DNA of 64,000 nucleotides, from assembly GCF_000337095.1 (NCBI RefSeq), contig NZ_AOIV01000008.1, positions 1 to 64,000 of the forward strand. Reading direction: 5' to 3'. Numbering within the stretch: the stretch's first letter is position 1; every line of letters starts with the position of its first letter. The notes below the pieces were generated by a model. It ran no database searches. It was not told where the DNA came from and saw nothing but the letters and a program-made list of their open reading frames with translations. Positions 1-64,000 of this stretch are shown in pieces. The DNA is from Halogeometricum pallidum JCM 14848. GTDB lineage: Archaea; Halobacteriota; Halobacteria; Halobacteriales; Haloferacaceae. Made by a program: the position numbers and the translations under genes.

Positions 1-375
1 CGCCGGAATCGTGAACGCGACGCCGAGCCCCTGGCCGAGGCGGATGAGAAGAATCGCGGTGTAGCTGTCGACCAGCGAGTACGCGAAGTTCGCCACGGTG
101 AGCACGAGCAGTCCGACGACGACGAATACCCGCCGCTTGCCCGTTCGGTCGGAGAGTTTCCCGACGAACGGCTGGAGAGCGCTGTTGAAGAACCCGTACG
201 CCGAGAGGATGATTCCGGTGATGAGCGCCGGCGCGAGGCCGAACGTCCCGCCGCTGACGACGCCGCTCGTGATGTACAGCGGCAGGACGACGATGAGAAA
301 CGAGTTTCCCAGCGAGTCGGCCATCCGGGCGACTCCGAGCGCGAGGATGCGCCGGTCGATGTCGGCGATGCCCAC
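1..375 (-). CDS. MFS transporter, N-terminal part (runs off the window)
   Basis: This is the first ~125 residues of a major facilitator superfamily membrane transporter; the rest lies before base 1. I chose the GTG at 375 because the product then starts VGIADIDRRILALGVARMAD, a normal cytoplasmic lead-in to the first membrane helix. Hydrophobic helices follow at about residues 20-40 and 48-65. The loop between helices 2 and 3 carries the family motif in the form GKLSDRTGKRR, and another helix follows. The substrate cannot be told. A TetR-type operator palindrome lies about 70 bp upstream, so drug or small-molecule efflux under repressor control is a reasonable inference. The family assignment is firm; the exact start is less so. 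Confidence 0.85.
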   Translation of the reverse strand, partial: MGIADIDRRILALGVARMADSLGNSFLIVVLPLYITSGVVSGGTFGLAPALITGIILSAYGFFNSALQPFVGKLSDRTGKRRVFVVVGLLVLTVANFAYSLVDSYTAILLIRLGQGLGVAFTIPA

Positions 376-431
376 TACGGGGAACCTCCGCCGCGGTCCG
401 AACGCGAGTCGTAGATATCGTTCTCTGTCAT
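375..431 (-). other. 18-codon leader ORF overlapping the MFS start
   Basis: An ATG at 431 opens a short frame, MTENDIYDSRSDRGGGSP, whose TAG stop overlaps the GTG start of the transporter (TAGTG). It could be a coupled leader peptide for the transporter or a chance frame. It lies between the operator palindrome and the transporter, so it would be part of the message if transcription starts near 431. The sequence alone does not show that it is translated. Confidence 0.25.
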
Positions 432-441
432 GATCGATCTG

Positions 442-459
442 ACTGACTGCTCAGTCAGT
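442..459. promoter_or_regulatory. TetR-type operator palindrome
   Basis: Two perfect 8-bp arms, ACTGACTG and CAGTCAGT, are separated by CT. The TGACTGACT/AGTCAGTCA pattern is typical of operators of TetR/AcrR-family repressors that control efflux pumps. It lies 11 bp before the ATG at 431 and 67 bp before the GTG of the MFS gene. No TetR gene is in the window, so the regulator is probably encoded beyond base 1 or elsewhere. Confidence 0.65.
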
Positions 460-601
460 ACTCGGTCGTTCCTACCTTCGCCTCGCGTAAAATGCTGTTG
501 CGTGCGGCAACCCGCACCTCGGTCGAAAGAGACCGCGTTCGCGGACGGCCGTCCGCCCCGGAAGCGATAGCGGTTTGGTCGGAGGGTGACGAGATGTAGC
601 C

Positions 602-1363
602 GTGCCCGTCTCTCACGTTCCGCCCGCGGTCCGTCGCGGCGTCCGCGACGCGACTCCCGTCGCCGTCGGCATCATCCCGTTCGGGCTGGTCACGGGCGTC
701 GCCTCCGTCGAGGCGGGGCTCTCGCCGGTGCAGGCGGTCGGGCTCTCCTTTCTCGCCTTCGCGGGCGCCTCGCAGTTGGCCGTCGTCGACCTCTTGGGCC
801 GAAACGCGGCGCTCGCCGTCGTCGTCCTCACGGGCGTCGTCATCAACCTCCGAATGCTGATGTTCTCCGCGTCCATCGCCCCGTACTTCCGGGCGTTCGG
901 CGCGCGCTGGAAGACGCTCTCCTCGTACCTCCTCACCGACCAGGCCTACGCGCTCGCCGTCTCGTGGTACCGCGAGGAGGACCCGGACCCGACGGCGCGC
1001 TTCCGGTACTTCGTCGCCGCCGGGGGGTCGCTGTGGGTCGTCTGGCAGGCGTCGCTGGTCGTCGGGGTGTTCGCGGGCGCGAACGTCCCGGCGTCGTGGG
1101 GACTGGAGTTCGCCGTCCCCCTCGTGTTCCTCGGCCTCCTCGTCCCCGCCGTGTCGAATCGGCCGACCCTCGCGGCCGCAGTCGTCGGCGGCGGCGTGGC
1201 CGTCGCGGGCGACGTGGTAGCGGTGGGCGGCGGCACCGGCCTCCCGTACAACCTCTCGCTCATCGTCGGCGCCGTCGCCGGCGTCCTCGCCGGCGTCGTC
1301 GTCTCCGCGGCGGGCGACGGAGACGAGGGGAACGCGGGGTCGCCCGAGGAGGCGGAGCACTGA
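602..1363 (+). CDS. azlC: AzlC family branched-chain amino acid permease, large subunit
   Basis: This 253-residue integral membrane protein is predicted to form, with AzlD, a two-component exporter of branched-chain amino acids or related compounds. The N-terminus carries the AzlC hallmark: a short soluble lead, then PVAVGIIPFGLVTGV, then the loop FAGASQLAVVDLLG. Several further hydrophobic helices fill the rest, and the tail is short and acidic. Length fits the family (about 230-250). Translation starts at a GTG. The TGA stop overlaps the ATG of the next gene by one base, so the two are almost certainly translationally coupled. Substrate specificity is inferred from the family only. Confidence 0.9.
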   Translation: MPVSHVPPAVRRGVRDATPVAVGIIPFGLVTGVASVEAGLSPVQAVGLSFLAFAGASQLAVVDLLGRNAALAVVVLTGVVINLRMLMFSASIAPYFRAFGARWKTLSSYLLTDQAYALAVSWYREEDPDPTARFRYFVAAGGSLWVVWQASLVVGVFAGANVPASWGLEFAVPLVFLGLLVPAVSNRPTLAAAVVGGGVAVAGDVVAVGGGTGLPYNLSLIVGAVAGVLAGVVVSAAGDGDEGNAGSPEEAEH

Positions 1364-1740
1364 TGCCCACCGACTACGGTCCGGTCGCCGTCTGGGGCGT
1401 CGCCGTCGTCGTCGGTCTCATCACGTTCGCCGTCCGCGGGTCGTTCGTCTATCTGTTCGGCCGCGTCGAGACGGTGCCGCCGCGGGTGACGCGTGCGCTC
1501 CGGTTCGTCCCGCCCGCGGTGTTCGCCGCCCTCGTCGTCCCCTCGCTGGTGGTCGTCGACGGCTCGGCCGACCTCGTGCCCGTCGCCGTCTCCGCCTCCG
1601 AGGGGCTCTCCGTCACCGTCGGCAACGAACGGCTCCTGGCGGGCCTCGTCGCGGCGGGCGCCGCGTGGGTCACGGAGGACGTCTTCGCCACCATCGCCGC
1701 CGGCATGCTGACGCTGTGGCTCCTTCGCTTCGTCGTCTGA
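1363..1740 (+). CDS. azlD: AzlD family transporter subunit
   Basis: This 125-residue protein has four hydrophobic helices and is the small partner of AzlC. Family features are the TFAVRGSFVYLFGR segment near residue 25, followed by PPRVTRALRFVPPAVFAALV, and a final helix ending LTLWLLRF. The start ATG sits within the azlC stop (TGATG), which fixes the start and shows coupling. It is slightly longer than many AzlD proteins because of an acidic loop around residues 70-85. The AzlC/AzlD pair is expected to act as one export complex in the cytoplasmic membrane. Confidence 0.9.
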   Translation: MPTDYGPVAVWGVAVVVGLITFAVRGSFVYLFGRVETVPPRVTRALRFVPPAVFAALVVPSLVVVDGSADLVPVAVSASEGLSVTVGNERLLAGLVAAGAAWVTEDVFATIAAGMLTLWLLRFVV

Positions 1741-1772
1741 GTTACGTCGGCGAAACGGAGGGGCCGGGGCGG

Positions 1773-1916
1773 TTACCGGCGGACGAAGAACACGGCGACG
1801 CCGACCACCAACAGCAGGATTCCCCAGAAGAGCGAACTCCCCGGGAGCACCGCGAGGAGAAGCGTAACGATACCGGACGTGATGAGAGACCAACCGAGCG
1901 TCGTCTGATAGCTCAT
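1773..1916 (-). CDS. Small two-helix membrane protein, 47 aa
   Basis: From the ATG at 1916 the product starts MSYQTTLGWSLITSG and consists of two hydrophobic stretches (about residues 8-25 and 28-44) with a basic end, VRR. Longer upstream starts would add an arginine-rich piece that looks like non-coding sequence, so I prefer this start. It faces azlCD tail to tail. No function is known to me; many haloarchaea encode tiny membrane proteins of this shape. It is unlikely to be a shadow, since the opposite strand here carries no gene. Confidence 0.6.
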   Translation of the reverse strand: MSYQTTLGWSLITSGIVTLLLAVLPGSSLFWGILLLVVGVAVFFVRR

Positions 1917-2056
1917 GGAGACGTTCGAGCGCCGACGCGGTTGTGCGTTCTGCCGGTAGCTACTTACGCCGAGATTGACTCGCCGACGAGTCCCCCGCGG
2001 CGTCGACGGCGGTGGCCGGACCGCGCGGCGGGCACGTGCCACCGCCCGATGCGGCG

Positions 2057-3217
2057 CTACCGTACGAGGAAGGCGTCGACGCCGTCACGGGCGCGCACGA
2101 GAAGGGTGCTCCGGCGGGCGACGACGAGCGTCCGGGTCTTCGTCAGCGACGCCCCGTCCGCGCCGACCGACATCTCCGCGCGGTAGAGGCCGGGTCCGGG
2201 GACGAACTCCTCCACCGTCGCCGTCTCCCCGGACGCGAGATCAGACGACCAAGCGGCCGCGCGTTCGCCGTCCCTTCGGAGAACGATACCGGCGGTTCGC
2301 GGCCCGCCCTCGTTCCGGAACCGGAGGTCCGCGCCCGCGTCGGGCCACGCGTCGATGCGCACGCCGTCGGCGTCGACGGCGAGGGGGAGAGCAACGCTGC
2401 GGTCCTCGTCCAACCGCCCGCTCCACCGGTCGCCGGCCGCCTCGACGGTCACGCGGAGGCGTCTGAGCGGCGGGACGGTCGGGAACGTGAGGACGCTGCC
2501 GGGGGGCGGCCGGTAGCGGTAATCCAGCGCGGTCCGGCCGTCTATCTCGAAGTCGACGCGGACCTCGCGGCGTTCGGCGCCCGCGTTGGCGACGGTGACG
2601 CCGTACCCCGCCCACGCGTCCACCTCCGGCCACCGCGGATTGCCGAACGGACGAGCGTCGCCGCCGACGGAGACCGGTCCGCAGTCGGGCGCGCAACGAA
2701 CGGCCTGCCGGACGCGCACGTCGCCGTCGAGTTCCACCGTCGCGTCGGCGTGGACGCCGTCCACGCGGAGTGCGCCGCGCCCCGTCACACCGTCGTCCGT
2801 CTCGGCGAACACGTCGTAGACGCCGCGCCGAGCGACCAGCCCCGGGTAGCGCCGCGTGCGGTCGGTTCCCTCCGAAGCGTACTCGGCGCTGTCGACGAAG
2901 AGCGTCTCCTCGCCCCAACTCACGACGACGGTGGCGAACCGCGTCTCGGACCCGACGTTGCGCACGACGAGACCCAACGGTCGCTCGACGTTCTCGGCGT
3001 CGTCGGCGGCGCGATAGGGCAGCGACGACGCCTCGTCGGGAACCGAGTCGACCGACCGCGTCCCGGTTCCGACCCCGGCCCCGGTCTCGGTTTGCCCCGT
3101 CGCCTCGGCCGTCGTCCGCCGCTCCGTCGACCGGTCGCCGCCGAGACCGTCGCACCCGGCGACGCCGGCGCTCCCGGTTGCTGCGAGCGCGGCGAGAACC
3201 CTGCGACGAGTTGGCAC
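2057..3217 (-). CDS. Predicted Tat-exported lipoprotein with beta-sandwich repeats
   Basis: From the GTG at 3217 the 386-residue product begins VPTRRRVLAALAATG and reaches a lipobox, GVAGC, with the cysteine near residue 20. The double arginine plus lipobox predicts twin-arginine export and lipid anchoring on the outside of the membrane. A Ser/Thr/Glu-rich linker follows, then three stretches that look like immunoglobulin-fold or CARDB-type modules (for example LVVRNVGSETRFATVVVSW and YGVTVANAGAERREVRVDF). No catalytic motif is visible. The function is unknown; surface binding or a structural role is a guess. It is divergent from the RaSEA gene. Confidence 0.75.
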   Translation of the reverse strand: MPTRRRVLAALAATGSAGVAGCDGLGGDRSTERRTTAEATGQTETGAGVGTGTRSVDSVPDEASSLPYRAADDAENVERPLGLVVRNVGSETRFATVVVSWGEETLFVDSAEYASEGTDRTRRYPGLVARRGVYDVFAETDDGVTGRGALRVDGVHADATVELDGDVRVRQAVRCAPDCGPVSVGGDARPFGNPRWPEVDAWAGYGVTVANAGAERREVRVDFEIDGRTALDYRYRPPPGSVLTFPTVPPLRRLRVTVEAAGDRWSGRLDEDRSVALPLAVDADGVRIDAWPDAGADLRFRNEGGPRTAGIVLRRDGERAAAWSSDLASGETATVEEFVPGPGLYRAEMSVGADGASLTKTRTLVVARRSTLLVRARDGVDAFLVR

Positions 3218-3511
3218 ACCGGAGGTTCGGAGCGGAGCGACAAGACGCTTTCTCGGGGAACGTGCGCTCCGGCCGCGTTTCGACGAGGACTGACCGATCC
3301 ACGCGGGCGGAACTGGAAGGGGCCGCCCTCTCGTCAGCCGAGACGACGCAAGCACCGCAGGTCAGAGAGCGAGGAGCGCAGCGAGGCGCAGGCGACGAGA
3401 GAGCGGGGGCTTTCGTGGTGGTGTCGACCCTCTTGTCGCGGTTTCTCGACGTAACGGTTCCATCGAAGTGCAGGCGAAGCGGATTTACGCGCACGTCGGA
3501 TACCATCGGTA

Positions 3512-4588
3512 ATGAGTCAGCCGAGCCCCGAGGTGTACGAACGGGGGAAGGGCATGGACGCCCACAACGAAGTGATGCGCGAGATTCGCTCGCGCAAGGA
3601 CCGAACGTACGACCCGCACGAACCCACGCGCGTCTGGTTGGACGAGGACAACACCCCGGACGGCGTGAAGCAGTCGCTCACCATCATCCTCAACACCGGC
3701 GGTTGTCGCTGGGCGCGCGCCGGCGGATGCACGATGTGCGGCTACGTCGCCGAGTCCGTCGAAGGCGGCAGCGTCGCCCACGAGGCGCTGATGGACCAGA
3801 TACAGGTGTGTCTGGACCACGAGGCGGAGGAGTCCGACGAGACGGCCGACCTCATCAAGATATACACCTCCGGGAGCTTCCTCGACGAGCGAGAGGTCGG
3901 CGCGGAGACGCGCCGCGCCATCGCCGAGACGTTCGGCGACCGCGAGCGAATCGTCGTCGAGTCGCTGCCCGACTTCGTCGAACGCGAGCGACTGGAGGAT
4001 TTCACCTCCCAGGGGCTCGAAACCGACGTGGCCGTCGGACTGGAGACGGCGACCGACCGCGTGCGACACGACTGCGTGAACAAGTACTTCGACTTCGCCG
4101 ACTTCGAGGAGGCCTGCGCGGAGGCGGGCGCCGTCGGCGCGGGCGTGAAGGCGTACCTCCTGATGAAGCCGCCGTTCCTCTCGGAGTCCGAGGCCGTCGA
4201 GGACATGAGATCCTCCATCCGCCGGTGTGCGGCGGTCGAGCACTGTCACACCGTCTCGATGAACCCGACGAACGTCCAACGCTACACGATGGTGGACGAA
4301 CTCTTCTTCCAGGGTGGCTACCGTCCCCCGTGGCTCTGGTCGGTCGCGGAGGTGCTCGAATCGACCGCCGACGTGGACGCCATCGTCGTCTCCGACCCCG
4401 TCGGTCACGGCTCCGACCGCGGTGCGCACAACTGCGGCGACTGCGACGACTTGGTGCAGAAGGCCGTCAAAGACTTCGACCTGCGGCAGGACCCCGCGGT
4501 GTTCTCGCAGGTGTCCTGCGACTGTGAGGGCACGTGGGACGTCGTAACGGACGAGGAGACGTCCTACTCGATGCCGCTGGCGCGCTGA
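3512..4588 (+). CDS. raSEA: Archaeosine biosynthesis radical SAM enzyme RaSEA
   Basis: This 358-residue radical SAM protein is predicted to convert the lysine adduct of preQ0 in tRNA (made by ArcS) to archaeosine at position 15 of archaeal tRNAs. The cluster-binding motif is atypical: C65-RWARAGG-C73-TM-C76-GY (C-X7-C-X2-C), as expected for RaSEA rather than the usual CX3CX2C. Later conserved stretches include LIKIYTSGSFLDE near residue 112 and a cysteine-rich C-terminus (CGDCDD and SCDCEG). ArcS and arcTGT are not in this window. It is a single-gene unit behind a 290-bp intergenic region. The family match is strong. Confidence 0.9.
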   Translation: MSQPSPEVYERGKGMDAHNEVMREIRSRKDRTYDPHEPTRVWLDEDNTPDGVKQSLTIILNTGGCRWARAGGCTMCGYVAESVEGGSVAHEALMDQIQVCLDHEAEESDETADLIKIYTSGSFLDEREVGAETRRAIAETFGDRERIVVESLPDFVERERLEDFTSQGLETDVAVGLETATDRVRHDCVNKYFDFADFEEACAEAGAVGAGVKAYLLMKPPFLSESEAVEDMRSSIRRCAAVEHCHTVSMNPTNVQRYTMVDELFFQGGYRPPWLWSVAEVLESTADVDAIVVSDPVGHGSDRGAHNCGDCDDLVQKAVKDFDLRQDPAVFSQVSCDCEGTWDVVTDEETSYSMPLAR

Positions 4589-4712
4589 GCGTCTATTTAA
4601 CCGTTAGGACGCGGAAAACCCGGTCTATACGACCCCATACGCTTTCCTAACCGTCGCTTACGCCCCGCGAAGGCTGTGGGTAGTAAGGATGGTGTCCACC
4701 CTCTCGGGAAGT

Positions 4713-4766
4713 AGGTGCGGCGCACGCATCGGAGGCGTTCCCGCGCGCCCGAGCGGTGTCGCACCT
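4713..4766 (+). promoter_or_regulatory. Hairpin in the long leader of the 37-aa gene
   Basis: AGGTGCG (4713-4719) pairs with CGCACCT (4760-4766), closing a GC-rich stem 4 nt before the ATG at 4771. A smaller ACGC/GCGT pairing lies inside. There is no TATA box at leaderless distance from that ATG, but an AT-rich TATTTAA element lies at about 4593-4600. The message would therefore have a leader of roughly 150 nt. This could control translation or be an independent small RNA; the sequence does not decide. Confidence 0.35.
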
Positions 4767-4770
4767 CACT

Positions 4771-4884
4771 ATGACAACAACGTACAAGACGGTGTACTAC
4801 GCCGACGGCTGGCTCGAAATCCGGGAGGGAGACAACCCTGACGGATGGATAGCCACGAGCGACCCGCACGCGGTCGACCCGTAA
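4771..4884 (+). CDS. Small 37-aa haloarchaeal protein
   Basis: ATG at 4771 gives MTTTYKTVYYADGWLEIREG and then DNPDGWIATSDPHAVDP. The sequence is rich in aromatic and acidic residues, has no arginine runs, and reads like a genuine small folded peptide rather than a GC-rich chance frame. I have the impression of similar short proteins in other haloarchaea but cannot name a function. It follows a long structured leader and is convergent with purQ. At this size it is easily missed by gene finders. Confidence 0.7.
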   Translation: MTTTYKTVYYADGWLEIREGDNPDGWIATSDPHAVDP

Positions 4885-4937
4885 CGACCTGATTCACGCC
4901 GATAGAACGGTTTGTTTCGCTCATGGGGTCGGAGACG

Positions 4938-4955
4938 GGCGGTCCGCGGACCGCC
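4938..4955. other. 18-bp perfect palindrome between convergent genes
   Basis: GGCGGTCCGCGGACCGCC is a perfect palindrome lying between the 37-aa gene and the end of purQ. It can form a hairpin on either transcript and may help terminate or stabilise the 3' ends of the two convergent messages. No T-run follows directly on the plus strand. Confidence 0.35.
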
Positions 4956-5048
4956 GGTTCGACGTCGACGGTTCAGCGGTGGCGCGACGCGTCGTCGCGG
5001 CCGCCTCACCTTTTCGGAGACTCGTGCGCTCGAGCAACCGCTTCGGAT

Positions 5049-5732
5049 TCAGATGCCCTCGAATCCGCGGAGCACGCCCGCGCCGTCGGTGCTGGCGTTC
5101 AGGTCCGGGAGCGACGCGCGTTCGGGATGCGGCATCAGCACGCCGACGTTCTCGAACTCCCCGCGGACGCCCGCCACGTTGCCGCGCGACCCGTTCGGGT
5201 TCGCCTCGGGCGTGACGTTCCCCTCGGCGTCGCAGTAGCGAAACAGGATGCGGTCCTCCTCGACCAGCGTCTCGTATCGGTCCTCGCTCAACTCGAAGCG
5301 CCCCTCGCCGTGCGCGATGGGGAGTTCTATCACGTCGCCCTCCTCGTAGGCCGCCGTCCACGGCGTCTCGGCGTTCTCCACGCGCAGGAAGACGTGTTCG
5401 CACTGGAAGCGGGCGCTCTCGTTCGTCGTGAAGGCGCCCTCGGTGAGGCCGGACTCACAGCCGACCTGCGCGCCGTTGCAGACGCCGAGGACGGGCGTGC
5501 CCTCGGCCGCCGCATCGCGGACGTCGCCCATGATGGGCGAACGCGCGGCCATCGCGCCCGCGCGGAGGTAGTCCCCGTAGGAGAACCCGCCGGGGAGCAC
5601 GATACCGGTCGCGTCCGCCGGGAGGCCGTCCTCGTGCCAGACGCGTTCGGCGTCGATTCCGAGGTGTTCGAGGGCGCGTACGGCGTCGCGGTCGCAGTTC
5701 GACCCGCCGAACTGGATCACCGCGACCGTCAT
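5049..5732 (-). CDS. purQ: Phosphoribosylformylglycinamidine synthase subunit PurQ
   Basis: PurQ is the 227-residue glutaminase subunit of FGAM synthase (step 4 of de novo purine synthesis). It makes ammonia for PurL in a complex with PurS. The class I amidotransferase triad is visible: C85 in GVCNGAQ, and H202 and E204 in MPHPER. The N-terminus MTVAVIQFGGSNCDRD and the PGGFSYGDYLRAG segment are diagnostic. The start ATG overlaps the stop of an upstream 19-codon mini-ORF and is preceded by GGAGGTG within a hairpin, so translation is probably coupled. purL is not in the window. Confidence 0.97.
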   Translation of the reverse strand: MTVAVIQFGGSNCDRDAVRALEHLGIDAERVWHEDGLPADATGIVLPGGFSYGDYLRAGAMAARSPIMGDVRDAAAEGTPVLGVCNGAQVGCESGLTEGAFTTNESARFQCEHVFLRVENAETPWTAAYEEGDVIELPIAHGEGRFELSEDRYETLVEEDRILFRYCDAEGNVTPEANPNGSRGNVAGVRGEFENVGVLMPHPERASLPDLNASTDGAGVLRGFEGI

Positions 5733-5788
5733 CGGACTGCACCTCCGTGTGCAGTCTCGACGGGCGGGGTGAAGGCGGCGACTGTCAT
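5729..5788 (-). CDS. Mini-ORF 2 between purS and purQ (19 codons)
   Basis: ATG at 5788 encodes MTVAAFTPPVETAHGGAVR and stops in the sequence ATGA that starts purQ. Its first codons (MTVAA) copy the purQ start (MTVAV), and its end (HGGAVR) resembles the end of mini-ORF 1 (HGGGSR). The 3' part encodes a hairpin holding the purQ ribosome-binding site. It may be translated as a coupling relay or be a scar of tandem duplication of the purQ start region. No peptide function is implied. Confidence 0.45.
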   Translation of the reverse strand: MTVAAFTPPVETAHGGAVR

Positions 5789-5841
5789 CGGGATCCGCCT
5801 CCGTGCGGGTCCTCGATAGTCGCCGTCGCAGGTGCGACGGC
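5735..5841 (-). promoter_or_regulatory. Three hairpins in the purS-purQ spacer, two holding SD sequences
   Basis: On the minus strand GACTGCAC/GTGCAGTC (5749-5756 with 5735-5742) closes a loop ACGGAG two bases before the purQ ATG. A second stem, GGACCCGC/GCGGATCC (5805-5812 with 5791-5798, one mismatch), closes the same ACGGAG loop just before the mini-ORF 2 ATG. Both loops run into a Shine-Dalgarno GGAGG. A third, perfect stem (GCCGTCGCA/TGCGACGGC, 5822-5841) lies at the start of mini-ORF 1. The repeated architecture suggests ribosome-dependent opening. Confidence 0.55.
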
Positions 5842-5844
5842 CAT
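5785..5844 (-). CDS. Mini-ORF 1 between purS and purQ (19 codons)
   Basis: ATG at 5844 follows the purS stop with no gap (TAGATG). It encodes MAVAPATATIEDPHGGGSR and ends in the ATGA that starts mini-ORF 2. Same length as mini-ORF 2 (20 codons with stop) and a similar ending, with HGG and a final arginine. The chain purS, mini-ORF 1, mini-ORF 2, purQ has no untranslated gap at all. It is either a translational relay or a recent duplication remnant. Confidence 0.45.
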   Translation of the reverse strand: MAVAPATATIEDPHGGGSR

Positions 5845-6096
5845 CTACGCCTCCGTCACGTCGACGTCGTAGTCGTGAATCGTCGGGTTGGCGAGGAGTC
5901 GCTGGGCCATCTCGTCGGCCCGGTCCTCGGCGTCCGACGCCGACGTTGCGTCGACGTCCACCTCGAACTGGTCGGCCGAGCGGAGCGCCTCCAACTCGAA
6001 TCCGAGGCGTTCGAGGGCGCGCTTGGTCGTCTCGGCTTCCGGGTCGAGGACTCCCCGCTTCAGGCGGACCGTCACCGTGGCGGTGTAGGTCGTCAT
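5845..6096 (-). CDS. purS: Phosphoribosylformylglycinamidine synthase subunit PurS
   Basis: PurS is the 83-residue small subunit of the FGAM synthase complex, bridging PurQ and PurL. It reads MTTYTATVTVRLKRGVLDPE, then ALERLGFE and ends with the beta-strand IHDYDVDVTEA, matching PurS in length and order. The ATG at 6096 is chosen because the family starts here; an in-frame upstream extension to 6153 is basic and unlike PurS. It is the first gene of a purS-purQ operon divergent from purU. A CTTTTAC element about 25 bp upstream could be the TATA box of a nearly leaderless message. Confidence 0.95.
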   Translation of the reverse strand: MTTYTATVTVRLKRGVLDPEAETTKRALERLGFELEALRSADQFEVDVDATSASDAEDRADEMAQRLLANPTIHDYDVDVTEA

Positions 6097-6289
6097 CGGT
6101 TCGTGGTGCGCGGTCGTGCGTAAAAGCAGTTTTGGACTGCGTTTGGTGTGCACGAACGTGCAACCCGGTCGTCGGGCGAATCCCGCGATATCGATACGTA
6201 CGAATCGCTGCGCGGATGAACATCCTTTTCACCGACCGTCGTCTCCCTTCGCCGATGACTCCGCAGCACGACAGTCGGAGGTGGCACCG

Positions 6290-7306
6290 ATGACAGAACT
6301 CACCGAAATCACGGTCATCGGAGGAGATAAGACCGGACTCATCGCCAACTTCACCACCCTGCTGTTCGAGCGCGGGATCAACGTCGAGGACCTCGACCAG
6401 GCGGTCCGCGACGGCGTCTTCCGGATGACGCTGAACGCGGACACCTCCGAGATGGTCTGCACGGAGGACACCCTCCGGGAGGCCCTCCAGGACCTCGGCG
6501 ACGACCTCGGGGTCGACGTGCAGGTCCGGTTCCCCTCCGACCGGGAAACCAAGCGGATAGCCGTCCTCGCCACCCGGGAGAGCCACTGCCTCGAAGCGCT
6601 GTTCGAGGCGTGGGCGAACGACGAACTCGGCGCGGACATCTCCGTCGTCATCGGCAACCGCGACGACCTGCGGCCACTCGCCGAACACTACGACGTGCCG
6701 TTCCACGACGTCGGCGACGAGAAGGGGTCGCCCGACGAGGACGAACTGCTCGACCGTCTGAACCAGTACGACGCGGACCTCATCGTCCTCGCGCGCTACA
6801 TGCGCATCCTCGGGCCGAACGTGGTGTTCCGCTACGAGGACCGCATCATCAACATCCACCCGTCGCTGCTCCCGGCGTTCCCCGGCGCGGCCGCCTACCG
6901 GCAGGCGAAAGAGGAGGGAGTCCGCATCGCGGGCGTCACCGCTCACTACGTGACGACGGACCTCGATCAGGGCCCCATCATCACCCAGCGAGCGTTCGAC
7001 GTGCCCGACGACGCCTCCATCGAGGAGATAAAATCGCTCGGCCAACCGCTCGAAGCGGACGCCCTCCTCGAGGCGGTTCACCTCCACCTCGACAACGCGG
7101 TGAGCGTCCACCGCGGCCGCACCAGTCTCCGCGAGGACGCCTCGAAGTACCAACTCGGCGCGACCGAGGAAGCGATAGCGGCGAATCCGGACCGCCCCAT
7201 CGACGGCCTGACCGGAGCGCTCGACGGAGCGGAGAAGGGCGAGGAGAGCGGGGAGGACGACGCGGCGGCCGGCGAGGAGACGGCGCCCGGACCGTCCGGC
7301 GACTAG
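6290..7306 (+). CDS. purU: Formyltetrahydrofolate deformylase PurU
   Basis: This 338-residue enzyme hydrolyses 10-formyltetrahydrofolate to formate and tetrahydrofolate. An N-terminal ACT domain (residues 1-80, opening MTELTEITVIGGDKTGLIAN) precedes the formyltransferase-like core. The catalytic triad is visible as N188 and H190 (INIHPSLLPAFPG) and D226 (DLDQGPI). A GGAGGTG ribosome-binding site lies 6 nt before the ATG, which fixes the start. The last ~40 residues are an acidic, low-complexity tail. Placement next to purine genes fits a role in supplying formate or balancing one-carbon units for purine synthesis, which is an inference. Confidence 0.93.
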   Translation: MTELTEITVIGGDKTGLIANFTTLLFERGINVEDLDQAVRDGVFRMTLNADTSEMVCTEDTLREALQDLGDDLGVDVQVRFPSDRETKRIAVLATRESHCLEALFEAWANDELGADISVVIGNRDDLRPLAEHYDVPFHDVGDEKGSPDEDELLDRLNQYDADLIVLARYMRILGPNVVFRYEDRIINIHPSLLPAFPGAAAYRQAKEEGVRIAGVTAHYVTTDLDQGPIITQRAFDVPDDASIEEIKSLGQPLEADALLEAVHLHLDNAVSVHRGRTSLREDASKYQLGATEEAIAANPDRPIDGLTGALDGAEKGEESGEDDAAAGEETAPGPSGD

Positions 7307-7360
7307 CTCGTTCGGTTTCTTTTCGCGGAACTATTCGGAACCGGCGACCGGCGCGCGTCG

Positions 7361-8380
7361 CTACAGATTTCGCACGCGGTCGACCGCGTCCGCGACGGGC
7401 GGCGCGTCGAACCACTCCGACCCGGTGTAGACGTTCGTCCCCGCGGCGTACAGTTCCGAGACGCCGGTGACGACGGCGGCCGGAAGCGGGTCGGGCGACT
7501 CCTCGCAGAGCGACCGCCAGTCGGCGATGCCCTCCTCGCGGGCGCGTTCCTTGGCGTCGGCGACGGCGGCCACCCACTCGGGGTCGGTCTTCTTGTAGTA
7601 CTGGCGGACGACCTCTTTCGACACTTCCTGCCCGTCGTAGGAAAAGCGGTTCTCGTCGAACGTGCCGACCACGTCCGCGACCTTTATCGTCCCGTCGTGG
7701 TACAGACACTCTATCTTCCCGTCCTCGTGGGCGAATCCCGCGCGCTCGGCGCGTTCGTTCAGGATGTGGTTGACGCCGAGAGCGAGTTCCTCCAACCGGT
7801 CGAGTTCGGCGCTTCCGGCTATCGACTCGGCCTCGGGACGGTCGAGATAGCGGTCCTGTTCTTCGTACTTCGTGGAGAACTCGACGACCGGTTTCGGAAG
7901 GTCGACGACGCCGTCGGGCCACACGTCGGCGTCCAGTCCGTAATCGCGCGGGGTCCCCCGACTCCGGAGGCTGGACCCGACGGGGACGGTGTTTCGGAAG
8001 ACGATTTCGAGCGGAATCAGGTAGTTCTCGCCCGCCTCGGCGTGGTAGGCGTCGTAGTCGTACGCGCCGTCCTCGTACGGCAGGTCCGGCACCTGCGTGA
8101 GTTCGATGACCATCTCCGTCGGCGGCGACTCGCACTCCCCGAGGTCTTTCACTTCTCCGTCCGCTCTCACTCCGAGGTAGTGCGTCGGGATGTGATTGAG
8201 GTCCAGAAGCTCGAAGTTGAACGCGCCCATCGTGCAGAGCGACGCCCCCTTTCCGGGAACGTGGTCGGGCATCTCGCCCCAATCGAACACCGAGTACTGG
8301 TCGGTGAACACGAACCGGCCGCGTCCCGGTTCCGTCGCCGTCGGCTCCGCCTCCACGCGGAACTCCTTCACGCTGGTCAT
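7361..8380 (-). CDS. purC: SAICAR synthetase PurC
   Basis: PurC is a 339-residue phosphoribosylaminoimidazole-succinocarboxamide synthase, joining CAIR and aspartate with ATP. Typical segments are [21 protein letters not shown] near the N-terminus, [14 protein letters not shown] in the middle, and [23 protein letters not shown] before a [10 protein letters not shown] stretch. This is the long archaeal form (bacterial PurC is about 240 residues). It is convergent with purU, so three purine or one-carbon transcription units lie side by side. Its promoter region contains the perfect palindrome CACGTACGTG at 8459-8468. Confidence 0.95.
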
Positions 8381-8512
8381 GCGAGAGGTGGGGTCGGCCT
8401 CTCACAAGAATCCTTCCACTCCCGTGCCTACTCCCGCCGATACGCCATCTGATGTAAACACGTACGTGCACCGTTAAGAGTTCTTATTGGCGAATTAATG
8501 TCAGGCGTGACG

Positions 8513-8520
8513 TTTTTACA
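8513..8520 (+). promoter_or_regulatory. TATA box of the Sir2 gene
   Basis: TTTTTACA lies 22-29 bp upstream of the ATG at 8542, the spacing expected for a leaderless haloarchaeal transcript starting at or next to the start codon. Confidence 0.5.
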
Positions 8521-8541
8521 CTTTGACTACTATGGACAGCT

Positions 8542-9354
8542 ATGGATGAACAGGTGGCCGAACTGGCGGAGACGCTGGTCGAGGCCGATGGGGTAACCGT
8601 GCTGACCGGTGCGGGGGCGAGCGCCGCCTCCGGCGTACCGACGTTCCGCGGCGATGGGGGAATCTGGGGATCCGAGTTCGCCGTCGAAAATTTCACGCTC
8701 GACCGCTTCGAGCGCGACCCGCGAGGGTTCTGGGAGGACCGCCTCGAACTGCACGACCGGATGTTCGGGGACGTCTCCGGACCGAACGAGGCCCACCGCG
8801 CGCTCGCGTGGCTGGAGGAACTCGGCGTCGTCGACGCCGTCGTGACGCAGAACACCGACGGGCTTCACCGCGAGGCGGGGACGCAGCGACTCGTCGAACT
8901 ACACGGCGACGCATCGCGGTCGGTGTGCGTGGAGTGTGAGAACGCCGTGTCCACCGAGGACGCGCTCGCGGCGGTCCGCGCCGGCGACGCTCCGCCGTCG
9001 TGCCCCGAGTTCGGGTGCGAGGGTCACCTCAGACCGGACGTGGTCCTCTACGGAGAGGATCTCTCGGAGGCGGCCTACGGGTCGGCGCGCCGACTCGCCT
9101 GGGAGAGCGACGTGCTCCTCGTCGTCGGGTCGTCGATGACGGTCGAACCCGCGGCGTCGCTCCCCGTCGAGGCGGCCGAGCGGGGCGAACTCGCCGTCTT
9201 CGACGCCGCGGAGACGGCGAAGGACCACCTCGCGGACTACGTCGTCCGCGGCGACGCCGCGGAGACGCTCCCGGCTCTCGTCGAGGCGGTACAGGCGCAG
9301 ATGCCCGGAATGGAGAAGGCGCGTTCGACCCGGGAAGCGACGCGGGTCAGATAA
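8542..9354 (+). CDS. Sir2-family NAD-dependent protein deacylase
   Basis: This 270-residue sirtuin removes acyl groups from protein lysines using NAD+. The motifs appear in order: GAGASAASGVPTFRG (residues 23-37, NAD pocket), TQNTDGLH (102-109), the catalytic histidine H121 in ELHGD, and four zinc cysteines C129, C132, C154 and C159. Later GSSMTVEPA forms part of the Rossmann fold. A nearby earlier ATG at 8532 runs into a stop after five codons, so 8542 is the start, consistent with the TATA box spacing. Archaeal targets such as Alba are known for the family, but none can be inferred here. Confidence 0.93.
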   Translation: MDEQVAELAETLVEADGVTVLTGAGASAASGVPTFRGDGGIWGSEFAVENFTLDRFERDPRGFWEDRLELHDRMFGDVSGPNEAHRALAWLEELGVVDAVVTQNTDGLHREAGTQRLVELHGDASRSVCVECENAVSTEDALAAVRAGDAPPSCPEFGCEGHLRPDVVLYGEDLSEAAYGSARRLAWESDVLLVVGSSMTVEPAASLPVEAAERGELAVFDAAETAKDHLADYVVRGDAAETLPALVEAVQAQMPGMEKARSTREATRVR

Positions 9355-9389
9355 GAGCGTCTGAGGCGGCGAGACGGACGCGCTCAGGT

Positions 9390-9839
9390 TCAGATGGAGG
9401 TGTCGGTGTCGACGTCGTCGCCGCGGCGGCGCGCGCCGTTCCCGCGTCCGGTTTCTTCGCGGACGTAGACGCCGAGGTAGCCGCCGACGGCGGAGAGACC
9501 CGCCGATAACGCCACGACCAGCAGCGTCGCGAGCATCAGGAGGCCCGCGAAGAACACCGTCGCGCCGACTGCGTTCTCCACGATGGTGAAGAACCCGATG
9601 CCGCCGAAGATGAGGGCGACCAGCAGGACGACGGGAATCGCGGCGATGACTCCCGAGGCGGCGCCGACGCGGAGGCCGTCCTCGCGCGACCCGGCGTGCA
9701 GGTAGCCCGCCACTCCGCCCCCGATGACGGGCGAGAGGGGGACGAACGAGGTGACGACGCTCACCACCGCGCCGAGGAGGGCGCTGACCCAGAAGTTCAT
9801 TCCGTCCTGTCCCGCAGTAACGATCGATTCATCGTGCAT
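9390..9839 (-). CDS. DUF5518-type four-helix membrane protein
   Basis: This is a 149-residue membrane protein. After a short polar start (MHDESIVTAGQDG) come four hydrophobic segments, beginning MNFWVSALLGAVVSVVTSF and including PVIGGGVAGYLHAGSREDGLRVG, the signature I associate with haloarchaeal DUF5518 proteins. The C-terminus is polar (ETGRGNGARRRGDDVD). A start at the internal methionine (MNFW, 9800) is also possible. Function unknown. It is divergent from cofH with about 160 bp between the starts. Confidence 0.75.
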   Translation of the reverse strand: MHDESIVTAGQDGMNFWVSALLGAVVSVVTSFVPLSPVIGGGVAGYLHAGSREDGLRVGAASGVIAAIPVVLLVALIFGGIGFFTIVENAVGATVFFAGLLMLATLLVVALSAGLSAVGGYLGVYVREETGRGNGARRRGDDVDTDTSI

Positions 9840-10001
9840 GGTTTCACAGACGCGCGCCGAGGAGATAAATCGCGAGCGACGGGTGCTGTCACCCGTCTGT
9901 GAACGAGGGTGAGGTCCTGAGAACGGCTGTGTCGGCCGCTCGCGTCCCCGCGGGTGACCGCTACCGCCCCACTTTTGTGCGCCGGTGCGGTGGTCGTGGG
10001 T

Positions 10002-11399
10002 ATGGCCGACACGCCGGTACCGAGCGGGGACGAGGTCGAGTTCGACCACGTTCCCGACACCGACCAGTCGTTCGAGAACGCCTTAGCGAAGGCGCGCGCC
10101 GGCGACCGACTCGCCGTCGCCGACGGCGTCGAACTGATGACGACGGGGACGGACCGGGAGGGCATCGACCTCCGGCGCAAAGAGCAGGTGCTGGAGGCCG
10201 CGGACCGCCGCCGCGCCGAGGTGGTCGGCGACGACGTCACCTTCGTGGCGAACCTGAACAACAACGTCACGACGGCCTGCAACACGGGCTGTCTGTTCTG
10301 TAACTTCAAGAACACCGCCCACCAGTTCGAGTCCGACCACGACGAGGAGCACACCGGGTTCACGAAGACGCCCGCGGAGTCGCGCGAAATAGTCGAGGAC
10401 GCCCTCGACACCGGCATCTACGAGGTGACCTCCGTCTCGGGCCTCCACCCCGCGTTCGTCCTGAACGAGGAGCACCGCGAGATTCTGGAGGGCTACGACA
10501 ACCCCTACGCCGAGGTGGACTACAAACCGCCGGCGGCGTACGACAAAGACCCCGGCGCGTACGTCGACCAGATGCGCGCGATGTCCGTCGGCGGCGCGCA
10601 CCTCCACTCGATGACGCCCGAGGAGGCCTACCACGCCCGCCGCGGCACCGACTGGTCCTACGAGGAGGTCTACCGGGAGCTAAAAGCGGCGGGGCTGAGT
10701 TCCGCCCCCGGAACCGCTGCGGAGATTCTCGTCCCCGAGGTGCGCGACGTCATCTGCCCGGGGAAGATTTCGACCGAGGAGTGGGTCGAGGGGATGGAGG
10801 GCGCCGTCGCCGCCGGCCTCGACGTGACCGCGACCATCATGTACGGGCACGTCGAGAACGCCGCTCACCGCGTGATGCATCTGAAGGTCATCCGGGACCT
10901 GCAGGACCGCACGGGCGGCATCACGGAGTTCGTCCCGCTCTCTTTCGTCCACCAGAACACGCCGCTGTACGAGCGCGGACTCGTCACGGAGGGCGCCTCC
11001 GACGCCGAGGACGAACTGATGATCGCCGTCGCGCGCCTGTTTCTCGACAACGTGGACAACGTGCAGTCCTCGTGGGTGAAGTACGGCAACGCGAAGGCGC
11101 TGAAACTGCTCAACTGCGGCGCCAACGACTTCATGGGCACCATCCTCTCCGAGGAGATAACGAAGCGCGCGGGCGGCGGCTACGGCGAGTACCGCTCGTT
11201 CGACGACTACGTCGACATGGTCTCGGCCATCGGCCGACCGCCGGTCGAGCGCTCGACCGACTACCGACGGATGCGATCGCTCGACGTCGACGACGGCCCG
11301 CACGGCCCGACGCTCGGCCCGCGCGCGGACGGGACGCCGATGCTCCCCGACTCGGACTCCGGGGACGGCGGCGGGAGCCCCGCTCCGGCGGACGACTGA
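10002..11399 (+). CDS. cofH: F420 cofactor: 5-amino-6-(D-ribitylamino)uracil-tyrosine transferase CofH
   Basis: CofH is a radical SAM enzyme that, with CofG, makes the deazaflavin core (Fo) of coenzyme F420 from tyrosine and the ribitylaminouracil precursor. The CX3CX2C cluster motif is C93-NTG-C97-LF-C100-NF. Further hallmarks are SVSGLHPAF, SVGGAHLHSMTPEEA, SSAPGTAAEIL and TATIMYGHVE. At 465 residues it is somewhat longer than bacterial CofH because of a polar start and a Gly/Asp-rich tail. The ATG at 10002 precedes MADTPVPSGDEVEFDHV. cofG and cofC lie 0.6-2 kb away. Confidence 0.95.
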   Translation: MADTPVPSGDEVEFDHVPDTDQSFENALAKARAGDRLAVADGVELMTTGTDREGIDLRRKEQVLEAADRRRAEVVGDDVTFVANLNNNVTTACNTGCLFCNFKNTAHQFESDHDEEHTGFTKTPAESREIVEDALDTGIYEVTSVSGLHPAFVLNEEHREILEGYDNPYAEVDYKPPAAYDKDPGAYVDQMRAMSVGGAHLHSMTPEEAYHARRGTDWSYEEVYRELKAAGLSSAPGTAAEILVPEVRDVICPGKISTEEWVEGMEGAVAAGLDVTATIMYGHVENAAHRVMHLKVIRDLQDRTGGITEFVPLSFVHQNTPLYERGLVTEGASDAEDELMIAVARLFLDNVDNVQSSWVKYGNAKALKLLNCGANDFMGTILSEEITKRAGGGYGEYRSFDDYVDMVSAIGRPPVERSTDYRRMRSLDVDDGPHGPTLGPRADGTPMLPDSDSGDGGGSPAPADD

Positions 11400-11464
11400 C
11401 CGCGCTCCGGTGAGCGGCGCCGGCGGGCGCAGTCTGAAGTACGCGCCGCCCCTCCTGTCTCCCC

Positions 11465-12016
11465 ATGATGGTGACGACCCACGCGGCCGCCGCGCTCTTT
11501 CTCTTCGGCTCGCCCGCAGCGCTCCTCGCGCCGCAGTTCGCCGCGCCGGCGCTCGTCGGGGCGCTCCTCGGCGGCATCGCGCCCGACCTCGACCTGTTCG
11601 TCGGGACGCACCGCAAGACGCTGCACTTCCCCGTCTACGCGTCCCTCGCGGGCGTCCTCGTGGCCGTCGTCGCCGCCCTCGCCCCGTCGGCGGCGTCCGT
11701 CGCCGCGGCGACGTTTCTCCTCGGTGCGGGTCTGCACGCCGCCTCCGACTGGTTCGGCGCCAGCGACGAACTCCGGCCGTGGGAGCGCACGTCGCCCCGC
11801 GCGGTGTATCTGCACCCCGCGAAGCGGTGGCTGAAACCGCTCCACGTCGTCCGCTACGACGGCGCGCCGGAGGACTTCCTGCTCACTCTCGCTCTCTCGC
11901 TGCCCGTCGCGTATCTCTTCGGCGGCCCCGTTCGCGTCGTCGTCGGAGCGGGCCTCCTCGTCGCCGCGGCGTACACGTTCTTTCGCCGCCGCGTCCCCGA
12001 CGTGTTCGGCGTCTGA
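11465..12016 (+). CDS. Membrane-bound metal-dependent hydrolase-like protein (YdjM/DUF457 type)
   Basis: This 183-residue membrane protein begins MMVTTHAAAALFLFGSP. The early histidine (THAAAA), the GGIAPDLDLFVG segment and the later GLHAASDWFG give the histidine/aspartate pattern of the YdjM/LrgB-like DUF457 family, annotated as membrane-bound metal-dependent hydrolases. Four or five hydrophobic helices are visible. It sits between cofH and cofG, in the same direction as cofH and convergent with cofG, so a link to F420 is possible but unproven. The second ATG (11468) is an equally good start. Confidence 0.75.
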   Translation: MMVTTHAAAALFLFGSPAALLAPQFAAPALVGALLGGIAPDLDLFVGTHRKTLHFPVYASLAGVLVAVVAALAPSAASVAAATFLLGAGLHAASDWFGASDELRPWERTSPRAVYLHPAKRWLKPLHVVRYDGAPEDFLLTLALSLPVAYLFGGPVRVVVGAGLLVAAAYTFFRRRVPDVFGV

Positions 12017-12028
12017 GCGGTCGTCCGT

Positions 12029-13186
12029 TCAGTCCGCGGACCCCACGGCCAGCGGTCCGTCGCGGCGGGCGACGCCGCGATACCGCTCGCCGTGCACGTC
12101 GTCGGCGTCAATCGCACGTTCGACCCGGTCGGAGAGCCACGAGCGGTCGGTCTCGATGCCGTCGAAACCCTCGCGGCGGTGTCGCGCGGGGAGGTAGCGC
12201 TCGTAGACGGGCAGGCGCTCGTAGAGGGGGACGCCGCCGCCGTCCGCGATGTCGCGGAGTTCGTCCAGGGCGGGCCACGCGTAGTCCGGATTGACGTAGT
12301 CGTCGGTGACCGGGGAGACGCCGCCCAAGTCGTCGACGCCGCAGTCCAAGAGGTCGCGCGTCGGCGAGAGGTTCGGCGGGACCTGAACGGATATCTCCTC
12401 GGGGAGGGCGACGCGCGCCATGGCGGCGACGCGGCGCATCGTCTCCACCGAGGGCTGCTCGAAGTCCGACCGCTCGTTCGGGACGACGTTCTGGACGATG
12501 ACCTCCTGCACGTGGTCGTACCGCTCGTGCAGTTCGCGGATGGCCAGCAGGCTCTCGGCTCTGTCGCGCCACGTCTCGCCGATGCCGACCAGGAGACCGG
12601 TCGTGAACGGGACGCCGACTTCGCCCGCCGCGCGGAGGGTGTTGAGCCGCTGACCGGGCGTCTTCCGCCGCCCGCCGGAGTGGGCTTTCACGTCCGCCGT
12701 CGTCTCCAGCATGACGCCCATGCTGGCGTTGACGGGAGCGAGGCGCTCGAACTGGGCCTCGGTGAGGTCGCCGGGGTTCGAGTGCGCCAGCAGACCCTCC
12801 TCCATCGCCATCTCGCAGCAGTCGACGAGGTACGCCAGCATGTCGTCGTATCCCCATTCGGCCAACTGGTCGTGAACCGCCGTGTAGCGCTCGTCGGGTT
12901 CGTCACCGAACGTGAACAGCGCCTCCGTGCACCCGGCGTCGGCCCCGAGCCGAAGCGTCTCGCGCACGTCCTCGGGCGACATGAGCGTCGCCTCGCCGGG
13001 CACGTCGTAGTAGGTGCAGTAGGTGCAGGTGTAGCGACAGGCCGTCGTCAGCGGGAGGAAAACGTTCCGTGAGAACGTGAGTTCGGGCGCCGCGGAGACG
13101 TCCTCGGGCGTCGCGGAGAGCAGTCGCTCGACGTCGGCGTCGTCGGGTTCGAGTTCGATGCCGTACTTCTCGGCCGCGGGAAACAC
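12029..13186 (-). CDS. cofG: 7,8-didemethyl-8-hydroxy-5-deazariboflavin synthase subunit CofG
   Basis: CofG is the second radical SAM half of Fo synthase, closing the deazaflavin ring on the product of CofH. Counting from the GTG at 13186, the cluster motif is C50-RYT-C54-TY-C57. Other hallmarks are GEATLMSPEDV, LAHSNPGDLT, HSGGRRKTPGQRL, TGLLVGIGETW and NLSPTRDLLDCGVDDLGGVSPVT. I prefer the GTG at 13186 because a CCCTTTTGTG element lies about 25-30 bp upstream; an in-frame TTG at 13213 would add nine cysteine-containing residues that look non-native. Archaeal Fo synthase is split as CofG plus CofH, as here. Confidence 0.93.
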   Translation of the reverse strand: MFPAAEKYGIELEPDDADVERLLSATPEDVSAAPELTFSRNVFLPLTTACRYTCTYCTYYDVPGEATLMSPEDVRETLRLGADAGCTEALFTFGDEPDERYTAVHDQLAEWGYDDMLAYLVDCCEMAMEEGLLAHSNPGDLTEAQFERLAPVNASMGVMLETTADVKAHSGGRRKTPGQRLNTLRAAGEVGVPFTTGLLVGIGETWRDRAESLLAIRELHERYDHVQEVIVQNVVPNERSDFEQPSVETMRRVAAMARVALPEEISVQVPPNLSPTRDLLDCGVDDLGGVSPVTDDYVNPDYAWPALDELRDIADGGGVPLYERLPVYERYLPARHRREGFDGIETDRSWLSDRVERAIDADDVHGERYRGVARRDGPLAVGSAD

Positions 13187-13288
13187 GACTCCGCGTGCGC
13201 ATCGGACGCACAAAAGGGTTCACTTCCGGGCAGACGCGCCGCCTCGGCGGTCGAGCGACGCGCGGGCGGCCGAACCGTGCTCGCGCTA

Positions 13289-13930
13289 CTAACCGTCGCT
13301 TCGAGCGACGCCGACGCGCCCCTCTCGGACGGTGACCTCGAAGCCGGCGTCCGCCAGCCAATCGCACGCCCGCCCCTCGCCGTGGACGAGGACCTCCGCG
13401 AGGTCGGCGGGTTCGTCGACGTCCGTCGCCAGCCGCATCGAATCGACGACGCCCACGGAGAGACCGGCTTCGGCCGCGATTCGGCGGTGGTCGCGGTACG
13501 ACGCGCCGTGGTAGTCGACCCGGAAGTCGAGATGACGGACGACGAGCGCGTTCGTGCCGCCGCCGCGACCCGGTGCGACGGCCACCTCGCCCGGCGTCTC
13601 GAACAGGCGCGACAGCGACTCGGGCGTCGCCAGCGCGAGGTCGGCCATGACGACGGCCACTGTCTCGCCCGGTTCGTCGGGGAGCGCGTCGTTCACGGCG
13701 TCCGTGAGCGGCCTGTCGTCGACGACGACGGGGACGCCGCCGAGTCCGTCGGCCGCGCCCGACGCGACCGGTGCCGTCGTCAGGAGCGTCGGCGCCCCGC
13801 CCGCGGCGCGGACGGCGTCGAGCACGTCCGCTCGCATCGCTCGCGCGAACGTTCGTCGCTCGTCGGCGTCGAGAACGTCCGCGAGGCGGCTCTTCGGGTC
13901 ACGCGCCGCGTACGGGACGACGACCTGCAT
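13289..13930 (-). CDS. cofC: 2-phospho-L-lactate guanylyltransferase CofC
   Basis: CofC (213 residues) activates 2-phospho-L-lactate with GTP to make the donor used by CofD in F420 assembly. It reads [20 protein letters not shown] at the N-terminus, then [16 protein letters not shown] (nucleotide site) and a [10 protein letters not shown] loop, all typical of CofC. It lies directly upstream of cofG on the same strand with about 100 bp between them, and downstream of the cetZ pair. cofD and cofE are not seen in the window. Confidence 0.92.
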
Positions 13931-13992
13931 GGTACGAGTACATCCGCGCCGTCCGAAATAAAGAGCGGTCCGTTTCGTTTGCGAGCCGAGAG

Positions 13993-14781
13993 TCAGCCCA
14001 GCTTGTCGTAGCCGGTCTGCTGGGAGCGCCAGTAGAAGACGCCGCCCACCACGGCGCCGAGGGCGAGGAGCCCGCCGGCGGCGTAGATGGCCATCTGCTT
14101 CGTCTGACTCGACTGCTGCGCCTGCCGCGCCTGCGACTGGGCGTCGCCGGCCAGTTCCGTCGCGAGGCCGAAGCTGTTCCCGCTCTCGAAGGCGCTGACC
14201 GCCTTCTCGAACGTGTTCTGCGCCTCCTCTGACCCCGAGTCCGCGACGGCGGCCTGCGCCTCGTCGAGCGCGTTCCGCGCGCTCTGGCTCTCCTCGGTGA
14301 AGTGGCGCGCCGACCACGAGTCGATGGCGTTCGTCGACCCGCCGCTTCGGGTCTGTTCGAGGCTCAGCACCGTGAACGACTGGGCGGGGTCGTAGGCGTA
14401 CGACTCCACCTCGGGCGCGGTGCCCGAGACGCTGACTTCGACCTCGCTCGTGCCGTCGTCGGCGACGACGCTCGCACCGCTGAAGTTCTGCCCGTCGAAG
14501 GACTCCTGTCCGACCTTCGCACCGGTCTGGTCGTAGTAGGTGACGGTCCACGTCACGTCCTCCAACTCGGTCGAACCGGCGAGCGTCCACGACTCCAACT
14601 GCGGGTTCTTGTACAGTTCGTCCAGCGTCACCGACGCGGTGACCTTCGAGCCGACCTGCGCGTCGCTGGGCACGTCGTTCTCGCCGACCGAGACGGCGGC
14701 CGCGGGGGCCGCCGCGGTCACGAGAACGACGAGGCAGGCCAGCGCGAGCTTAGAACAGCGACTCCAACTCGTCTTCGTCAT
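13993..14781 (-). CDS. Signal-peptide and membrane-anchored protein overlapping cetZ
   Basis: This 262-residue protein has a Sec-type signal ([20 protein letters not shown], cleavage near AAA at 26-29) and a single membrane helix near the C-terminus (about 231-250, [16 protein letters not shown]). A short positive tail, [13 protein letters not shown], is predicted in the cytoplasm. The outside part has a beta-rich half (30-140) and a helical, Ala/Gln/Glu-rich half (150-225). The gene starts inside the last codons of cetZ (32-bp overlap), so it is co-transcribed and probably coupled to CetZ. I do not recognise a family. A role linking the cytoskeleton to the envelope is an inference from position. 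Confidence 0.8.
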
Positions 14782-15931
14782 CGTTGACTAAGTTCTCCAA
14801 GTTCTGGTCGCTCTCCTGTCTGATATCGTCGATGTTCTCCTGCGCCTCGATGGCGACCTGCTGGAGTTCCTTGATGCGGGGCACGTTCGTGATGCCCGAC
14901 AGCAGGATGACCGACGCGACTTTGCCGGAGTTGCGGATGGGGTAGTCCCCGCCGCGGACCTCCATGCTGCCGGTCTGCTCTTCGATCCACTTCCGCCCGC
15001 GCTCTATTCCTTTCCGATTCAGGTGCTCCGGCGGGCCGGCCATCACCAACAGTGCGCGTTCGGTGCCCTCTATCTCGCAGGGGAGCGTGAGGCGGCCGAG
15101 CGCCGCTTTCCGGACCAGCGACGTGATGCGGTTGGTCGTGTGAGCGGTGTCTATCTGCTCGTCCTCGCCCCCGCCCGTGATGCGCGAGAGGAGACCGCCG
15201 CTCGAACTCTTCTCCTCGACGGTCTCGGAGGCGTATCCGACCGTGGAGACGCCGCCGCCGGCGAGCGTGTTGATAATCTCCGAGGAGTCGACGACGCTTT
15301 CGGCGACTTCTCCCCCCTGTTCGATCTCACCGGCCCCGAAGAGCACGCCGAAGCGCGTCACTATCTCCTCGTTAATCTCGTCGTAACCGCCCTGAACCGA
15401 CTCCCCGGTCTTCCGCCAGGAGTCGTTGTCGAACACCATGAGGTTGTCCACTTCGCGGACGAACGTCTGGAACGATCGCGCGGCGTTGAGGGTGTAGATA
15501 CCGCCCTCGTCGCCGCCCGGCAGGACGCCGATCCCGTAGACCGGTTCCGTGTAGATGCGCTTCAGATGCTTCGCGAGTACCGGCGCGCCACCGCTTCCGG
15601 TGCCGCCGCCGAGACCCGAAATGACGAGGAACGCGTCCACCTCGTGGACGGGGATGCTGTCGACGGCACCCTGTACCTCGTCGATGTCCTCTTCGGCGAT
15701 TTCCGCGCCGAGTTCGTTGTCGGCGCCGACGCCGTGGCCCTTCACGCGAGACTGCCCGATCAGGACTCGCTGGTCCTGCGGGATGTGCTCGAGGCCCATC
15801 AGGTCGGCTTTCGCCGAATTGACGGCGACCGCGGCCCGGACGATTCCGGACCCGTGTCGCTGGTCGTACTCGACGAACTTGTCGACGATCTTTCCCCCGG
15901 CTTGCCCGAATCCGATCATTGCGAGCTTCAT
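14750..15931 (-). CDS. cetZ: CetZ-family tubulin-like GTPase
   Basis: CetZ proteins are archaeal tubulin/FtsZ relatives that polymerise with GTP under the membrane; CetZ1 controls rod shape and motility in Haloferax. From ATG 15931 the product is 393 residues, opening MKLAMIGFGQAGGKIVDKFV. The tubulin signature GLGGGTGSGG is at residues 106-115, and the tail ends [10 protein letters not shown], an acidic conserved end typical of CetZ1-like members. An in-frame GTG at 15964 would add 11 residues but does not match the family start. A long AT-rich region lies upstream. The signal-anchored gene overlaps its 3' end. Confidence 0.95.
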   Translation of the reverse strand: MKLAMIGFGQAGGKIVDKFVEYDQRHGSGIVRAAVAVNSAKADLMGLEHIPQDQRVLIGQSRVKGHGVGADNELGAEIAEEDIDEVQGAVDSIPVHEVDAFLVISGLGGGTGSGGAPVLAKHLKRIYTEPVYGIGVLPGGDEGGIYTLNAARSFQTFVREVDNLMVFDNDSWRKTGESVQGGYDEINEEIVTRFGVLFGAGEIEQGGEVAESVVDSSEIINTLAGGGVSTVGYASETVEEKSSSGGLLSRITGGGEDEQIDTAHTTNRITSLVRKAALGRLTLPCEIEGTERALLVMAGPPEHLNRKGIERGRKWIEEQTGSMEVRGGDYPIRNSGKVASVILLSGITNVPRIKELQQVAIEAQENIDDIRQESDQNLENLVNDDEDELESLF

Positions 15932-16173
15932 CGTTTCTTTAGTCCCCTCACCATTGACTGTCACCTACACGAACACGAACATAAACTTTACGCCGAACTA
16001 ATATCAGTAAAATGATATAATAATTTCGAGAAACGGCAGACTACGGCCACTCGTGGCGCATACATTATGATATAAAGTTATGTAATAAAATAAAGACTGT
16101 GTATGTTATAGAACTGTTTTTGGTCGATTAACGGCCGAAAAAGAGTCGTAAATCGGTCAGTTCGGGGTCGGAA
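15932..16173. promoter_or_regulatory. AT-rich intergenic region upstream of cetZ
   Basis: About 240 bp between cetZ and the NDUFA9-like gene, with a strikingly AT-rich core at about 15975-16135 in an otherwise GC-rich window. It has two copies of ATGATATAA (16012-16020 and 16068-16076). On the minus strand GTTTATG lies at about 15980, a candidate TATA box for cetZ with a leader of some 20-30 nt. Toward 16115-16145 an imperfect GGCCG/CGACC inverted repeat flanked by A/T runs may end the upstream transcript. No gene is seen here. Confidence 0.5.
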
Positions 16174-17070
16174 CTATCGCCCGCGCCGGTCGTTGAGGTA
16201 CGCTTTGAGGGTCGTCAGTTCACCGGTTCCGTAGTTGAACGCGCCGATGTCGTTGTCGTCGGTGACGTTGTCGAACTTCAGCGAGCGATACTGATCGGCC
16301 CCCATCGGGAACCCGGGAACCGACCCCGCGACGGTGAGTCCGATCTTCGCCAGGCCCATCGGGAGCGGAACTACCGTCGTCGACTGGCCGTTCGACTTGT
16401 GGATCAACTTCGCTATCTCGGCCAGCGTCATCTTGTCGGGGCCGCCGATCTCGTACACCTGTCCGACGTGCGACTCGTCCTCGACGGCGTCGCTCATCAT
16501 CGGCACGAGGTCTCCGACCCAGATTGGCTGGAATCGGGTCTTACCGCCGCCGGGCAGGACGCTCACGTACGGGGGTGCGAGCATCTTCGTGAACGAGACG
16601 AACTCGCCCCCGTCGCCGAACACCACCGAGGGTCGAAACACGGTCCACTCGAGGACGGACTCGGTGACTATCTCCTCGGCCCGTCCCTTCGCGCGGATGT
16701 AGGCGGTCGGACCGTCCGGGTCGGCGCCGAGCGCACTCATGTGGACGAGATGGCCCACGTCGTGTTTCTCGGCGGCGCGCACGACGTTCTCCGTCCCCTG
16801 TCGGTGGATCTTGTCGTGCATCTCGTTGCCCCCGCTGGGTTTGAACAGCGGCGAGAGGGCGACGAGGTTGTAGACGGCGTCCATTCCCTCGAACGCCTCC
16901 GTGATGGAGTCGTACGCCGTGACGTTCCCCATCGTCTTGTTCACGCCCGACGGTAGGTCTTCGCTGCTCGGACTCCGCGAGAGTGCCGTCACCTCGTGAC
17001 CCCGCGATTTTAGTTCGCGACACAGGTTCGTCCCGATAAAGCCGCTGCCGCCGACGACGAGAACTTTCAT
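16174..17070 (-). CDS. NAD(P)-binding protein of the complex I NDUFA9-like family
   Basis: This 298-residue atypical short-chain dehydrogenase starts MKVLVVGGSGFIGTNLCREL (Rossmann GxxGxxG). It contains AVYNLVALSPLF, the HMSALGADPDGPTAYIRAKG region (Tyr-Lys pair in YIRAK), and RPSVVFGDGGEFVSFTKML, the pattern of the NDUFA9/NAD-dependent epimerase group. Substrate unknown; family members act in quinone-related or sugar-nucleotide chemistry, and some accompany respiratory complex I. It is a single gene transcribed toward cetZ. Confidence 0.85.
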   Translation of the reverse strand: MKVLVVGGSGFIGTNLCRELKSRGHEVTALSRSPSSEDLPSGVNKTMGNVTAYDSITEAFEGMDAVYNLVALSPLFKPSGGNEMHDKIHRQGTENVVRAAEKHDVGHLVHMSALGADPDGPTAYIRAKGRAEEIVTESVLEWTVFRPSVVFGDGGEFVSFTKMLAPPYVSVLPGGGKTRFQPIWVGDLVPMMSDAVEDESHVGQVYEIGGPDKMTLAEIAKLIHKSNGQSTTVVPLPMGLAKIGLTVAGSVPGFPMGADQYRSLKFDNVTDDNDIGAFNYGTGELTTLKAYLNDRRGR

Positions 17071-17221
17071 CGCCTATAGTTGTCGCCGATGCGACGTAAA
17101 TGTACTCCCGGTCGCCCCCGTCGTCTTTCGGTTTCGCGTCGGATTCGAGGAGTGGGCCCGCGGGTGCTCGTGCCGCTCTCGACTCGTGCGATTTTAACCC
17201 CGCCGCCGTCCACCCCGAAGC

Positions 17222-17821
17222 ATGCTCATCACGCTGGAGGGGTTGGACGGCAGCGGAAAAACCACCGTCTGGGAGGCGCTACAGGCCGTCTACCCGGACG
17301 CGGTCTTTACCTGCGAACCCACCGACTCGTGGTACGGCGACGCCGTCTACCGCTCGATGACCGACGAGGACGCCGACTCGTTGGCGGAACTGTTCTTGTT
17401 CACCGCGGACCACGCCGACCACCTCTCGCGGGTGGTTCGCCCCGCCCTCGCCGAGGGCGACCTCGTCATCTCCGACCGGTACTCGGACTCCCGGTTCGCG
17501 TACCAGGCGGCGTCGCTCGAAGACTCCGAACTGCGCCGACCCCTTGACTACGTCCGCGGTATCCACGCCGCGTTCTCCCGGCCGCCCGACGCGACCATCT
17601 ACCTCGACGTCGACCCCGAGACGGCCGCCGCCCGCGCCGGCGCGACGAACAAATTCGAGCGCGCCTCCTATCTTCGACGGGTGAGAGAGAACTACGAGCG
17701 ACTCATTGACGCCCAACCGCACCGCTTCGTCCGCGTCGACGCGACCCAACCCCCGGAGGACGTCGTCGAGATGGTCGAACGAAGCGTCGAACGACTCGTC
17801 CGAGAGGGCGACCGGACGTAA
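17222..17821 (+). CDS. tmk: Thymidylate kinase
   Basis: This 199-residue enzyme phosphorylates dTMP to dTDP. The P-loop is GLDGSGKTT (residues 7-15). The TMP-binding DRY motif appears as [12 protein letters not shown] near residue 87, and [16 protein letters not shown] leads into the LID region with [17 protein letters not shown]. Length is typical. The ATG at 17222 places the P-loop correctly. It is convergent with a small membrane-protein gene 5 bp after its stop. Confidence 0.95.
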
Positions 17822-17826
17822 CCCGC

Positions 17827-18147
17827 TCAGTTCTGCGTCTCCGGCAGGTCGTACTCCTCCGGCGGCGGGACGTACAGCGTATCGACGGTGAACCCGAGCG
17901 CCAGCGGCATCCCGACCATCACCGCCAGCGCCGCCACCGGATCTCCGAGGTTCGGCCCGATGCCGAGGACGCCCGTGAACACCAGCGTCGTGACGAATAG
18001 GGTGACGGGGATGAGCGTCAGCGAGTACACCACGTACCCCCACTGCGTGTTCAGTCGGATGCGGAAGAACCGGGTCATCACCGCCGCGAGGAGGGTGTGG
18101 CCGGCCAGCACCACACCGAACAGCACGAGGTTGAGGACCGAGACCAT
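17827..18147 (-). CDS. Three-helix membrane protein, 106 aa
   Basis: From ATG 18147 the product reads MVSVLNLVLFGVVLAGHTLL, with further hydrophobic stretches around residues 40-62 and 72-92 and a polar end, YVPPPEEYDLPETQN. A short basic loop (TRFFRIRLNTQWG) lies between helices 1 and 2. I do not recognise the family. It is divergent from the E1-alpha gene with about 100 bp between the starts, and convergent with tmk. Clean hydrophobic periodicity and acidic ends support a real gene. Confidence 0.7.
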   Translation of the reverse strand: MVSVLNLVLFGVVLAGHTLLAAVMTRFFRIRLNTQWGYVVYSLTLIPVTLFVTTLVFTGVLGIGPNLGDPVAALAVMVGMPLALGFTVDTLYVPPPEEYDLPETQN

Positions 18148-18249
18148 ATCCGACGTAGGGCGTCTGCGAACTTTACACCCTCGGGTCGGGGCGGCCGAAC
18201 GGAGCGTGAACCGCGGACGTTTATCACGGACGCCGGTGAGGTGGCCGAC

Positions 18250-19296
18250 ATGCACCGACTCATCGGCGAACGCTCCCTCGCCGACTCGTGGCTCGACGAG
18301 GCGGACGCACGCGCCGCGTTCCGCGATATGGTCCGGACGCGGCGCTTCGACGAACGCGCACTCGCGCTCCAGCGGCGCGGGTGGATGAGCGGCTACCCGC
18401 CGTTCCGCGGACAGGAGGCCTCGCAGGTGGGCGCCGCCCACGCGATGCGCGAGGACGACGTGCTCTTCCCCACGTACCGCTCGAACGCCCTCCAGATAGC
18501 CCGCGGCGTGCCGATGAGCGACGTGTTCGCCTTCCGCCGCGGTCACCCCGAGTTCACCTCCGGACACGACGTACCCGTCTTCCCGCAGGCCGTCCCCATC
18601 GCCACGCAGATTCCGCTGGCGACGGGCGCGGGGATGGCGGCGACGTACCTCGAGGACGCGCACGTGATTCTCGTCTGCTTCGGTGACGGCGCCACGTCCG
18701 AGGGGGACTTCCACGAGGGGCTGAACTTCGCGGGCGTGTTCGACGCGCCGGTGGTCTTCTTCTGTGAGAACAACGACTGGGCCATCTCGATGCGGCGGGA
18801 GCGACAGACCGCGAGCGACTCCATCGCCGTGAAGGCCGAGGCGTACGGCTTCGAGGGCGTACAGGTCGACGGCAACGACCCGTTCGCCGTCCGCGAGACG
18901 GTCACGGAGGCGCTGACGGACGCGCGCGAGGGCAGTCCCGTCCTCGTCGAGAGCCTCACCTACCGACGGGGGCCGCACACGACGGCCGACGATCCGAGCG
19001 CCTACCGCGACGACGACCCGGACCTGCCGGAGTGGCGCGTCCGCGACCCCCTCGAACGGACCGAGGAGTTCCTGCGCGAGGAGGGGACGATAGACGAGGA
19101 GTTCGTGGAGTCGACGTACGAGGCGGCCGACGAGGAACTGCGCGAGGCCGTCGAGACGGTGGAGGACCTGCCGACCCCCGACCCCGACGACGTGTTCGAG
19201 CACGCCTACGAGTCGCTCCCGCCGGACCTGGCGGCCCAGCGGGAGGGGATGCGCGACTTCCTGACCCGAAACGATCCGAACGAACTGGAGCGCTGA
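18250..19296 (+). CDS. Thiamine-diphosphate dehydrogenase E1 component, alpha subunit (orphan)
   Basis: This 348-residue protein matches the alpha subunit of 2-oxoacid dehydrogenase E1 (pyruvate or branched-chain type). The ThDP-binding motif GDG (145-147) to NN (174-175) is intact (FGDGATSEGDFHEGLNFAG then ENNDWAIS). The phosphorylation-loop-like region YRRGPHTTADDPSAYR is also present. No beta subunit, E2 or E3 gene is adjacent, which is unusual because E1-alpha and E1-beta are normally paired. It may partner with a beta subunit encoded elsewhere. The ATG at 18250 is chosen; earlier in-frame starts overlap the divergent gene. Confidence 0.9.
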   Translation: MHRLIGERSLADSWLDEADARAAFRDMVRTRRFDERALALQRRGWMSGYPPFRGQEASQVGAAHAMREDDVLFPTYRSNALQIARGVPMSDVFAFRRGHPEFTSGHDVPVFPQAVPIATQIPLATGAGMAATYLEDAHVILVCFGDGATSEGDFHEGLNFAGVFDAPVVFFCENNDWAISMRRERQTASDSIAVKAEAYGFEGVQVDGNDPFAVRETVTEALTDAREGSPVLVESLTYRRGPHTTADDPSAYRDDDPDLPEWRVRDPLERTEEFLREEGTIDEEFVESTYEAADEELREAVETVEDLPTPDPDDVFEHAYESLPPDLAAQREGMRDFLTRNDPNELER

Positions 19297-19408
19297 GGCG
19301 TCTCCGGCGGCGAAGACGCGTCCCCCGTCGCGGGCCGTCGTCAGTAGATTGTCTGGAGGCCGCCGAACATACCACCGCGGCAGTGAGGGCGGGAATCGCG
19401 CTTCGGGC

Positions 19409-19642
19409 TCAGTCTTCCATCGAGATGTACGTCTTCGTGTCGGTGACGCCGTCGAGGCCCTGAATCCCGCTGGAGGCCGTCCGCAGCACCTCGTACACCT
19501 CCTCGGCCACCACCTCCGCGATGATGTCGTACGCGCCCGCGACGACGTGCGCCTCCGACACCGTCTCCAACTCCCGAATCGGGGCGAGCAGCGACTCGGA
19601 GACGCCCGCTCCCGTCTTCACCATAATGTATGCGTGTACCAT
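19409..19642 (-). CDS. Lrp/AsnC ligand-binding (RAM) domain protein 1
   Basis: This 77-residue protein consists only of the effector-binding RAM domain of Lrp/AsnC regulators, without a DNA-binding helix-turn-helix. It begins MVHAYIMVKTGAGVSE, with the core AHVVAGAYDIIAEVVAEE and the end GVTDTKTYISMED. Such domains form dimers and octamers that bind amino acids. It is divergent from trkA, and a paralogue lies directly downstream of trkA. A methionine nine codons upstream is possible but adds a poorly conserved start. Confidence 0.88.
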   Translation of the reverse strand: MVHAYIMVKTGAGVSESLLAPIRELETVSEAHVVAGAYDIIAEVVAEEVYEVLRTASSGIQGLDGVTDTKTYISMED

Positions 19643-19732
19643 GGCATACAGGTGCACGGCGCGCGACATAGCGTTTGCGCCGGCCGGTTCGGCGGGGCAA
19701 GGTTATTCATCTCAGACGGCGTACCACATCCC

Positions 19733-20419
19733 ATGCGGTTCGTTATCATTGGATCAGGACGTGTGGGGCTTCGAACGGCCCGTGTTCTCAGAGACGAAGG
19801 GCACGAAGTAACGCTCGTAGAAATCGACGACGACCGGGCCGAACGCGCCCGCGAGGCGGACTTCCAGGTCGTCGAGGGAGACGGATCTCGGGAGGAGGTG
19901 CTCGAACGGGCGGGCGTCGTCGACGCCGACGCGCTCGGCGCACTCACGAGCGACCTGAACGTGAACTTCGCGGCCTGCTCCATCGCCAAGCACCACGGGC
20001 TTCGGACGGTGCTCCGCGTCGACGAGGACTACCGCGAGGAGGTGTACCAGCAGTACGCCGACCAGGTCGACGAGGTGGTCTACCCCGAGCGACTGGGCGC
20101 CATCGGCGCGAAGAACGCCCTGCTCGGCGGGTCGGTTCGCGCCATCGCGGACATCGCGCAGAACCTGCAGGTCGTCCTCATGACCGTCACCGACGACTCC
20201 CCGATGCACGGATACTCAATCGAGGAGGTGGCGCTCCCGGGGCAGGCGCGCGTCCTCGCGTTCGGGAAGGCGGACCGGCCGATGGGCATCCCGGTGACCG
20301 ACGACTCCCTTGAGACGGGCGACAGACTGGCCGTCCTCGCCGACTTCGAGGTGCTCGGGGAGGTCCGACAGTTGATCGTCGGCGAGAACAGCGTCGCCGC
20401 CGCCGCGGGGGGTGCCTGA
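19733..20419 (+). CDS. trkA: TrkA-type K+ transport/channel regulatory protein (RCK N and C domains)
   Basis: This 228-residue cytoplasmic protein has an N-terminal NAD-binding RCK domain (MRFVIIGSGRVGLRTARVL, later LVEIDDDRAE and GDGSREEVLERAGV) and a C-terminal RCK_C domain (about 140-220, MHGYSIEEVALPGQARVLAF). It gates a K+ channel or Trk/Ktr transporter in response to nucleotide. No membrane pore is encoded next to it. GGTTATTCA at about 19701-19709 sits at leaderless TATA distance from the ATG. The stop is two bases from the start of the second RAM-domain gene, so these two form an operon. Confidence 0.93.
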   Translation: MRFVIIGSGRVGLRTARVLRDEGHEVTLVEIDDDRAERAREADFQVVEGDGSREEVLERAGVVDADALGALTSDLNVNFAACSIAKHHGLRTVLRVDEDYREEVYQQYADQVDEVVYPERLGAIGAKNALLGGSVRAIADIAQNLQVVLMTVTDDSPMHGYSIEEVALPGQARVLAFGKADRPMGIPVTDDSLETGDRLAVLADFEVLGEVRQLIVGENSVAAAAGGA

Positions 20420-20420
20420 G

Positions 20421-20651
20421 ATGGTCACCGCCTACGTGATGGTGAAGGCGTCGACGGGCGACGTGGACGGGTTGAAACACTCGATGCTGAACCTCCACGA
20501 CGGCGTCGAGAGCGTCAGCATCGTCGCCGGCGACGTCGACTTCATCGTCAAAACGAGCGTTGACGACACCGCGCAGGTCAAAGAGATAGCGGCGTCCATC
20601 CACGAGATGTCCGGCATCGAGGACACCCAGACGTACATCGCGATGGACTGA
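20421..20651 (+). CDS. Lrp/AsnC ligand-binding (RAM) domain protein 2
   Basis: This 76-residue RAM-domain-only protein, MVTAYVMVKASTGDVDGLKH and onward, has the core SVSIVAGDVDFIVKTSVDD and the end IEDTQTYIAMD. It closely resembles the product at 19409-19642 in layout (AYxMVK at the start, DTxTYIxM at the end). It follows trkA with one base between stop and start, so it is co-translated with it. A GTG three codons upstream overlaps the trkA stop and is an alternative start. It may sense an amino acid or other ligand and act on TrkA; that is inference. Confidence 0.9.
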   Translation: MVTAYVMVKASTGDVDGLKHSMLNLHDGVESVSIVAGDVDFIVKTSVDDTAQVKEIAASIHEMSGIEDTQTYIAMD

Positions 20652-20657
20652 GCGCGG

Positions 20658-21158
20658 TCAGAGCGGCGTCCCCTCGCTGTTCGCTGCGTCGGTGGCTCGG
20701 TTGATGAGGCCCGCGACGGGGTCGGTGTACTCGTACCCGGGGATGATGCCCTGCACGTACGTTCCTTCCACGTAGTCGATGACGGCGCCCGCGTCCTCGA
20801 CGCCTCGCCGCTCGTTGATATCCGAGAGCGACGTCCTGACGACGGCCGACGTCCCCTCGCGGGTCACGTCCACGTCGAATTCGCGCTCCTTCTTCGTCAC
20901 GCCGCCCACGTCCTCGACGCGCAACTCGAACGTCTCGTACCAGCCGTCTTCGACGACGGGGGCCACCGCGTCGGCGGTGACGTCGGCGAGCATCGGCACG
21001 CGGACGGTCACGTCGAACGTGATTTCGCCGCCGTCTTCGCCGACGTCGACCCGGCCGTCGAACGCCGTCGCGGTCCACTCGTAGGTCGATCCGTCTCGCT
21101 TCTCGAAGGAGTCGTGGTCGCGGAGGGCGCGCCGCGCCCTGTCGGGTAGTTCGCTCAT
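20658..21158 (-). CDS. DUF5813-like haloarchaeal protein
   Basis: This 166-residue soluble, acidic protein reads MSELPDRARRALRDHDSFEK, then SYEWTATAFDGRVDV-like strands, ITFDVTVRVPMLADVTAD, DGWYETFELRVEDV and PGYEYTDPVAGLINRA. The pattern of strands plus terminal helix matches what I remember as the haloarchaeal DUF5813 family. No catalytic residues can be named. It is convergent with the trkA/RAM operon (6 bp between stops). Its promoter lies in the 420-bp gap that also carries the candidate ncRNA. Confidence 0.7.
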   Translation of the reverse strand: MSELPDRARRALRDHDSFEKRDGSTYEWTATAFDGRVDVGEDGGEITFDVTVRVPMLADVTADAVAPVVEDGWYETFELRVEDVGGVTKKEREFDVDVTREGTSAVVRTSLSDINERRGVEDAGAVIDYVEGTYVQGIIPGYEYTDPVAGLINRATDAANSEGTPL

Positions 21159-21345
21159 AGGACGGGAGAGGCGTTCACGGGACAAAAGCCCCTCGCGTCG
21201 GCCGTTCGGTCGGCGGCTACCGACTCGTCTGTGGCCCTCGCCGGCGCTTCCCCGGACGGCACCTCTCCCGTTCTCGATAGCGGGCACGTAGCCGGAGGAT
21301 TTGCGAGCGTGCGGCACGCTTAAGTGGTTGCCAGGCCTGGTTGCA

Positions 21346-21440
21346 AGTGACGCTTCGCTTTGGAGGGCCGAAGCGTCAGCGGGGACCAATTCAGGGCGGC
21401 AGCGTCCGTTCGGGCTGTTCCCGAACGGACGCTACCTTTT
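21346..21440 (+). ncRNA. Candidate structured small RNA with terminator hairpin
   Basis: GCTTAAGTG at 21319-21327 looks like a promoter TATA element. About 25 nt later a 10-bp perfect stem (TGACGCTTCG 21348-21357 with CGAAGCGTCA 21369-21378, 11-nt loop) begins. After a short linker comes a 14-bp perfect stem (21401-21414 with 21420-21433, loop CTGTT), followed by ACCTTTT. No ORF explains the stretch, and the second hairpin with its T-run looks like a terminator. The family is unknown; it does not resemble tRNA, SRP RNA, RNase P RNA or a C/D box RNA. Confidence 0.5.
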
Positions 21441-21576
21441 CCCACGATACTCACGTTCTGAGCGTGCCGTCCGTCGCGTGCGATAACTCGATAAAACGCG
21501 CAGTGGCGACGCTCGCAGAGTCGTGTCCCGGAGAACGGTCGAAGCGCGGAACGAAACGCGACAGTTCGCTTTCGCG

Positions 21577-21762
21577 CTACAGGTACTCGCCGAGGGTGCC
21601 GCCGACGAGGACGCCCGCGGCGAGGATGGACCCGGCGCTCGCCGCGAGGTGGACGGGAACCGAAGAGAGGACGCCCAACACCGCGGCGCAGGCGAGACTG
21701 ACTCCCATCACCGCCAGGAGATAGTCGAAGCGCGTCGGCTCGTTGGCGGGCATTACCGACAT
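21577..21762 (-). CDS. Two-helix membrane protein, 61 aa
   Basis: This small protein begins MSVMPANEPTRFDYLLAVMG, followed by two hydrophobic segments (about residues 14-34 and 40-58) with a conserved-looking glycine-rich end, AAGVLVGGTLGEYL. It is convergent with the candidate ncRNA. The start region ACATGATGTAATGAGATGTAATTAG just upstream is AT-rich and could hold the promoter. Function unknown; the clean hydrophobic pattern and ATG start support a real gene. Confidence 0.6.
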   Translation of the reverse strand: MSVMPANEPTRFDYLLAVMGVSLACAAVLGVLSSVPVHLAASAGSILAAGVLVGGTLGEYL

Positions 21763-21811
21763 GATGTAATGAGATGTAATTAGGCCAGCCGGGAATAAGT
21801 TGCGGCGCGAG

Positions 21812-22543
21812 TCACTCCTCGCGGAGGCGGTTCAGCGAGCGCGTTTCCAGACCGCTCCGCGCCCTCTCTTCGATTTCGGCGGCGCGGTCGTACTCGCCTA
21901 GCGCCTCCAGCGCCCGGCGTCGCTCGTCGTCGAGCCACGCCGTTCGCAGACCGAGCGAGGCGGCCGCGTCGAGGCATCGGAGCGCCTCCTCGTGTTGGCC
22001 GCGTTCGTTCAGGAGGTAGCCGCGGTTGTACCACGCCTCGGCCAACCGCGGGTCGCGTTCGACGGCCGCCTCGGCGTGTTCCAACGGCGCCGTGCTCTCG
22101 CCGGACTCCCACAGCGCCGCCGCGAGGTTCGTCTCCGCCGCGGCCGAGAGGGCGTCGTCGGCGTCGATTCGCAGCGCCTCGCGGTGCGAACTCGCCGCGT
22201 CGTCCCACTCGGTCAACTCGCCGTGCGCGATACCTTTGTTCACCCACGCCTCCGCCGCCGCGGCCGACTTCTCGGGCGCGTAGAAGGCCGCGCGCGCGAA
22301 CGAGTCGATGGCCTGCTCGTACTGCTCGATGGCGAGATACTCCAGTCCAACGTCTATCAGCGCCGTGATATCCACGCTGTCGGGGCGCACCTGCGACTCG
22401 TCGACCGCGTCCGCGAGGACGTGGTCGTCCACCGGGTCCACGTCGGCCACCGGGCCGTCGGCGCCAAGGTCGAACCCCTCGTACGGGTCGCCGAACCCCT
22501 GTCCGTCGGAGTACCGGTGCGGGCGGTCGTTTCTGGCGGTCAT
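21812..22543 (-). CDS. Tetratricopeptide-repeat protein
   Basis: This 243-residue soluble protein has an acidic N-terminal 60 residues followed by about four TPR units. Examples are LIDVGLEYLAIEQYEQAIDS, AWVNKGIAHGELTEWDDAAS, AETNLAAALWESGESTAPLE and AWYNRGYLLNERGQHEEALR. TPRs mediate protein-protein contacts; the partner is unknown. The ATG at 22543 gives MTARNDRPHRYSDGQGFGDP. A longer upstream frame runs through tRNA-like debris and is not coding. The gene lies just beyond the region of partial tRNA repeats. Confidence 0.85.
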   Translation of the reverse strand: MTARNDRPHRYSDGQGFGDPYEGFDLGADGPVADVDPVDDHVLADAVDESQVRPDSVDITALIDVGLEYLAIEQYEQAIDSFARAAFYAPEKSAAAAEAWVNKGIAHGELTEWDDAASSHREALRIDADDALSAAAETNLAAALWESGESTAPLEHAEAAVERDPRLAEAWYNRGYLLNERGQHEEALRCLDAAASLGLRTAWLDDERRRALEALGEYDRAAEIEERARSGLETRSLNRLREE

Positions 22544-22696
22544 TCGTCTATATTGGTGTGAAGAGGAGATAACCGCGTCGGCGAGCGTCCGGCGGGACGG
22601 ACGTGAGTGCCGCTTTCCGCTCACCTCGTTCGCGTCGCTCCCTGATTCGAATCCCACCGTAGAATCGAACCACTCGCTATCGCTCGCGGATTCGAG

Positions 22697-22717
22697 TGCG
22701 GGGGATGGGATTCGAAC
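22697..22717 (-). repeat. Copy of the 3' end of tRNA-Leu (possible att-site scar)
   Basis: Twenty-one bases here are identical to the last 21 bases of the tRNA-Leu gene (22798-22818), in the same orientation and exactly 101 bp away. The copied piece covers the 3' acceptor strand and most of the T-arm. Integrases of archaeal elements usually recombine within tRNA 3' ends and leave such direct repeats. No integrase gene is nearby, and the interval is too short for an element, so this looks like a scar or an empty-site remnant. Confidence 0.6.
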
Positions 22718-22797
22718 TTCCGAAACTCGCTTCGCTCGTTTCGACGGTCGAATCCATCCGTGCGGCCGTCGCTGCTCGCTTCGCTCGCAGACGACTA

Positions 22798-22882
22798 TGC
22801 GGGGGATGGGATTCGAACCCATGAACTCCTACGAGAGCGGATCTTAAGTCCGCCGCCTTTGGCCTGGCTCAGCCACCCCCGC
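22798..22882 (-). tRNA. tRNA-Leu (anticodon UAA)
   Basis: An 85-base class II tRNA on the minus strand. The acceptor stem GCGGGGG pairs with CCCCCGC, with discriminator A. The anticodon stem GCGGA/TCCGC holds the loop CTTAAGA (anticodon TAA in DNA). A long variable arm follows, and the T-arm is ATGGG-TTCGAAT-CCCAT. CCA is not encoded and no intron is seen. Upstream on the minus strand ACCATATTGG at about 22908-22917 is a plausible promoter element. The 3' end is duplicated at 22697-22717. Confidence 0.97.
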
Positions 22883-23093
22883 TCGTCTGTGGCTTTTCTG
22901 CCGTCACCAATATGGTTTCGCTTCGTCGGCGCCGGAGGGTCGGCGTCGGGCGGTTCGACGACGACGGTCGTTCGCCTCCGGCCCACCGCTCCGTGACGTT
23001 CGTCCGCTTTTCGTCGCAGCACCGTCCGAGACGGCGGAAAGCAACGCGTCCTGCGCCAAGCTTTTTAGCCGCTATCCGCTAATTCCCGAGAGA

Positions 23094-24755
23094 ATGACCG
23101 AGGAGAGCGACAATCGCTCGAGGCGGAGAGTGCTGCAAGGCATCGGGGCGGCGGGAATCACCGGTCTCGCCGGCTGTGCGGGCGGCGACGGCGGCGAGGG
23201 GACCGCGGCGGGCACCGAGACGTCGACGGAAGGGTCCGAGAGCACGGGGACGGAGGCGACCACGGGCGAGGCGGGCGGACAGACGCTCAACTTCGCGCAG
23301 ACGAAGTCGCCGCTGGATTTCGACCCGATGAAGGCCAACGACATCCCGTCGCTACAGGTCGTCGAGCAACTGTTCGACGGGCTGTACACCTACGAGGAGG
23401 GGACGACGCTGACCCCCCAACTCGCCGACGGCGAACCCGAGGTGAGCAAAGGGGGAACGCGGTACGTCGTCTCGCTGAAGGACGGCGTCACGTTCCACAA
23501 CGGCGACCCCATCACCGCCGAGGACGTGAAGTACTCGTTCCTCGCGCCGGCGCGCGAGGAGACGGAGAACGGGTCGGAGTTCACGATGATAGACTCCGTC
23601 ACCACCGTCGACGAGACGACGGTGCAGTTCGACCTGAAATATCCGTTCGGGCCGTTCCGGCACAAGCTCGCGTGGTACCCGGTGCCGAAGTCCGTCCGCG
23701 AGGGGGACAAGAAAGCGTTCAACACTTCGGACCCCGTCGGCAGCGGCCCCTACGAGTTCGTCGAGTGGCAGGAGGGCAGTTACGTCCGCATGCAGCGATA
23801 CGACGACTACTGGGGCGAGCCCCTGCCGGAGATAGAGTCACTGGAGTTCACGCCCATCACGGAGCCGACGACGCGGATCACGACGCTCCGCAACGGCGAG
23901 AATCAGATCATCCAGACGGTGCCGCCGAAGCTCTACTCGACGGTCGAGGGGATTTCGGAGGCGAACATCGCCGAACGGGGCGGCCTCGGCTACTACTATC
24001 TCTCCTTTAACTGCAACGAGGGGCCGACGGCCGACAAGAAGGTGCGCGAGGCCATCGACTACGCCATCTCGATGGACCAGGCCGTCTCCAACTACGTCGA
24101 ACCCGCGGGGGTTCGCATGACCAGTCCCCTGCCGCAGAGCCTCATCGACTCGTGGGGCTTCCCGGACGAGGAGTGGGCGCAGATACCCCACGATCAGGAC
24201 CAGACCAAGGCAGAACAGCTAATGGAGGAGGCCGGCGTCGACAAGGACTACGACTGGACCATCATCGTCCCGCCGGACGACAAGCGCGAACAGATCGGTA
24301 TCACCGTCTCGAACGCCCTCAACAGCATGGGCTTCTCGAACGCCTCCGTCCAGCGTCTCGACTGGGGGGCGTTCCTCGATAAGTACGCGACGGGTAACGA
24401 GGACGACTACAACATGTACACCCTCGGCTGGGTGGACGAAGTCGACCCGGACGGCTACCTCTACTACATGTTCCACGAGTCGGAGGCGGGGTCGACCAAC
24501 GGCTGTTACTACGAGAACGACGAGGTGATGACCCAACTCGACCAGGCGCGCGAATCACCCGACCGCGAGGAGCGCAAGCGGTTGTACACCGACGCCATCA
24601 CGACGATTCTGGAGGACCGCCCGCACCTCCCGGCGTACAACCTCAAGAACAGTTTCGGCGTCCGGAACGAGGTGAAGGGCTTCCGCCCGCACACCATCTC
24701 CGGCATCAACCCGCGCATGGCCGGCCCCCTCGGGACGGTCACGCTGGACGAGTAG
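23094..24755 (+). CDS. ABC transporter substrate-binding lipoprotein (SBP family 5)
   Basis: This 553-residue extracytoplasmic solute receptor is of the peptide/nickel type. The N-terminus has a twin-arginine motif (RSRRRVLQGIG) and a lipobox (GLAGC), giving Tat export and a lipid anchor. A Thr/Glu/Gly linker follows (residues 29-62). The mature part has typical stretches: LFDGLYTYEEGTTLTPQLAD, FHNGDPITAEDVKYSF, DPVGSGPYEFVEWQ, VREAIDYAISMDQAV and YNMYTLGWVDEVDPDGYLYY. Permease and ATPase genes are absent on both sides, so it is an orphan receptor or serves a distant transporter. An A/T-rich element near 23060 may be its promoter. Confidence 0.92.
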   Translation: MTEESDNRSRRRVLQGIGAAGITGLAGCAGGDGGEGTAAGTETSTEGSESTGTEATTGEAGGQTLNFAQTKSPLDFDPMKANDIPSLQVVEQLFDGLYTYEEGTTLTPQLADGEPEVSKGGTRYVVSLKDGVTFHNGDPITAEDVKYSFLAPAREETENGSEFTMIDSVTTVDETTVQFDLKYPFGPFRHKLAWYPVPKSVREGDKKAFNTSDPVGSGPYEFVEWQEGSYVRMQRYDDYWGEPLPEIESLEFTPITEPTTRITTLRNGENQIIQTVPPKLYSTVEGISEANIAERGGLGYYYLSFNCNEGPTADKKVREAIDYAISMDQAVSNYVEPAGVRMTSPLPQSLIDSWGFPDEEWAQIPHDQDQTKAEQLMEEAGVDKDYDWTIIVPPDDKREQIGITVSNALNSMGFSNASVQRLDWGAFLDKYATGNEDDYNMYTLGWVDEVDPDGYLYYMFHESEAGSTNGCYYENDEVMTQLDQARESPDREERKRLYTDAITTILEDRPHLPAYNLKNSFGVRNEVKGFRPHTISGINPRMAGPLGTVTLDE

Positions 24756-24760
24756 TCCGG

Positions 24761-25114
24761 CTACCAGTCGACGCTCAGCGACCCGTCCCCGTTCGGGTCG
24801 GGGGCTATCTCCTCGTCTTTTCGCCGGTCGATGACGTGGATGACCCCTCGTTCCTTCTTCGCCGGGCACACCTCCGCGGCCCTGACGTTCTCCTCTAACT
24901 CGTCCTCGCCGACGAAGTACGACTTGGGCCGCGCGAGCCCCGACGCCATGTCCATCTCCCAGTTGTCCGCGACTTCCGCACACCGGCCCGCGCCGAAGCA
25001 TTTGTTCGCCTCGAAGATTATCTTGTACGGCTTCTCGTCTATCGGCGGCGCGTTGGCCTCGTCGCCCACGTCGCTCGGACGGAGTGGCCCGTCCGACCCC
25101 TCGGAGTCGCTCAT
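24761..25114 (-). CDS. Small single-cluster ferredoxin
   Basis: This 117-residue electron-transfer protein has a cluster motif C39-FGAGR-C45 with a later C83-P, that is only three cysteines. That pattern fits a [3Fe-4S]-type single-cluster ferredoxin like those serving P450s or other monooxygenases. The KIIFEANKCFGAGRCAEVAD and GLARPKSYFVGEDE segments are typical. The N-terminal 26 residues are polar and acidic. It is convergent with the solute-binding protein gene and upstream of the cyclophilin gene on the same strand. The redox partner is unknown. Confidence 0.85.
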   Translation of the reverse strand: MSDSEGSDGPLRPSDVGDEANAPPIDEKPYKIIFEANKCFGAGRCAEVADNWEMDMASGLARPKSYFVGEDELEENVRAAEVCPAKKERGVIHVIDRRKDEEIAPDPNGDGSLSVDW

Positions 25115-25190
25115 GGAACCACCTAGCGGGGAGACGGACTTTGCGCTGTCGGTTAGCGCGTCGAAACGAGAAGCGGGCGCGATGAGGTGT

Positions 25191-25703
25191 CTACCGGTCC
25201 ACGTCGACGGACTCGATCTCCACGTCCTTCATCGGCTTGTCGTTGCGGTCGGTCGGGAGCGAGCCGATCTCCTCGACCACGTCCATCCCCTCGATAACCT
25301 CGCCGAAGACGGCGTGGCGGTCGTCGAGGTGCGGTTGGGCGTCGAGGGTGATGAAGAACTGCGACCCGTTCGTGTTCGGACCGCTGTTGGCCATCGACAG
25401 TTTGCCCGCGCTGTCGTGGCGGAGTTCGTCGTGGAACTCGTCGTCGAACTGGTAGCCGGGCCCGCCGCGGCCGGTCCCCTCGGGGTCCCCGCCCTGAATC
25501 ATGAAGTCGTCGATGATGCGGTGGAAGACGGTGCCCTCGTACAGCGAGTCCGTCCGCTCCTCGCCGGTCTCGGGGTCCTTCCACTCCTTCTCGCCCGTCG
25601 CCAGACCGATGAAGTTCTCCACCGTCCGGGGGGCGCGCTCTTCGAACAGTTCGACGACGATGTCGCCTCGGGTCGTGTGGAGCGTCGCAGTCGGGTTGCT
25701 CAT
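25191..25703 (-). CDS. Peptidyl-prolyl cis-trans isomerase, cyclophilin type
   Basis: This 170-residue cytoplasmic cyclophilin catalyses proline isomerisation. From ATG 25703 it starts [20 protein letters not shown]. The active-site stretches are [20 protein letters not shown], the [18 protein letters not shown] signature, and [20 protein letters not shown] long in-frame upstream extension (to 25850) reads like non-coding sequence and overlaps the divergent DUF4177-like gene's promoter, so it is rejected. No signal peptide. Confidence 0.95.
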
Positions 25704-25791
25704 ATCACCTCGGATGCGGTGCGGAGTGAAAACGTTGGTGAGTCGGCCCGTCGGCCGGTAACACCATACCGGTCGCATCCCGGTTTTTCGT

Positions 25792-26004
25792 ATGTCCGAA
25801 GAGACGACGCGCTGGGAGTACCACACGCTCCGTCCGCCCCGGGGGTCCACCAGAGCGGAGGCGTCCGACCCCGCCGCGGAGTTGAACGAACTCGGCGACG
25901 ACGGCTGGGAGTTGGTGTGCGGCGTCGACTACGTCGACGGGGGAACGAAGTACCTCGTCCTCAAGCGGCCGAAAACGGACGGCGGTGGGGGGCAGCATGG
26001 TTGA
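25792..26004 (+). CDS. DUF4177-like small protein
   Basis: This 70-residue protein, [20 protein letters not shown] and so on, has the pattern of the DUF4177 fold: WEYHTL, then [31 protein letters not shown] (a helix followed by strands). Function unknown. Its stop overlaps the start of the next membrane-protein gene by 8 bp, so the two are coupled. It is divergent from the cyclophilin gene. Confidence 0.8.
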
Positions 26005-27070
26005 TCGCTCGGACGAATCGGAAATCCTCGACCGGACGTACGATCCGAGCAAGGACGACGACGCGACGGTCGGATCGGCGAACACGATGCGGGAACGGGC
26101 CGGCGAGTCGCGACTGAAACTGTGGCTCCTCCTCGAAGCGAATCGCCTCGTCGCCACGGGAGTGCTCGCCACCGTCTTCTTCGTCCTTCTCGTCATCGGC
26201 GGCATCTCGCTCGATCCGCCGTTCCTGACGACGGTGCGGTCGGGCGACGTGTTGGACTCCCTCTTCGCGACGATGGCGAGCGCCACCATCACCGGCGTCA
26301 CCCTCGTCGTCACCATCACGCAGGTGGTCATCTCGCAGGAACTCGGTCCGTTCGGCGACCAGCGCTCGCGGATGAGCGGTGCGATGGACACCCGCGAGTA
26401 CATCCGCGACCTGACCGGCCTCGACTCCGCCCCGGCGGACCCCTCGGCGCTCCTGTCGGCGCTCGTCGCGGCGGCGCAGGTTCAGGCCGCGAACGTGAAG
26501 GAGGCGACGGCGCAGATAGACGACGAGGACGCCAGCGACGAACTGACCGAGTTCTGCGACAGCGCCTCCGAGAACGCCGACGTGGTCCTCGACAGACTTC
26601 ACGGCGCGCAGTTCGGCACGTTCGACCTCCTCTCGGCGGCACTGGATTTCAACTACGGCCGCAAGGTGTTCGAGGTGGACCGCCTCCTCGCGCGGCACGC
26701 CGACGCCGTCGGCCCGGAGACGCGGGCGGCGCTGAACGACCTGCGGGACGCCCTCGTCATGTTCGGTCCCGCCCGCGAGCACGTGAAGACCCTGTACTTC
26801 CAGTGGGCGCTGACCAGTCTCTCGCAACTCGTCGCCTACGCCGCCATTCCGGCGCTGTTGGTGTCGGTGGGGATGCTGGCGTTCGTCGACTACACGACGT
26901 TCACGGGGTCGTTCTTCGCCGTCGACAACATCGTCTGGGTGACGATGCTCGCGTTCTCCGTCTCGATCCTGCCGTTCCTCCTGCTGCTGTCGTACGTGCT
27001 CCGCATCGCCACCGTCGCCAAGCGGACGCTCTCCATCGGGCCGTTCGTCCTCCGGGACAGTCAGCGCTGA
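25997..27070 (+). CDS. Four-helix membrane protein with a central cytoplasmic-type domain
   Basis: This 357-residue protein has an acidic N-terminal 35 residues, two hydrophobic helices (around 52-73 and 95-118), a long polar and helical middle (125-265), and two C-terminal helices (about 275-300 and 310-335). Stretches such as ATITGVTLVVTITQVVISQE and GPFGDQRSRMSGAMDTREYI look conserved. I do not recognise a named family. The start ATG lies inside the preceding DUF4177-like gene, so they form one operon. A channel or sensor role cannot be excluded. Confidence 0.75.
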   Translation: MVDRSDESEILDRTYDPSKDDDATVGSANTMRERAGESRLKLWLLLEANRLVATGVLATVFFVLLVIGGISLDPPFLTTVRSGDVLDSLFATMASATITGVTLVVTITQVVISQELGPFGDQRSRMSGAMDTREYIRDLTGLDSAPADPSALLSALVAAAQVQAANVKEATAQIDDEDASDELTEFCDSASENADVVLDRLHGAQFGTFDLLSAALDFNYGRKVFEVDRLLARHADAVGPETRAALNDLRDALVMFGPAREHVKTLYFQWALTSLSQLVAYAAIPALLVSVGMLAFVDYTTFTGSFFAVDNIVWVTMLAFSVSILPFLLLLSYVLRIATVAKRTLSIGPFVLRDSQR

Positions 27071-27176
27071 CCCGTGGCGGCGTGGCGCGGTGCGGGGGCG
27101 GGCGACCGACCGCGGCGCCCGGTCGACGCGTCCCGGTTTCCGTAGCTACAAACCGTCGCCTCACGAACCGCCGAGT

Positions 27177-28184
27177 ATGCACACCGCCGAGACGGTCACG
27201 CTCGCGCGCCTCCCCTCGGGTATCGACGTGGAGACGACGGTCCACACGTACGGAGACGCCGCCGAACGGAGTTCGGCGAGCCGACAGACGCGGTCCGGCG
27301 ACGGCGACGGTCCGACCGTCTACGTCCAGGCCGCACAGCACGGCCGCGAGATAAACGGCACGGAGACGCTTCGCCGCGTCCACGAGCGACTGGACCACGG
27401 GGAACTGTCGGGGACGCTCGTCGCCGTCCCCGTGGCGGACCCGCTGACGTTCGACCGCGTCTCCTATACGACCCCCGAGTCGCTCGACTCGGTCCACTCG
27501 AACATGAACCGCGTCTGGCCGGGGGACGCCGAGGGGTCGCTGCACGAACGCATGGCCGCGGCGCTGTGGAAGTACGCGGGCGAGGCCGACTACATCGTCG
27601 ATTTGCACACCGGCAGTCCCGAGATGCTCACGCACACCGTCTACCTGCACGGCGACGACGAGAGCCGTCGTCTCGCGGAGGCGTTCGGCACCGACCTGCT
27701 CCTCGCGGAGGCGGCCGGCGACGACGCCGACGTGGAGTGGTCCGAGCGCAACTTCGGCGGGAAACTTCGCGTCGCCGCCACGCGCGAGGGAATCCCCTCC
27801 ATCACGCCCGAACTCGCGCACAACAAGCAGTTGGTCGAACCCGCCATCGAGACGGGCGTCCGCGGCGTCTTCAACGTTCTGCGCGAACTCGGGATGCTCT
27901 CGGGCGACCCCGAGACGCCCGCCGAGCAGACGACGGCCCGGAACCACCTCGGGCGGGTCACCGCCACCGACTCCGGTCTCTTTCACCCCGCCCCGGACGC
28001 CGAACTCGGCGCGGACGTCGCGGAGGGCGATCACCTCGGGCGCGTCTACGACCCGACGACGTACGAGGTGCTGCAGGAGGCGACGGCCGACCGCTCCGGC
28101 GTCGTCTACTCGGTCTGCCGCGAGGCGACGGTGACGGCCGGCCAGACGCTCGTCGGGGTGGCGATGCCGCTGGAGGACGCGTAG
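27177..28184 (+). CDS. Succinylglutamate desuccinylase/aspartoacylase family zinc deacylase
   Basis: This 335-residue member of the AstE/AspA (M14-like) family hydrolyses amide or acyl bonds with one zinc. The zinc ligands H55 and E58 are in QAAQHGREINGTE. A middle segment is YIVDLHTGSPEML, and the catalytic Glu region is EGIPSITPELAHN. The C-terminal 80 residues form a beta-rich domain with GRVTATDSGLFHP. Substrate not clear; many archaeal members are annotated generically. Its promoter lies in a 100-bp gap after the upstream membrane-protein gene. Confidence 0.88.
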   Translation: MHTAETVTLARLPSGIDVETTVHTYGDAAERSSASRQTRSGDGDGPTVYVQAAQHGREINGTETLRRVHERLDHGELSGTLVAVPVADPLTFDRVSYTTPESLDSVHSNMNRVWPGDAEGSLHERMAAALWKYAGEADYIVDLHTGSPEMLTHTVYLHGDDESRRLAEAFGTDLLLAEAAGDDADVEWSERNFGGKLRVAATREGIPSITPELAHNKQLVEPAIETGVRGVFNVLRELGMLSGDPETPAEQTTARNHLGRVTATDSGLFHPAPDAELGADVAEGDHLGRVYDPTTYEVLQEATADRSGVVYSVCREATVTAGQTLVGVAMPLEDA

Positions 28185-28259
28185 CGTAGCTGTCCTCTAT
28201 TTTACTGGTAAGCGAATCGCCCAAACCGCCTACGGTCGTCCCCTCCGTACCACGATTCG

Positions 28260-29267
28260 ATGAAAGCCGTCGAGATTCCGGAACCCGGAGCGGAGTTCGA
28301 AGTCGTCGAGCGAGACGTGCCCGAACCGGACGCCGAGGAGGTCAGAGTCGCCGTCGAGGCGTGCGGCATCTGCCACAGCGACGCGTTCGTCAAGGAGGGC
28401 CAGTGGCCCGGCGTGGACTACCCGCGCGTCCCCGGCCACGAGGTGGCCGGCCGCGTCGACGCCGTCGGCGAGGACGTGACCGAGTGGGAGGAGGGCGACA
28501 GGGTGGGCGTCGGGTGGCACGGCGGCCACTGTTTCACCTGCGACGCCTGCCGTCGCGGCGACTTCATCGCCTGCGAGAACGCGCAGGTGACCGGCTTCGA
28601 CTACGACGGCGGCTACGCCGAGTACCTGACCGCCCCGCACGAGGCGCTGGCGAAAATTCCCGACGAACTGGACGCCGTCGACGCCGCGCCCCTCCTGTGC
28701 GCCGGCATCACGACGTTCAACTCGCTGCGGAACTCGGAGGCGCGACCCGGTGACCTCGTGGCCGTGCAGGGCGTCGGCGGCCTCGGCCACCTCGGCATTC
28801 AGTACGCCTACGAGGCCGGGTTCGAGACGGTGGCCGTCTCCACGTCGCCGGAGAAGGAGGACCTCGCGTACGAACTCGGCGCGGACCACTTCATCGACGC
28901 CAGCGAGGTCGACGCAGGCGAGGAACTGCAGTCGATGGGCGGCGCGAAGGTCGTCCTCGCCACCGCGCCCAGCGCCGACGCCATGTCCTCCATCGTCTCG
29001 GGGGTCGGCGTCGACGGCAAACTGCTCACCATCGCCGTGCCGGGCGAACCGCTCTCGGTCGACGTGCAACCGCTCGTCACCGGGCGACGGAGCGTCGGCG
29101 GGTGGCCCTCGGGCACGCCGCACGCCTCGGAGGACACCCTCGACTTCAGCGCCCTACGGGACGTGACGCCGAAGGTGGAGACGTTCTCCCTGGAGGAGGC
29201 CGACGACGCCTACGCGGCGATGATGGACAACGAGGTCCGGTTCCGGGCGGTGCTGGTGCCCGAGTAG
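28260..29267 (+). CDS. Zinc-dependent alcohol dehydrogenase (MDR superfamily)
   Basis: This 335-residue alcohol dehydrogenase has catalytic zinc ligands C38 (CGICHSD) and H60 (VPGHEVAG). The structural zinc site has four cysteines, C91, C94, C97 and C105 (HCFTCDACRRGDFIAC). The NAD(P) Rossmann motif GVGGLGHLG is near residues 168-176. It resembles AdhP-type, NAD(P)-linked primary alcohol dehydrogenases. A TATA-like TCTATTTTAC lies at 28196-28205, giving a leader of some 30 nt. Physiological substrate unknown. Confidence 0.93.
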   Translation: MKAVEIPEPGAEFEVVERDVPEPDAEEVRVAVEACGICHSDAFVKEGQWPGVDYPRVPGHEVAGRVDAVGEDVTEWEEGDRVGVGWHGGHCFTCDACRRGDFIACENAQVTGFDYDGGYAEYLTAPHEALAKIPDELDAVDAAPLLCAGITTFNSLRNSEARPGDLVAVQGVGGLGHLGIQYAYEAGFETVAVSTSPEKEDLAYELGADHFIDASEVDAGEELQSMGGAKVVLATAPSADAMSSIVSGVGVDGKLLTIAVPGEPLSVDVQPLVTGRRSVGGWPSGTPHASEDTLDFSALRDVTPKVETFSLEEADDAYAAMMDNEVRFRAVLVPE

Positions 29268-29447
29268 GGGAGGCGGACCGCCCGCGACCGGGTCGGATGC
29301 GGTCGGCGCGACTACCGATCCGGTCGGCCGCAGTTGCTATGGGTATCACACAGCGGTTCGCGTGCTTTAGCGTTCGCTACCCGCTGAACCCGATACCGCG
29401 TGAGTGGTAACAGCCTCGCTCGGCCAGCAATCGCCGACCGCGACCGA

Positions 29448-30719
29448 CTACGACTCGGCCGCCACCCGGCGAATCGACTCGGTCACCACGTCGACGGCGA
29501 TGTCCAGCGACTCCTCCTCGACGTCGAAGTACGCCGTGTGGTGACCGGCGGGGTTGCTCGCGCCGACGCCGACGTAGGTGGCGACGCCGCCGTTCTCCTG
29601 CACCTTCCGAATCAGGAAGGAGGCGTCCTCGCTCCCGCCGAACGGGCTCCGACCGCACACCTGGTCGACGCCGTCGACGGTCTCCGCGGCAGCCATCACC
29701 GTATCGACGACCGACTGGTCGTTCTCGAACGTCGTCGTCATGCCGTACAGACTCGTCTCGTAGTCGACGTCGTGCATACCGGCGGCGCCGTCGAGGACGC
29801 GTTCGGCCTTCCCCATCATGTAGTCGTTGAGGTCGGCGTCGCCGCCGCGCACCTCCACGCGCATCCGGGCCTCCTCGCAGATGACGTTCTGCGCGTTGTC
29901 CGCTGTGACCCGGCCCACGTTGATGCGCGTCATCCCGTCGGCGTGCCGCGGAATGGCGTAGAGGTTCTGTATCGCCGTGCTCATCGCCTGCAGGGCGTTT
30001 CGTCCCTCCTGCGGCGCGCCGCCGGCGTGGGCGGGTTCGCCCTCGAACGTCACGTCTATTTTCGCGTTCGACAGCGGGCGGTCGTAGCCGCCGACGACGG
30101 TGCCCGTCTCCTCGTCGAGGCCGAGGTGGAGGGCGAACAGGACGTCCACGTCGTCCAGGTGGTCCGTCTCGCTCATCGGCTTGCCGCCGCGGCCGCCCTC
30201 TTCGGCGGGTTGGAAGAACAGTTTCAGCGTGCCGTCGAACCCCTCCTCGTCGAACGCGCGGGCGATACCGACGCCGATGGCGGTGTGGCCGTCGTGGCCG
30301 CAGGCGTGCATCTCGCCGGGGTGGGTGCTGGCGAACCCCTCGCGGGCGGGGCGGTGGTCGTCGTCCATCGCCTCCGAGCGTTCGAGGGCGTCGATGTCGA
30401 CGCGGACGCCGACGGTCGGGCCGTCGCCGTAGCGCTTCTGCGCGACGAGACCCGTCACGTCGTCCATGTACTCCAGGTACTCCTCCGGGGCGCCCTCGCG
30501 CCTCGCGCGTTCGCGCGCGCCGGCAACCTCGTCGTCTGCGGGGACTCCCAGTCGCTCCGCGACGTTCACGGCGTCCGACCCCAGAGAGAGGTCGAAGCCG
30601 AGGGCGTCCAGTTCCTCGGCGACGAGCGCGGTCGTTCGGAACTCCTTCCACCCCGCCTCGGGGTGGCGGTGGAGGTCGCGGCGGATCTCCCGGAGCGTCA
30701 GGTCGGCGAACTGCGTCAT
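29448..30719 (-). CDS. M20-family amidohydrolase (AbgB/aminoacylase-like)
   Basis: This 423-residue metallohydrolase is predicted to cleave N-acyl amino acids or amidated aromatic compounds. The metal site is in MHACGHDGHTAIGVGIA, with the catalytic base in FFQPAEEGGRGG and the C-terminal ligand in GHHTAYFDVEEESL. The dimerisation domain lies around residues 215-330 (FEGEPAHAGGAPQEGRNAL). The sequence is closer to AbgA/AbgB-type M20D amidohydrolases than to DapE. It is followed in the same direction by nothing within 180 bp. The upstream gene (TrpD-like) is on the same strand with a 110-bp gap. Confidence 0.92.
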   Translation of the reverse strand: MTQFADLTLREIRRDLHRHPEAGWKEFRTTALVAEELDALGFDLSLGSDAVNVAERLGVPADDEVAGARERARREGAPEEYLEYMDDVTGLVAQKRYGDGPTVGVRVDIDALERSEAMDDDHRPAREGFASTHPGEMHACGHDGHTAIGVGIARAFDEEGFDGTLKLFFQPAEEGGRGGKPMSETDHLDDVDVLFALHLGLDEETGTVVGGYDRPLSNAKIDVTFEGEPAHAGGAPQEGRNALQAMSTAIQNLYAIPRHADGMTRINVGRVTADNAQNVICEEARMRVEVRGGDADLNDYMMGKAERVLDGAAGMHDVDYETSLYGMTTTFENDQSVVDTVMAAAETVDGVDQVCGRSPFGGSEDASFLIRKVQENGGVATYVGVGASNPAGHHTAYFDVEEESLDIAVDVVTESIRRVAAES

Positions 30720-30830
30720 ACCCGTCGCTCACCGTCCGTACAAAAAAGCGCGCGGGAAGCGGACAGGGGCGTCGGCGTCGCGGCCGCCGGCGTCGGTGCG
30801 CCGCGGACGGCGACGCTCCCCGTCCGGACC

Positions 30831-31904
30831 TCAGAACGCCCGCAGGTCTTCGAGGACGGCCTCGGCCGCGCCCGAGTCGATGCTCTCGCGGGCCATCTCC
30901 AGTCCCTTGCTCAGCGACTCGGCGTCCTCGCGGGCGTAGATGCGGAACGCCGCGTTGAGTTCGACGGCGTCGGCGAACTGGTCGTCCCTCTCGCCGGCGA
31001 CGACGGCCTCGGTTATCGCCGCGGAGTCGCCCGCCACGTCGTCGGGGTCGACTTCGAGGTCCTCCGTCTCGAAGTCCATCCCGTACTCGGCCGTCTCTAT
31101 CTCGAAGTCGGTGAACACGCCGTCGGTGGACTCGCCGACCTTCGTGTAGCCCGGTCGGATGTCGTCGTAGCCCTCCATGCCCTGGAACATGACGACGCGG
31201 CGCGGGCCGAGTCGCTCCGACTGTTCGAACGTGTCGACGATCTTCTTCGCGAACGAGAGGTGATAGAAGCTCCCGAGGTGGACGTCGGCGTTCGCCGGGT
31301 TGGCGATGGTCTCGACGGTGTTGACGAACGTGCGCACGCCCATCTGGTCGCGGCGGTCGAACAGGTCGTGGACGGCCGGGTTGAACGCGGGTTGGTAGTA
31401 GAAGCCGAAGCCCGTCTCGTCCACCTGGTCGGCGCTCTCCTCGGGAGAGAGTTCCGTGCGGACCCCGAGTTCGTCGAGGACGTGCTTGTAGGCGTCCTGC
31501 TTCTGCGTCGGCACCCGGTCCCCGGAGTGGACGACGACGGGCGTTCCGGCGGCGGCGGCGACGATGCCCGCGGCGGCGCCGAGGATGGCCGTCTTCCCCT
31601 TCCCGTCGTAGTTGGCGCCGCAGTCGACGGGGTCGGCGTCCGGTTCGGCGTACTCGACGTGCTCGCACATCACGTCCGCGTAGGCGGCGAGTTCCTCGGC
31701 GACGTTGTGCTTCCAGCGGTTCGCCAGCCAGAACGCCCCCAGCGTCGTGTGGTCGGGTTCGTCCGCGAGGATGCGCTGCATCGCCTCAGTCGCCTGCTCG
31801 CGGTTCATGTCCTCGGCGGACTTCGTCCCCGTCCCGACCACTTCGGTCATGAGTCGCTTCAGCGGCCACTCCCCGAACTCCCGTCGCTCCGGTACCTGTG
31901 ACAT
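30831..31904 (-). CDS. Anthranilate phosphoribosyltransferase-like protein (TrpD paralogue)
   Basis: This 357-residue protein has the two-domain fold of the TrpD/nucleoside phosphoribosyltransferase class III family. The N-terminal helices include EWPLKRLMTEVVGTGTKSAEDM, followed by DPVDCGANYDGKGKTAILGA, AGTPVVVHSGDR and MGVRTFVNTVETIANPANAD. True TrpD normally carries the PRPP motif GTGGD near residue 80; here that place reads CGANYDGKGKT, so the substrate may differ. No other trp gene is nearby. The function is therefore uncertain although the family is clear. Confidence 0.8.
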   Translation of the reverse strand: MSQVPERREFGEWPLKRLMTEVVGTGTKSAEDMNREQATEAMQRILADEPDHTTLGAFWLANRWKHNVAEELAAYADVMCEHVEYAEPDADPVDCGANYDGKGKTAILGAAAGIVAAAAGTPVVVHSGDRVPTQKQDAYKHVLDELGVRTELSPEESADQVDETGFGFYYQPAFNPAVHDLFDRRDQMGVRTFVNTVETIANPANADVHLGSFYHLSFAKKIVDTFEQSERLGPRRVVMFQGMEGYDDIRPGYTKVGESTDGVFTDFEIETAEYGMDFETEDLEVDPDDVAGDSAAITEAVVAGERDDQFADAVELNAAFRIYAREDAESLSKGLEMARESIDSGAAEAVLEDLRAF

Positions 31905-32007
31905 GGTCTGACGTTGGATATCGCGGGCCAAAAGTGGTGCGTTAGCGATAGCTGACTCGCCGCCCGAACCCGAAATAGGTACGTTCACCGAGTCCCCAGA
32001 GACGACA

Positions 32008-33069
32008 ATGAGCGCACTGACCGACGACTGGCGCGCGGACCTCGACGACGTGGACGCGGCCCTCGTCGACGGGTTCCAGAGCGGTTTCCCGGTCGTCGAG
32101 CGTCCGTTCCGGGCCGTCGGCGAGCAACTCGGTATCTCCGAAGACGAGACGCTCGCGCGCGTCCGCGCCCTCTCCGAACGGGGTATCTTCCGGCGGTTCG
32201 GCGCGGTGTTGAACCCCCCCGTCATCGGCAGTTCGACGCTGGCCGCCGTCTCGGCGCCCGAGGACCGGTTCGCCGAGGTGGCGGCGATAATCAACGACCA
32301 CCGGCAGGTGAACCACAACTACCGGCGGGACCACGAGTGGAACATGTGGTTCGTCGTCACCGCCGCCTCGCGCGAGAAGCGCGACGAGATTCTGGCCGAC
32401 ATCGAAGCGCGGACCGGTTTGGAGGTGCTGAACCTCCCGATGCTGACGGACTACTACATCGACCTCGAATTTCCCGTCGTTAACGACGACCGGTTCGCCC
32501 GCGAGAGTCTCGCGGCGACGGAGGTGAACGCCACGCGCATCTCCGAGGAGGCGGCGGGCGGCCTCTCGGACCTCGAAGCCGCCCTGCTGGTCGAGATTCA
32601 GGACGGTTTCCCCCTGACGGCGACGCCGTACCGCGACGTCGCCGAACGCGTCTCCGCCTCCGCCGGCGTCGACGCGAGCGTCGAAGATGTGCTCGCCGCC
32701 GTCCGGCGACTCCTCGACGACGGCTGCATCAAGCGCATCGGTTGCGTCGTCAACCACGTCGTCACCGGCTTCGACGCCAACTGCATGGTCGTCTGGGACG
32801 TGCCCGACGACGAACTCGACGCGCGGGGCGAGGCGGTGGGCCGCCTGCCGTACGTCACCCTCTGCTACCACCGGCCGCGCCGCCCCGAGCAGAACTGGCC
32901 GTACAGCCTGTTCACGATGATTCACGGGCGCGAGGCCGAGGCGGTGGACGAGAAGATAGACGAACTCGCCTCGGAGTACCTGCCGTTCGACCACGAGCGC
33001 CTGTACTCGACGGCGACGCTGAAGCAGACGGGCGCGCAGTACGAGGAACTGGTCGGCAGCGGCGAGTAG
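32008..33069 (+). CDS. ahbAB: Siroheme decarboxylase, AhbA-AhbB fusion
   Basis: This 353-residue protein contains two tandem copies of the AhbA/AhbB (NirDL-like) unit. Each copy has an Lrp-like winged helix (residues ~15-65 and ~185-250) and an AsnC-like catalytic domain. Family stretches NYRRDHEWNMWFVVTA (first half) and CYHRPRRPEQNWPYSLFTMI (second half) are present. Siroheme decarboxylase converts siroheme to 12,18-didecarboxysiroheme on the alternative heme b pathway. Usually AhbA and AhbB are separate subunits; here one chain holds both. It could be mistaken for an Lrp regulator, but the active-site histidine-rich segments argue for the enzyme. Confidence 0.87.
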   Translation: MSALTDDWRADLDDVDAALVDGFQSGFPVVERPFRAVGEQLGISEDETLARVRALSERGIFRRFGAVLNPPVIGSSTLAAVSAPEDRFAEVAAIINDHRQVNHNYRRDHEWNMWFVVTAASREKRDEILADIEARTGLEVLNLPMLTDYYIDLEFPVVNDDRFARESLAATEVNATRISEEAAGGLSDLEAALLVEIQDGFPLTATPYRDVAERVSASAGVDASVEDVLAAVRRLLDDGCIKRIGCVVNHVVTGFDANCMVVWDVPDDELDARGEAVGRLPYVTLCYHRPRRPEQNWPYSLFTMIHGREAEAVDEKIDELASEYLPFDHERLYSTATLKQTGAQYEELVGSGE

Positions 33070-33362
33070 GCCTCACACCCGCGACCGGATATTTCTGCAC
33101 TCTGACACGAATCCCGAGACGTGTCTTCCGAATCGAGCGACAGCGGCGAGGAGAGCGTAGATGAATCCTGCGACGGGTGGCACGGGGGACACGCCCCCCA
33201 TATCGCACAGACTGAGTCCGGTACTCACCGTGACGAATCCGCCACCAGGAGGACGGAGACGGGAGTTCTCCGTGCTGAAATCCCGACTCGCGCCCGTCGC
33301 GTTGAAGGGCACCAATCCGTTCTATCGGCTGACAGAATAAGCAGCTTCGACACTGAAGACGA
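33070..33362. other. Gene-poor stretch between ahbAB and the PHP gene
   Basis: About 290 bp without a convincing gene. Two overlapping frames on opposite strands are open (minus 33073-33315 and plus 33121-33402), but their products show no family pattern and neither has a clear promoter. Base use here is a little less GC-rich than the neighbours. It may be a decayed gene or simply spacer between two convergent genes. Confidence 0.4.
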
Positions 33363-34154
33363 CTACCGCGAGAACGACCAGGAGAACGGCGAGACGCGGT
33401 AGAGCGTCTGCGCCATCTGCGCGGCGCCGGTCTTCGCGAGCGACCCGCTCTTGAGGGCGCCCCGTTTGGCGAAGTAGCCGCTCTTACGGGCGCCCGCGCC
33501 GGCGTAGTGGCGCGCGCTAGTCGGGATGGGCGTCCGGCGGCCCTCGACGCGGGTGGACCCGCCGCGGATGGCGTCGAGGACGACGTCCTCGGAGAGTTCC
33601 GCGCGCGTCGCGTTCGGGATGTCTATCTCGGTGTAGGCGCGTCCGACGTACCCCACCTTGTGCGCGTCGCTACCGGCGACGCCGGGGTAGCCGCGACCCT
33701 TCGCGAACCGGCGCGCGCGGCGGTTCTTCCACCCCGTGAACAGCCACGAGTTGTACACCTCGATGGCGTCGGGGTCGACGCCGCGCAGGCGCTTTTTCCG
33801 GATGCCGTGGCGACTCCGCTGGAACGGGTGCGGGACGATGGCGACGCCGCCGCGGTCGCGCACCCACTCGACCGTCTCCTTCATCGGCGCCTGCCGCGGC
33901 GGCATCTCTCGGATGCCGAGACAGAGGAGGTGGCCGTCCGCGGTGGAGACTTCGACGCCGGGGATGCCGACGAGGCCGTACATGGGGGCCAACTCGGCCG
34001 CGCGGACCGACTCGTGGACGACGTCGTGGTCGGTGATGACCACGGCGTCGAGGCCGATTTCGGCGGCCTGCTCCAGTATCAGCTCCACGGGGTCGTCCGC
34101 GTCGTACGACGCTTCCGAGTGGACGTGGGGGTCGATACGGACGGTAAGAGACAC
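33363..34154 (-). CDS. PHP-domain metal-dependent phosphoesterase
   Basis: This 263-residue protein has a full set of PHP metal-binding motifs: RIDPHVHSEASYD at the N-terminus, VVITDHD near residue 40, GIPGVEVST, IVPHPFQRSRHG and GVAGSDAHKVG. PHP proteins hydrolyse phosphoesters (histidinol phosphate, 3',5'-pAp or nucleic acids). The last ~55 residues form an Ala/Gly/Lys-rich tail (ARKSGYFAKRGALKSGSLAK), more basic than usual for a halophile. I chose the GTG at 34154, which places the first motif at residue 8. Substrate unknown. Confidence 0.88.
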   Translation of the reverse strand: MSLTVRIDPHVHSEASYDADDPVELILEQAAEIGLDAVVITDHDVVHESVRAAELAPMYGLVGIPGVEVSTADGHLLCLGIREMPPRQAPMKETVEWVRDRGGVAIVPHPFQRSRHGIRKKRLRGVDPDAIEVYNSWLFTGWKNRRARRFAKGRGYPGVAGSDAHKVGYVGRAYTEIDIPNATRAELSEDVVLDAIRGGSTRVEGRRTPIPTSARHYAGAGARKSGYFAKRGALKSGSLAKTGAAQMAQTLYRVSPFSWSFSR

Positions 34155-34353
34155 ACGAGAACATTCGCGTTCTCGGACAAAAAACCCTCGGAGCGTATGA
34201 CAACACGGGCCACGGTTCCGGCGTAGCGGTCCACGCCGGCGACCTGACGGTTCTCTGCAGTGGACGGACACTTCGTCCAATTCCTGAATTATCAGAACTT
34301 TTTATGACAAGCGTCGGCGAACGCTTACCTCGCGGTGCGTGCTATCGTCACTC

Positions 34354-36108
34354 ATGAGTTCGACAGACCGATTCCGCGAAGTCGTCCCCGTCGACGAACT
34401 CGAACGAGCGGGGCGGGTGCAGACCACCGTCGACGGCCGTTCGCTCGCGCTCTTCCACCACGAAGGGGAGGTGCGCGTCGTCGACAACCGCTGTCCGCAC
34501 ATGGGCTTTCCGCTGTCGCAGGGCAGCGTCGAGGACGGCGTGCTGACGTGCCACTGGCACCACGCCCGCTTCGAACTCTCCTGTGGCGACACGTTCGACC
34601 CGTGGGCCGACGACGTGCGGACGTTCCCCGTCGAGGTGCGCGACGGGAGCGTCTACGTCGACCCGCATCCCGAACCGGACGCGCCGCCCGCCGAACACTG
34701 GTCGACGCGACTGGAGGACGGCCTCGAACAGAACCTCCGCCTCGTCGTCGCTAAGTCCGCCATCGGCCTCGTCGACGCCGGCGTCTCCGAAGACGAGATA
34801 ACGGAGCGCGGGGTGCGCTTCGGCGCGCGCTACCGCGAGAGCGGGTGGGGGCCGGGACTGACTATCCTCGCCGCCATGCGGAACGTCCTCTCCGACCTCG
34901 CGGCGGAGGACCGCAAGCGGGCGCTGTATCAGGGGCTCGTCCACGTCGGCGACGACTGCGCGGGCGAACCGCCGCGGTTCGACCAGGAACCGTTCGACAC
35001 CGACGACGTCCCCTTCGCCCGCCTGAAGGAGTGGTTCCGCGAGAACGTCGAGGTTCGCGACGCCGACGGCGCGGAGCGAGTGCTCCGAACCGCGATAGCG
35101 AACGGCGCCGACGACGCCCGCCTCGCGGAGATGCTGGCCGCGGCGGCGACGGACCACCGCTACCTCGACGCGGGCCACGCGCTCGACTTCGTGAACAAAG
35201 CGTGCGAGGCCCTGGACCGCGTCGGCTGGGAGCACGCCGGGGCGGTCCTGCCGAGTTTGGTCGACGGACTGGCGGCGGCCTCGCGCGCCGAGGAGACCTC
35301 CTCGTGGCGGCAACCGGTCGACCTCGCGGCGATGCTGGAGGGGACGTTTTCGGACCTCGATTCGCTGGTCGCCGAGGGCTCGGAGTCGAACTGGTCGGCG
35401 CCCGACGGCTTCACCGAGACGCTGCTCGCCGAGGACCCCGACGCCGTCGTCGAAGCGCTCGAAGACGCGATTCGCGGGGGCGCGTCCGTCGAGGCACTGG
35501 CGGGCGAAGTCGCGTTCGCCGCCGCGACGCGCGTCGCCCGGTTCGCCACCGTCAACGAGTTCTCCGATTGGAACACGGTCCACCACACGTTCACCTACGC
35601 GAACGCCGTCCACCAGTTAGCCCGGCGGACCGAGTCGACCGACCTCTATCGCGGCGTGTTCGACGCCGCGGCGAACGTCTACCTCGACCGCTTTCTCAAC
35701 ACGCCGCCCGCGCCGCTTCCCGACCCCGCGTCCGACCCGGACGCCGACCCGTCGGCGCACCTCGACGCTCTCGTCGAGACGTTCGACGCGGAGGGCGAGG
35801 TGAACGAGGCGGGCGAACGCGCCGCGCACTTTCTCGACTGCGGCGGCGACGCGGCACTGCTCCGCGAGCGACTCGGCGCGGCCCTCCTGCGCGAGGACGC
35901 CGGCTTCCACACCTACCAGGCGCTCGAAGCCGGGTTCGCGCAGGCGCGTCTCCGCGAGGACCCCGAGGAAATTCGGACGCTCCTCGTCGCCGTCGCGCGC
36001 TACCTGGGCGCGCACTTCCCGACGCGGCGCGAACGCGAGCAGACGTTCACCATCGCCGCGCGGTTGCAACGCGGCGAGAAGCTACACGTCGACGGCGGGA
36101 GCGAGTAA
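34354..36108 (+). CDS. Rieske [2Fe-2S] domain fused to a large helical domain
   Basis: This 584-residue protein has an N-terminal Rieske ferredoxin domain with cluster ligands C47 and H49 (CPHMG) and C66 and H69 (CHWHH). From about residue 115 onward there is a long helical domain with histidine-bearing repeats, for example DHRYLDAGHALDF (about 265), VHHTFTYANAVHQLA (about 409) and FHTYQALEAGFAQ (about 518). The pattern recalls questin-oxidase-like helical proteins, but I am not certain. A Rieske module on such a domain suggests an oxygenase or oxidase fed by electrons. CTTTTTATGAC at about 34295-34305 may be the promoter. It is convergent with a flavoprotein gene. Confidence 0.8.
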   Translation: MSSTDRFREVVPVDELERAGRVQTTVDGRSLALFHHEGEVRVVDNRCPHMGFPLSQGSVEDGVLTCHWHHARFELSCGDTFDPWADDVRTFPVEVRDGSVYVDPHPEPDAPPAEHWSTRLEDGLEQNLRLVVAKSAIGLVDAGVSEDEITERGVRFGARYRESGWGPGLTILAAMRNVLSDLAAEDRKRALYQGLVHVGDDCAGEPPRFDQEPFDTDDVPFARLKEWFRENVEVRDADGAERVLRTAIANGADDARLAEMLAAAATDHRYLDAGHALDFVNKACEALDRVGWEHAGAVLPSLVDGLAAASRAEETSSWRQPVDLAAMLEGTFSDLDSLVAEGSESNWSAPDGFTETLLAEDPDAVVEALEDAIRGGASVEALAGEVAFAAATRVARFATVNEFSDWNTVHHTFTYANAVHQLARRTESTDLYRGVFDAAANVYLDRFLNTPPAPLPDPASDPDADPSAHLDALVETFDAEGEVNEAGERAAHFLDCGGDAALLRERLGAALLREDAGFHTYQALEAGFAQARLREDPEEIRTLLVAVARYLGAHFPTRREREQTFTIAARLQRGEKLHVDGGSE

Positions 36109-36109
36109 G

Positions 36110-37162
36110 TCAGTCGCGTTCGGCGATTCGCTCGCCGGCGTCGTGACCGCTCCAGAGCGCCCGGTGGACGCGCCCCTCGCCGACCGTCCAGTCGCCGGCG
36201 AAGAACAGGCCGGCGTCCTCGGCGCTCCGAACCGCCTCCCCGTCGGCGCCGTTCTCCGGCAAGGCGTAGCGCCAGCCCTGGTCGTCGACCCACTCGGGGT
36301 CGGCGTACCGCTCGTCGTCCAGCAGGTCGGCGACCAGTTTCGCGGCGTCCGCGCCCGCCTCCTCGAGGGGGTCGTCGTAGCGGTCGGCCGACCAGTCGGG
36401 CGCCATCTGCGCGACGAGGAGGCTCTCCCCGTCGGGGACGTGTCCGTCCTTGCACTCCTCGCGGGAGAGCCACCCCACCTCGTGGCCGTCGTCGACGTTG
36501 ACCGCGCCGTACCACGGGAACGCCTCGCGGAACGGGTAGTTCAGCACGAACGTGCGGATGGTGCGGTACTCCACGTCGGCGACGGCGTCGGTCAGGGCCC
36601 CGAGTCGGTCGTCGTCCCACTCGGTCGCCTCCAAGAGGGCGGCCGTCTGCGGCGCGGGCGGCGTCAGGAGGAGGGCGTCGAACGGCCCGTGCGTCGCGCC
36701 GTCGGTGTCGGTGAGGGTCCACGTCGACCGCTCGGACCCGACGTCCGCCCCCTCGCGGGCGATTCGCTCGACGCGGGTTCCCTTTCGCACTTCGGCGTCC
36801 GTCCGGTCGAGGAGGCGCTTGCCCAACTGGGTGATGCCCTCCGTCCACGTCCACTTGTGCGCCTCGTCGTCGTCGCCCTCGCGTATCTCGCCGTCGCCCT
36901 CGAATATCCAGACGGGTTCCTCGACGTCGACCAACCCCTCCTCGCCGAGGTCCCGAATCAGTGACTCGGTCCGCTCGTCACCCTCTTTCACGTAGTTGGC
37001 GCCGTGGTCGTAGCGGCAGTCGTTCTTCCTCCGCGTCGCGGCGCGCCCGCCGACGCCGCGGCTCTTCTCCAGTATCGTCACCTCGGCGTCCGCCCCGCGG
37101 AGGGCGTACGCCGCCCCGGCGCCCGCCGCGCCCGCGCCGACGATGCCGACGCGGGGGGTCAT
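36110..37162 (-). CDS. Renalase-like FAD-dependent oxidoreductase
   Basis: This 350-residue flavoprotein has an N-terminal FAD-binding Rossmann motif (VGIVGAGAAGAGAAYAL), the following ILEKSRGVGGRAATRR, then CRYDHGANYV. Near the C-terminus is the FAD-contact stretch GLFFAGDWTVGEGRVHRALWSG. This is the renalase/amine-oxidase-like group, which oxidises NAD(P)H isomers or amines; the substrate here is unknown. One base separates its stop from that of the Rieske fusion gene, so the two are tightly convergent. There is no signal peptide, so it is cytoplasmic. Confidence 0.88.
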   Translation of the reverse strand: MTPRVGIVGAGAAGAGAAYALRGADAEVTILEKSRGVGGRAATRRKNDCRYDHGANYVKEGDERTESLIRDLGEEGLVDVEEPVWIFEGDGEIREGDDDEAHKWTWTEGITQLGKRLLDRTDAEVRKGTRVERIAREGADVGSERSTWTLTDTDGATHGPFDALLLTPPAPQTAALLEATEWDDDRLGALTDAVADVEYRTIRTFVLNYPFREAFPWYGAVNVDDGHEVGWLSREECKDGHVPDGESLLVAQMAPDWSADRYDDPLEEAGADAAKLVADLLDDERYADPEWVDDQGWRYALPENGADGEAVRSAEDAGLFFAGDWTVGEGRVHRALWSGHDAGERIAERD

Positions 37163-37312
37163 CGCTTCGTCTCGCCGTCGTCCGGTGTCGTCCTGTCGCT
37201 CACGAACGCGGCTTAGGACCGTCCCCGCTTCATAGTAGCGCCCGCGGGCCTTCGCGCTCTCGACCCCGCGCGAATCCGGGGGTCTATTACCCGCGCCGAC
37301 GCCGACTCGCGT

Positions 37313-38113
37313 ATGAACGAACACGGGACGGTCGGCGATGCGGAGATTCCCGCCGTCGGACTCGGGACGATGGGCCTCGACACCGCCGAGGAGGCGCGCG
37401 CGGTCACGACGGCGCTGGAGATGGGCTACCGCCACGTCGACACCGCGCAGATATACGGGAACGAGTCGGTCGTCGGCGACGCCGTGGCCGCCGCGGACGT
37501 GCCGCGCGAGGAGGTGTTCCTCGCGACGAAGGTGTGGGCCGACAAACTCGCGCACGACGACGTGCTCTCCAGCGCGCGGGAGAGTCTGGACCGGTTGGGG
37601 GCGGAGTACGTCGACCTGCTGTACGTCCACCGCCCCATCGACGCCTACGACCCGGAGACGACGCTCGCGGCGTTCGACCGCCTCCGCGAGGAGGGGCTGA
37701 TTCGCCACGTCGGCGTGAGCAATTTCACCGTCGAGGAACTCGCCGCGGCGCGCGACCACCTCGACGCGCCGATAGCCGCCCACCAGACGGAGTTCCACCC
37801 GCTGTTCAACCGACCGGAACTGCTCGAGGACGCCCGAGAGCACGGCGAGGCGGTCGTCGCCTACTCGCCCATGGCCGGCGGCCTCGTCTCGGAGGTGGAG
37901 GAGGTGGTCGCCGTGGCCGAGAAACACGACACCACTCCTCACGCCGTCTCGCTGGCGTGGGCGCGCGAGAAGGGGTGCGCCGTCGTCCCGAAGGCGAGTT
38001 CGGAGTCGCACCTCCGCGCCAACCTCGCGGCGGCGACGACGCTCGAACTCGACGGGGCCGACGTGGCGCGAATCGACGGCGTCGGTCGGGAGCGAGAGCT
38101 ATTTCCGGAGTGA
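37313..38113 (+). CDS. Aldo/keto reductase
   Basis: This 266-residue NADPH-dependent carbonyl reductase is a TIM barrel with the catalytic tetrad D43, Y48, K73 and H106 (HVDTAQIYGNE, LATKVWADKL and YVHRPID). The GVSNFTVEEL and HQTEFHPL segments follow, and the cofactor site is VVPKASSESHLRANL. Length fits the AKR5/AKR3-like group. It is divergent from the flavoprotein gene by 150 bp. Substrate not predictable. Confidence 0.93.
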   Translation: MNEHGTVGDAEIPAVGLGTMGLDTAEEARAVTTALEMGYRHVDTAQIYGNESVVGDAVAAADVPREEVFLATKVWADKLAHDDVLSSARESLDRLGAEYVDLLYVHRPIDAYDPETTLAAFDRLREEGLIRHVGVSNFTVEELAAARDHLDAPIAAHQTEFHPLFNRPELLEDAREHGEAVVAYSPMAGGLVSEVEEVVAVAEKHDTTPHAVSLAWAREKGCAVVPKASSESHLRANLAAATTLELDGADVARIDGVGRERELFPE

Positions 38114-38162
38114 CGGCGAATTCCCCGGAACGGTTATAAGTCATAATATAGTGAATAGGAGT

Positions 38163-38867
38163 ATGCGGATTCCGAGTGGGGTCAGCGGTTTCGATCACCT
38201 CATCCAAGGGGGGTTCCTCCCCGGTCGACTCTACGTGCTGTCGGGTCCTCCGGGAAGTGGGAAGACGACGTTCACCGCCCAGTACGTCGCCGAGGGACTA
38301 CGAAACGGGGAGAACTGTATGTATATAACGATGCACGAGACGCGCGAGGAACTCGTCAACGACATGTCGAGCTACGAGTTCGGCTTCGAGACGCTCACCT
38401 CGTCGGACCAGTTCCGGTTCATCAATCTCGCCAGCCAGAAAGGCAAGCACGTCCTGAATCAGTTTTCGGGGAGCGGGAACACCTCGGGCGTGCAGAGCCT
38501 GACGGACAAAATCGTCGCGTTCGTGAACTCGCGCAAGGTGGACCGCCTCGTCATCGACTCGACGATGCTGCTCCAACTGCTGTTCACCGGCGACGACCAG
38601 GAGATGACGCGGTTTCTGACCGCGCTGAAGCAGGGGGACGCGACGACGCTTCTCATCTCCGAGATGACCGACCCGAGTTCCTACTCCGACGAGCACTTCC
38701 TCGCTCACGGGGTCATCTTCTTCCACAACTACCTCGAAGCGACGGGGATGACGCGGGGGATTCAGGTGGTGAAGATGCGGGGGACGAACATCGACTGTGA
38801 CATCCGGTCGCTGACGTTCACGGACGAGGGATTGAGCGTGGACCCGATGGACCACGTGGACTTCTGA
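38163..38867 (+). CDS. KaiC-like RecA-superfamily ATPase
   Basis: This 234-residue single-domain KaiC/RadA-like ATPase has Walker A GPPGSGKT at residues 28-35, a signature SGFDHLIQGGFLPGRLYVLS just before it, and Walker B as DRLVIDSTMLL near residue 125. Such proteins act in signalling in haloarchaea; their targets are mostly unknown. TTATAAG at 38134-38140 is a TATA box at leaderless distance from ATG 38163; a GTG at 38151 is an alternative start. The 139-residue protein gene follows 3 bp after its stop, forming a two-gene operon. Confidence 0.9.
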   Translation: MRIPSGVSGFDHLIQGGFLPGRLYVLSGPPGSGKTTFTAQYVAEGLRNGENCMYITMHETREELVNDMSSYEFGFETLTSSDQFRFINLASQKGKHVLNQFSGSGNTSGVQSLTDKIVAFVNSRKVDRLVIDSTMLLQLLFTGDDQEMTRFLTALKQGDATTLLISEMTDPSSYSDEHFLAHGVIFFHNYLEATGMTRGIQVVKMRGTNIDCDIRSLTFTDEGLSVDPMDHVDF

Positions 38868-38870
38868 GCC

Positions 38871-39290
38871 ATGTACGAACGCGCCTTCGACGTGGACTGG
38901 GACTCGCTCAGTGCCGAGGAGGCCCTCCGTCGGATGTACGCGCTGGGCACCGCCGCCGAGTTAGGCCACGAATACGAGGCCGAGCGTACGCGCATCCTCC
39001 GGATGGCCACCACAGCGTACCAGCGGAGCGTCCTCGACTTGGCGTACGCCGAGGGGCGAAACGCCGTCCGGGACCACCGCGAGGAGTACGACTCCGACGC
39101 GGAGACGTGGGAGGCGCTCATCGAGGCGAAGGGAATCACGGTCGACCCCGAGACGGACGCCGATGCCGACGCCGACGACGAACCGGGACAGCACCTCCCG
39201 GACGCCATCGGACGGGCGTCGATGCTCGAACTCGACGTCGACGACCTCGAACGGCTCAGACTGCCGAAGTTCCTCCGCCGCGAGGACTGA
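38871..39290 (+). CDS. Acidic helical protein paired with the KaiC-like ATPase
   Basis: This 139-residue soluble protein begins MYERAFDVDWDSLSAEEALR and is mostly helical up to about residue 90 (RILRMATTAYQRSVLDLAYA). An acidic linker (DADADADDEPG) and a final short motif, LDVDDLERLRLPKFLRRED, follow. No known domain. Its start is 3 bp after the stop of the KaiC-like gene, so it is probably a partner or regulator of that ATPase. The gene is real by coupling and composition; its function is unknown. Confidence 0.75.
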   Translation: MYERAFDVDWDSLSAEEALRRMYALGTAAELGHEYEAERTRILRMATTAYQRSVLDLAYAEGRNAVRDHREEYDSDAETWEALIEAKGITVDPETDADADADDEPGQHLPDAIGRASMLELDVDDLERLRLPKFLRRED

Positions 39291-39379
39291 GACCCGGCCG
39301 CCATCTGCCGCTCGCTGCTCGCCGTTCGTCGCTCGTCGCCGACCGTGGATTCTTCGGTGTCGGACGCCTACGGTCGAGT

Positions 39380-39784
39380 ATGTCCCGACAGGGTTCGGAC
39401 GTTCCGACGAGCGACGACGAGTGGCGCGAGCGACTTACGGACGAGGAGTACGAGATACTCCGCGAACGCGGGACGGAATCCCGCTTCAGCGGCGAGCACC
39501 TCGACCGCGACGAAGACGGCGTCTACCGCTGTGCGGGGTGCGGCGCCGAACTGTTCGAGGCCGAGACGAAGTACGACTCGGGGTGCGGATGGCCCGCCTT
39601 CTTCGCGGCGAACGACGACGCCGTCGAGACGGAGACGGACACCCGCCACGGGATGCGCCGTATCGAGGTCACCTGCAAGAACTGCGACGGCCACCTCGGC
39701 CACGTCTTCGACGACGGCCCCGACCCGACCGGCAAGCGCTACTGCATCAACTCCGTCGCCCTCGACTTCGCCCCCGAGGAGTGA
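39380..39784 (+). CDS. msrB: Peptide-methionine (R)-S-oxide reductase MsrB
   Basis: This 134-residue enzyme repairs methionine-R-sulfoxide in proteins. The catalytic cysteine is C122 in KRYCINSVAL. The structural zinc cysteines are C51 and C54 (CAGC) and C99 and C102 (CKNC). The SGCGWPAFF and GHLGHVFDDGP segments are diagnostic. From ATG 39380 the length is standard; the long upstream open frame is Arg-rich and not coding. No MsrA gene is nearby. Confidence 0.95.
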   Translation: MSRQGSDVPTSDDEWRERLTDEEYEILRERGTESRFSGEHLDRDEDGVYRCAGCGAELFEAETKYDSGCGWPAFFAANDDAVETETDTRHGMRRIEVTCKNCDGHLGHVFDDGPDPTGKRYCINSVALDFAPEE

Positions 39785-39870
39785 CGCGCCGAACCGGCCG
39801 TTAAGCCGTCGTTCCGACGCTCGCTCCCCGTCCGGAGAGCGAGTCTCCGTCCCACCCCGCGGAGTCGGTC

Positions 39871-39893
39871 CGCGTTACCGCGCTCGTAACGCG
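39871..39893. promoter_or_regulatory. Inverted repeat upstream of the 84-aa membrane gene
   Basis: CGCGTTAC and GTAACGCG form perfect 8-bp arms around a 7-bp spacer. A third half-site (GCGTAACGG) follows directly at 39893-39901. The repeat lies about 30 bp upstream of the TATA-like TTTATAC (39926-39932), a position used by activators or repressors. No linked regulator is seen. Confidence 0.35.
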
Positions 39894-39961
39894 GCGTAAC
39901 GGCCGAATTCGCCCGGGATACCGCGTTTATACTGAATACTCGCCCGGCGAGTGGTTCCGCA

Positions 39962-40216
39962 ATGACTCACGGCACCTCCGGGCGGACGCTGTCGCTCTCG
40001 GCGTACGGACTCGTGTTCTTCGGGTTCCTCGCCGTCGCGGCCGGCGTGCTCTACCCCGCCGAGGCGTTCCTCTCGGAGACGACGGCGTGGACGCTCGTCT
40101 CCTCGGGGGCGACGTTCGACGGGCGGCCCGTCGTCGTCGGCGCCGGACTCGTCCTCGTCGGGTTGACGTGGGCGTTCCTCGGCGAGATGCTCGTCCTCGC
40201 CCGCGGTCGGACCTGA
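39962..40216 (+). CDS. Two-helix membrane protein, 84 aa
   Basis: The product begins MTHGTSGRTLSLSAYGLVFF, with a hydrophobic segment at about 14-34, a polar loop (SETTAWTLVSSGATFDGRP) and a second segment at 57-77, ending LARGRT. TTTATAC 30-36 bp before the ATG is consistent with a near-leaderless transcript. Function unknown. The preceding inverted repeat may regulate it. It is followed after 41 bp by the epimerase gene in the same direction. Confidence 0.65.
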   Translation: MTHGTSGRTLSLSAYGLVFFGFLAVAAGVLYPAEAFLSETTAWTLVSSGATFDGRPVVVGAGLVLVGLTWAFLGEMLVLARGRT

Positions 40217-40257
40217 CCGGACGACCGATTTTTGTCCTCGCCGCGAACACTCGCGGT

Positions 40258-41289
40258 ATGCACGTCCTTCTCGTCGGCGGCACCGGTCTCATCAGCACGG
40301 GTATCACGCGGCAACTCGTCGAGTCGGGCCACGACGTGACGACGGTCACGCGCGGCGAGACGGACGCCGACGTTCCCGACGGGATTCGCGAGGTCCACGT
40401 CGACCGCACGGACTACGAGGCGTTCGAGCGCGAGATGCGGGAACTCGAACCCGCCCCCGACGCCGTCATCGACATGGTGTGTTTCTCCGAGGACGACGCC
40501 GAGAGCGCGGTCCGCGCGTTCGAGGGCCGTGTCGACCGCTTTATCTTCTGCTCGACCATCGACGTCTACCACCGGCCGCCGCCGTCGAACCCCGTCGACG
40601 AGGACGCGCCGCGGAACCCCCCGGTCAGCGACTACGCCGCGGGGAAGATAGCCGCCGAGGACGTGTTCTTCTCGGCCGACGGCGACGCCTTCGACGTGAC
40701 GATTCTGCGCCCGTGGAGCACCTACGGCGAGGGTGGAACGCTCCTGCACACGTTCGGGACGGACTCCTCCTATATCTCCAGAGTCCGCGAGGGGCGGCCG
40801 ATAGTCGTCCACGGTGACGGCACCTCGCTGTGGGGGCCGTGCCACCGCGACGACGTGGCCCGCGCGTTCGTCGGAAGCGTGGAGGCGGACGCCGAGACGG
40901 TGGCCGGCGAGGCGTACAACGTCACCAGCGAGGAGACGATGACGTGGAACCAGTACCACCGGCGCGTGGCCGAGGCCCTCGACGCGCCCGACCCGGACCT
41001 CGTTCACGTCCCGACGAACGTGCTCCGCGTCGTCGCGCCCGACCGGACGGAGATGCTCCGCGACCACTTCCGGTACAGCACCGTCTTCGACAACTCGAAG
41101 GCGAAACGCGACCTCGGGTTCGAGTACACCGTCGACTTCCGAACCGGGGCGAGGCGGACGGTCGAGTGGTTGGACGAGCGCGACGAGGTCGACGCCCTCG
41201 GAGAACGGGAGTTCGAGGACCGACTCGCGGCGGCGTGGCGCGAGTCGACCGACGAGTTCGTCGCGTCGTTCGACGCCGAAGAGGCCTGA
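40258..41289 (+). CDS. NAD-dependent epimerase/dehydratase family protein
   Basis: This 343-residue extended short-chain dehydrogenase starts MHVLLVGGTGLISTGITRQL (nucleotide-binding GxxGxxS). The catalytic Tyr-Lys pair is in VSDYAAGKIAAE near residue 120, preceded by FIFCSTIDVYHR. LRPWSTYGEGG and HRDDVARAFVG are typical later elements. The closest resemblance is to nucleotide-sugar epimerase-like proteins related to chloroplast RNA-binding CSP41 types. Substrate unknown. Same direction as the small membrane-protein gene upstream. Confidence 0.88.
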   Translation: MHVLLVGGTGLISTGITRQLVESGHDVTTVTRGETDADVPDGIREVHVDRTDYEAFEREMRELEPAPDAVIDMVCFSEDDAESAVRAFEGRVDRFIFCSTIDVYHRPPPSNPVDEDAPRNPPVSDYAAGKIAAEDVFFSADGDAFDVTILRPWSTYGEGGTLLHTFGTDSSYISRVREGRPIVVHGDGTSLWGPCHRDDVARAFVGSVEADAETVAGEAYNVTSEETMTWNQYHRRVAEALDAPDPDLVHVPTNVLRVVAPDRTEMLRDHFRYSTVFDNSKAKRDLGFEYTVDFRTGARRTVEWLDERDEVDALGEREFEDRLAAAWRESTDEFVASFDAEEA

Positions 41290-41299
41290 TGATTCGGGT

Positions 41300-41824
41300 T
41301 CAGACGTCGCCGGCCTCGTCCTCCGCCGATGTCTCCGCGTTGGCCTGTCGCTCCGAACTCGCCCCCTCGTCCCGGTCGTTCGCGGCGTCTATCCAGCGGT
41401 TCGCCCTGCTCTCGGGGACGCCCGCCGCTGTCGCCACGCGCGCGGCGTCGGCGCGGCGTATCGACGACAGCGAGTCGATGCCCTCCTCGTGGAGTCGCTC
41501 CGCGTACGTCTCCCCGAGACCGCCGAGCACGGTCAGTTCGCTGCGGAAGCCGTCCTCGACGGTCGACGACGACGATTCCGGCGCCTCGGAGTCGTCTTCC
41601 GACGCCGCGGCGTCCCAGACGTTCTCGCCCGTCCGCGTCGTCGCGTCGGCGGATAGGACGTACTTCAGTTCCCCGTGCGGGACGAACCCCGAGACGCGCT
41701 TTCGCTTCGTATCCTCGAAGAGCAGGACGCCCCCGTCTATCGCTTTGAAATTCTCGCATTCGACCGTCAGTCCGGACTTCGTGACGGCGTACATCTCTGA
41801 CTCGGCCGCGTCATCGTCTCCCAT
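41300..41824 (-). CDS. Helix-hairpin-helix protein with an N-terminal beta domain
   Basis: This 174-residue protein has an N-terminal half (MGDDDAAESEMYAVTKSGLT, GGVLLFEDTKRKRVSGFVPH) that looks beta-rich, then an acidic serine-rich linker. A helix-hairpin-helix segment, LGGLGETYAERLHEEGIDSL, with VATAAGVPESRANRWIDAAN, resembles HhH_5 modules that bind DNA. It is convergent with the epimerase gene. Exact role unknown; a DNA-binding accessory protein is plausible. Confidence 0.75.
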   Translation of the reverse strand: MGDDDAAESEMYAVTKSGLTVECENFKAIDGGVLLFEDTKRKRVSGFVPHGELKYVLSADATTRTGENVWDAAASEDDSEAPESSSSTVEDGFRSELTVLGGLGETYAERLHEEGIDSLSSIRRADAARVATAAGVPESRANRWIDAANDRDEGASSERQANAETSAEDEAGDV

Positions 41825-41902
41825 ATCGGGTACGAGTAGGTCGCCGGCCCGTAAACGCCCTGCGGCGGGAGGACTTTCCCGTTCGGCCCTCGTCGAGGAG
41901 GT

Positions 41903-42295
41903 ATGGCCGCCGACGTGCCCGACGAGGTGGAGGAACTGCTGACGAGCGAACCGCTGATGGCGCACCTGGCGACGTGCCGCGACGGCCGACCCCACGTCGC
42001 GCCCGTCTGGTACCGCTACGAGGACGGCATCGTCGAAATCGTCACCACGGGGACGAAACTGCGGAACCTGCGCGAGAACCCCCGCGTCTCCCTGTCGGTG
42101 CAGAAGGACCAGGGCGGGCGCGCCGAGTGGGCGGTGACGCTCCTCGGGACGACCGAGATAGTCGAGGACGAGGCGGAGACGCGGGAGGCGACGCGGCGGA
42201 TAAACCGAAAGTACGGCGCCGAGGAGGACGCGTGGTCCGAGAACGTCCTCGTCCGCGTCGACGTCGGCACCGCGACGCACAGCGCGTACGACTGA
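41903..42295 (+). CDS. Pyridoxamine 5'-phosphate oxidase-like flavin/F420-binding protein
   Basis: This 130-residue split-barrel protein starts MAADVPDEVEELLTSEPLMA, followed by HLATCRDGRPHVAPVWYRYE, IVEIVTTGTKLRNLRENPRV and SLSVQKDQGGRAEWAVTLLG. These are hallmarks of the PPOX fold, which binds FMN, F420 or heme-type cofactors. Given F420 synthesis genes in the same window, F420 use is possible, but the sequence alone cannot discriminate. It is divergent from the HhH protein gene with about 80 bp between the starts. Confidence 0.85.
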   Translation: MAADVPDEVEELLTSEPLMAHLATCRDGRPHVAPVWYRYEDGIVEIVTTGTKLRNLRENPRVSLSVQKDQGGRAEWAVTLLGTTEIVEDEAETREATRRINRKYGAEEDAWSENVLVRVDVGTATHSAYD

Positions 42296-42352
42296 GCGAG
42301 CGCCGGCCGACGAACGCTTTTATCAGATGCGGTGAATAGACGTCCCGTAGCG

Positions 42353-43081
42353 ATGGACAGGCGCGCGGACTTGGATAGGTTGTACGCCCTCCTCGGCCGC
42401 CTCGACGCGCGGGTCGGCGGCGCGCGCCGCCTCGGCGACTGCACGGGCTACATGGACTGGCCCGACCGCGGGGTGTACCTCTTCCTCGCGCCGGGGGAGA
42501 CGCGGGCGTTTAGCGGCGCGCGCCGGGTGACGCGCGTCGGCACGCACGCCGTCTCGACGGGGAGTTCGACGACGATGTGGGACCGATTGAAACAGCACTA
42601 CGGCACCGGCGCGGGCAGTTCGGCGCACCCGCACGGCGGCAACCACCGCGGTTCCGTCTACCGCCGCCGCGTCGGCGAGGCGTTCGTCGAGCGGTACGCG
42701 CTTCACGACCGGTACCCCGACTGGGGGACGACGCGGGTTCCGGCGGACCGCGAGCGGAGCGAGGTGCGAGACGAGGAGTACCCGCTGGAACGCCGCGTCA
42801 GCGCGTTCCTCCGCGACCAGCCGTTTCTCTGGGTCGACGTGGACGACGAACCGGGACCGGACAGCGACCGAGCGCACCTCGAACGCAACCTCGTCGCCCT
42901 GCTGAGCAACTACGACCGCTCCCCGGTCGACCCGCGGCGGAGCGACTGGCTCGGAAACTACGCGCGGAGCGCGAAGATTCGCGCCTCCGGGCTCTGGAAC
43001 GTCGAGCACGTCGCGGAGTCGTACGACCCGGCCTTCCTCGACGCGTTCGAGGCGGCCGTCGAACGGACGGGGTCGGTCTGA
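42353..43081 (+). CDS. GIY-YIG-like nuclease-family protein
   Basis: This 242-residue protein carries a GIY-YIG-like pattern: GVYLFLAPGE (residues 40-49), RVTRVGTHAV (58-67, Arg-Val-Gly), an arginine-bearing helix MWDRLKQHYG (75-84), GGNHRGSVYRRRVGEAF (95-111), and a conserved glutamate in HLERNLVALLS (175-185). The end reads KIRASGLWNVEHVAESYDP. These features match a stand-alone family of GIY-YIG-type proteins found in bacteria and archaea whose substrate is not established. No defence or restriction gene is beside it. Confidence 0.7.
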   Translation: MDRRADLDRLYALLGRLDARVGGARRLGDCTGYMDWPDRGVYLFLAPGETRAFSGARRVTRVGTHAVSTGSSTTMWDRLKQHYGTGAGSSAHPHGGNHRGSVYRRRVGEAFVERYALHDRYPDWGTTRVPADRERSEVRDEEYPLERRVSAFLRDQPFLWVDVDDEPGPDSDRAHLERNLVALLSNYDRSPVDPRRSDWLGNYARSAKIRASGLWNVEHVAESYDPAFLDAFEAAVERTGSV

Positions 43082-43099
43082 GGGTCTTCGGTCACCTGG

Positions 43100-43324
43100 C
43101 TACTCCCCCGACTCGTCGTCGGCCAGCACCGCGACGCCCGTGAGGACGAACCACGTCATCCACAGGGCGAACGCGAGCAGGGCCAGCGCGTACCGGGCCG
43201 TCGCGTACGCCGCGCCCTCGAAGACGGCGGGAACGAGGAACTCGGCGACGGCGACGAGAAGGGTCGCACAGACCGCCCCCGCCGCGGTGTTGCGTCTGAT
43301 GGCGGGCGCGCCGGTGAGCGACAT
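43100..43324 (-). CDS. Two-helix membrane protein, 74 aa
   Basis: The product begins MSLTGAPAIRRNTAAGAVCA, with hydrophobic segments at about 13-33 and 42-66, and ends in acidic residues (LADDESGE). A longer start at 43351 would add nine residues; the ATG at 43324 gives a cleaner product. It is divergent from the ABC exporter gene and convergent with the GIY-YIG-like gene. Function unknown. Confidence 0.65.
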   Translation of the reverse strand: MSLTGAPAIRRNTAAGAVCATLLVAVAEFLVPAVFEGAAYATARYALALLAFALWMTWFVLTGVAVLADDESGE

Positions 43325-43464
43325 CGTTCGCCCCTCGCACACCGCGGACAAACCGTTTACCCTGCCCGCGGGCGCCGCCGGGTCGGTCGAGCGCGGCGCC
43401 GACGAGCGCGCTATATAGCTCGGGCGACTCGGTTCGAACGTGACTCTGACGCGCGGCGCCGGCG

Positions 43465-45495
<2,031 letters not shown>

Positions 45496-45540
45496 CGGGG
45501 AGTGAACGGACGCCGGGACGCGGGTCCTCGCGTCCGGCCC

Positions 45541-46356
45541 TCAGAGGACGAACGCGCCCTCGGGGAGCAACTCCCGTTCGGTCCGTTCGGCCTCCGGCCC
45601 CGACTCCACGAGACCCGGTTCGGTCGGCGCCTCCGCGAAGCGGTCCGGGTCGGGTTCGACCCGTTCGAGCATCGAGGAGAACACCGTGTCCTTCCGGCCG
45701 CCGGCGCAGACGATGCCGCCGTACCTCCGTTCCTCGAACGGCGCCTCGTCGGGGTGGGGGAACTCCTCGCGGAGTATCTCCGCCGTCTCCTCGACGAGTT
45801 TCGCCGCCTCGCGCTGGGTGTAGAGGCTCTCCTCGGCGTACGTCGCGGCGTGCTCCGCCTCCAGTCGCTCGGTGAGGTGTTCGGGCGACTCGTACAGCAC
45901 GGACCGCGTCGTCCGGTGGCCGGCCGCGAACCGGAGGTTGACCGTGAAGCAGTCCGGGTAGCGGAGGATTATCGGGAAAAAGAGCATGTCCAAGACGGTG
46001 ATGCGCTGCTGCATCCGCCAGATGCCTTCGAGGTAGTAGGCCGCGATGGCTCCGACGGCGTCGTCGCGTTCGCCGCGCGCGTAGGCGAAGGCGACAGACT
46101 CGTAGTCCTCGCCCGCGACGCTCCGTAGTCGGTTTCGATAGGTGTCTGCGATTTCCTCCATCTCGCGTTCGTACGCCTCCAGAAGCGGCACGTCCGGGTC
46201 CGCGAGCATCGCGGCCTTCCGCTCTTGAGCGTCCGCTACCCGCATCATGTTCCGGTGGAACTCCCGCTCTGCGTCCTCGTCCGGGAGGGGCGTCACCACC
46301 GCCCGCCCGTGCAACACGTCGAGACTCCCGTTGTACCGTTCCCGCTGACTCCCCAT
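45541..46356 (-). CDS. Uncharacterized helical protein, 271 aa
   Basis: From ATG 46356 the product starts MGSQRERYNGSLDVLHGRAV and is mainly helical and acidic (EDAEREFHRNMMRVADAQER, LEAYEREMEEIADTYRNRLR). A central hydrophobic patch, ITVLDMLFFPIILRYPD, and a motif RRYGGIVCAGGRKDTVF near the end are also visible. I do not recognise the family and see no catalytic motif. Codon use and acidity fit a native gene. It is convergent with the ABC exporter gene. Confidence 0.65.
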   Translation of the reverse strand: MGSQRERYNGSLDVLHGRAVVTPLPDEDAEREFHRNMMRVADAQERKAAMLADPDVPLLEAYEREMEEIADTYRNRLRSVAGEDYESVAFAYARGERDDAVGAIAAYYLEGIWRMQQRITVLDMLFFPIILRYPDCFTVNLRFAAGHRTTRSVLYESPEHLTERLEAEHAATYAEESLYTQREAAKLVEETAEILREEFPHPDEAPFEERRYGGIVCAGGRKDTVFSSMLERVEPDPDRFAEAPTEPGLVESGPEAERTERELLPEGAFVL

Positions 46357-46482
46357 TCGAGCGATAATATGTCGACTGGCTGTATTAAACTCTCGCACCT
46401 GCGCGCGGACGCGTGTTTCTGCGTGCCACACCCGACACGGCGTCGGCGCCCGTCCCGGCGCAGTCCCGCGAACTCGTCTCCG

Positions 46483-47232
46483 CTACTCCAGCGCCGCTCT
46501 GACGTTCGCCTCGGCCTCCCGAAGCGCCGCCACAGCCCGATCTTCCGGCAGTTCGTACTCGACGACGAGCGGTGCGGTCAGGTCGGCGTGTTCGTCCAAG
46601 AGAGCGACGAGGGTGGGCAGGTCCAACCGTCCCGCCCCCGGCAGGTCCTCAATCTCCGCCTCGGTGGTGTCCTTCAGGTGGACGGCGACGATTCGGTCGC
46701 CGAGTTCTCGAATCACGTCCTCGGGGTCCACGTCCTCGACGAGGAAGTGGCCGGTGTCGACGCAGACGCCGAGTCGCGGGTCGTCGTAGCGCTCCAGCAC
46801 GGCGCGCACGTCGTCGATGGACGAGAAGACGGCCGAGAGGTCGTCGTGGTGGACCGACGAGTAGTTGTGGACGGCGACGTCGACGTCGAACTCCGCGGCC
46901 GCTTCGACGAGCGCCTCCGTGACGTCGTCGCGGTCCGGCGGGTAGTTGACCGCGAGGTACGACGCCCCGAGTCGGTCGGCGAACGCGACGTAGCCGCGGA
47001 CCTGCTCGGCGTCCTCGATGTCGACGACGCCGTATCCGCAGACGGAGACGCCGGCGGCCGAGAGGGCTCGCTCGGCGGCCGCGACGGTCTCCTCGTCGTC
47101 GTCGGCCGAGAGGTGCCCCTCCCAGAGGTCCACGGCGTCGATACCCGTCTCCGCGAGGTCCGACAGCAGTTCCTCGAGCGTTCGGTGCTGGAAGACGACG
47201 GTCTGTACGCCGACGGCGTAGTCCCCGGTCAT
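46483..47232 (-). CDS. Sugar phosphate isomerase/epimerase-like TIM barrel (AP-endonuclease family 2)
   Basis: This 249-residue protein of the xylose isomerase-like TIM barrel family reads MTGDYAVGVQTVVFQHRTLE, then GIDAVDLWEGHLS. Metal-site patterns are VAVHNYSSVHHDDL, LGVCVDTGHFLVEDVDP, IVAVHLKDTTE and PLVVEYELPED (Glu/His/Asp ligands). Members isomerise sugars such as hydroxypyruvate, tagatose or inosose; the substrate is not predictable here. It is divergent from the spermidine-synthase-like gene. Confidence 0.88.
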   Translation of the reverse strand: MTGDYAVGVQTVVFQHRTLEELLSDLAETGIDAVDLWEGHLSADDDEETVAAAERALSAAGVSVCGYGVVDIEDAEQVRGYVAFADRLGASYLAVNYPPDRDDVTEALVEAAAEFDVDVAVHNYSSVHHDDLSAVFSSIDDVRAVLERYDDPRLGVCVDTGHFLVEDVDPEDVIRELGDRIVAVHLKDTTEAEIEDLPGAGRLDLPTLVALLDEHADLTAPLVVEYELPEDRAVAALREAEANVRAALE

Positions 47233-47316
47233 GCTTTCCCCTGCGCGCGACGGGGGAAAACTGTTCGCGCGTCGCGCCGTCCAACAGTTAACACGTCACG
47301 GCCCTTGGTGTCTCCA

Positions 47317-49014
47317 ATGAGTTCGACCCGCTCCCTCGGGGCCCTCCGACTGACGAAGCCCGAACTGGCGGTGTTCGTCTCCGGCGTCGCCAGCATGGGG
47401 TTGGAGATTCTCGCCGGTCGGATGATAGCGCCGCAGTTCGGCAGCAGCATCTACACTTGGGGCAGCATCATCGGCGTCTTCCTCGCGGCGCTGAGTTACG
47501 GCTATCACCGCGGCGGCAAACTCGCGGCCGAGCGAGCGACGAACGGCCGGATGGCCCGCGTGTTCCTCCTGACGGGGGCGTACGTCGCCGGTCTCATCTT
47601 CCTCGGCGACCTGCTGTTGCGCGCGTCGGCCGGCTTCCCGCTCCCGAGTCGGTTCGCGTCGCTGCCGGCCATCACGCTCCTGTTCGGCCCGCCCACGTTC
47701 TTCCTCGGGTACGTCAGCCCGTACGCGGCGCAGTTGTCCGCGAAGGACGGAGTCGGCGAGGCGTCGGGGCACGTGTACGCTCTCGGCACCGTCGGGAGCA
47801 TCGTCGGCGCGTTCGCCACGACGTACTTTCTCGTCCCGTCGTTGGGGATAACTCAGATAGCGCTCGTTTTCGGCCTGCTCTCGGTCGGGACGGCGCTCGT
47901 CCTCGTTCGCCCGCGCGCCGACGGCGACCACGCCGTCGCCAGCGCGTTCGTCGTCCTGTTACTCCTCGCGGCCGCCGGGAGCGGCGCGGCCGGCCTCAGC
48001 GTCGAGGGCCGCGTCGTCTACGAGACGCAGACGCCGTATCAGGAGCTCCGCGTGGTCGACAGCGGCGAGGTGCGGACGCTCTACCTCGACGGCCAGCGAC
48101 ACAGCGCGATGGATCTCGAAGAGCCCTACCGCCACGTGTTCGACTACACGCGTTACTTTCATCTCCCCCTCCTGATGACCGACGACGTCGACCGGGTGCT
48201 GTTCGTCGGCGGGGGCGGGTTCACCGGGCCGAAACGGTTCGTCCGCGACTACCCGAACGTCACCGTCGACGTGGTGGAGATAGACCCCGAAGTCGTCTCG
48301 ACGGCGAAGCGGTACTTCTCCGTCGAGGAGTCTGAACGGCTGAACGTCTACACCCGGGGCGGCAGACAGTACCTGCAGGAGACCAACCAGACGTACGACC
48401 TCATCGTCCTCGACGCCTACCGCAAGGATAAGGTGCCGTTCGAGTTGACGACGGTCGAGTTCATGGAACTCGCGAACGACCGACTCGACGAGGACGGCGT
48501 GCTCTTCGCGAACCTCATCTCGGCGCCCTCCGGGCCGGCCTCGCAGTTCTACCGAGCGGAGTACAAGACGATATCGCGGGCGTTCCCGCGGGTGTACAGT
48601 TTCCCGACGGCCGGCGGCACCGTCGTGCAGAACATCGAAGTCGTGGCTACGAAAAACGACGCCCGACTGACCGAGGAGGAACTGCTCGCGCGGAACGCGG
48701 AGCGCGAGATAGGAATCGACCTGTCGAGCGAGATACGGAACTACCGCGAGGCGCCGCCGACCGACGACGTACCCCTCCTCCGCGACGACAGGGCGCCCGT
48801 CGATAGCCTGCTCGACCCGATGGTCGGCCAGCGCTACGTCCTGCAGGAGTCGAACGCGTCGAACTCCTCTGACGCCGGAAACGCGACGATCGGGACGGCG
48901 GCCGACCGCGAGTCCCTCGCCGCGCGGTCGCTCGGTCCGACGGCGTCCGCGGAGACGCCGTGGACGCCCGCCGCGCGCGAAGCGGCGACGGTCGGCGGCG
49001 GGTTCGCCCGGTAG
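47317..49014 (+). CDS. Membrane-fused spermidine synthase-like protein
   Basis: This 565-residue protein has an N-terminal membrane part of about six helices (residues 15-235, opening with ELAVFVSGVASMGLEILAGR). A cytoplasmic aminopropyltransferase-like domain follows, with VLFVGGGGFTGPKRFVRDYP and VDVVEIDPEVVSTAKRYF (SAM/dcSAM fold) and DLIVLDAYRKDKVPFELTTVEF. Such membrane-fused spermidine synthase-like proteins are widespread but mostly unassigned; the true donor and acceptor are unknown. The C-terminus is low-complexity and Asn/Ser/Ala-rich. It starts at ATG 47317, after TTAACACGTC. Confidence 0.85.
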   Translation: MSSTRSLGALRLTKPELAVFVSGVASMGLEILAGRMIAPQFGSSIYTWGSIIGVFLAALSYGYHRGGKLAAERATNGRMARVFLLTGAYVAGLIFLGDLLLRASAGFPLPSRFASLPAITLLFGPPTFFLGYVSPYAAQLSAKDGVGEASGHVYALGTVGSIVGAFATTYFLVPSLGITQIALVFGLLSVGTALVLVRPRADGDHAVASAFVVLLLLAAAGSGAAGLSVEGRVVYETQTPYQELRVVDSGEVRTLYLDGQRHSAMDLEEPYRHVFDYTRYFHLPLLMTDDVDRVLFVGGGGFTGPKRFVRDYPNVTVDVVEIDPEVVSTAKRYFSVEESERLNVYTRGGRQYLQETNQTYDLIVLDAYRKDKVPFELTTVEFMELANDRLDEDGVLFANLISAPSGPASQFYRAEYKTISRAFPRVYSFPTAGGTVVQNIEVVATKNDARLTEEELLARNAEREIGIDLSSEIRNYREAPPTDDVPLLRDDRAPVDSLLDPMVGQRYVLQESNASNSSDAGNATIGTAADRESLAARSLGPTASAETPWTPAAREAATVGGGFAR

Positions 49015-49042
49015 TCTCCGCTCGTCCTCCAGTCGCGTCGCG

Positions 49043-49324
49043 CTACCGCAGGTTCATCTTCTTCGCCGTCTCGGCGGCGTGCTGCGCCACCTGGTCGATG
49101 CTCGCGCCCGACTGCTGGGAGAGGACGCGGGCCAGCATGCCGAGTTGGCGGGTGGCCATCTCCTGTAACTCCTCTTCGTCCACGTCGTTGGCGAAGTAGT
49201 ACTCGTCGTCGACGTTGTCGCCGACGAGGCCGACGTACACCGACTCGGCATCGCTGTCTCGGACCGCCGCGGCCGCCTGTTCTTTGACCTCCTCGAACTC
49301 CATGGGTTCCTCGCGTTCGCTCAT
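49043..49324 (-). CDS. Small acidic haloarchaeal protein, 93 aa
   Basis: This 93-residue protein, MSEREEPMEFEEVKEQAAAA and so on, has a central DAESVYVGLVGDNVDDEYYFAND and a helical end, LQEMATRQLGMLARVLSQQSG. It is strongly acidic, probably a dimeric alpha/beta fold. I recall similar conserved proteins across haloarchaea without a known function. It is convergent with the spermidine-synthase-like gene (28 bp) and divergent from the lipase-maturation-factor gene. Confidence 0.75.
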   Translation of the reverse strand: MSEREEPMEFEEVKEQAAAAVRDSDAESVYVGLVGDNVDDEYYFANDVDEEELQEMATRQLGMLARVLSQQSGASIDQVAQHAAETAKKMNLR

Positions 49325-49450
49325 GGGGGGACGGACGGCCGCCCGCGGGTAAAGTGAACGGGCCGCGGCGAGACCGTCGGACCGGTCGTCGCCCCGCGCC
49401 CTTTCCCGTCCGCCGCCAACCATTAGCCGCCGCCCCGCGCACGCCCCGAC

Positions 49451-50962
49451 GTGCCGGACGCGTTCGCGTGGACCGAGAGCTACTGGCTGGTGCGCCTCGT
49501 CTTCCAGCGAGCGCTCGCCGTCGTCTACGTCGTCGCCTTCCTCGTCGCGGCGCGGCAGTTCCGGGCGCTGGCGGGCGAGGACGGCCTGCTCCCCCTCGAC
49601 GAGTACGTCGACCGAACGGCGTTCCGCGAGCGACCGAGTCTCTTTCATCTCTTTCCCGACGACCGGGTCGTCGGCGCGGCGGCGTGGACGGGCGTCGCCC
49701 TCGCCGTCTGCGCCCTCCTCGGCGTCCCCTACTGGCTCCCCGACCCGTACGCCGTCCCCGCGTCGATGCTGCTTTGGGGTGCGATGTGGGCGCTGTACCT
49801 CTCCTTCGTCAACGCCGGCCGGGTGTTCTACGGCTACGGCTGGGAGTCGATGCTGTTGGAGACGGGCTTTCTCGCCGTCTTCCTCGGCGCGGGGCCGAGC
49901 GGTCCGCCCGTCGTCGTGATGTGGCTCCTGAAGTGGGTGCTGTTCCGCAACATATTCGGTGCGGGCCTCATCAAGATTCGCGGCGACGACTGCTGGCGCG
50001 AGTTGACCTGCCTCGACTACCACTACGAGACGCAGCCGATGCCGAACCCCGGAAGCTGGTACGTCCACCACCTCCCCGAGCGGTTCCACCGCCTCGAAGC
50101 GCTCGGCAACCACGTCGTCGAACTCGCCGTCCCGTTTCTCTTCTTCGCGCCGCAACCCTACGCGGCGATAGGCGGCGTCGCCACCATCGCCTTTCAACTG
50201 TGGCTGATGGTCTCGGGCAACTTCTCGTGGCTGAACGCGCTCTCGGCGGTGCAGGCGATAGCGACGTTCAGCGACGGCGTGCTGACGGGTGCCGCCTCGC
50301 TCCTCCCCGGAGTCTCCCTCGCGGCGCCGACGGTCGCGCCCGCACCGCTTCCCCTCCGAATCGCGGCGTGGCTCGTCGCTCTCGTCGTCCTCGCGCTGAG
50401 CGTTCGCCCCGTCACGAACCTCCTCTCGGAGTCTCAGGCGATGAACACGTCGTTCGACCCGCTCAGCCTCGTCAACACCTACGGCGCGTTCGGGTCGGTC
50501 ACGCGAGAGCGCTACCAACTGGTCGTCGAGGGGACGAACGCCGACGACCCGAGCGAGAGCGACTGGACCGCCTACAAGTTCGCGGGACAGCCCGTGCGGA
50601 CGGACGAGCGACCGCCGCAGTGGGCGCCGTACCACCTCCGACTGGACTGGCAGCTCTGGTTCGCCGCGATGCGGCCCCGCCCCGGCCCCCGCCAGCGGTG
50701 GGTCGCGCCGTTCCTCGCCGGCCTCCTCGACGGCGACGAGGCGACGCTGTCGCTCTTGGGGGAGAACCCGTTCGAGGGCGACCCGCCGGAGCGGGTTCGC
50801 GTGTTCCGCTACCGCTATCGGTTCACGACGCCGGCGGAGCGGGCCGAGACGGGCGAGTGGTGGCGCCGCGAGCGACTCGGCACCTACGTCGCCCCCGTCT
50901 CCGGCCGGGAGTTCGAGCGCAGGGGGCAGCGGGCGATTCGGCGGCCGGCGACGACCCGGTGA
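49451..50962 (+). CDS. Lipase maturation factor family membrane protein
   Basis: This 503-residue membrane protein, from GTG 49451, has about 8-10 hydrophobic helices. The diagnostic stretch is YGYGWESMLLETGFLAVFLG, then MWLLKWVLFRNIFGAGLIKIRGDDCWRELTCLDYHYETQPMPNP split over residues ~155-200. This matches LMF1-like proteins, which in animals help lipases fold and form disulfides. A C-terminal soluble domain (RLDWQLWFAAMRPR) follows. It is convergent with a DCC-family thiol protein gene, a link that would fit disulfide chemistry. Confidence 0.9.
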   Translation: MPDAFAWTESYWLVRLVFQRALAVVYVVAFLVAARQFRALAGEDGLLPLDEYVDRTAFRERPSLFHLFPDDRVVGAAAWTGVALAVCALLGVPYWLPDPYAVPASMLLWGAMWALYLSFVNAGRVFYGYGWESMLLETGFLAVFLGAGPSGPPVVVMWLLKWVLFRNIFGAGLIKIRGDDCWRELTCLDYHYETQPMPNPGSWYVHHLPERFHRLEALGNHVVELAVPFLFFAPQPYAAIGGVATIAFQLWLMVSGNFSWLNALSAVQAIATFSDGVLTGAASLLPGVSLAAPTVAPAPLPLRIAAWLVALVVLALSVRPVTNLLSESQAMNTSFDPLSLVNTYGAFGSVTRERYQLVVEGTNADDPSESDWTAYKFAGQPVRTDERPPQWAPYHLRLDWQLWFAAMRPRPGPRQRWVAPFLAGLLDGDEATLSLLGENPFEGDPPERVRVFRYRYRFTTPAERAETGEWWRRERLGTYVAPVSGREFERRGQRAIRRPATTR

Positions 50963-50992
50963 GGGGCGGCTTTCCTCGTCCGGTTCCCGGTC

Positions 50993-51358
50993 TCACGCCC
51001 GCGTCGGCTTCGAGACGATTTTCCCGAGAAGGTCGCGGTTGTCCGCCCCGCGGCGGTACGCCCACTCGCGGGCGTTCCGGTAGGCGCCGTACTCCCTGAG
51101 CGCCGAGGCGAGCGGACGGGCGTGCGACCCGTACTCGGTTCGGAGCAGCGCCTCCTCTATCGCGGCGCCGCAGGAGTACCGCTCATCGCCGACGAGGAGG
51201 TACGCGCAGTTCTCGTACACCGGCGGAAGCCGGTCGCGGAGCGAGGCGTCGATGTCGGAGAAGCCGACGATTCGCACGTCCGCGTTGCCGTCGAGCCAGT
51301 CGGCACACCACGTGCAGAAGCCGCAGTCGTCGTCGTAGACGAACGTCGCTTCGGTCAT
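50993..51358 (-). CDS. DCC-family thiol-disulfide oxidoreductase (DUF393)
   Basis: This 121-residue thioredoxin-like protein has the DDxCxxC-type signature DDDCGFCTWCADWL (residues 9-22), from which the DCC family takes its name, and downstream LLVGDERYSCGAAIEEAL. It probably performs redox or disulfide chemistry in the cytoplasm or at the membrane. DCC proteins often occur beside or fused to membrane proteins related to VKOR or HTTM. Here it is convergent with the lipase-maturation-factor gene, which supports a functional pairing as an inference. Confidence 0.88.
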   Translation of the reverse strand: MTEATFVYDDDCGFCTWCADWLDGNADVRIVGFSDIDASLRDRLPPVYENCAYLLVGDERYSCGAAIEEALLRTEYGSHARPLASALREYGAYRNAREWAYRRGADNRDLLGKIVSKPTRA

Positions 51359-51448
51359 GCGCGGGGGTTGGGGCCGGAGACGGAAAGTCTGTGTCTCTCG
51401 GCACGCCGCGGGCGGTGGAACTTCCCGACGGGGGCGAGACGGGCGCGT

Positions 51449-51622
51449 ATGGAACGGTTCGTCCGACGCATCGTCGGCGGCGGCGTGGCGCTGGTCGCGG
51501 GACTCTGGGCGGTCGCTCTCCCCGGCGAACGACCGCTATGGGCGGCGGGCGTCGCACTCGTCCTCGTCGGCGTCGCTGCCCTCGCGGACGGCGTCTGGCG
51601 CGAACTCGACGTCGGCGGTTGA
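51449..51622 (+). CDS. Two-helix membrane protein, 57 aa
   Basis: The product MERFVRRIVGGGVALVAGLW has two hydrophobic segments (residues 8-24 and 30-48) and an acidic end (LDVGG after WRE). The layout, basic start then helix-loop-helix, resembles the DUF2892-type small membrane proteins, though at 57 residues I cannot confirm that. It is divergent from the DCC gene and convergent with the K+ channel gene. Confidence 0.6.
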   Translation: MERFVRRIVGGGVALVAGLWAVALPGERPLWAAGVALVLVGVAALADGVWRELDVGG

Positions 51623-51695
51623 CGGCGCGACACCGGGAGAGGTGGGACCGTCAACCCCCGATCGAGGCGAAAACGGCGCGAATCCGACCGCGGGG

Positions 51696-52538
51696 CTACC
51701 GCTCGTGCGCGTCGAACTCCTGGTAGATGACGTGTCCGCAGGCCTTGCAGTGGGAGGCGTCGTGGTCGTGGCCCGTGAGGCCGCAGTCGGGGCAGGTGAC
51801 GTCGACCGTCTCCCGTCCCGTCCACTCGCGGACGATCTTACTCGCCTGCCACGGGACGAGGATGATCGCGGCGAGGACCGCGGCGACGGTCACCCACCGT
51901 CCCGCCTGCGTGACGGGGGTGATGTCGCCGAAGCCGACGGTGGTGAGAGCGACCACGACGTAGTAGAACGCGTCGCCGAAGTTCCCGATTTTCGGGTTCG
52001 TCCCGGCTTCGACGCCGTAGAACAGTCCCGCCGAGAGGAAGAACAGGACGAGGACCGTCAAGAGCAGTTTCGTCACTCGGAGCGACTGGACGGAGACGGT
52101 GCCGAAGAAGAACTCCTCGTCCCGCGTGAACCGATAGAACCGCAGCACGCGGACGATGCGGATGGCGCGCAGGAATCCGACCGTCGTCACGATTACGGGG
52201 ATGGGGAGAAAGAGCACCGCAAGCGTCGGCAGGACCGACAGCAGGTCGACCACGGTGTACGGGTCGGTGAACTCGGCGACGCGGTCCCGGGCGCCGTACA
52301 GTCTGAGCGCGTATTCGAGGAAGAACACGGCCGCGACGGCGACCTCCGCGTTCCAGAGCAGCGACCGGGTCGCCGCCGAGAGGGCGTACGTCTGCACGAC
52401 GAAGATGCCGACGAACACCACGTTCAGCGCCAGCAGCGCGATGTCGATGGTTTTGCCCGTCGGCGTCCGGTGGTCGAGGAGGTAGAAGCGCACCCGCTCT
52501 CGGAGACCGTTCGGCACCCCCGCCGCGTGGTCAGTCAT
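51696..52538 (-). CDS. Voltage-gated K+ channel-like ion transporter with C-terminal zinc ribbon
   Basis: This 280-residue six-helix channel has an S4 voltage sensor with arginines every third residue (R124, R127, R130, R133 and R136 in FLRAIRIVRVLRFYR). The pore filter is TTVGFGD (199-205), a K+-type sequence. After S6 comes an unusual cytoplasmic zinc-ribbon tail with cysteines C249, C252, C264 and C267 (CPDC and CKAC). The tail could bind metal or sense redox state; that is inference. It acts as a tetramer in the cytoplasmic membrane. Confidence 0.93.
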   Translation of the reverse strand: MTDHAAGVPNGLRERVRFYLLDHRTPTGKTIDIALLALNVVFVGIFVVQTYALSAATRSLLWNAEVAVAAVFFLEYALRLYGARDRVAEFTDPYTVVDLLSVLPTLAVLFLPIPVIVTTVGFLRAIRIVRVLRFYRFTRDEEFFFGTVSVQSLRVTKLLLTVLVLFFLSAGLFYGVEAGTNPKIGNFGDAFYYVVVALTTVGFGDITPVTQAGRWVTVAAVLAAIILVPWQASKIVREWTGRETVDVTCPDCGLTGHDHDASHCKACGHVIYQEFDAHER

Positions 52539-52695
52539 CGTCGGCAGTTGGAACTCACGGTAGATGGGCTTTTCAGATGACGGCCGCTCCCGACGGCGGG
52601 GTCACGGCGAGCGATGAAACGACCGGAATGACAGAAACGCTGGCGGTCGGAGCGCGCGGGAACGTAGCGCTCGTACGTTCGCCGTCAGTCGGCGC

Positions 52696-54435
52696 TCACG
52701 CCTCGAACTCGTCTGTCACGTCCTCCAGTTCCACAGTGCCCTCGGGGACGCGGTAGGCGGCGACGACGTGCCGGTCGGCGTCCGGGGAGTTCTCGGTTTT
52801 GTCGACGGCGTAGCCGACGTAGGTGCAGTCCTCGCGCGTGAACTCGACGACGGAGTACCCCCAGTTGTGGCTGTCGAAGAACTCGATGTGCGGGTTCATC
52901 GCCGTCACGAGGGTCGTGAGCAGGGGTTCGGTGAGGCGGCCGCGCAGGCCGCGGGTGAGGTGGAGCGCTTCGGCGACGTTCAGCGACGTTATCGCGGGCG
53001 TCATGAACTCCACGCCGATGCGTTCGCCCTGCGCGACGCCCTTGCCGCCCGACACGCGTCCGGGGTAGGAAGTCTGCTGGTAGGCGGCGACGTAGCAGTG
53101 CATGTCGCCGGTGAGCGTCACGAAGTTGTCGACGTCGGCCGCGCCGATGGCCTCCGTGATTCGCTGCCGTTCGCGCGTGTAGCCGTCCCAGCCGCCCTGC
53201 ACCGGAAACACCGAGAGCGGTCCCGACCCGAGACGGAACGGCACCGTGAGCACCTCGTCGGCCCAGACGGTCCACGTCGACGCCGACTCGGTGACGGTTC
53301 GTATCAGCCAGTCTCGCTGCTCTTCGCCCAGCATCGTCCGCCCCGGCGGTTCGTACTGCGGGCCGACGTTGTCCGGCGTGGGTATCGCCTCCCGCGGCGG
53401 GTCGCGGTACAGTCGCTCGTCGGTCATCGCCAGCGTGACCAAGTCGCCGAACTCGAAGGAGCGCCAGAGCTGAAACCGCTCCTGCAGCGACTCGCCCTCG
53501 GGGTCGTACGACACCCGCGCGGGCAGATACTCCCACCACGCGTGCATCGCGTCGGCCACCAACCCGGTCATGAACTCGGGGTCGTCGGCGCGCGGGTGGT
53601 CGCCCGACGGCGCGTCCGCCCGCCGGTCCCAGTAGACGTCGTTCACGAGTTCGTGGTCGTCCCAGCCGACGACGAGCGTGTGCGATTCGAGCGCCTCCTG
53701 GAGGAACCGGTCTCGGCGATAGGTCCGATAGAGGTAGCGGTAGTCGTCGAGCGACTGGACCCGGTCGTGGCCGCTCGGAAACGCGAGGTCCCTGCCCTCG
53801 TACTCGTACGACCCGAGCCCTTTGAAGTCGCCGGCGCTGGACTCGTAGACGAAGTCGCCGACGTGGACGAGAAAGTCCACGTCCGCCTCGGCGACGCGGT
53901 GGTACGCGGGGTAGTAGCCGTTCTGATAGTCCTGACACGCCAGCACCGCGAACCGGACTGACTCGGGGGACGCGTCGGCGGCGGGCAGCGTCCGGCACCG
54001 CCCCGTGCGCGAGGAGACGCCCCGGTGGACGAAGCGGTAGTGGTACGCCGACCCCGGGTCGAGTTCACCGTCGAGGTCGATTCGCACCGTGTGGTCGTGC
54101 GCGCGAACCGACGTTTCGTCGGTCACGACGCCCTCGAAGACCACCTCGTCGAACGCCTCGTCGGCCGCGACGCGGACCGCGAGGGGCGACTCCGGGTCGT
54201 AGGCGTCGGGGGCGACGCGCGTCCAGAGGACGACGCCCTCCGGCGTCGGCCCGCCGCTAGCGACGGACTGCGGGAACGTCTCGTCGGGGTCCGCGTCGGG
54301 GTCGAACGCGAAGGGGTCCTCGTCTGTCGTCTCGCCGACGCGCGCGTCGAACGCCAAATCGTGGGAGTCGAGTTCCGAGAGGAGAGTTCCGTGGTCGTCG
54401 GTGTGCCCCGCCGTCGGCGGGAAGTCGCCGGCCAT
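52696..54435 (-). CDS. PhoD-family alkaline phosphatase/phosphodiesterase
   Basis: This 579-residue metallophosphoesterase has an N-terminal fibronectin-like domain (residues 45-150, SVASGGPTPEGVVLWTRVAP). The PhoD catalytic motifs follow: FAVLACQDYQNGYYPAY, FLVHVGDFVYE, VGWDDHELVNDVYWDRR and TLTGDMHCYVAA. It releases phosphate from phosphodiesters or monoesters. Unusually, no Tat signal is visible: the product starts MAGDFPPTAGHTDDHGTLLS, whereas PhoD enzymes are normally exported. Either the start is wrong or the enzyme is cytoplasmic. The C-terminus is acidic. Confidence 0.9.
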   Translation of the reverse strand: MAGDFPPTAGHTDDHGTLLSELDSHDLAFDARVGETTDEDPFAFDPDADPDETFPQSVASGGPTPEGVVLWTRVAPDAYDPESPLAVRVAADEAFDEVVFEGVVTDETSVRAHDHTVRIDLDGELDPGSAYHYRFVHRGVSSRTGRCRTLPAADASPESVRFAVLACQDYQNGYYPAYHRVAEADVDFLVHVGDFVYESSAGDFKGLGSYEYEGRDLAFPSGHDRVQSLDDYRYLYRTYRRDRFLQEALESHTLVVGWDDHELVNDVYWDRRADAPSGDHPRADDPEFMTGLVADAMHAWWEYLPARVSYDPEGESLQERFQLWRSFEFGDLVTLAMTDERLYRDPPREAIPTPDNVGPQYEPPGRTMLGEEQRDWLIRTVTESASTWTVWADEVLTVPFRLGSGPLSVFPVQGGWDGYTRERQRITEAIGAADVDNFVTLTGDMHCYVAAYQQTSYPGRVSGGKGVAQGERIGVEFMTPAITSLNVAEALHLTRGLRGRLTEPLLTTLVTAMNPHIEFFDSHNWGYSVVEFTREDCTYVGYAVDKTENSPDADRHVVAAYRVPEGTVELEDVTDEFEA

Positions 54436-54535
54436 GGGGTCCGTCGCTCGGCCGGGGCGATGGGAGTTTCGGTCCGAGCGACCGGATGGACGGGCGGACG
54501 AACGGGGGCGTGATCGCCGTCGGTTTCGGCGCCGT

Positions 54536-54778
54536 TCAGAGGTTGCCGCGCAGGTGGAGTTTCTCCGAACCCTTCGTCTCGACGGCGGTGTTGTCGACCG
54601 TGTAGTCGTCGGTGTTGGCGTCGCCCCATCCCATGTCGGCCTTGACGGTGTCCGCGAGGCTCGGGTCGGGGTCGACGTACGCGGTGTCCCCGTCTATCTT
54701 CGTAACCAGTCCGAGCGTGTTCCCGCTGGCGTCGACGACTTCCTTGCCCTCGTCGTCGTCGGTGAAAGTTACTGTCAC
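54536..54778 (-). CDS. Small PRC-barrel-like protein, 80 aa
   Basis: From GTG 54778 the product reads VTVTFTDDDEGKEVVDASGN, then TLGLVTKIDGDTAYVDPDPS and a polar helical tail (KADMGWGDANTDDYTVDNTA). The beta-barrel-like first half, with KEVVDASGNTLGLV, is typical of PRC-barrel domains, common in haloarchaeal small proteins. No function is known. It is divergent from the NAD(P)H-hydrate dehydratase gene. Confidence 0.75.
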   Translation of the reverse strand: MTVTFTDDDEGKEVVDASGNTLGLVTKIDGDTAYVDPDPSLADTVKADMGWGDANTDDYTVDNTAVETKGSEKLHLRGNL

Positions 54779-54932
54779 GGTCGAGATAGTCGGCCGCCCG
54801 GCACTAAGGCCTGCTGGCACCCGTACTCTCCTCTCTCGCGCGTGTCGACCGTCGGGTCTCTCGCCCGGCGCCGTCGCGCCGGTCCCGTGTCTGCCCCAGT
54901 AGGTAAAGGGCAGAGCGGCGAAGAGGTGACAC

Positions 54933-55709
54933 ATGAGTCAACTGCTCCAGTCGCTCCCCAACGCGCGCGGCGGAACGGTCGGAGACTCCGGTCGCGTCGG
55001 CGTCATCGGTGGCAGCGTCGGATTCCCTGGACAGCCGTCGCTCACGGCGCTGGCCGCACTCCGCGCGGGCAGCGACGTCTCGAAGGCGCTCGTCTCCGAG
55101 GAAATATACTCGGTCGTCGCGAGTCACTCGCCGGACCTCGTCGTGGACCGCTACGCGGGCGAACAGTACGACGACGAGGCGGTCGAGTCCGCCCTCGAAC
55201 TCGCGGATTGGGTCGAATCGCTCGTCCTCGGACCGGGCCTCGTCGACGCCGACCCCGACGCCGTCAGGCGGACGGTCGACGAGACGGACCTCCCCGTCGT
55301 CGTCGACGCCGACGCCATCGACCCCCTGTTGAACGCGGACCTCTCGGATGCGGTCGTCACGCCCGACGACAACGAAGTCGGCCGAATCGAGGAGGAACAC
55401 GAGTCGCTCGAAGCGTTCACGTCCGCCACGGGCGCCGTCGTCGTCGCGAAGAGCGACGTGGACGTCATCGTCGCCGACGGCGAGCGAACGACGAACGACA
55501 CCGGCTCACCGGTGATGACCGTCGTCGGAACGGGCGACACGATGGCGGGCGTCATCGCCGCGCTGTTGGTGCAGGGTCTCGACCGACGCGACGCCGCCGA
55601 ACTCGGGGCGTGGATCGTCGGCCAGGCGGGCGAACTCGCGACGGTCGAACGCGGCAACGGCATCGTCACGACGGACATCATCGAGAAGATTCCGCAGACG
55701 GTGCAGTGA
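54933..55709 (+). CDS. nnrD: ADP-dependent NAD(P)H-hydrate dehydratase (NnrD/ribokinase fold)
   Basis: This 258-residue enzyme repairs the hydrated, inactive form of NAD(P)H. It shows RVGVIGGSVGFPGQPSLTAL at the N-terminus, VVDADAIDPLL in the middle, VVTPDDNEVGRI, and the catalytic signature VVGTGDTMAGVIAALL (catalytic aspartate in GTGD). In many organisms the dehydratase is fused to the NnrE epimerase; here it stands alone and no NnrE gene is in the window. The ATG at 54933 follows AGGTAAAGG. Confidence 0.9.
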   Translation: MSQLLQSLPNARGGTVGDSGRVGVIGGSVGFPGQPSLTALAALRAGSDVSKALVSEEIYSVVASHSPDLVVDRYAGEQYDDEAVESALELADWVESLVLGPGLVDADPDAVRRTVDETDLPVVVDADAIDPLLNADLSDAVVTPDDNEVGRIEEEHESLEAFTSATGAVVVAKSDVDVIVADGERTTNDTGSPVMTVVGTGDTMAGVIAALLVQGLDRRDAAELGAWIVGQAGELATVERGNGIVTTDIIEKIPQTVQ

Positions 55710-55942
55710 GCGCGGACGGCGACCCCCTCGGCCGCGCCGGCGGTCGCAGACGATTTCGGCGCGCGGTGCGGCGTGGATTCGCCTCACTGCGGGGGGAGAG
55801 TTCGCGACGGGCCTCCGTCGGCCGGAAACGGTCAGCAGGTACTGTGCAATAGGGTTCGATGACTCGGTAGCGGCCGAACACAACGCGTGCTGGAAATCGG
55901 GCTTCGGCCGATGTCGACGAAATCAGTGGCACCCAACCTCAC

Positions 55943-56191
55943 GGGCTACCGAACGTGTACGACCGGATGCACGCGACGAGCAAGCCCGTGACCATCGGTA
56001 CGGTCGCGATACTTTTGGCCGGATTCGCGTATTTCGGTCCCGGAGGCGCCGGCCTCTCGTCGCTCGTCGGTATCGTCTTTCTGTTCCTGACGGTGCCGAC
56101 CGGCGCGCACATGATTTCGCGAGCGGCGGAGCGGACCGGCATCCCGTTCCTGGGACCCGTGACGTGGCCCGGAAAGGCCGACGGGGAGTAG
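55943..56191 (+). pseudogene. mnhG: Truncated MnhG (Na+/H+ antiporter subunit G) fragment
   Basis: Frame 55943-56191 reads GLPNVYDRMHATSKPVTIGT, then a helix (VAILLAGFAYFGPGG), then LVGIVFLFLTVPTGAHMISRA and a tail GIPFLGPVTWPGKADGE. This is the C-terminal two-thirds of MnhG/PhaG, beginning inside the conserved RLPDVYDRMHA region. The first membrane helix is missing; just upstream the frame changes to unrelated sequence and is closed by a TAG about 25 codons earlier. No other mnh gene is adjacent. A GTG at 55955 could still initiate a 78-residue product. A duplicated or broken copy is the best reading. Confidence 0.7.
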
Positions 56192-56400
56192 GGGAACGCC
56201 GCTTCTGAGACAACTGTCTCCGCCGTTCACTCCGCCACCCACGCCGCCGAAACGAACAGATACGACTCTCCGGTGTTCGTTTCATCCCTCCGTCTGCTGC
56301 TCCCTGACTGCGGAGCTCACTCTCTCGTCCCAAACGGCCCGTTAGCACACTCCTCACGCCTCGCGCCACCGTGGTTCAGGGTAACAATATCGATTCCCAG

Positions 56401-56426
56401 AGAGAATAAAATCATTTCTCTTAATA
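56401..56426. promoter_or_regulatory. Inverted repeat and TATA element before nhaC
   Basis: AGAGAA (56401-56406) and TTCTCT (56416-56421) form an inverted repeat with 9 bp between the arms, running into CTTAATA (56420-56426), which is 27-33 bp before the GTG of nhaC. The repeat therefore covers the expected BRE/TATA position and could be a repressor site. The 100 bp around it are unusually AT-rich for this chromosome. Confidence 0.4.
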
Positions 56427-56452
56427 CCCTCAAGTTATTATGTCGGGTACAC

Positions 56453-57907
56453 GTGCCTTCCCTAAACCTCGAACCACTGACGTACGAGGACCTCCCGCCG
56501 GAGCAGCGTCCGACCCTTCTGCAGGCGCTGGTCCCCGTTCTCGGGGTCGTTCTGTTCCTCGCCGTCGGCTCCGGATATCTGAAACTGGCCCCGCACGGAC
56601 CGCTCCTCTGGAGTATCGTGCTAACCGGCGCGGTGGGCAAGTACTGGCTCGGCTACTCGTGGGACGACCTCTACGAGGGCTTGGCGGACAGCCTGCTGAT
56701 GGGCTTACAGGCCATCCTCATCCTGTTCGTCATCTACGCGCTCATCTCGACGTGGATCAGCGCCGGAACGATTCCCGGGCTCATGTACTACGGGCTCGCG
56801 GTGTTGACGCCGGAGGTCTTCCTGCCGGCGACGGCGCTGCTCGCGATGGCGGTCGCCTTCTCGATCGGTTCGTCTTGGACCACGGCCGGCACTCTCGGCG
56901 TGGCCTTCATCGGCATCGGCTCGGGTCTCGGCGTGCCAGCCCCGATGACCGCGGGCGCCATCCTCTCGGGCGCCTACGCGGGTGACAAGCAGTCGCCTCT
57001 CTCGGATACGACGAATCTCGCGGCCGCGGTGACCAACATCGACCTCTACGACCACATCCGCGCGATGCGCAACGGAACGATCCTGGCTTTCGGCCTCTCG
57101 GTCCTCCTCTACGCGGTTCTGGGGCTGCGAGCCGGCGGCACGATTCCCGTCGGCCGCGTCGCCGAGATTCAGGGTGCTCTCGCCGGGACCTACGACCTCT
57201 CCGCGCTGGTCTTCCTGCCGCTCGTCGTTACCTTCGGGCTGGCGCTCTACGGCGTCTCCGCCCTCCCGACGCTGGTCGCCGGCGTCTTCGCCGGCACCTT
57301 CGCGACGGTTCTCGTCCAGGGTCGCTCGTTCACCGCCGCTTGGGGGGTCTTCCTCGAGGGAACGGCTCCCGAGACGGGGACGACGCTCGTGAACGACCTG
57401 CTGGCCAGCGGCGGTCTCTCCGGGTCGGCCTGGACCATCTCGGTCGTCGTCGCGGCCCTCGCGCTCGGTGGACTCCTCGAGCGAACCGGCGTCCTCGCCG
57501 TGCTCGCCCACTCGCTCGCGTCGGCCGTCCGCGGCCCGCGCAGTCTGGTCGTCGGGACCGGCGTCTCGGCCATCCTCGTCAACGCGTTCTCCGCCCAACA
57601 GTACATGAGCATCGTCGTTCCGGGGCTCACCCTCCGGAATCTCTACGACGAGTACGGGCTGGCCGGCGAGGACCTCTCGCGGGCTATCGAATCTGCGGGT
57701 ACCCCGACGGGCGCGCTCTTCCCGTGGCACGCCGGCGCGGTCTACATGTCCGCCGTCTTCGGGGTAGGGACGCTCGCGTACGCTCCGTACTACTTCTTTG
57801 CGTTCCTCTCGCCCCTCGTCCTGTTCGCGACGACGCTCCTCGGCGGACGGTACGACGGGACGGCCGACGCCGACCCCGCCGAGTCGCCGGCGGCGGTCGA
57901 CGACTGA
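56453..57907 (+). CDS. nhaC: Na+/H+ antiporter NhaC family
   Basis: This 484-residue membrane protein of about 11-12 helices exchanges Na+ for protons, which is important for salt and pH balance. From GTG 56453 it begins VPSLNLEPLTYEDLPPEQRP. Family segments are LILFVIYALISTWISAGTIP, FSIGSSWTTAGTLGVAFIGI, GAYAGDKQSPLSDTTNLAAA and NAFSAQQYMSIVVPG. The tail is acidic. A fragment of a different antiporter (mnhG) lies 260 bp upstream. The start is uncertain within a few codons; an earlier in-frame start is embedded in AT-rich promoter-like DNA and is rejected. Confidence 0.93.
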   Translation: MPSLNLEPLTYEDLPPEQRPTLLQALVPVLGVVLFLAVGSGYLKLAPHGPLLWSIVLTGAVGKYWLGYSWDDLYEGLADSLLMGLQAILILFVIYALISTWISAGTIPGLMYYGLAVLTPEVFLPATALLAMAVAFSIGSSWTTAGTLGVAFIGIGSGLGVPAPMTAGAILSGAYAGDKQSPLSDTTNLAAAVTNIDLYDHIRAMRNGTILAFGLSVLLYAVLGLRAGGTIPVGRVAEIQGALAGTYDLSALVFLPLVVTFGLALYGVSALPTLVAGVFAGTFATVLVQGRSFTAAWGVFLEGTAPETGTTLVNDLLASGGLSGSAWTISVVVAALALGGLLERTGVLAVLAHSLASAVRGPRSLVVGTGVSAILVNAFSAQQYMSIVVPGLTLRNLYDEYGLAGEDLSRAIESAGTPTGALFPWHAGAVYMSAVFGVGTLAYAPYYFFAFLSPLVLFATTLLGGRYDGTADADPAESPAAVDD

Positions 57908-58082
57908 GGAGTCCCGACCTCGAAGTCACGGTTCGAGTACGCCTCCACAGAAAGTCGGCCTCGGCACTCATAGGGTTCGTCACCGTCGGGTGCCACCCCG
58001 ACTCGGAACGGTGCCGTCGTCATCGGCCGTGCGGCGATATCGGAGCCACCGGCAAGAGCGTTCCGAGAGACCGCGCCCGCGA

Positions 58083-58286
58083 CTACGGCATCGCCTCGTT
58101 CTCCGCATCCGCGAGGTTGCGGAGGCGGTCCGTTCGGGTCGAATCGAACTGCCGTTGACACCGGGCGACCCACGACTCGGCGTCGTCGGTCGTCTCCGGC
58201 GCCGCGTCGGCGGACGGGGCGTCGGCGGGCGTCGATTGGGAGGTGGTCGTCTGCGATTCGGTCGTCGGTCGAGTGTTCGTGCTCAC
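58083..58286 (-). CDS. Small hydrophilic protein, 67 aa
   Basis: From GTG 58286 the product is VSTNTRPTTESQTTTSQSTP followed by an Ala/Asp-rich stretch and a short helical end, WVARCQRQFDSTRTDRLRNL. The first 40 residues are low-complexity and Thr/Ser/Ala-rich, probably disordered. No family is recognised. It is convergent with nhaC. It could be a genuine small haloarchaeal protein or a chance frame; the amphipathic C-terminal helix tips the balance weakly to real. Confidence 0.45.
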   Translation of the reverse strand: MSTNTRPTTESQTTTSQSTPADAPSADAAPETTDDAESWVARCQRQFDSTRTDRLRNLADAENEAMP

Positions 58287-58444
58287 GAGTTTCGAGTGGT
58301 GTCGCGGGTCGGTCGTCTGACTGTCCGCCGCCGAAGAGAGTTACGCGCGTACGGGTACGACCGACATGAGCTATCTCTCACCTCTGCAGTATAGCTAATA
58401 AAAGTTCGTGATGTATTCTCGCACGGCTCTGCGACGGTCCGCTC

Positions 58445-59215
58445 TCACTCCGGCGCGACCACCGCGTTCCGAAGCGTCCCGATTCCCTCGTACCACATCT
58501 CCACGTCGTCGCCGGGTTCCACGTCGCCGGGGTTCGCCGGACTCCCGAAGGATATCACGTCGCCGGGGCGGAACGTGTACCGCTCCGAGAGAAACGCGAC
58601 GATTTCGCGCGGGTCGAACAGCATCTCGCTCGTGTTCGCCTCCTGCCGCAGTTCGCCGCCGACGCGCGTCGTCATGTCGAGGTCCGTCGGTTCCACGTCC
58701 GTCTCTATCCACGGGCCGAGCGGTGCGGACCCGTCGAACGCCTTCCGCGCCGTCCGCTTCGGTTGGTCGATGGCGTCGAGGTCGTTCAGGACGGTGTAGC
58801 CCCGGACCGCCTCGTCCACCTCCCCGACCGAGAGGTCGTGGCACGTCTCGTCGACGACGACCGCCAACTCGCCGGCGTACGTCAGTCGGTCGCACCACGA
58901 GGGGTAGACGATGTCGGCGGCGGGGTCGAGAAACGACGTCGGCGGCTTGATGAACCAGTCGGGTTCCTCGGGCACCTCGTAGTCCATCTGGTCGACCGTC
59001 GCCGCGTAGTTCCGTCCGACGCAGTAGAACGCCGACGGTTCGCAGGGGGTCAACAGCGTCGCCTCGGGGTCGTCGCTTCCCCCTCCGTCGACGTTCTCCT
59101 CTCGGTCGCTCTCGTAGCCGACGGCGTAGGCGTCGCCGTCGGACGTGACGACGCCGTCCTCGTACTCGCCCGTCTTGATGCTCCCGTCGGCCGTCCGAAT
59201 GCGCGCTACTCGCAT
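58445..59215 (-). CDS. Fumarylacetoacetate hydrolase family protein
   Basis: This 256-residue C-terminal-type FAH-family enzyme acts on 2-keto acids such as acylpyruvates or 2-hydroxyhepta-2,4-diene-1,7-dioate. Metal-binding features include FYCVGRNYAATVDQMDYEVP, DWFIKPPTSF, YAGELAVVVDETCHDLSVGE and GYTVLNDLDAIDQPKRTARK. DVISFGSPANPGDVEPGDDV is near the end. It has a longer, acidic N-terminal segment (residues 25-50) than many members. Substrate unknown. It is divergent from the NAD(P)-binding protein gene. Confidence 0.9.
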   Translation of the reverse strand: MRVARIRTADGSIKTGEYEDGVVTSDGDAYAVGYESDREENVDGGGSDDPEATLLTPCEPSAFYCVGRNYAATVDQMDYEVPEEPDWFIKPPTSFLDPAADIVYPSWCDRLTYAGELAVVVDETCHDLSVGEVDEAVRGYTVLNDLDAIDQPKRTARKAFDGSAPLGPWIETDVEPTDLDMTTRVGGELRQEANTSEMLFDPREIVAFLSERYTFRPGDVISFGSPANPGDVEPGDDVEMWYEGIGTLRNAVVAPE

Positions 59216-59379
59216 ACGCGTTCAGCGGACGACCGGGAACGTATAGCTTCGGTCGGTATCGGGGCGAACGATTTTTCGGTTCGACGGGCGACCCCCCGTC
59301 GGTCCGTTCGTCGCGAGTGCAGTTGACCCTCGGGACCCCCGTCAGCCTCTTCGGCGTCCGGGCCCTCTCATCGAACACG

Positions 59380-60024
59380 TTGCGCGTACTCCTAGCCGGT
59401 GCTCACGGGCAGGTCGGACAGCACGCTGCGGAACTACTCGGCGAGAGCGACCACGACGGCGTCGGGATGGTCCGTGCGGAGGACCAGGTATCCGATATCG
59501 AGGAACTCGGAATCGAGGCGGTCGTCGCGGACCTCACCGAGGACGAGGACGTCTCGCGCGCCGTCGAGGGCGTCGACGCCGTCGTGTTCGCCGCGGGGTC
59601 CGGCGGCGACGACGTGTGGGGCGTCGACCGCGACGGCGCGATACGCCTGATGGAGGCCTGCGAGTCCGCCGGCGTCGACCGATTCGTCATGCTCAGCTCG
59701 ATGAACGCCGACGCGCCCGAGGAGTCCCCGGAGGCGCTCAGAGAGTACCTGCGGGCGAAGGCCGAGGCGGACGAACGCCTCCGGGAGAGCGACCTGACGT
59801 ACACCGTCGTCCGGCCGGGTGCCCTGACGAACGAGGAGGGAACCGGCCGGATTCGGACGGGTGCGGACATCGACCGGAAAGACGGCGACGTGCCCCGCGT
59901 CGACGTGGCGCAGACGCTCCTCGCCGCCCTCGAAGAAGAGGCCACCTACGAGGTCACCTTCGAGATGCTCTCGGGCGATGTCGACATCGAAGAGGCGCTC
60001 TCGAACCCGCTGAACGAGGGATGA
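59380..60024 (+). CDS. NAD(P)-binding Rossmann protein (atypical SDR)
   Basis: This 214-residue protein of the NmrA/SDR_a5-like type starts with RVLLAGAHGQVGQHAAELLG (GxxGxxG), continues VVADLTEDEDVSRAVEGVDA, then RFVMLSSMNADAPEESPEAL, YLRAKAEADERL and YTVVRPGALTNEEGTG. This is the pattern of small atypical short-chain dehydrogenases. Initiation is unclear: a TTG at 59380 puts the Rossmann fold at the start, while the in-frame GTG at 59317 would add 21 residues. Substrate unknown. Convergent with the M20 peptidase gene. Confidence 0.8.
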   Translation: MRVLLAGAHGQVGQHAAELLGESDHDGVGMVRAEDQVSDIEELGIEAVVADLTEDEDVSRAVEGVDAVVFAAGSGGDDVWGVDRDGAIRLMEACESAGVDRFVMLSSMNADAPEESPEALREYLRAKAEADERLRESDLTYTVVRPGALTNEEGTGRIRTGADIDRKDGDVPRVDVAQTLLAALEEEATYEVTFEMLSGDVDIEEALSNPLNEG

Positions 60025-60060
60025 ACGAGGGATAGCGGCACTCGACGGCGCCGCGTCGCC

Positions 60061-61317
60061 TCAGTTTCGGCCGCAGAACCGAACCGCGGCCTCGCTCACG
60101 ATGTCGGCCACTTCCACCACCTCGTCGGTGTAGACGAACTCGCCCGCGCCGTGGATGTTCTCGCCGTCGGGACCGAGGATGACCGTGGGCAGGTCCGCGC
60201 GGTCCCCGAGATAGTTGAAGTCGCCGACGCTGGAGAAGTAGCCGTACGCGGGGTCGACGCCGCAGACGGACCGCGTCGCCTCCGACAGCGAGGTCACCAG
60301 CGGGTGGTCCTCGTCGGTGACGTACGGCCCGTAGACGATGCCCGGGTCGGGCGCCTCTCTGAATCCGATGTCCACCTCGCTTTCCAATCCCAGTTCGTCG
60401 ACGACGCGTTCGGCGTCCGCGCGGGCCGTCTCCTTCGTCTCCCCGACGACGACGTGCCTGTCGACCATCAGGCGGGTGCGCTCGGGCACCGACAGCGTCT
60501 GACTGCCGCCCTCGATTTTCAGCGGGCAGACCGACCCCGACCCGAGTTTCGGGTGGTCGCCAGTCTCCATGTCGTTCAGGGCGGCGGCGAGTCGCCCGGC
60601 GTCGACGACGGCGTTGACGCCCTTCTCGGGTTGGGAGCCGTGGGCCGCCTTCCCGCGGACCTCGATGTCGTAGAACACCCGGCCGCGCGCGCCGAGGAGG
60701 AGTGCGGGGTTCTCCATCTCCGACTGCGCGAGGATGGGGCCGGGTTCGGTGACGACGGCGGCGTCGCAGTCGTCGGTGTAGCCGTCGCGTATCAGCCTGT
60801 CCGTGCCGAGGCCGTACGGCCCCTCCTCGTCGACGACGGCCGTGAGGAGCACGTCGCCCGCGAGTTCGACCTCGGACAGGGCGTCGAACGCCGTCATCAC
60901 CGCCGCGAGGCCGCCCTTCATGTCGCAGGCGCCCTGCCCGTACAGTTTGCCGTCCTCGACGCGGCCCGAGCAGGGATCTTCCTCCCACGCCTCGACGAGT
61001 TTTACCGTGTCCATGTGGGCGTTCAACAGCAGGGTCGGCGCTTCCGGGTCCGACCCGCTCAGACGCGCGAGGACGTTGTCGCCCTCGTACTCGGTGATGT
61101 CCGGTTCGGAGACGTGGTGATACTCGGGGTCGTGGCCCCGCGCGTCCAACCACTCGTGGACGAACTCGCTTATCTCGGCCTCCTCGAAGTAGGGGCTCGG
61201 GATGCGGACGAGTTCCCGCAACAGGTCGATGGTCTCCTCGGGGTCCACCGTCGGCGCCGGGTCGCCGGCGCCGTCCCCGGTGCCGTCGCCGCCGGTGTCG
61301 GCGTCGTCGTCAGTCAT
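60061..61317 (-). CDS. M20-family peptidase (ArgE/DapE-like)
   Basis: This 418-residue zinc deacylase/peptidase has metal ligands in LLNAHMDTVK (near residue 98) and YGQGACDMKGGLAA (near 128), with the catalytic Glu in AVVDEEGPYGLGTDR. The dimerisation domain contains GKAAHGSQPEKG. The final ligand region is DGENIHGAGEFVY. The first 20 residues are an acidic Asp/Gly-rich lead. The start overlaps the end of the APC permease gene by 8 bp, so the two are coupled, suggesting that the enzyme cleaves what the permease imports. Confidence 0.92.
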   Translation of the reverse strand: MTDDDADTGGDGTGDGAGDPAPTVDPEETIDLLRELVRIPSPYFEEAEISEFVHEWLDARGHDPEYHHVSEPDITEYEGDNVLARLSGSDPEAPTLLLNAHMDTVKLVEAWEEDPCSGRVEDGKLYGQGACDMKGGLAAVMTAFDALSEVELAGDVLLTAVVDEEGPYGLGTDRLIRDGYTDDCDAAVVTEPGPILAQSEMENPALLLGARGRVFYDIEVRGKAAHGSQPEKGVNAVVDAGRLAAALNDMETGDHPKLGSGSVCPLKIEGGSQTLSVPERTRLMVDRHVVVGETKETARADAERVVDELGLESEVDIGFREAPDPGIVYGPYVTDEDHPLVTSLSEATRSVCGVDPAYGYFSSVGDFNYLGDRADLPTVILGPDGENIHGAGEFVYTDEVVEVADIVSEAAVRFCGRN

Positions 61318-62710
61318 CGCCGGTCCTCCGGATGGCCGGGTCGTACTCGTCGGACGGCACGCCCGGAAGCGTCGCGAGGATGGCCTCCACGTCCACGTCT
61401 CGCTGTTGGCCGCGGTACCAGTAGACGGCGAAGACGACGATGCCGACCAGAATCCACGGGACGTAGACGGACAGCGACCCCTGGTACGCCTGCGTGATGA
61501 GGCCGCCCGCGCCGAGGGCGCCGACGAGACCGGTGACGCCGAGGAGGAGGGGCCGCGAGAACCCCGCTTCGTCCGCGAGCGACGACCCCGTGAGGAGGAC
61601 GTACAGCACCGTCACCGAGACGGAGGCGTAGGCGATGAGGTAGCTGAACGTGGCGATTCCGATTGCCTGGCTCAACCCGGTGCTCCAGAACGTGAGCCCG
61701 GAGGCGACGAGATAGAGGGTCAGAAGCGACCAGTGCGGCGTGCCGAAGCGGTCCGACACCTCGGAGAACTTCTTCGGGAACACCTCGTCCCACGCCCACG
61801 AGTAGGGCATCTTGATGCCCGCCGCCATGACCGCGTGGACGGAGGAGGCGGTGGCGAGGAGGCCGCCGATGGCGACGATGGTCGTGCCGGTGTCACCGAG
61901 GAACGCCTCCGCCGCGGTGGCGAGCGGACGGGCCGAGTTCGCGAGGACGGTGTAATCGGAGACGACGCCGTAGATGACCACGGAGGTCAGCACGTAGAGG
62001 AAGATGAGGATGGCCGTGCCGCCGGCCATGGCGAGGGGGAGGTTGCGCGAGGGATTCTTCACCTCCGCGCCCATCTGCCCGGCGACGGCGATGCCGATGT
62101 AAGCGTAGAACAGGGGCACCGCGGCGGCGACGAAGCCGTCGAAGCCGCCGGTGAAGAACGGCTGGTAGTTCGCGACGTCGACGTTCGCTAACCCGGGGAC
62201 GACGAGGACGAGAATGGAGACGATGAGGAAGCCGAAGATGATGTTCTGCGAGACGCTGTACCCCTTCGAGCCGACGAGGTTCACGAGGAATAGCACCGTC
62301 AACAGCCCGAATCCCGCGAGGGCGGCGTCGACGGAGGGGTAGAACACCTGTAGGTAGCTGCCGAACCCGAGCGCCAACACGGCGTCGGCGGCCATGTAGC
62401 CCAGCCATTTCGACCACGTGACGAGGAAGCCGGGGAGGCGGCTGTCGAACGTCCGCGAGACGTAGGCGTATGACCCGGCGGCCCCCGGAAATATCGTCGC
62501 CATCCAGCCGTAGTTCAGGGCGATGCACATCGCGAGCACCCCCGAGGCGACGACGACGAGGATGACGCTCGGCCCCGTCGTGGAACTCGCCGTTCCCAGC
62601 GTGACGAACAGTCCCGCGCCGAGCGTCCCCGCGACCACCGTGCTCACGGCACCCAAGAGCCCGATGTCGCGGGAGAGACTCCGCCCGTCGTTTACGTCTA
62701 CCGATGACAT
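61310..62710 (-). CDS. APC-superfamily amino acid permease
   Basis: This 466-residue transporter has about 12 membrane helices. The first helix carries GLLGAVSTVVAGTLGAGLFV, the typical unwound GxG region of APC transporters, and GAEVKNPSRNLPLAMAGGTA is the conserved loop after helix 6. From ATG 62710 the product is MSSVDVNDGRSLSRDIGLLG. TTTATC at about 62734-62739 lies 24-30 bp upstream of the ATG, suggesting a leaderless message, with a perfect palindrome just before it. Its stop overlaps the M20 gene. Probable substrate: an amino acid or derivative. Confidence 0.92.
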   Translation of the reverse strand: MSSVDVNDGRSLSRDIGLLGAVSTVVAGTLGAGLFVTLGTASSTTGPSVILVVVASGVLAMCIALNYGWMATIFPGAAGSYAYVSRTFDSRLPGFLVTWSKWLGYMAADAVLALGFGSYLQVFYPSVDAALAGFGLLTVLFLVNLVGSKGYSVSQNIIFGFLIVSILVLVVPGLANVDVANYQPFFTGGFDGFVAAAVPLFYAYIGIAVAGQMGAEVKNPSRNLPLAMAGGTAILIFLYVLTSVVIYGVVSDYTVLANSARPLATAAEAFLGDTGTTIVAIGGLLATASSVHAVMAAGIKMPYSWAWDEVFPKKFSEVSDRFGTPHWSLLTLYLVASGLTFWSTGLSQAIGIATFSYLIAYASVSVTVLYVLLTGSSLADEAGFSRPLLLGVTGLVGALGAGGLITQAYQGSLSVYVPWILVGIVVFAVYWYRGQQRDVDVEAILATLPGVPSDEYDPAIRRTGDD

Positions 62711-62747
62711 GTGTTCGCATGGGTCGCCCACCCGATAAAGGCCCCCT

Positions 62748-62763
62748 CCCTCTCATGAGAGGG
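62748..62763. promoter_or_regulatory. 16-bp perfect palindrome upstream of the permease promoter
   Basis: CCCTCTCATGAGAGGG is a perfect palindrome 38-53 bp before the permease ATG and about 8 bp upstream of its CTTTATC TATA element. That is the place where archaeal activators often bind. The gene directly upstream on the same strand encodes a Bat-type HTH regulator, a natural candidate for binding here. Confidence 0.55.
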
Positions 62764-62788
62764 TCCGTCGAACCGGACGGTCAGAGAG

Positions 62789-63472
62789 CTAGTCGCCGCC
62801 GAGCAGTTTCGACTCGGCCTTCCGCAGGTGTTCGAGCAGCGTCGCCTTCGAGACGTCCACCTCGGCGGCGAGTTCGGCCGCACTGGTCTCCCGTGGCCAC
62901 GCGTAGTAGCCGCGGCGTCGAGCCAACTCGTACACCTCGCGCTGTCGTTCCGAGAGGGCGTCCGTGCGGAACATACCGGTGCCGCCCTTCGGCGCGGTGA
63001 TGAGTTCGACGCGGACGTCGGCCTCCTTCTCGGCTCGAATCGCCTCCAACCGCTCGTGGACCGTGTGGCGCGACTCGTGGACGAGCACGGTCCACTGCTC
63101 GCGGCCGCCCTGCATCCGAACCGGTTCGTCGGGGATGAACCCCCGCGAGACGAGGGCGTCGTTGATGGAGTTGTTCAGGTCGTAGCGGACGACGATGCCA
63201 CGCGTCGCGCTTCCGGGCACCGTCTCGTCCTCGAAGTCGCCCGTCTCCCACACCGACTCGGTCAGCGGGGAGTCCCGGACGGCGGCGACCAGTTGGTCGA
63301 GTTCCTCGGTCGAATCGGCGTAGACGGTGAACCGGCCGTTCGCCAGTCCGTCTATCTCGTGGACGCCGTGGCCGAGGAGGCCGCCGTCCGCCGACTCCGT
63401 CACCTCCAGCGTCCAGCAGTCGGGGTGCCAGATGTCCAGACTCACTCTCACCCCCGCCTCCTGGTTCGACAT
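62789..63472 (-). CDS. Bat-type (HTH-10) transcriptional regulator
   Basis: This 227-residue regulator has a ligand-sensing N-terminal domain (about residues 1-150, SLDIWHPDCWTLEVTESADG) and a C-terminal helix-turn-helix of the bacterio-opsin activator (HTH_10) type. The HTH reads SERQREVYELARRRGYYAWP then SAAELAAEVDVSKATLLEHL. Such regulators are specific to haloarchaea and relatives. It lies 78 bp upstream of the APC permease, in the same direction, with a palindromic candidate site between them. It probably controls that operon. The effector is unknown. Confidence 0.9.
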   Translation of the reverse strand: MSNQEAGVRVSLDIWHPDCWTLEVTESADGGLLGHGVHEIDGLANGRFTVYADSTEELDQLVAAVRDSPLTESVWETGDFEDETVPGSATRGIVVRYDLNNSINDALVSRGFIPDEPVRMQGGREQWTVLVHESRHTVHERLEAIRAEKEADVRVELITAPKGGTGMFRTDALSERQREVYELARRRGYYAWPRETSAAELAAEVDVSKATLLEHLRKAESKLLGGD

Positions 63473-63591
63473 ATCGAGAGGAGGGCGACGTGCGCGCAAA
63501 AAGCTGTTGCGTCCGCAGATTCGTTCGGAGAGTCGTTCTCGACGGGTTCGTCGCTCTCGGCCGGTGCCCGAGTCGTGACCGCTTTCGCCGC

Positions 63592-64000
63592 TTAGACCTT
63601 ACGCGCGAACGCCAGCGTGCCGCTGGTACGCTCGATGAGCGCTCGGACGGTGTCGCCCTCGCGCGCGCCGGTGACGAAGATGGTGTATTTGCCCTTCTCG
63701 GCGACGCCGTCGCCCTTGCGACCCGTGCCGGTGATTTCGAGTTCGTACGTCCCGCCCTCCTCGATGGCGGGGCCGGTGTTCGTCTGCGTCTTGGCCGCGC
63801 GCTTCTGGACGGGGCGGAACGCACCGCAGGCCTCACAGCGGAGCATGTCGACGCCGTCCTCGGTGACGAGGCGCGTGTCGGGCAGGCCACACTCCGTACA
63901 GGTGACGTACTCGGCGACGTACTCGTCGATGGCCGCCTCGAAGTCGGCGACGGTGAACGACCCGTTGTAGCGCGCGCGGTCGCCGTCGAACTGGCCGTTC
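63592..64000 (-). CDS. eif2b: Translation initiation factor aIF2 subunit beta, C-terminal part with TRAM domain
   Basis: The window holds the last ~136 residues. They show the end of the aIF2-beta core (FDGDRARYNGSFTVADFEAA), then the zinc ribbon with CTEC and CEAC, and then a TRAM domain starting near GGTYELEITGTGRKGDGVAE and ending SGTLAFARKV. aIF2 brings initiator tRNA to the ribosome. The TRAM extension is, as far as I know, a haloarchaeal feature of this subunit. The 5' part lies beyond base 64000. The Gly-Lys-Gly-Asp stretch is a known RNA-binding pattern of TRAM domains. Confidence 0.93.
   Translation of the reverse strand, partial: NGQFDGDRARYNGSFTVADFEAAIDEYVAEYVTCTECGLPDTRLVTEDGVDMLRCEACGAFRPVQKRAAKTQTNTGPAIEEGGTYELEITGTGRKGDGVAEKGKYTIFVTGAREGDTVRALIERTSGTLAFARKV

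Follow-up and report, generated by a model that had tools for sequence, protein, structure and literature searches.

A class-wide family of small RNAs in the Halobacteria, with a copy orthologous to Haloferax volcanii hts10 and a probable role in trans

The stretch of DNA analyzed here, which we call the window, comprises 64,000 nucleotides of contig NZ_AOIV01000008.1 of Halogeometricum pallidum JCM 14848 (contig C8 of our assembly G000), and is haloarchaeal DNA. Its plus strand carries a predicted small RNA (sRNA) within a gap of 418 bp, between the DUF5813 gene, whose interval ends at 21158, and a small open reading frame ending at 21577. A first-pass annotation based on the letters alone had reported a TATA-like sequence, a 10-bp hairpin, a 14-bp hairpin and a T-run within a gap of this size, and every one of these lies where it was reported. 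The features of the locus are as follows.

20658–21158, minus strand: DUF5813 gene, divergent neighbour (Pfam PF19130, E 6.7e-56; HVO_2213 orthologue by gene order)
21312–21316, plus strand: BRE-like element CGGCA (family consensus CGNYA), −37 to −33 from the G of GACGC
21319–21325, plus strand: TATA box CTTAAGT, inside GCTTAAGTG (TTTAAGT or CTTAAGT in the family), with TTAA at −29 to −26
21346–21440, plus strand: predicted small RNA of about 95 nt, a unit kept in 388 of 392 genomes of the class
21348–21378, plus strand: hairpin 1, with a 10-bp stem and the loop CTTTGGAGGGC (21358–21368) that contains the invariant UGGAGGGC
21379–21400, plus strand: single-stranded linker GCGGGGACCAATTCAGGGCGGC, 22 nt and G-rich; CAGCGGGGACC (from 21377) is nearly invariant and the remainder looser
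21401–21433, plus strand: hairpin 2, the terminator stem, 14 perfect base pairs; the pairing persists while the sequence differs between genera
21437–21440, plus strand: terminator T-run TTTT; at least three T in 118 of 131 distinct copies
21577–21762, minus strand: convergent putative membrane open reading frame of 61 amino acids, without a Pfam match

The start of the sRNA (21346–21348) is placed by its distance from the TATA box, and the 3′ end by the T-run. The arms of hairpin 1 form a perfect inverted repeat, TGACGCTTCG (21348–21357) with CGAAGCGTCA (21369–21378), and those of hairpin 2 are likewise a perfect repeat, AGCGTCCGTTCGGG (21401–21414) with CCCGAACGGACGCT (21420–21433). The folding z-score of the sRNA is −4.1 to −4.25, and none of 200 shuffled sequences was as stable. 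Other RNA genes lie elsewhere in the window: a tRNA-Leu(UAA) gene about 1.4 kb downstream of the sRNA (22798–22882, minus strand), and the C/D box guide RNA sR-tMet (57957–58028, minus strand; RF02163, 72.6 bits).

How widespread is the element? By BLAST it is present in 55 of 60 relatives, mostly as two copies each; the part conserved in these alignments is the first ∼55 nt, while the flanks and the terminator sequence differ. The first-pass annotation had proposed a search with Rfam and covariance models. Rfam 15 returned nothing above the gathering score (the best overlapping match is P17, at 13.7 bits against the 45 needed), whereas our own covariance model, R1, finds the sRNA in 388 of the 392 genomes of the class Halobacteria; the 243 genomes searched from the rest of the phylum gave no match. 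Two families, f9 and f11, account for the four class genomes lacking a match. Scanning named genomes for the pattern gave at least 118 stretches, and among the matches listed are Haloferax, Halorubrum, Haloarcula, Natrinema, Natrialba, Halococcus, Haloquadratum and many other genera. A search of viral contigs with the exact pattern gave nothing, and no phage carried the sRNA; divergent copies are present on two haloarchaeal plasmids. Four genomes (G304, G396, G025 and G104) have four to eight sRNA-like matches, some weak and divergent, suggesting that the RNA has been captured by mobile elements.

There are usually two copies of the sRNA in the family to which H. pallidum belongs, and one in other families. 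Copy A, that of the window, adjoins DUF5813 and occurs in its own family; DUF5813 is also the neighbour of the other A copies that have flanks. The second copy of the same genome is at G000:C3:155043 (locus L034). Copy B occurs in most families, with folD/DUF7117-like genes on one side and a PadR-type gene on the other, an order that is constant wherever the flanks suffice. This copy, beside a RosR-like PadR regulator, is the ancestral one. The PadR protein is related to Halobacterium RosR (PDB 6qfd, E 6e-24); we regard it as RosR-like from this similarity and do not equate it with RosR itself. At the B loci (L034:4346–4639 and others) the PadR gene follows copy B throughout the class and has a GACAnTAA motif before its start, a possible autoregulatory operator. 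The mobile-type copies have a neighbourhood of their own. At L244, L245, L246, L130, L310 (pHLAC01), L200 and L201, and in degenerate form at L217, the sRNA is divergent to the gene for a conserved protein of ∼325 amino acids (MPFSGIWHTILDE...), about 110–140 nt from its start. This protein has no Pfam family above the cut-off, and a TRAM-domain gene lies near the sRNA in L246, L310 and L130. The protein family is present in 163 of 292 genomes, and the sRNA accompanies only a sub-branch of at least 77% identity, plus one member at 48%.

The position of copy A allows it to be related to an RNA that has been studied. In the finished Haloferax genome G112 the genes run in the order CetZ1, epimerase, Tmk, E1 dehydrogenase, Lrp, TrkA, a 78-aa Lrp-like protein, DUF5813, the sRNA and a chemotaxis transducer. 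The CetZ1 of this genome is a full-length match to PDB 4b46, which we take to be H. volcanii CetZ1. In H. volcanii CetZ1 is HVO_2204 (PMC10927574), and HVO_2212 is 78 residues in length (PMC12850539). The order running from CetZ1 to the 78-aa HVO_2212 thus makes DUF5813 HVO_2213, and the sRNA HVO_2213s, or hts10. In both G112 and the window the sRNA lies between the orthologues of HVO_2213 and HVO_2214, as identified by gene order, and downstream of CetZ1 and HVO_2212. Gene order and literature together thus indicate strongly that the window copy is the orthologue of hts10. The deletion study gives hts10 as a transcript detected by high-throughput sequencing and as present in 18 other genomes (PMC3956466). 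The earlier description of the element as unannotated is right for Rfam, which has no such family, and needs amending for H. volcanii, where the orthologue had already been detected. There hts10 has the genomic place of the window sRNA, after HVO_2213, and differs in being given as a 161-nt interval, with no family description, against ∼95 nt for the window sRNA (PMC3956466). HVO_2908s, H3.2 and H225.2R are likewise intergenic sRNAs of H. volcanii that two papers report as conserved (PMC10927574, PMC3956466). The reported effects of deleting hts10 are mild only, a longer lag on acetate and small changes in yield (PMC3956466). At least two copies of the sRNA are present in all 15 Haloferax genomes searched, and the single deletion may have had mild effects because the second copy is redundant. 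Very probably the published mutant kept a working paralogue.

Well over 100 distinct copies, drawn from many genera, share this arrangement of promoter, hairpin, linker and terminator, with each part in the same position. Relative to GACGC the promoter elements are fixed across distinct copies, with CGNYA at −37 to −33 and TTTAA/TTAAG at −30 to −25. In the class A and B copies the C and G of the BRE-like element are conserved at 88–100% and its A at 95–100%, and the TTAA at −29 to −26 is conserved at 71–100% in both copy types. The family promoter agrees with the haloarchaeal BRE/TATA rule (PMC4983044). The downstream region folds with a median z-score of −4.2, and 93% of values are below −2; it was assessed by folding each sequence, as automatic consensus folding aligned hairpin 2 poorly. 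The fixed BRE/TATA and, judged by sequence, the persistent terminator pairing and the T-run argue for the first-pass proposal of an sRNA that has both a promoter and a terminator of its own.

Hairpin 1 and CAGCGGGGACC hardly vary among the chromosomal copies. For the large set of named genomes this invariance arises partly from the selection itself, some copies having been chosen with the core pattern; the BLAST and covariance-model searches are less biased. The 5′ side of the loop is CT in 58 copies, TC in 32 and CTT in 38, with an indel of 1 nt between the lengths. The plasmid-type copies have a hairpin 1 stem of CUCCG/CGGAG or CUCUG/CAGAG in place of the usual CUUCG/CGAAG, so that two pairs are altered on both sides (UA to CG, CG to UA), and they retain the loop UGGAGGGCC and the linker CAGCGGGGACC. 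The covariation is small (three cells), being matched by 5–16 of 500 shuffles and by no slid register. Compensatory changes, for which the first-pass annotation had suggested looking, are thus present in a few divergent plasmid-type copies and almost lacking in the chromosomal ones, because the sequence of the latter is nearly frozen. Since the stem covaries while loop and linker are kept, hairpin 1 is a genuine helix in the RNA, and it is the letters of the loop and linker that matter most. These are the most constrained parts of the sRNA.

We consider it probable that the element belongs to a class-wide sRNA family, of which the window holds the A paralogue and hts10 orthologue, and that it acts in trans through its loop and linker. 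The gene, the family and the orthology are either observed or strongly indicated; the trans mechanism is what we infer. A trans-acting regulatory RNA is the likeliest role. The conserved anatomy suggests that the sRNA would be transcribed from its own BRE/TATA promoter and would end at its own hairpin and T-run. Hairpin 1 would present UGGAGGGC in its loop, and the CAGCGGGGACC that follows would be single stranded. These two G-rich pieces, loop and linker, would dock a partner that is identical in all Halobacteria, while the terminator hairpin would only end and protect the RNA. If the docking is correct, converting UGGAGGGC of the loop to UCUCUCUC, or GCGGGGACC of the linker to GCCCCGACC, should abolish function, and stem swaps that preserve the pairing should not.

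What might the partner be? C-rich stretches of several mRNAs are our tentative choice, held at a little under an even chance and slightly favoured over a protein. The stem is nearly frozen along with the loop and linker, which exceeds what seed pairing with mRNA would require and would fit a protein partner. The sRNA might thus bind a dedicated conserved protein or RNP via the UGGAGGGC loop and GCGGGGA linker, acting by titration or as a scaffold, as CsrB/RsmZ or 6S RNA do; we regard this as a real, if less probable, possibility. It agrees with the near invariance of the whole 40-nt core, stem included, in chromosomal copies, and with the plasmid-type copies that alter the stem and retain loop and linker. 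Moreover, exact complements of the linker 12-mer in 40 genomes, examined at the loci of some of the hits, disclosed no recurrent gene; this mRNA search, confined to exact 12-mers, was below full sensitivity, which weakens the argument for a protein. CsrA is a bacterial protein. RNAs of the CsrB/RsmZ type present a GGA-containing sequence in a hairpin loop, and such hairpins are repeated in them, whereas the window sRNA has a single GGA loop and no Rfam match. The linker 12-mer matches that did recur lie in SRP RNA and carry the linker sequence itself, not its complement. A tandem repeat containing the linker complement lies at a contig end (G037:C14:16–113); in it GGTCCCCGCTGA occurs three times, at a spacing of 43 bp.

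A guide RNA, or one pairing with rRNA or tRNA (C/D, H/ACA or anti-16S), seems improbable. The GGAGG of the loop can pair with CCUCC at the 3′ end of 16S rRNA, over 5 bp only. Pairing of the loop, linker and core with 16S and 23S rRNA was no better than that of shuffled queries in four genomes (the rRNA sequences came from four other genomes, the 16S pattern being without a match in the H. pallidum assembly), and pairing of the sRNA with tRNA was likewise no better than for shuffled queries. The element contains neither the C box RTGATGA nor the D box CTGA, so that a C/D box sRNA is rejected, in agreement with the first reading of the locus; it contains no ACA and has no Rfam match, and an H/ACA sRNA is rejected also.

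It had also been noted that the element does not look like SRP RNA. Indeed RF01857 has no match in the window, the SRP RNA of this genome lies elsewhere, and neither S-domain helix 8 nor a match to RF01857 was found in the sRNA. The linker does share 10–12 nt with an Alu-side segment of haloarchaeal SRP RNA (AGCGGGGACC, up to UCAGCGGGGACC), and the sequence (UC)AGCGGGGACC recurs; outside this stretch the sRNA has no similarity to archaeal SRP RNA, no SRP fold and no Rfam match. The resemblance score was reached by 7 of 2000 dinucleotide shuffles, or ∼0.03 after allowing for the several RNAs compared. Where SRP RNA changes to GGGGGCC, as it does in many species, the sRNA keeps GGGGACC. We regard the similarity as a weak and unproven lead, suggestive at best. 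That a near-universal RNA copies the AGCGGGGACC strand (at the junction of helices 4 and 2 in the Alu-side domain), so competing with or modulating SRP or its Alu-side partner, is a long shot; were it true, the sRNA would be a near-universal haloarchaeal mimic of a piece of SRP, acting on SRP or on that partner.

It is most unlikely that the sRNA serves its neighbouring gene, PadR in the case of copy B, as a cis-acting leader or attenuator. The ancestral copy is upstream of PadR and co-directional with it in most B loci, but a terminator lies between them, and PadR has its own conserved promoter (CGATAtnTTTATT) immediately before its start, so copy B is likewise a separate unit. The loop and linker pair with PadR mRNA more weakly than shuffled queries do. 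Copy A has no co-directional gene; with a divergent gene upstream and a convergent open reading frame downstream, it cannot be a leader. Least credible of all is a leaderless micro-protein, encoded by a transcript that opens with GUG (VTLRFGGPKRQRGPIQGG...): many copies have GTG at the predicted start, and open reading frames cross the element, but the 1-nt difference in the loop breaks the frame while the nucleotides after the loop are identical, the start triplet varies (ATG, TTG, TCG, ACG, CTG, CCG) and the position of the stop is not shared, so that the peptide is rejected and the first-pass view that no reading frame explains the element is borne out.

Archaeal intergenic sRNAs, and the H. 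volcanii orthologue itself, were already known. The exact core sequences do not occur in the literature searched, and in the sources reached we found no description of the invariant loop and linker, of a frozen family spread through the class, or of the second Haloferax copy. The deletion study infers that haloarchaeal sRNA genes evolve fast, 22 of the 27 being restricted to H. volcanii (PMC3956466). Contrary to that picture, the core of this sRNA has scarcely changed in nearly all genomes of the class, a level of conservation usual for housekeeping RNAs, and yet it is absent from Rfam. The second Haloferax copy means that the published single deletion probably left the function in place, and therefore that a double deletion would make the role of the sRNA directly testable in a genetic model archaeon.
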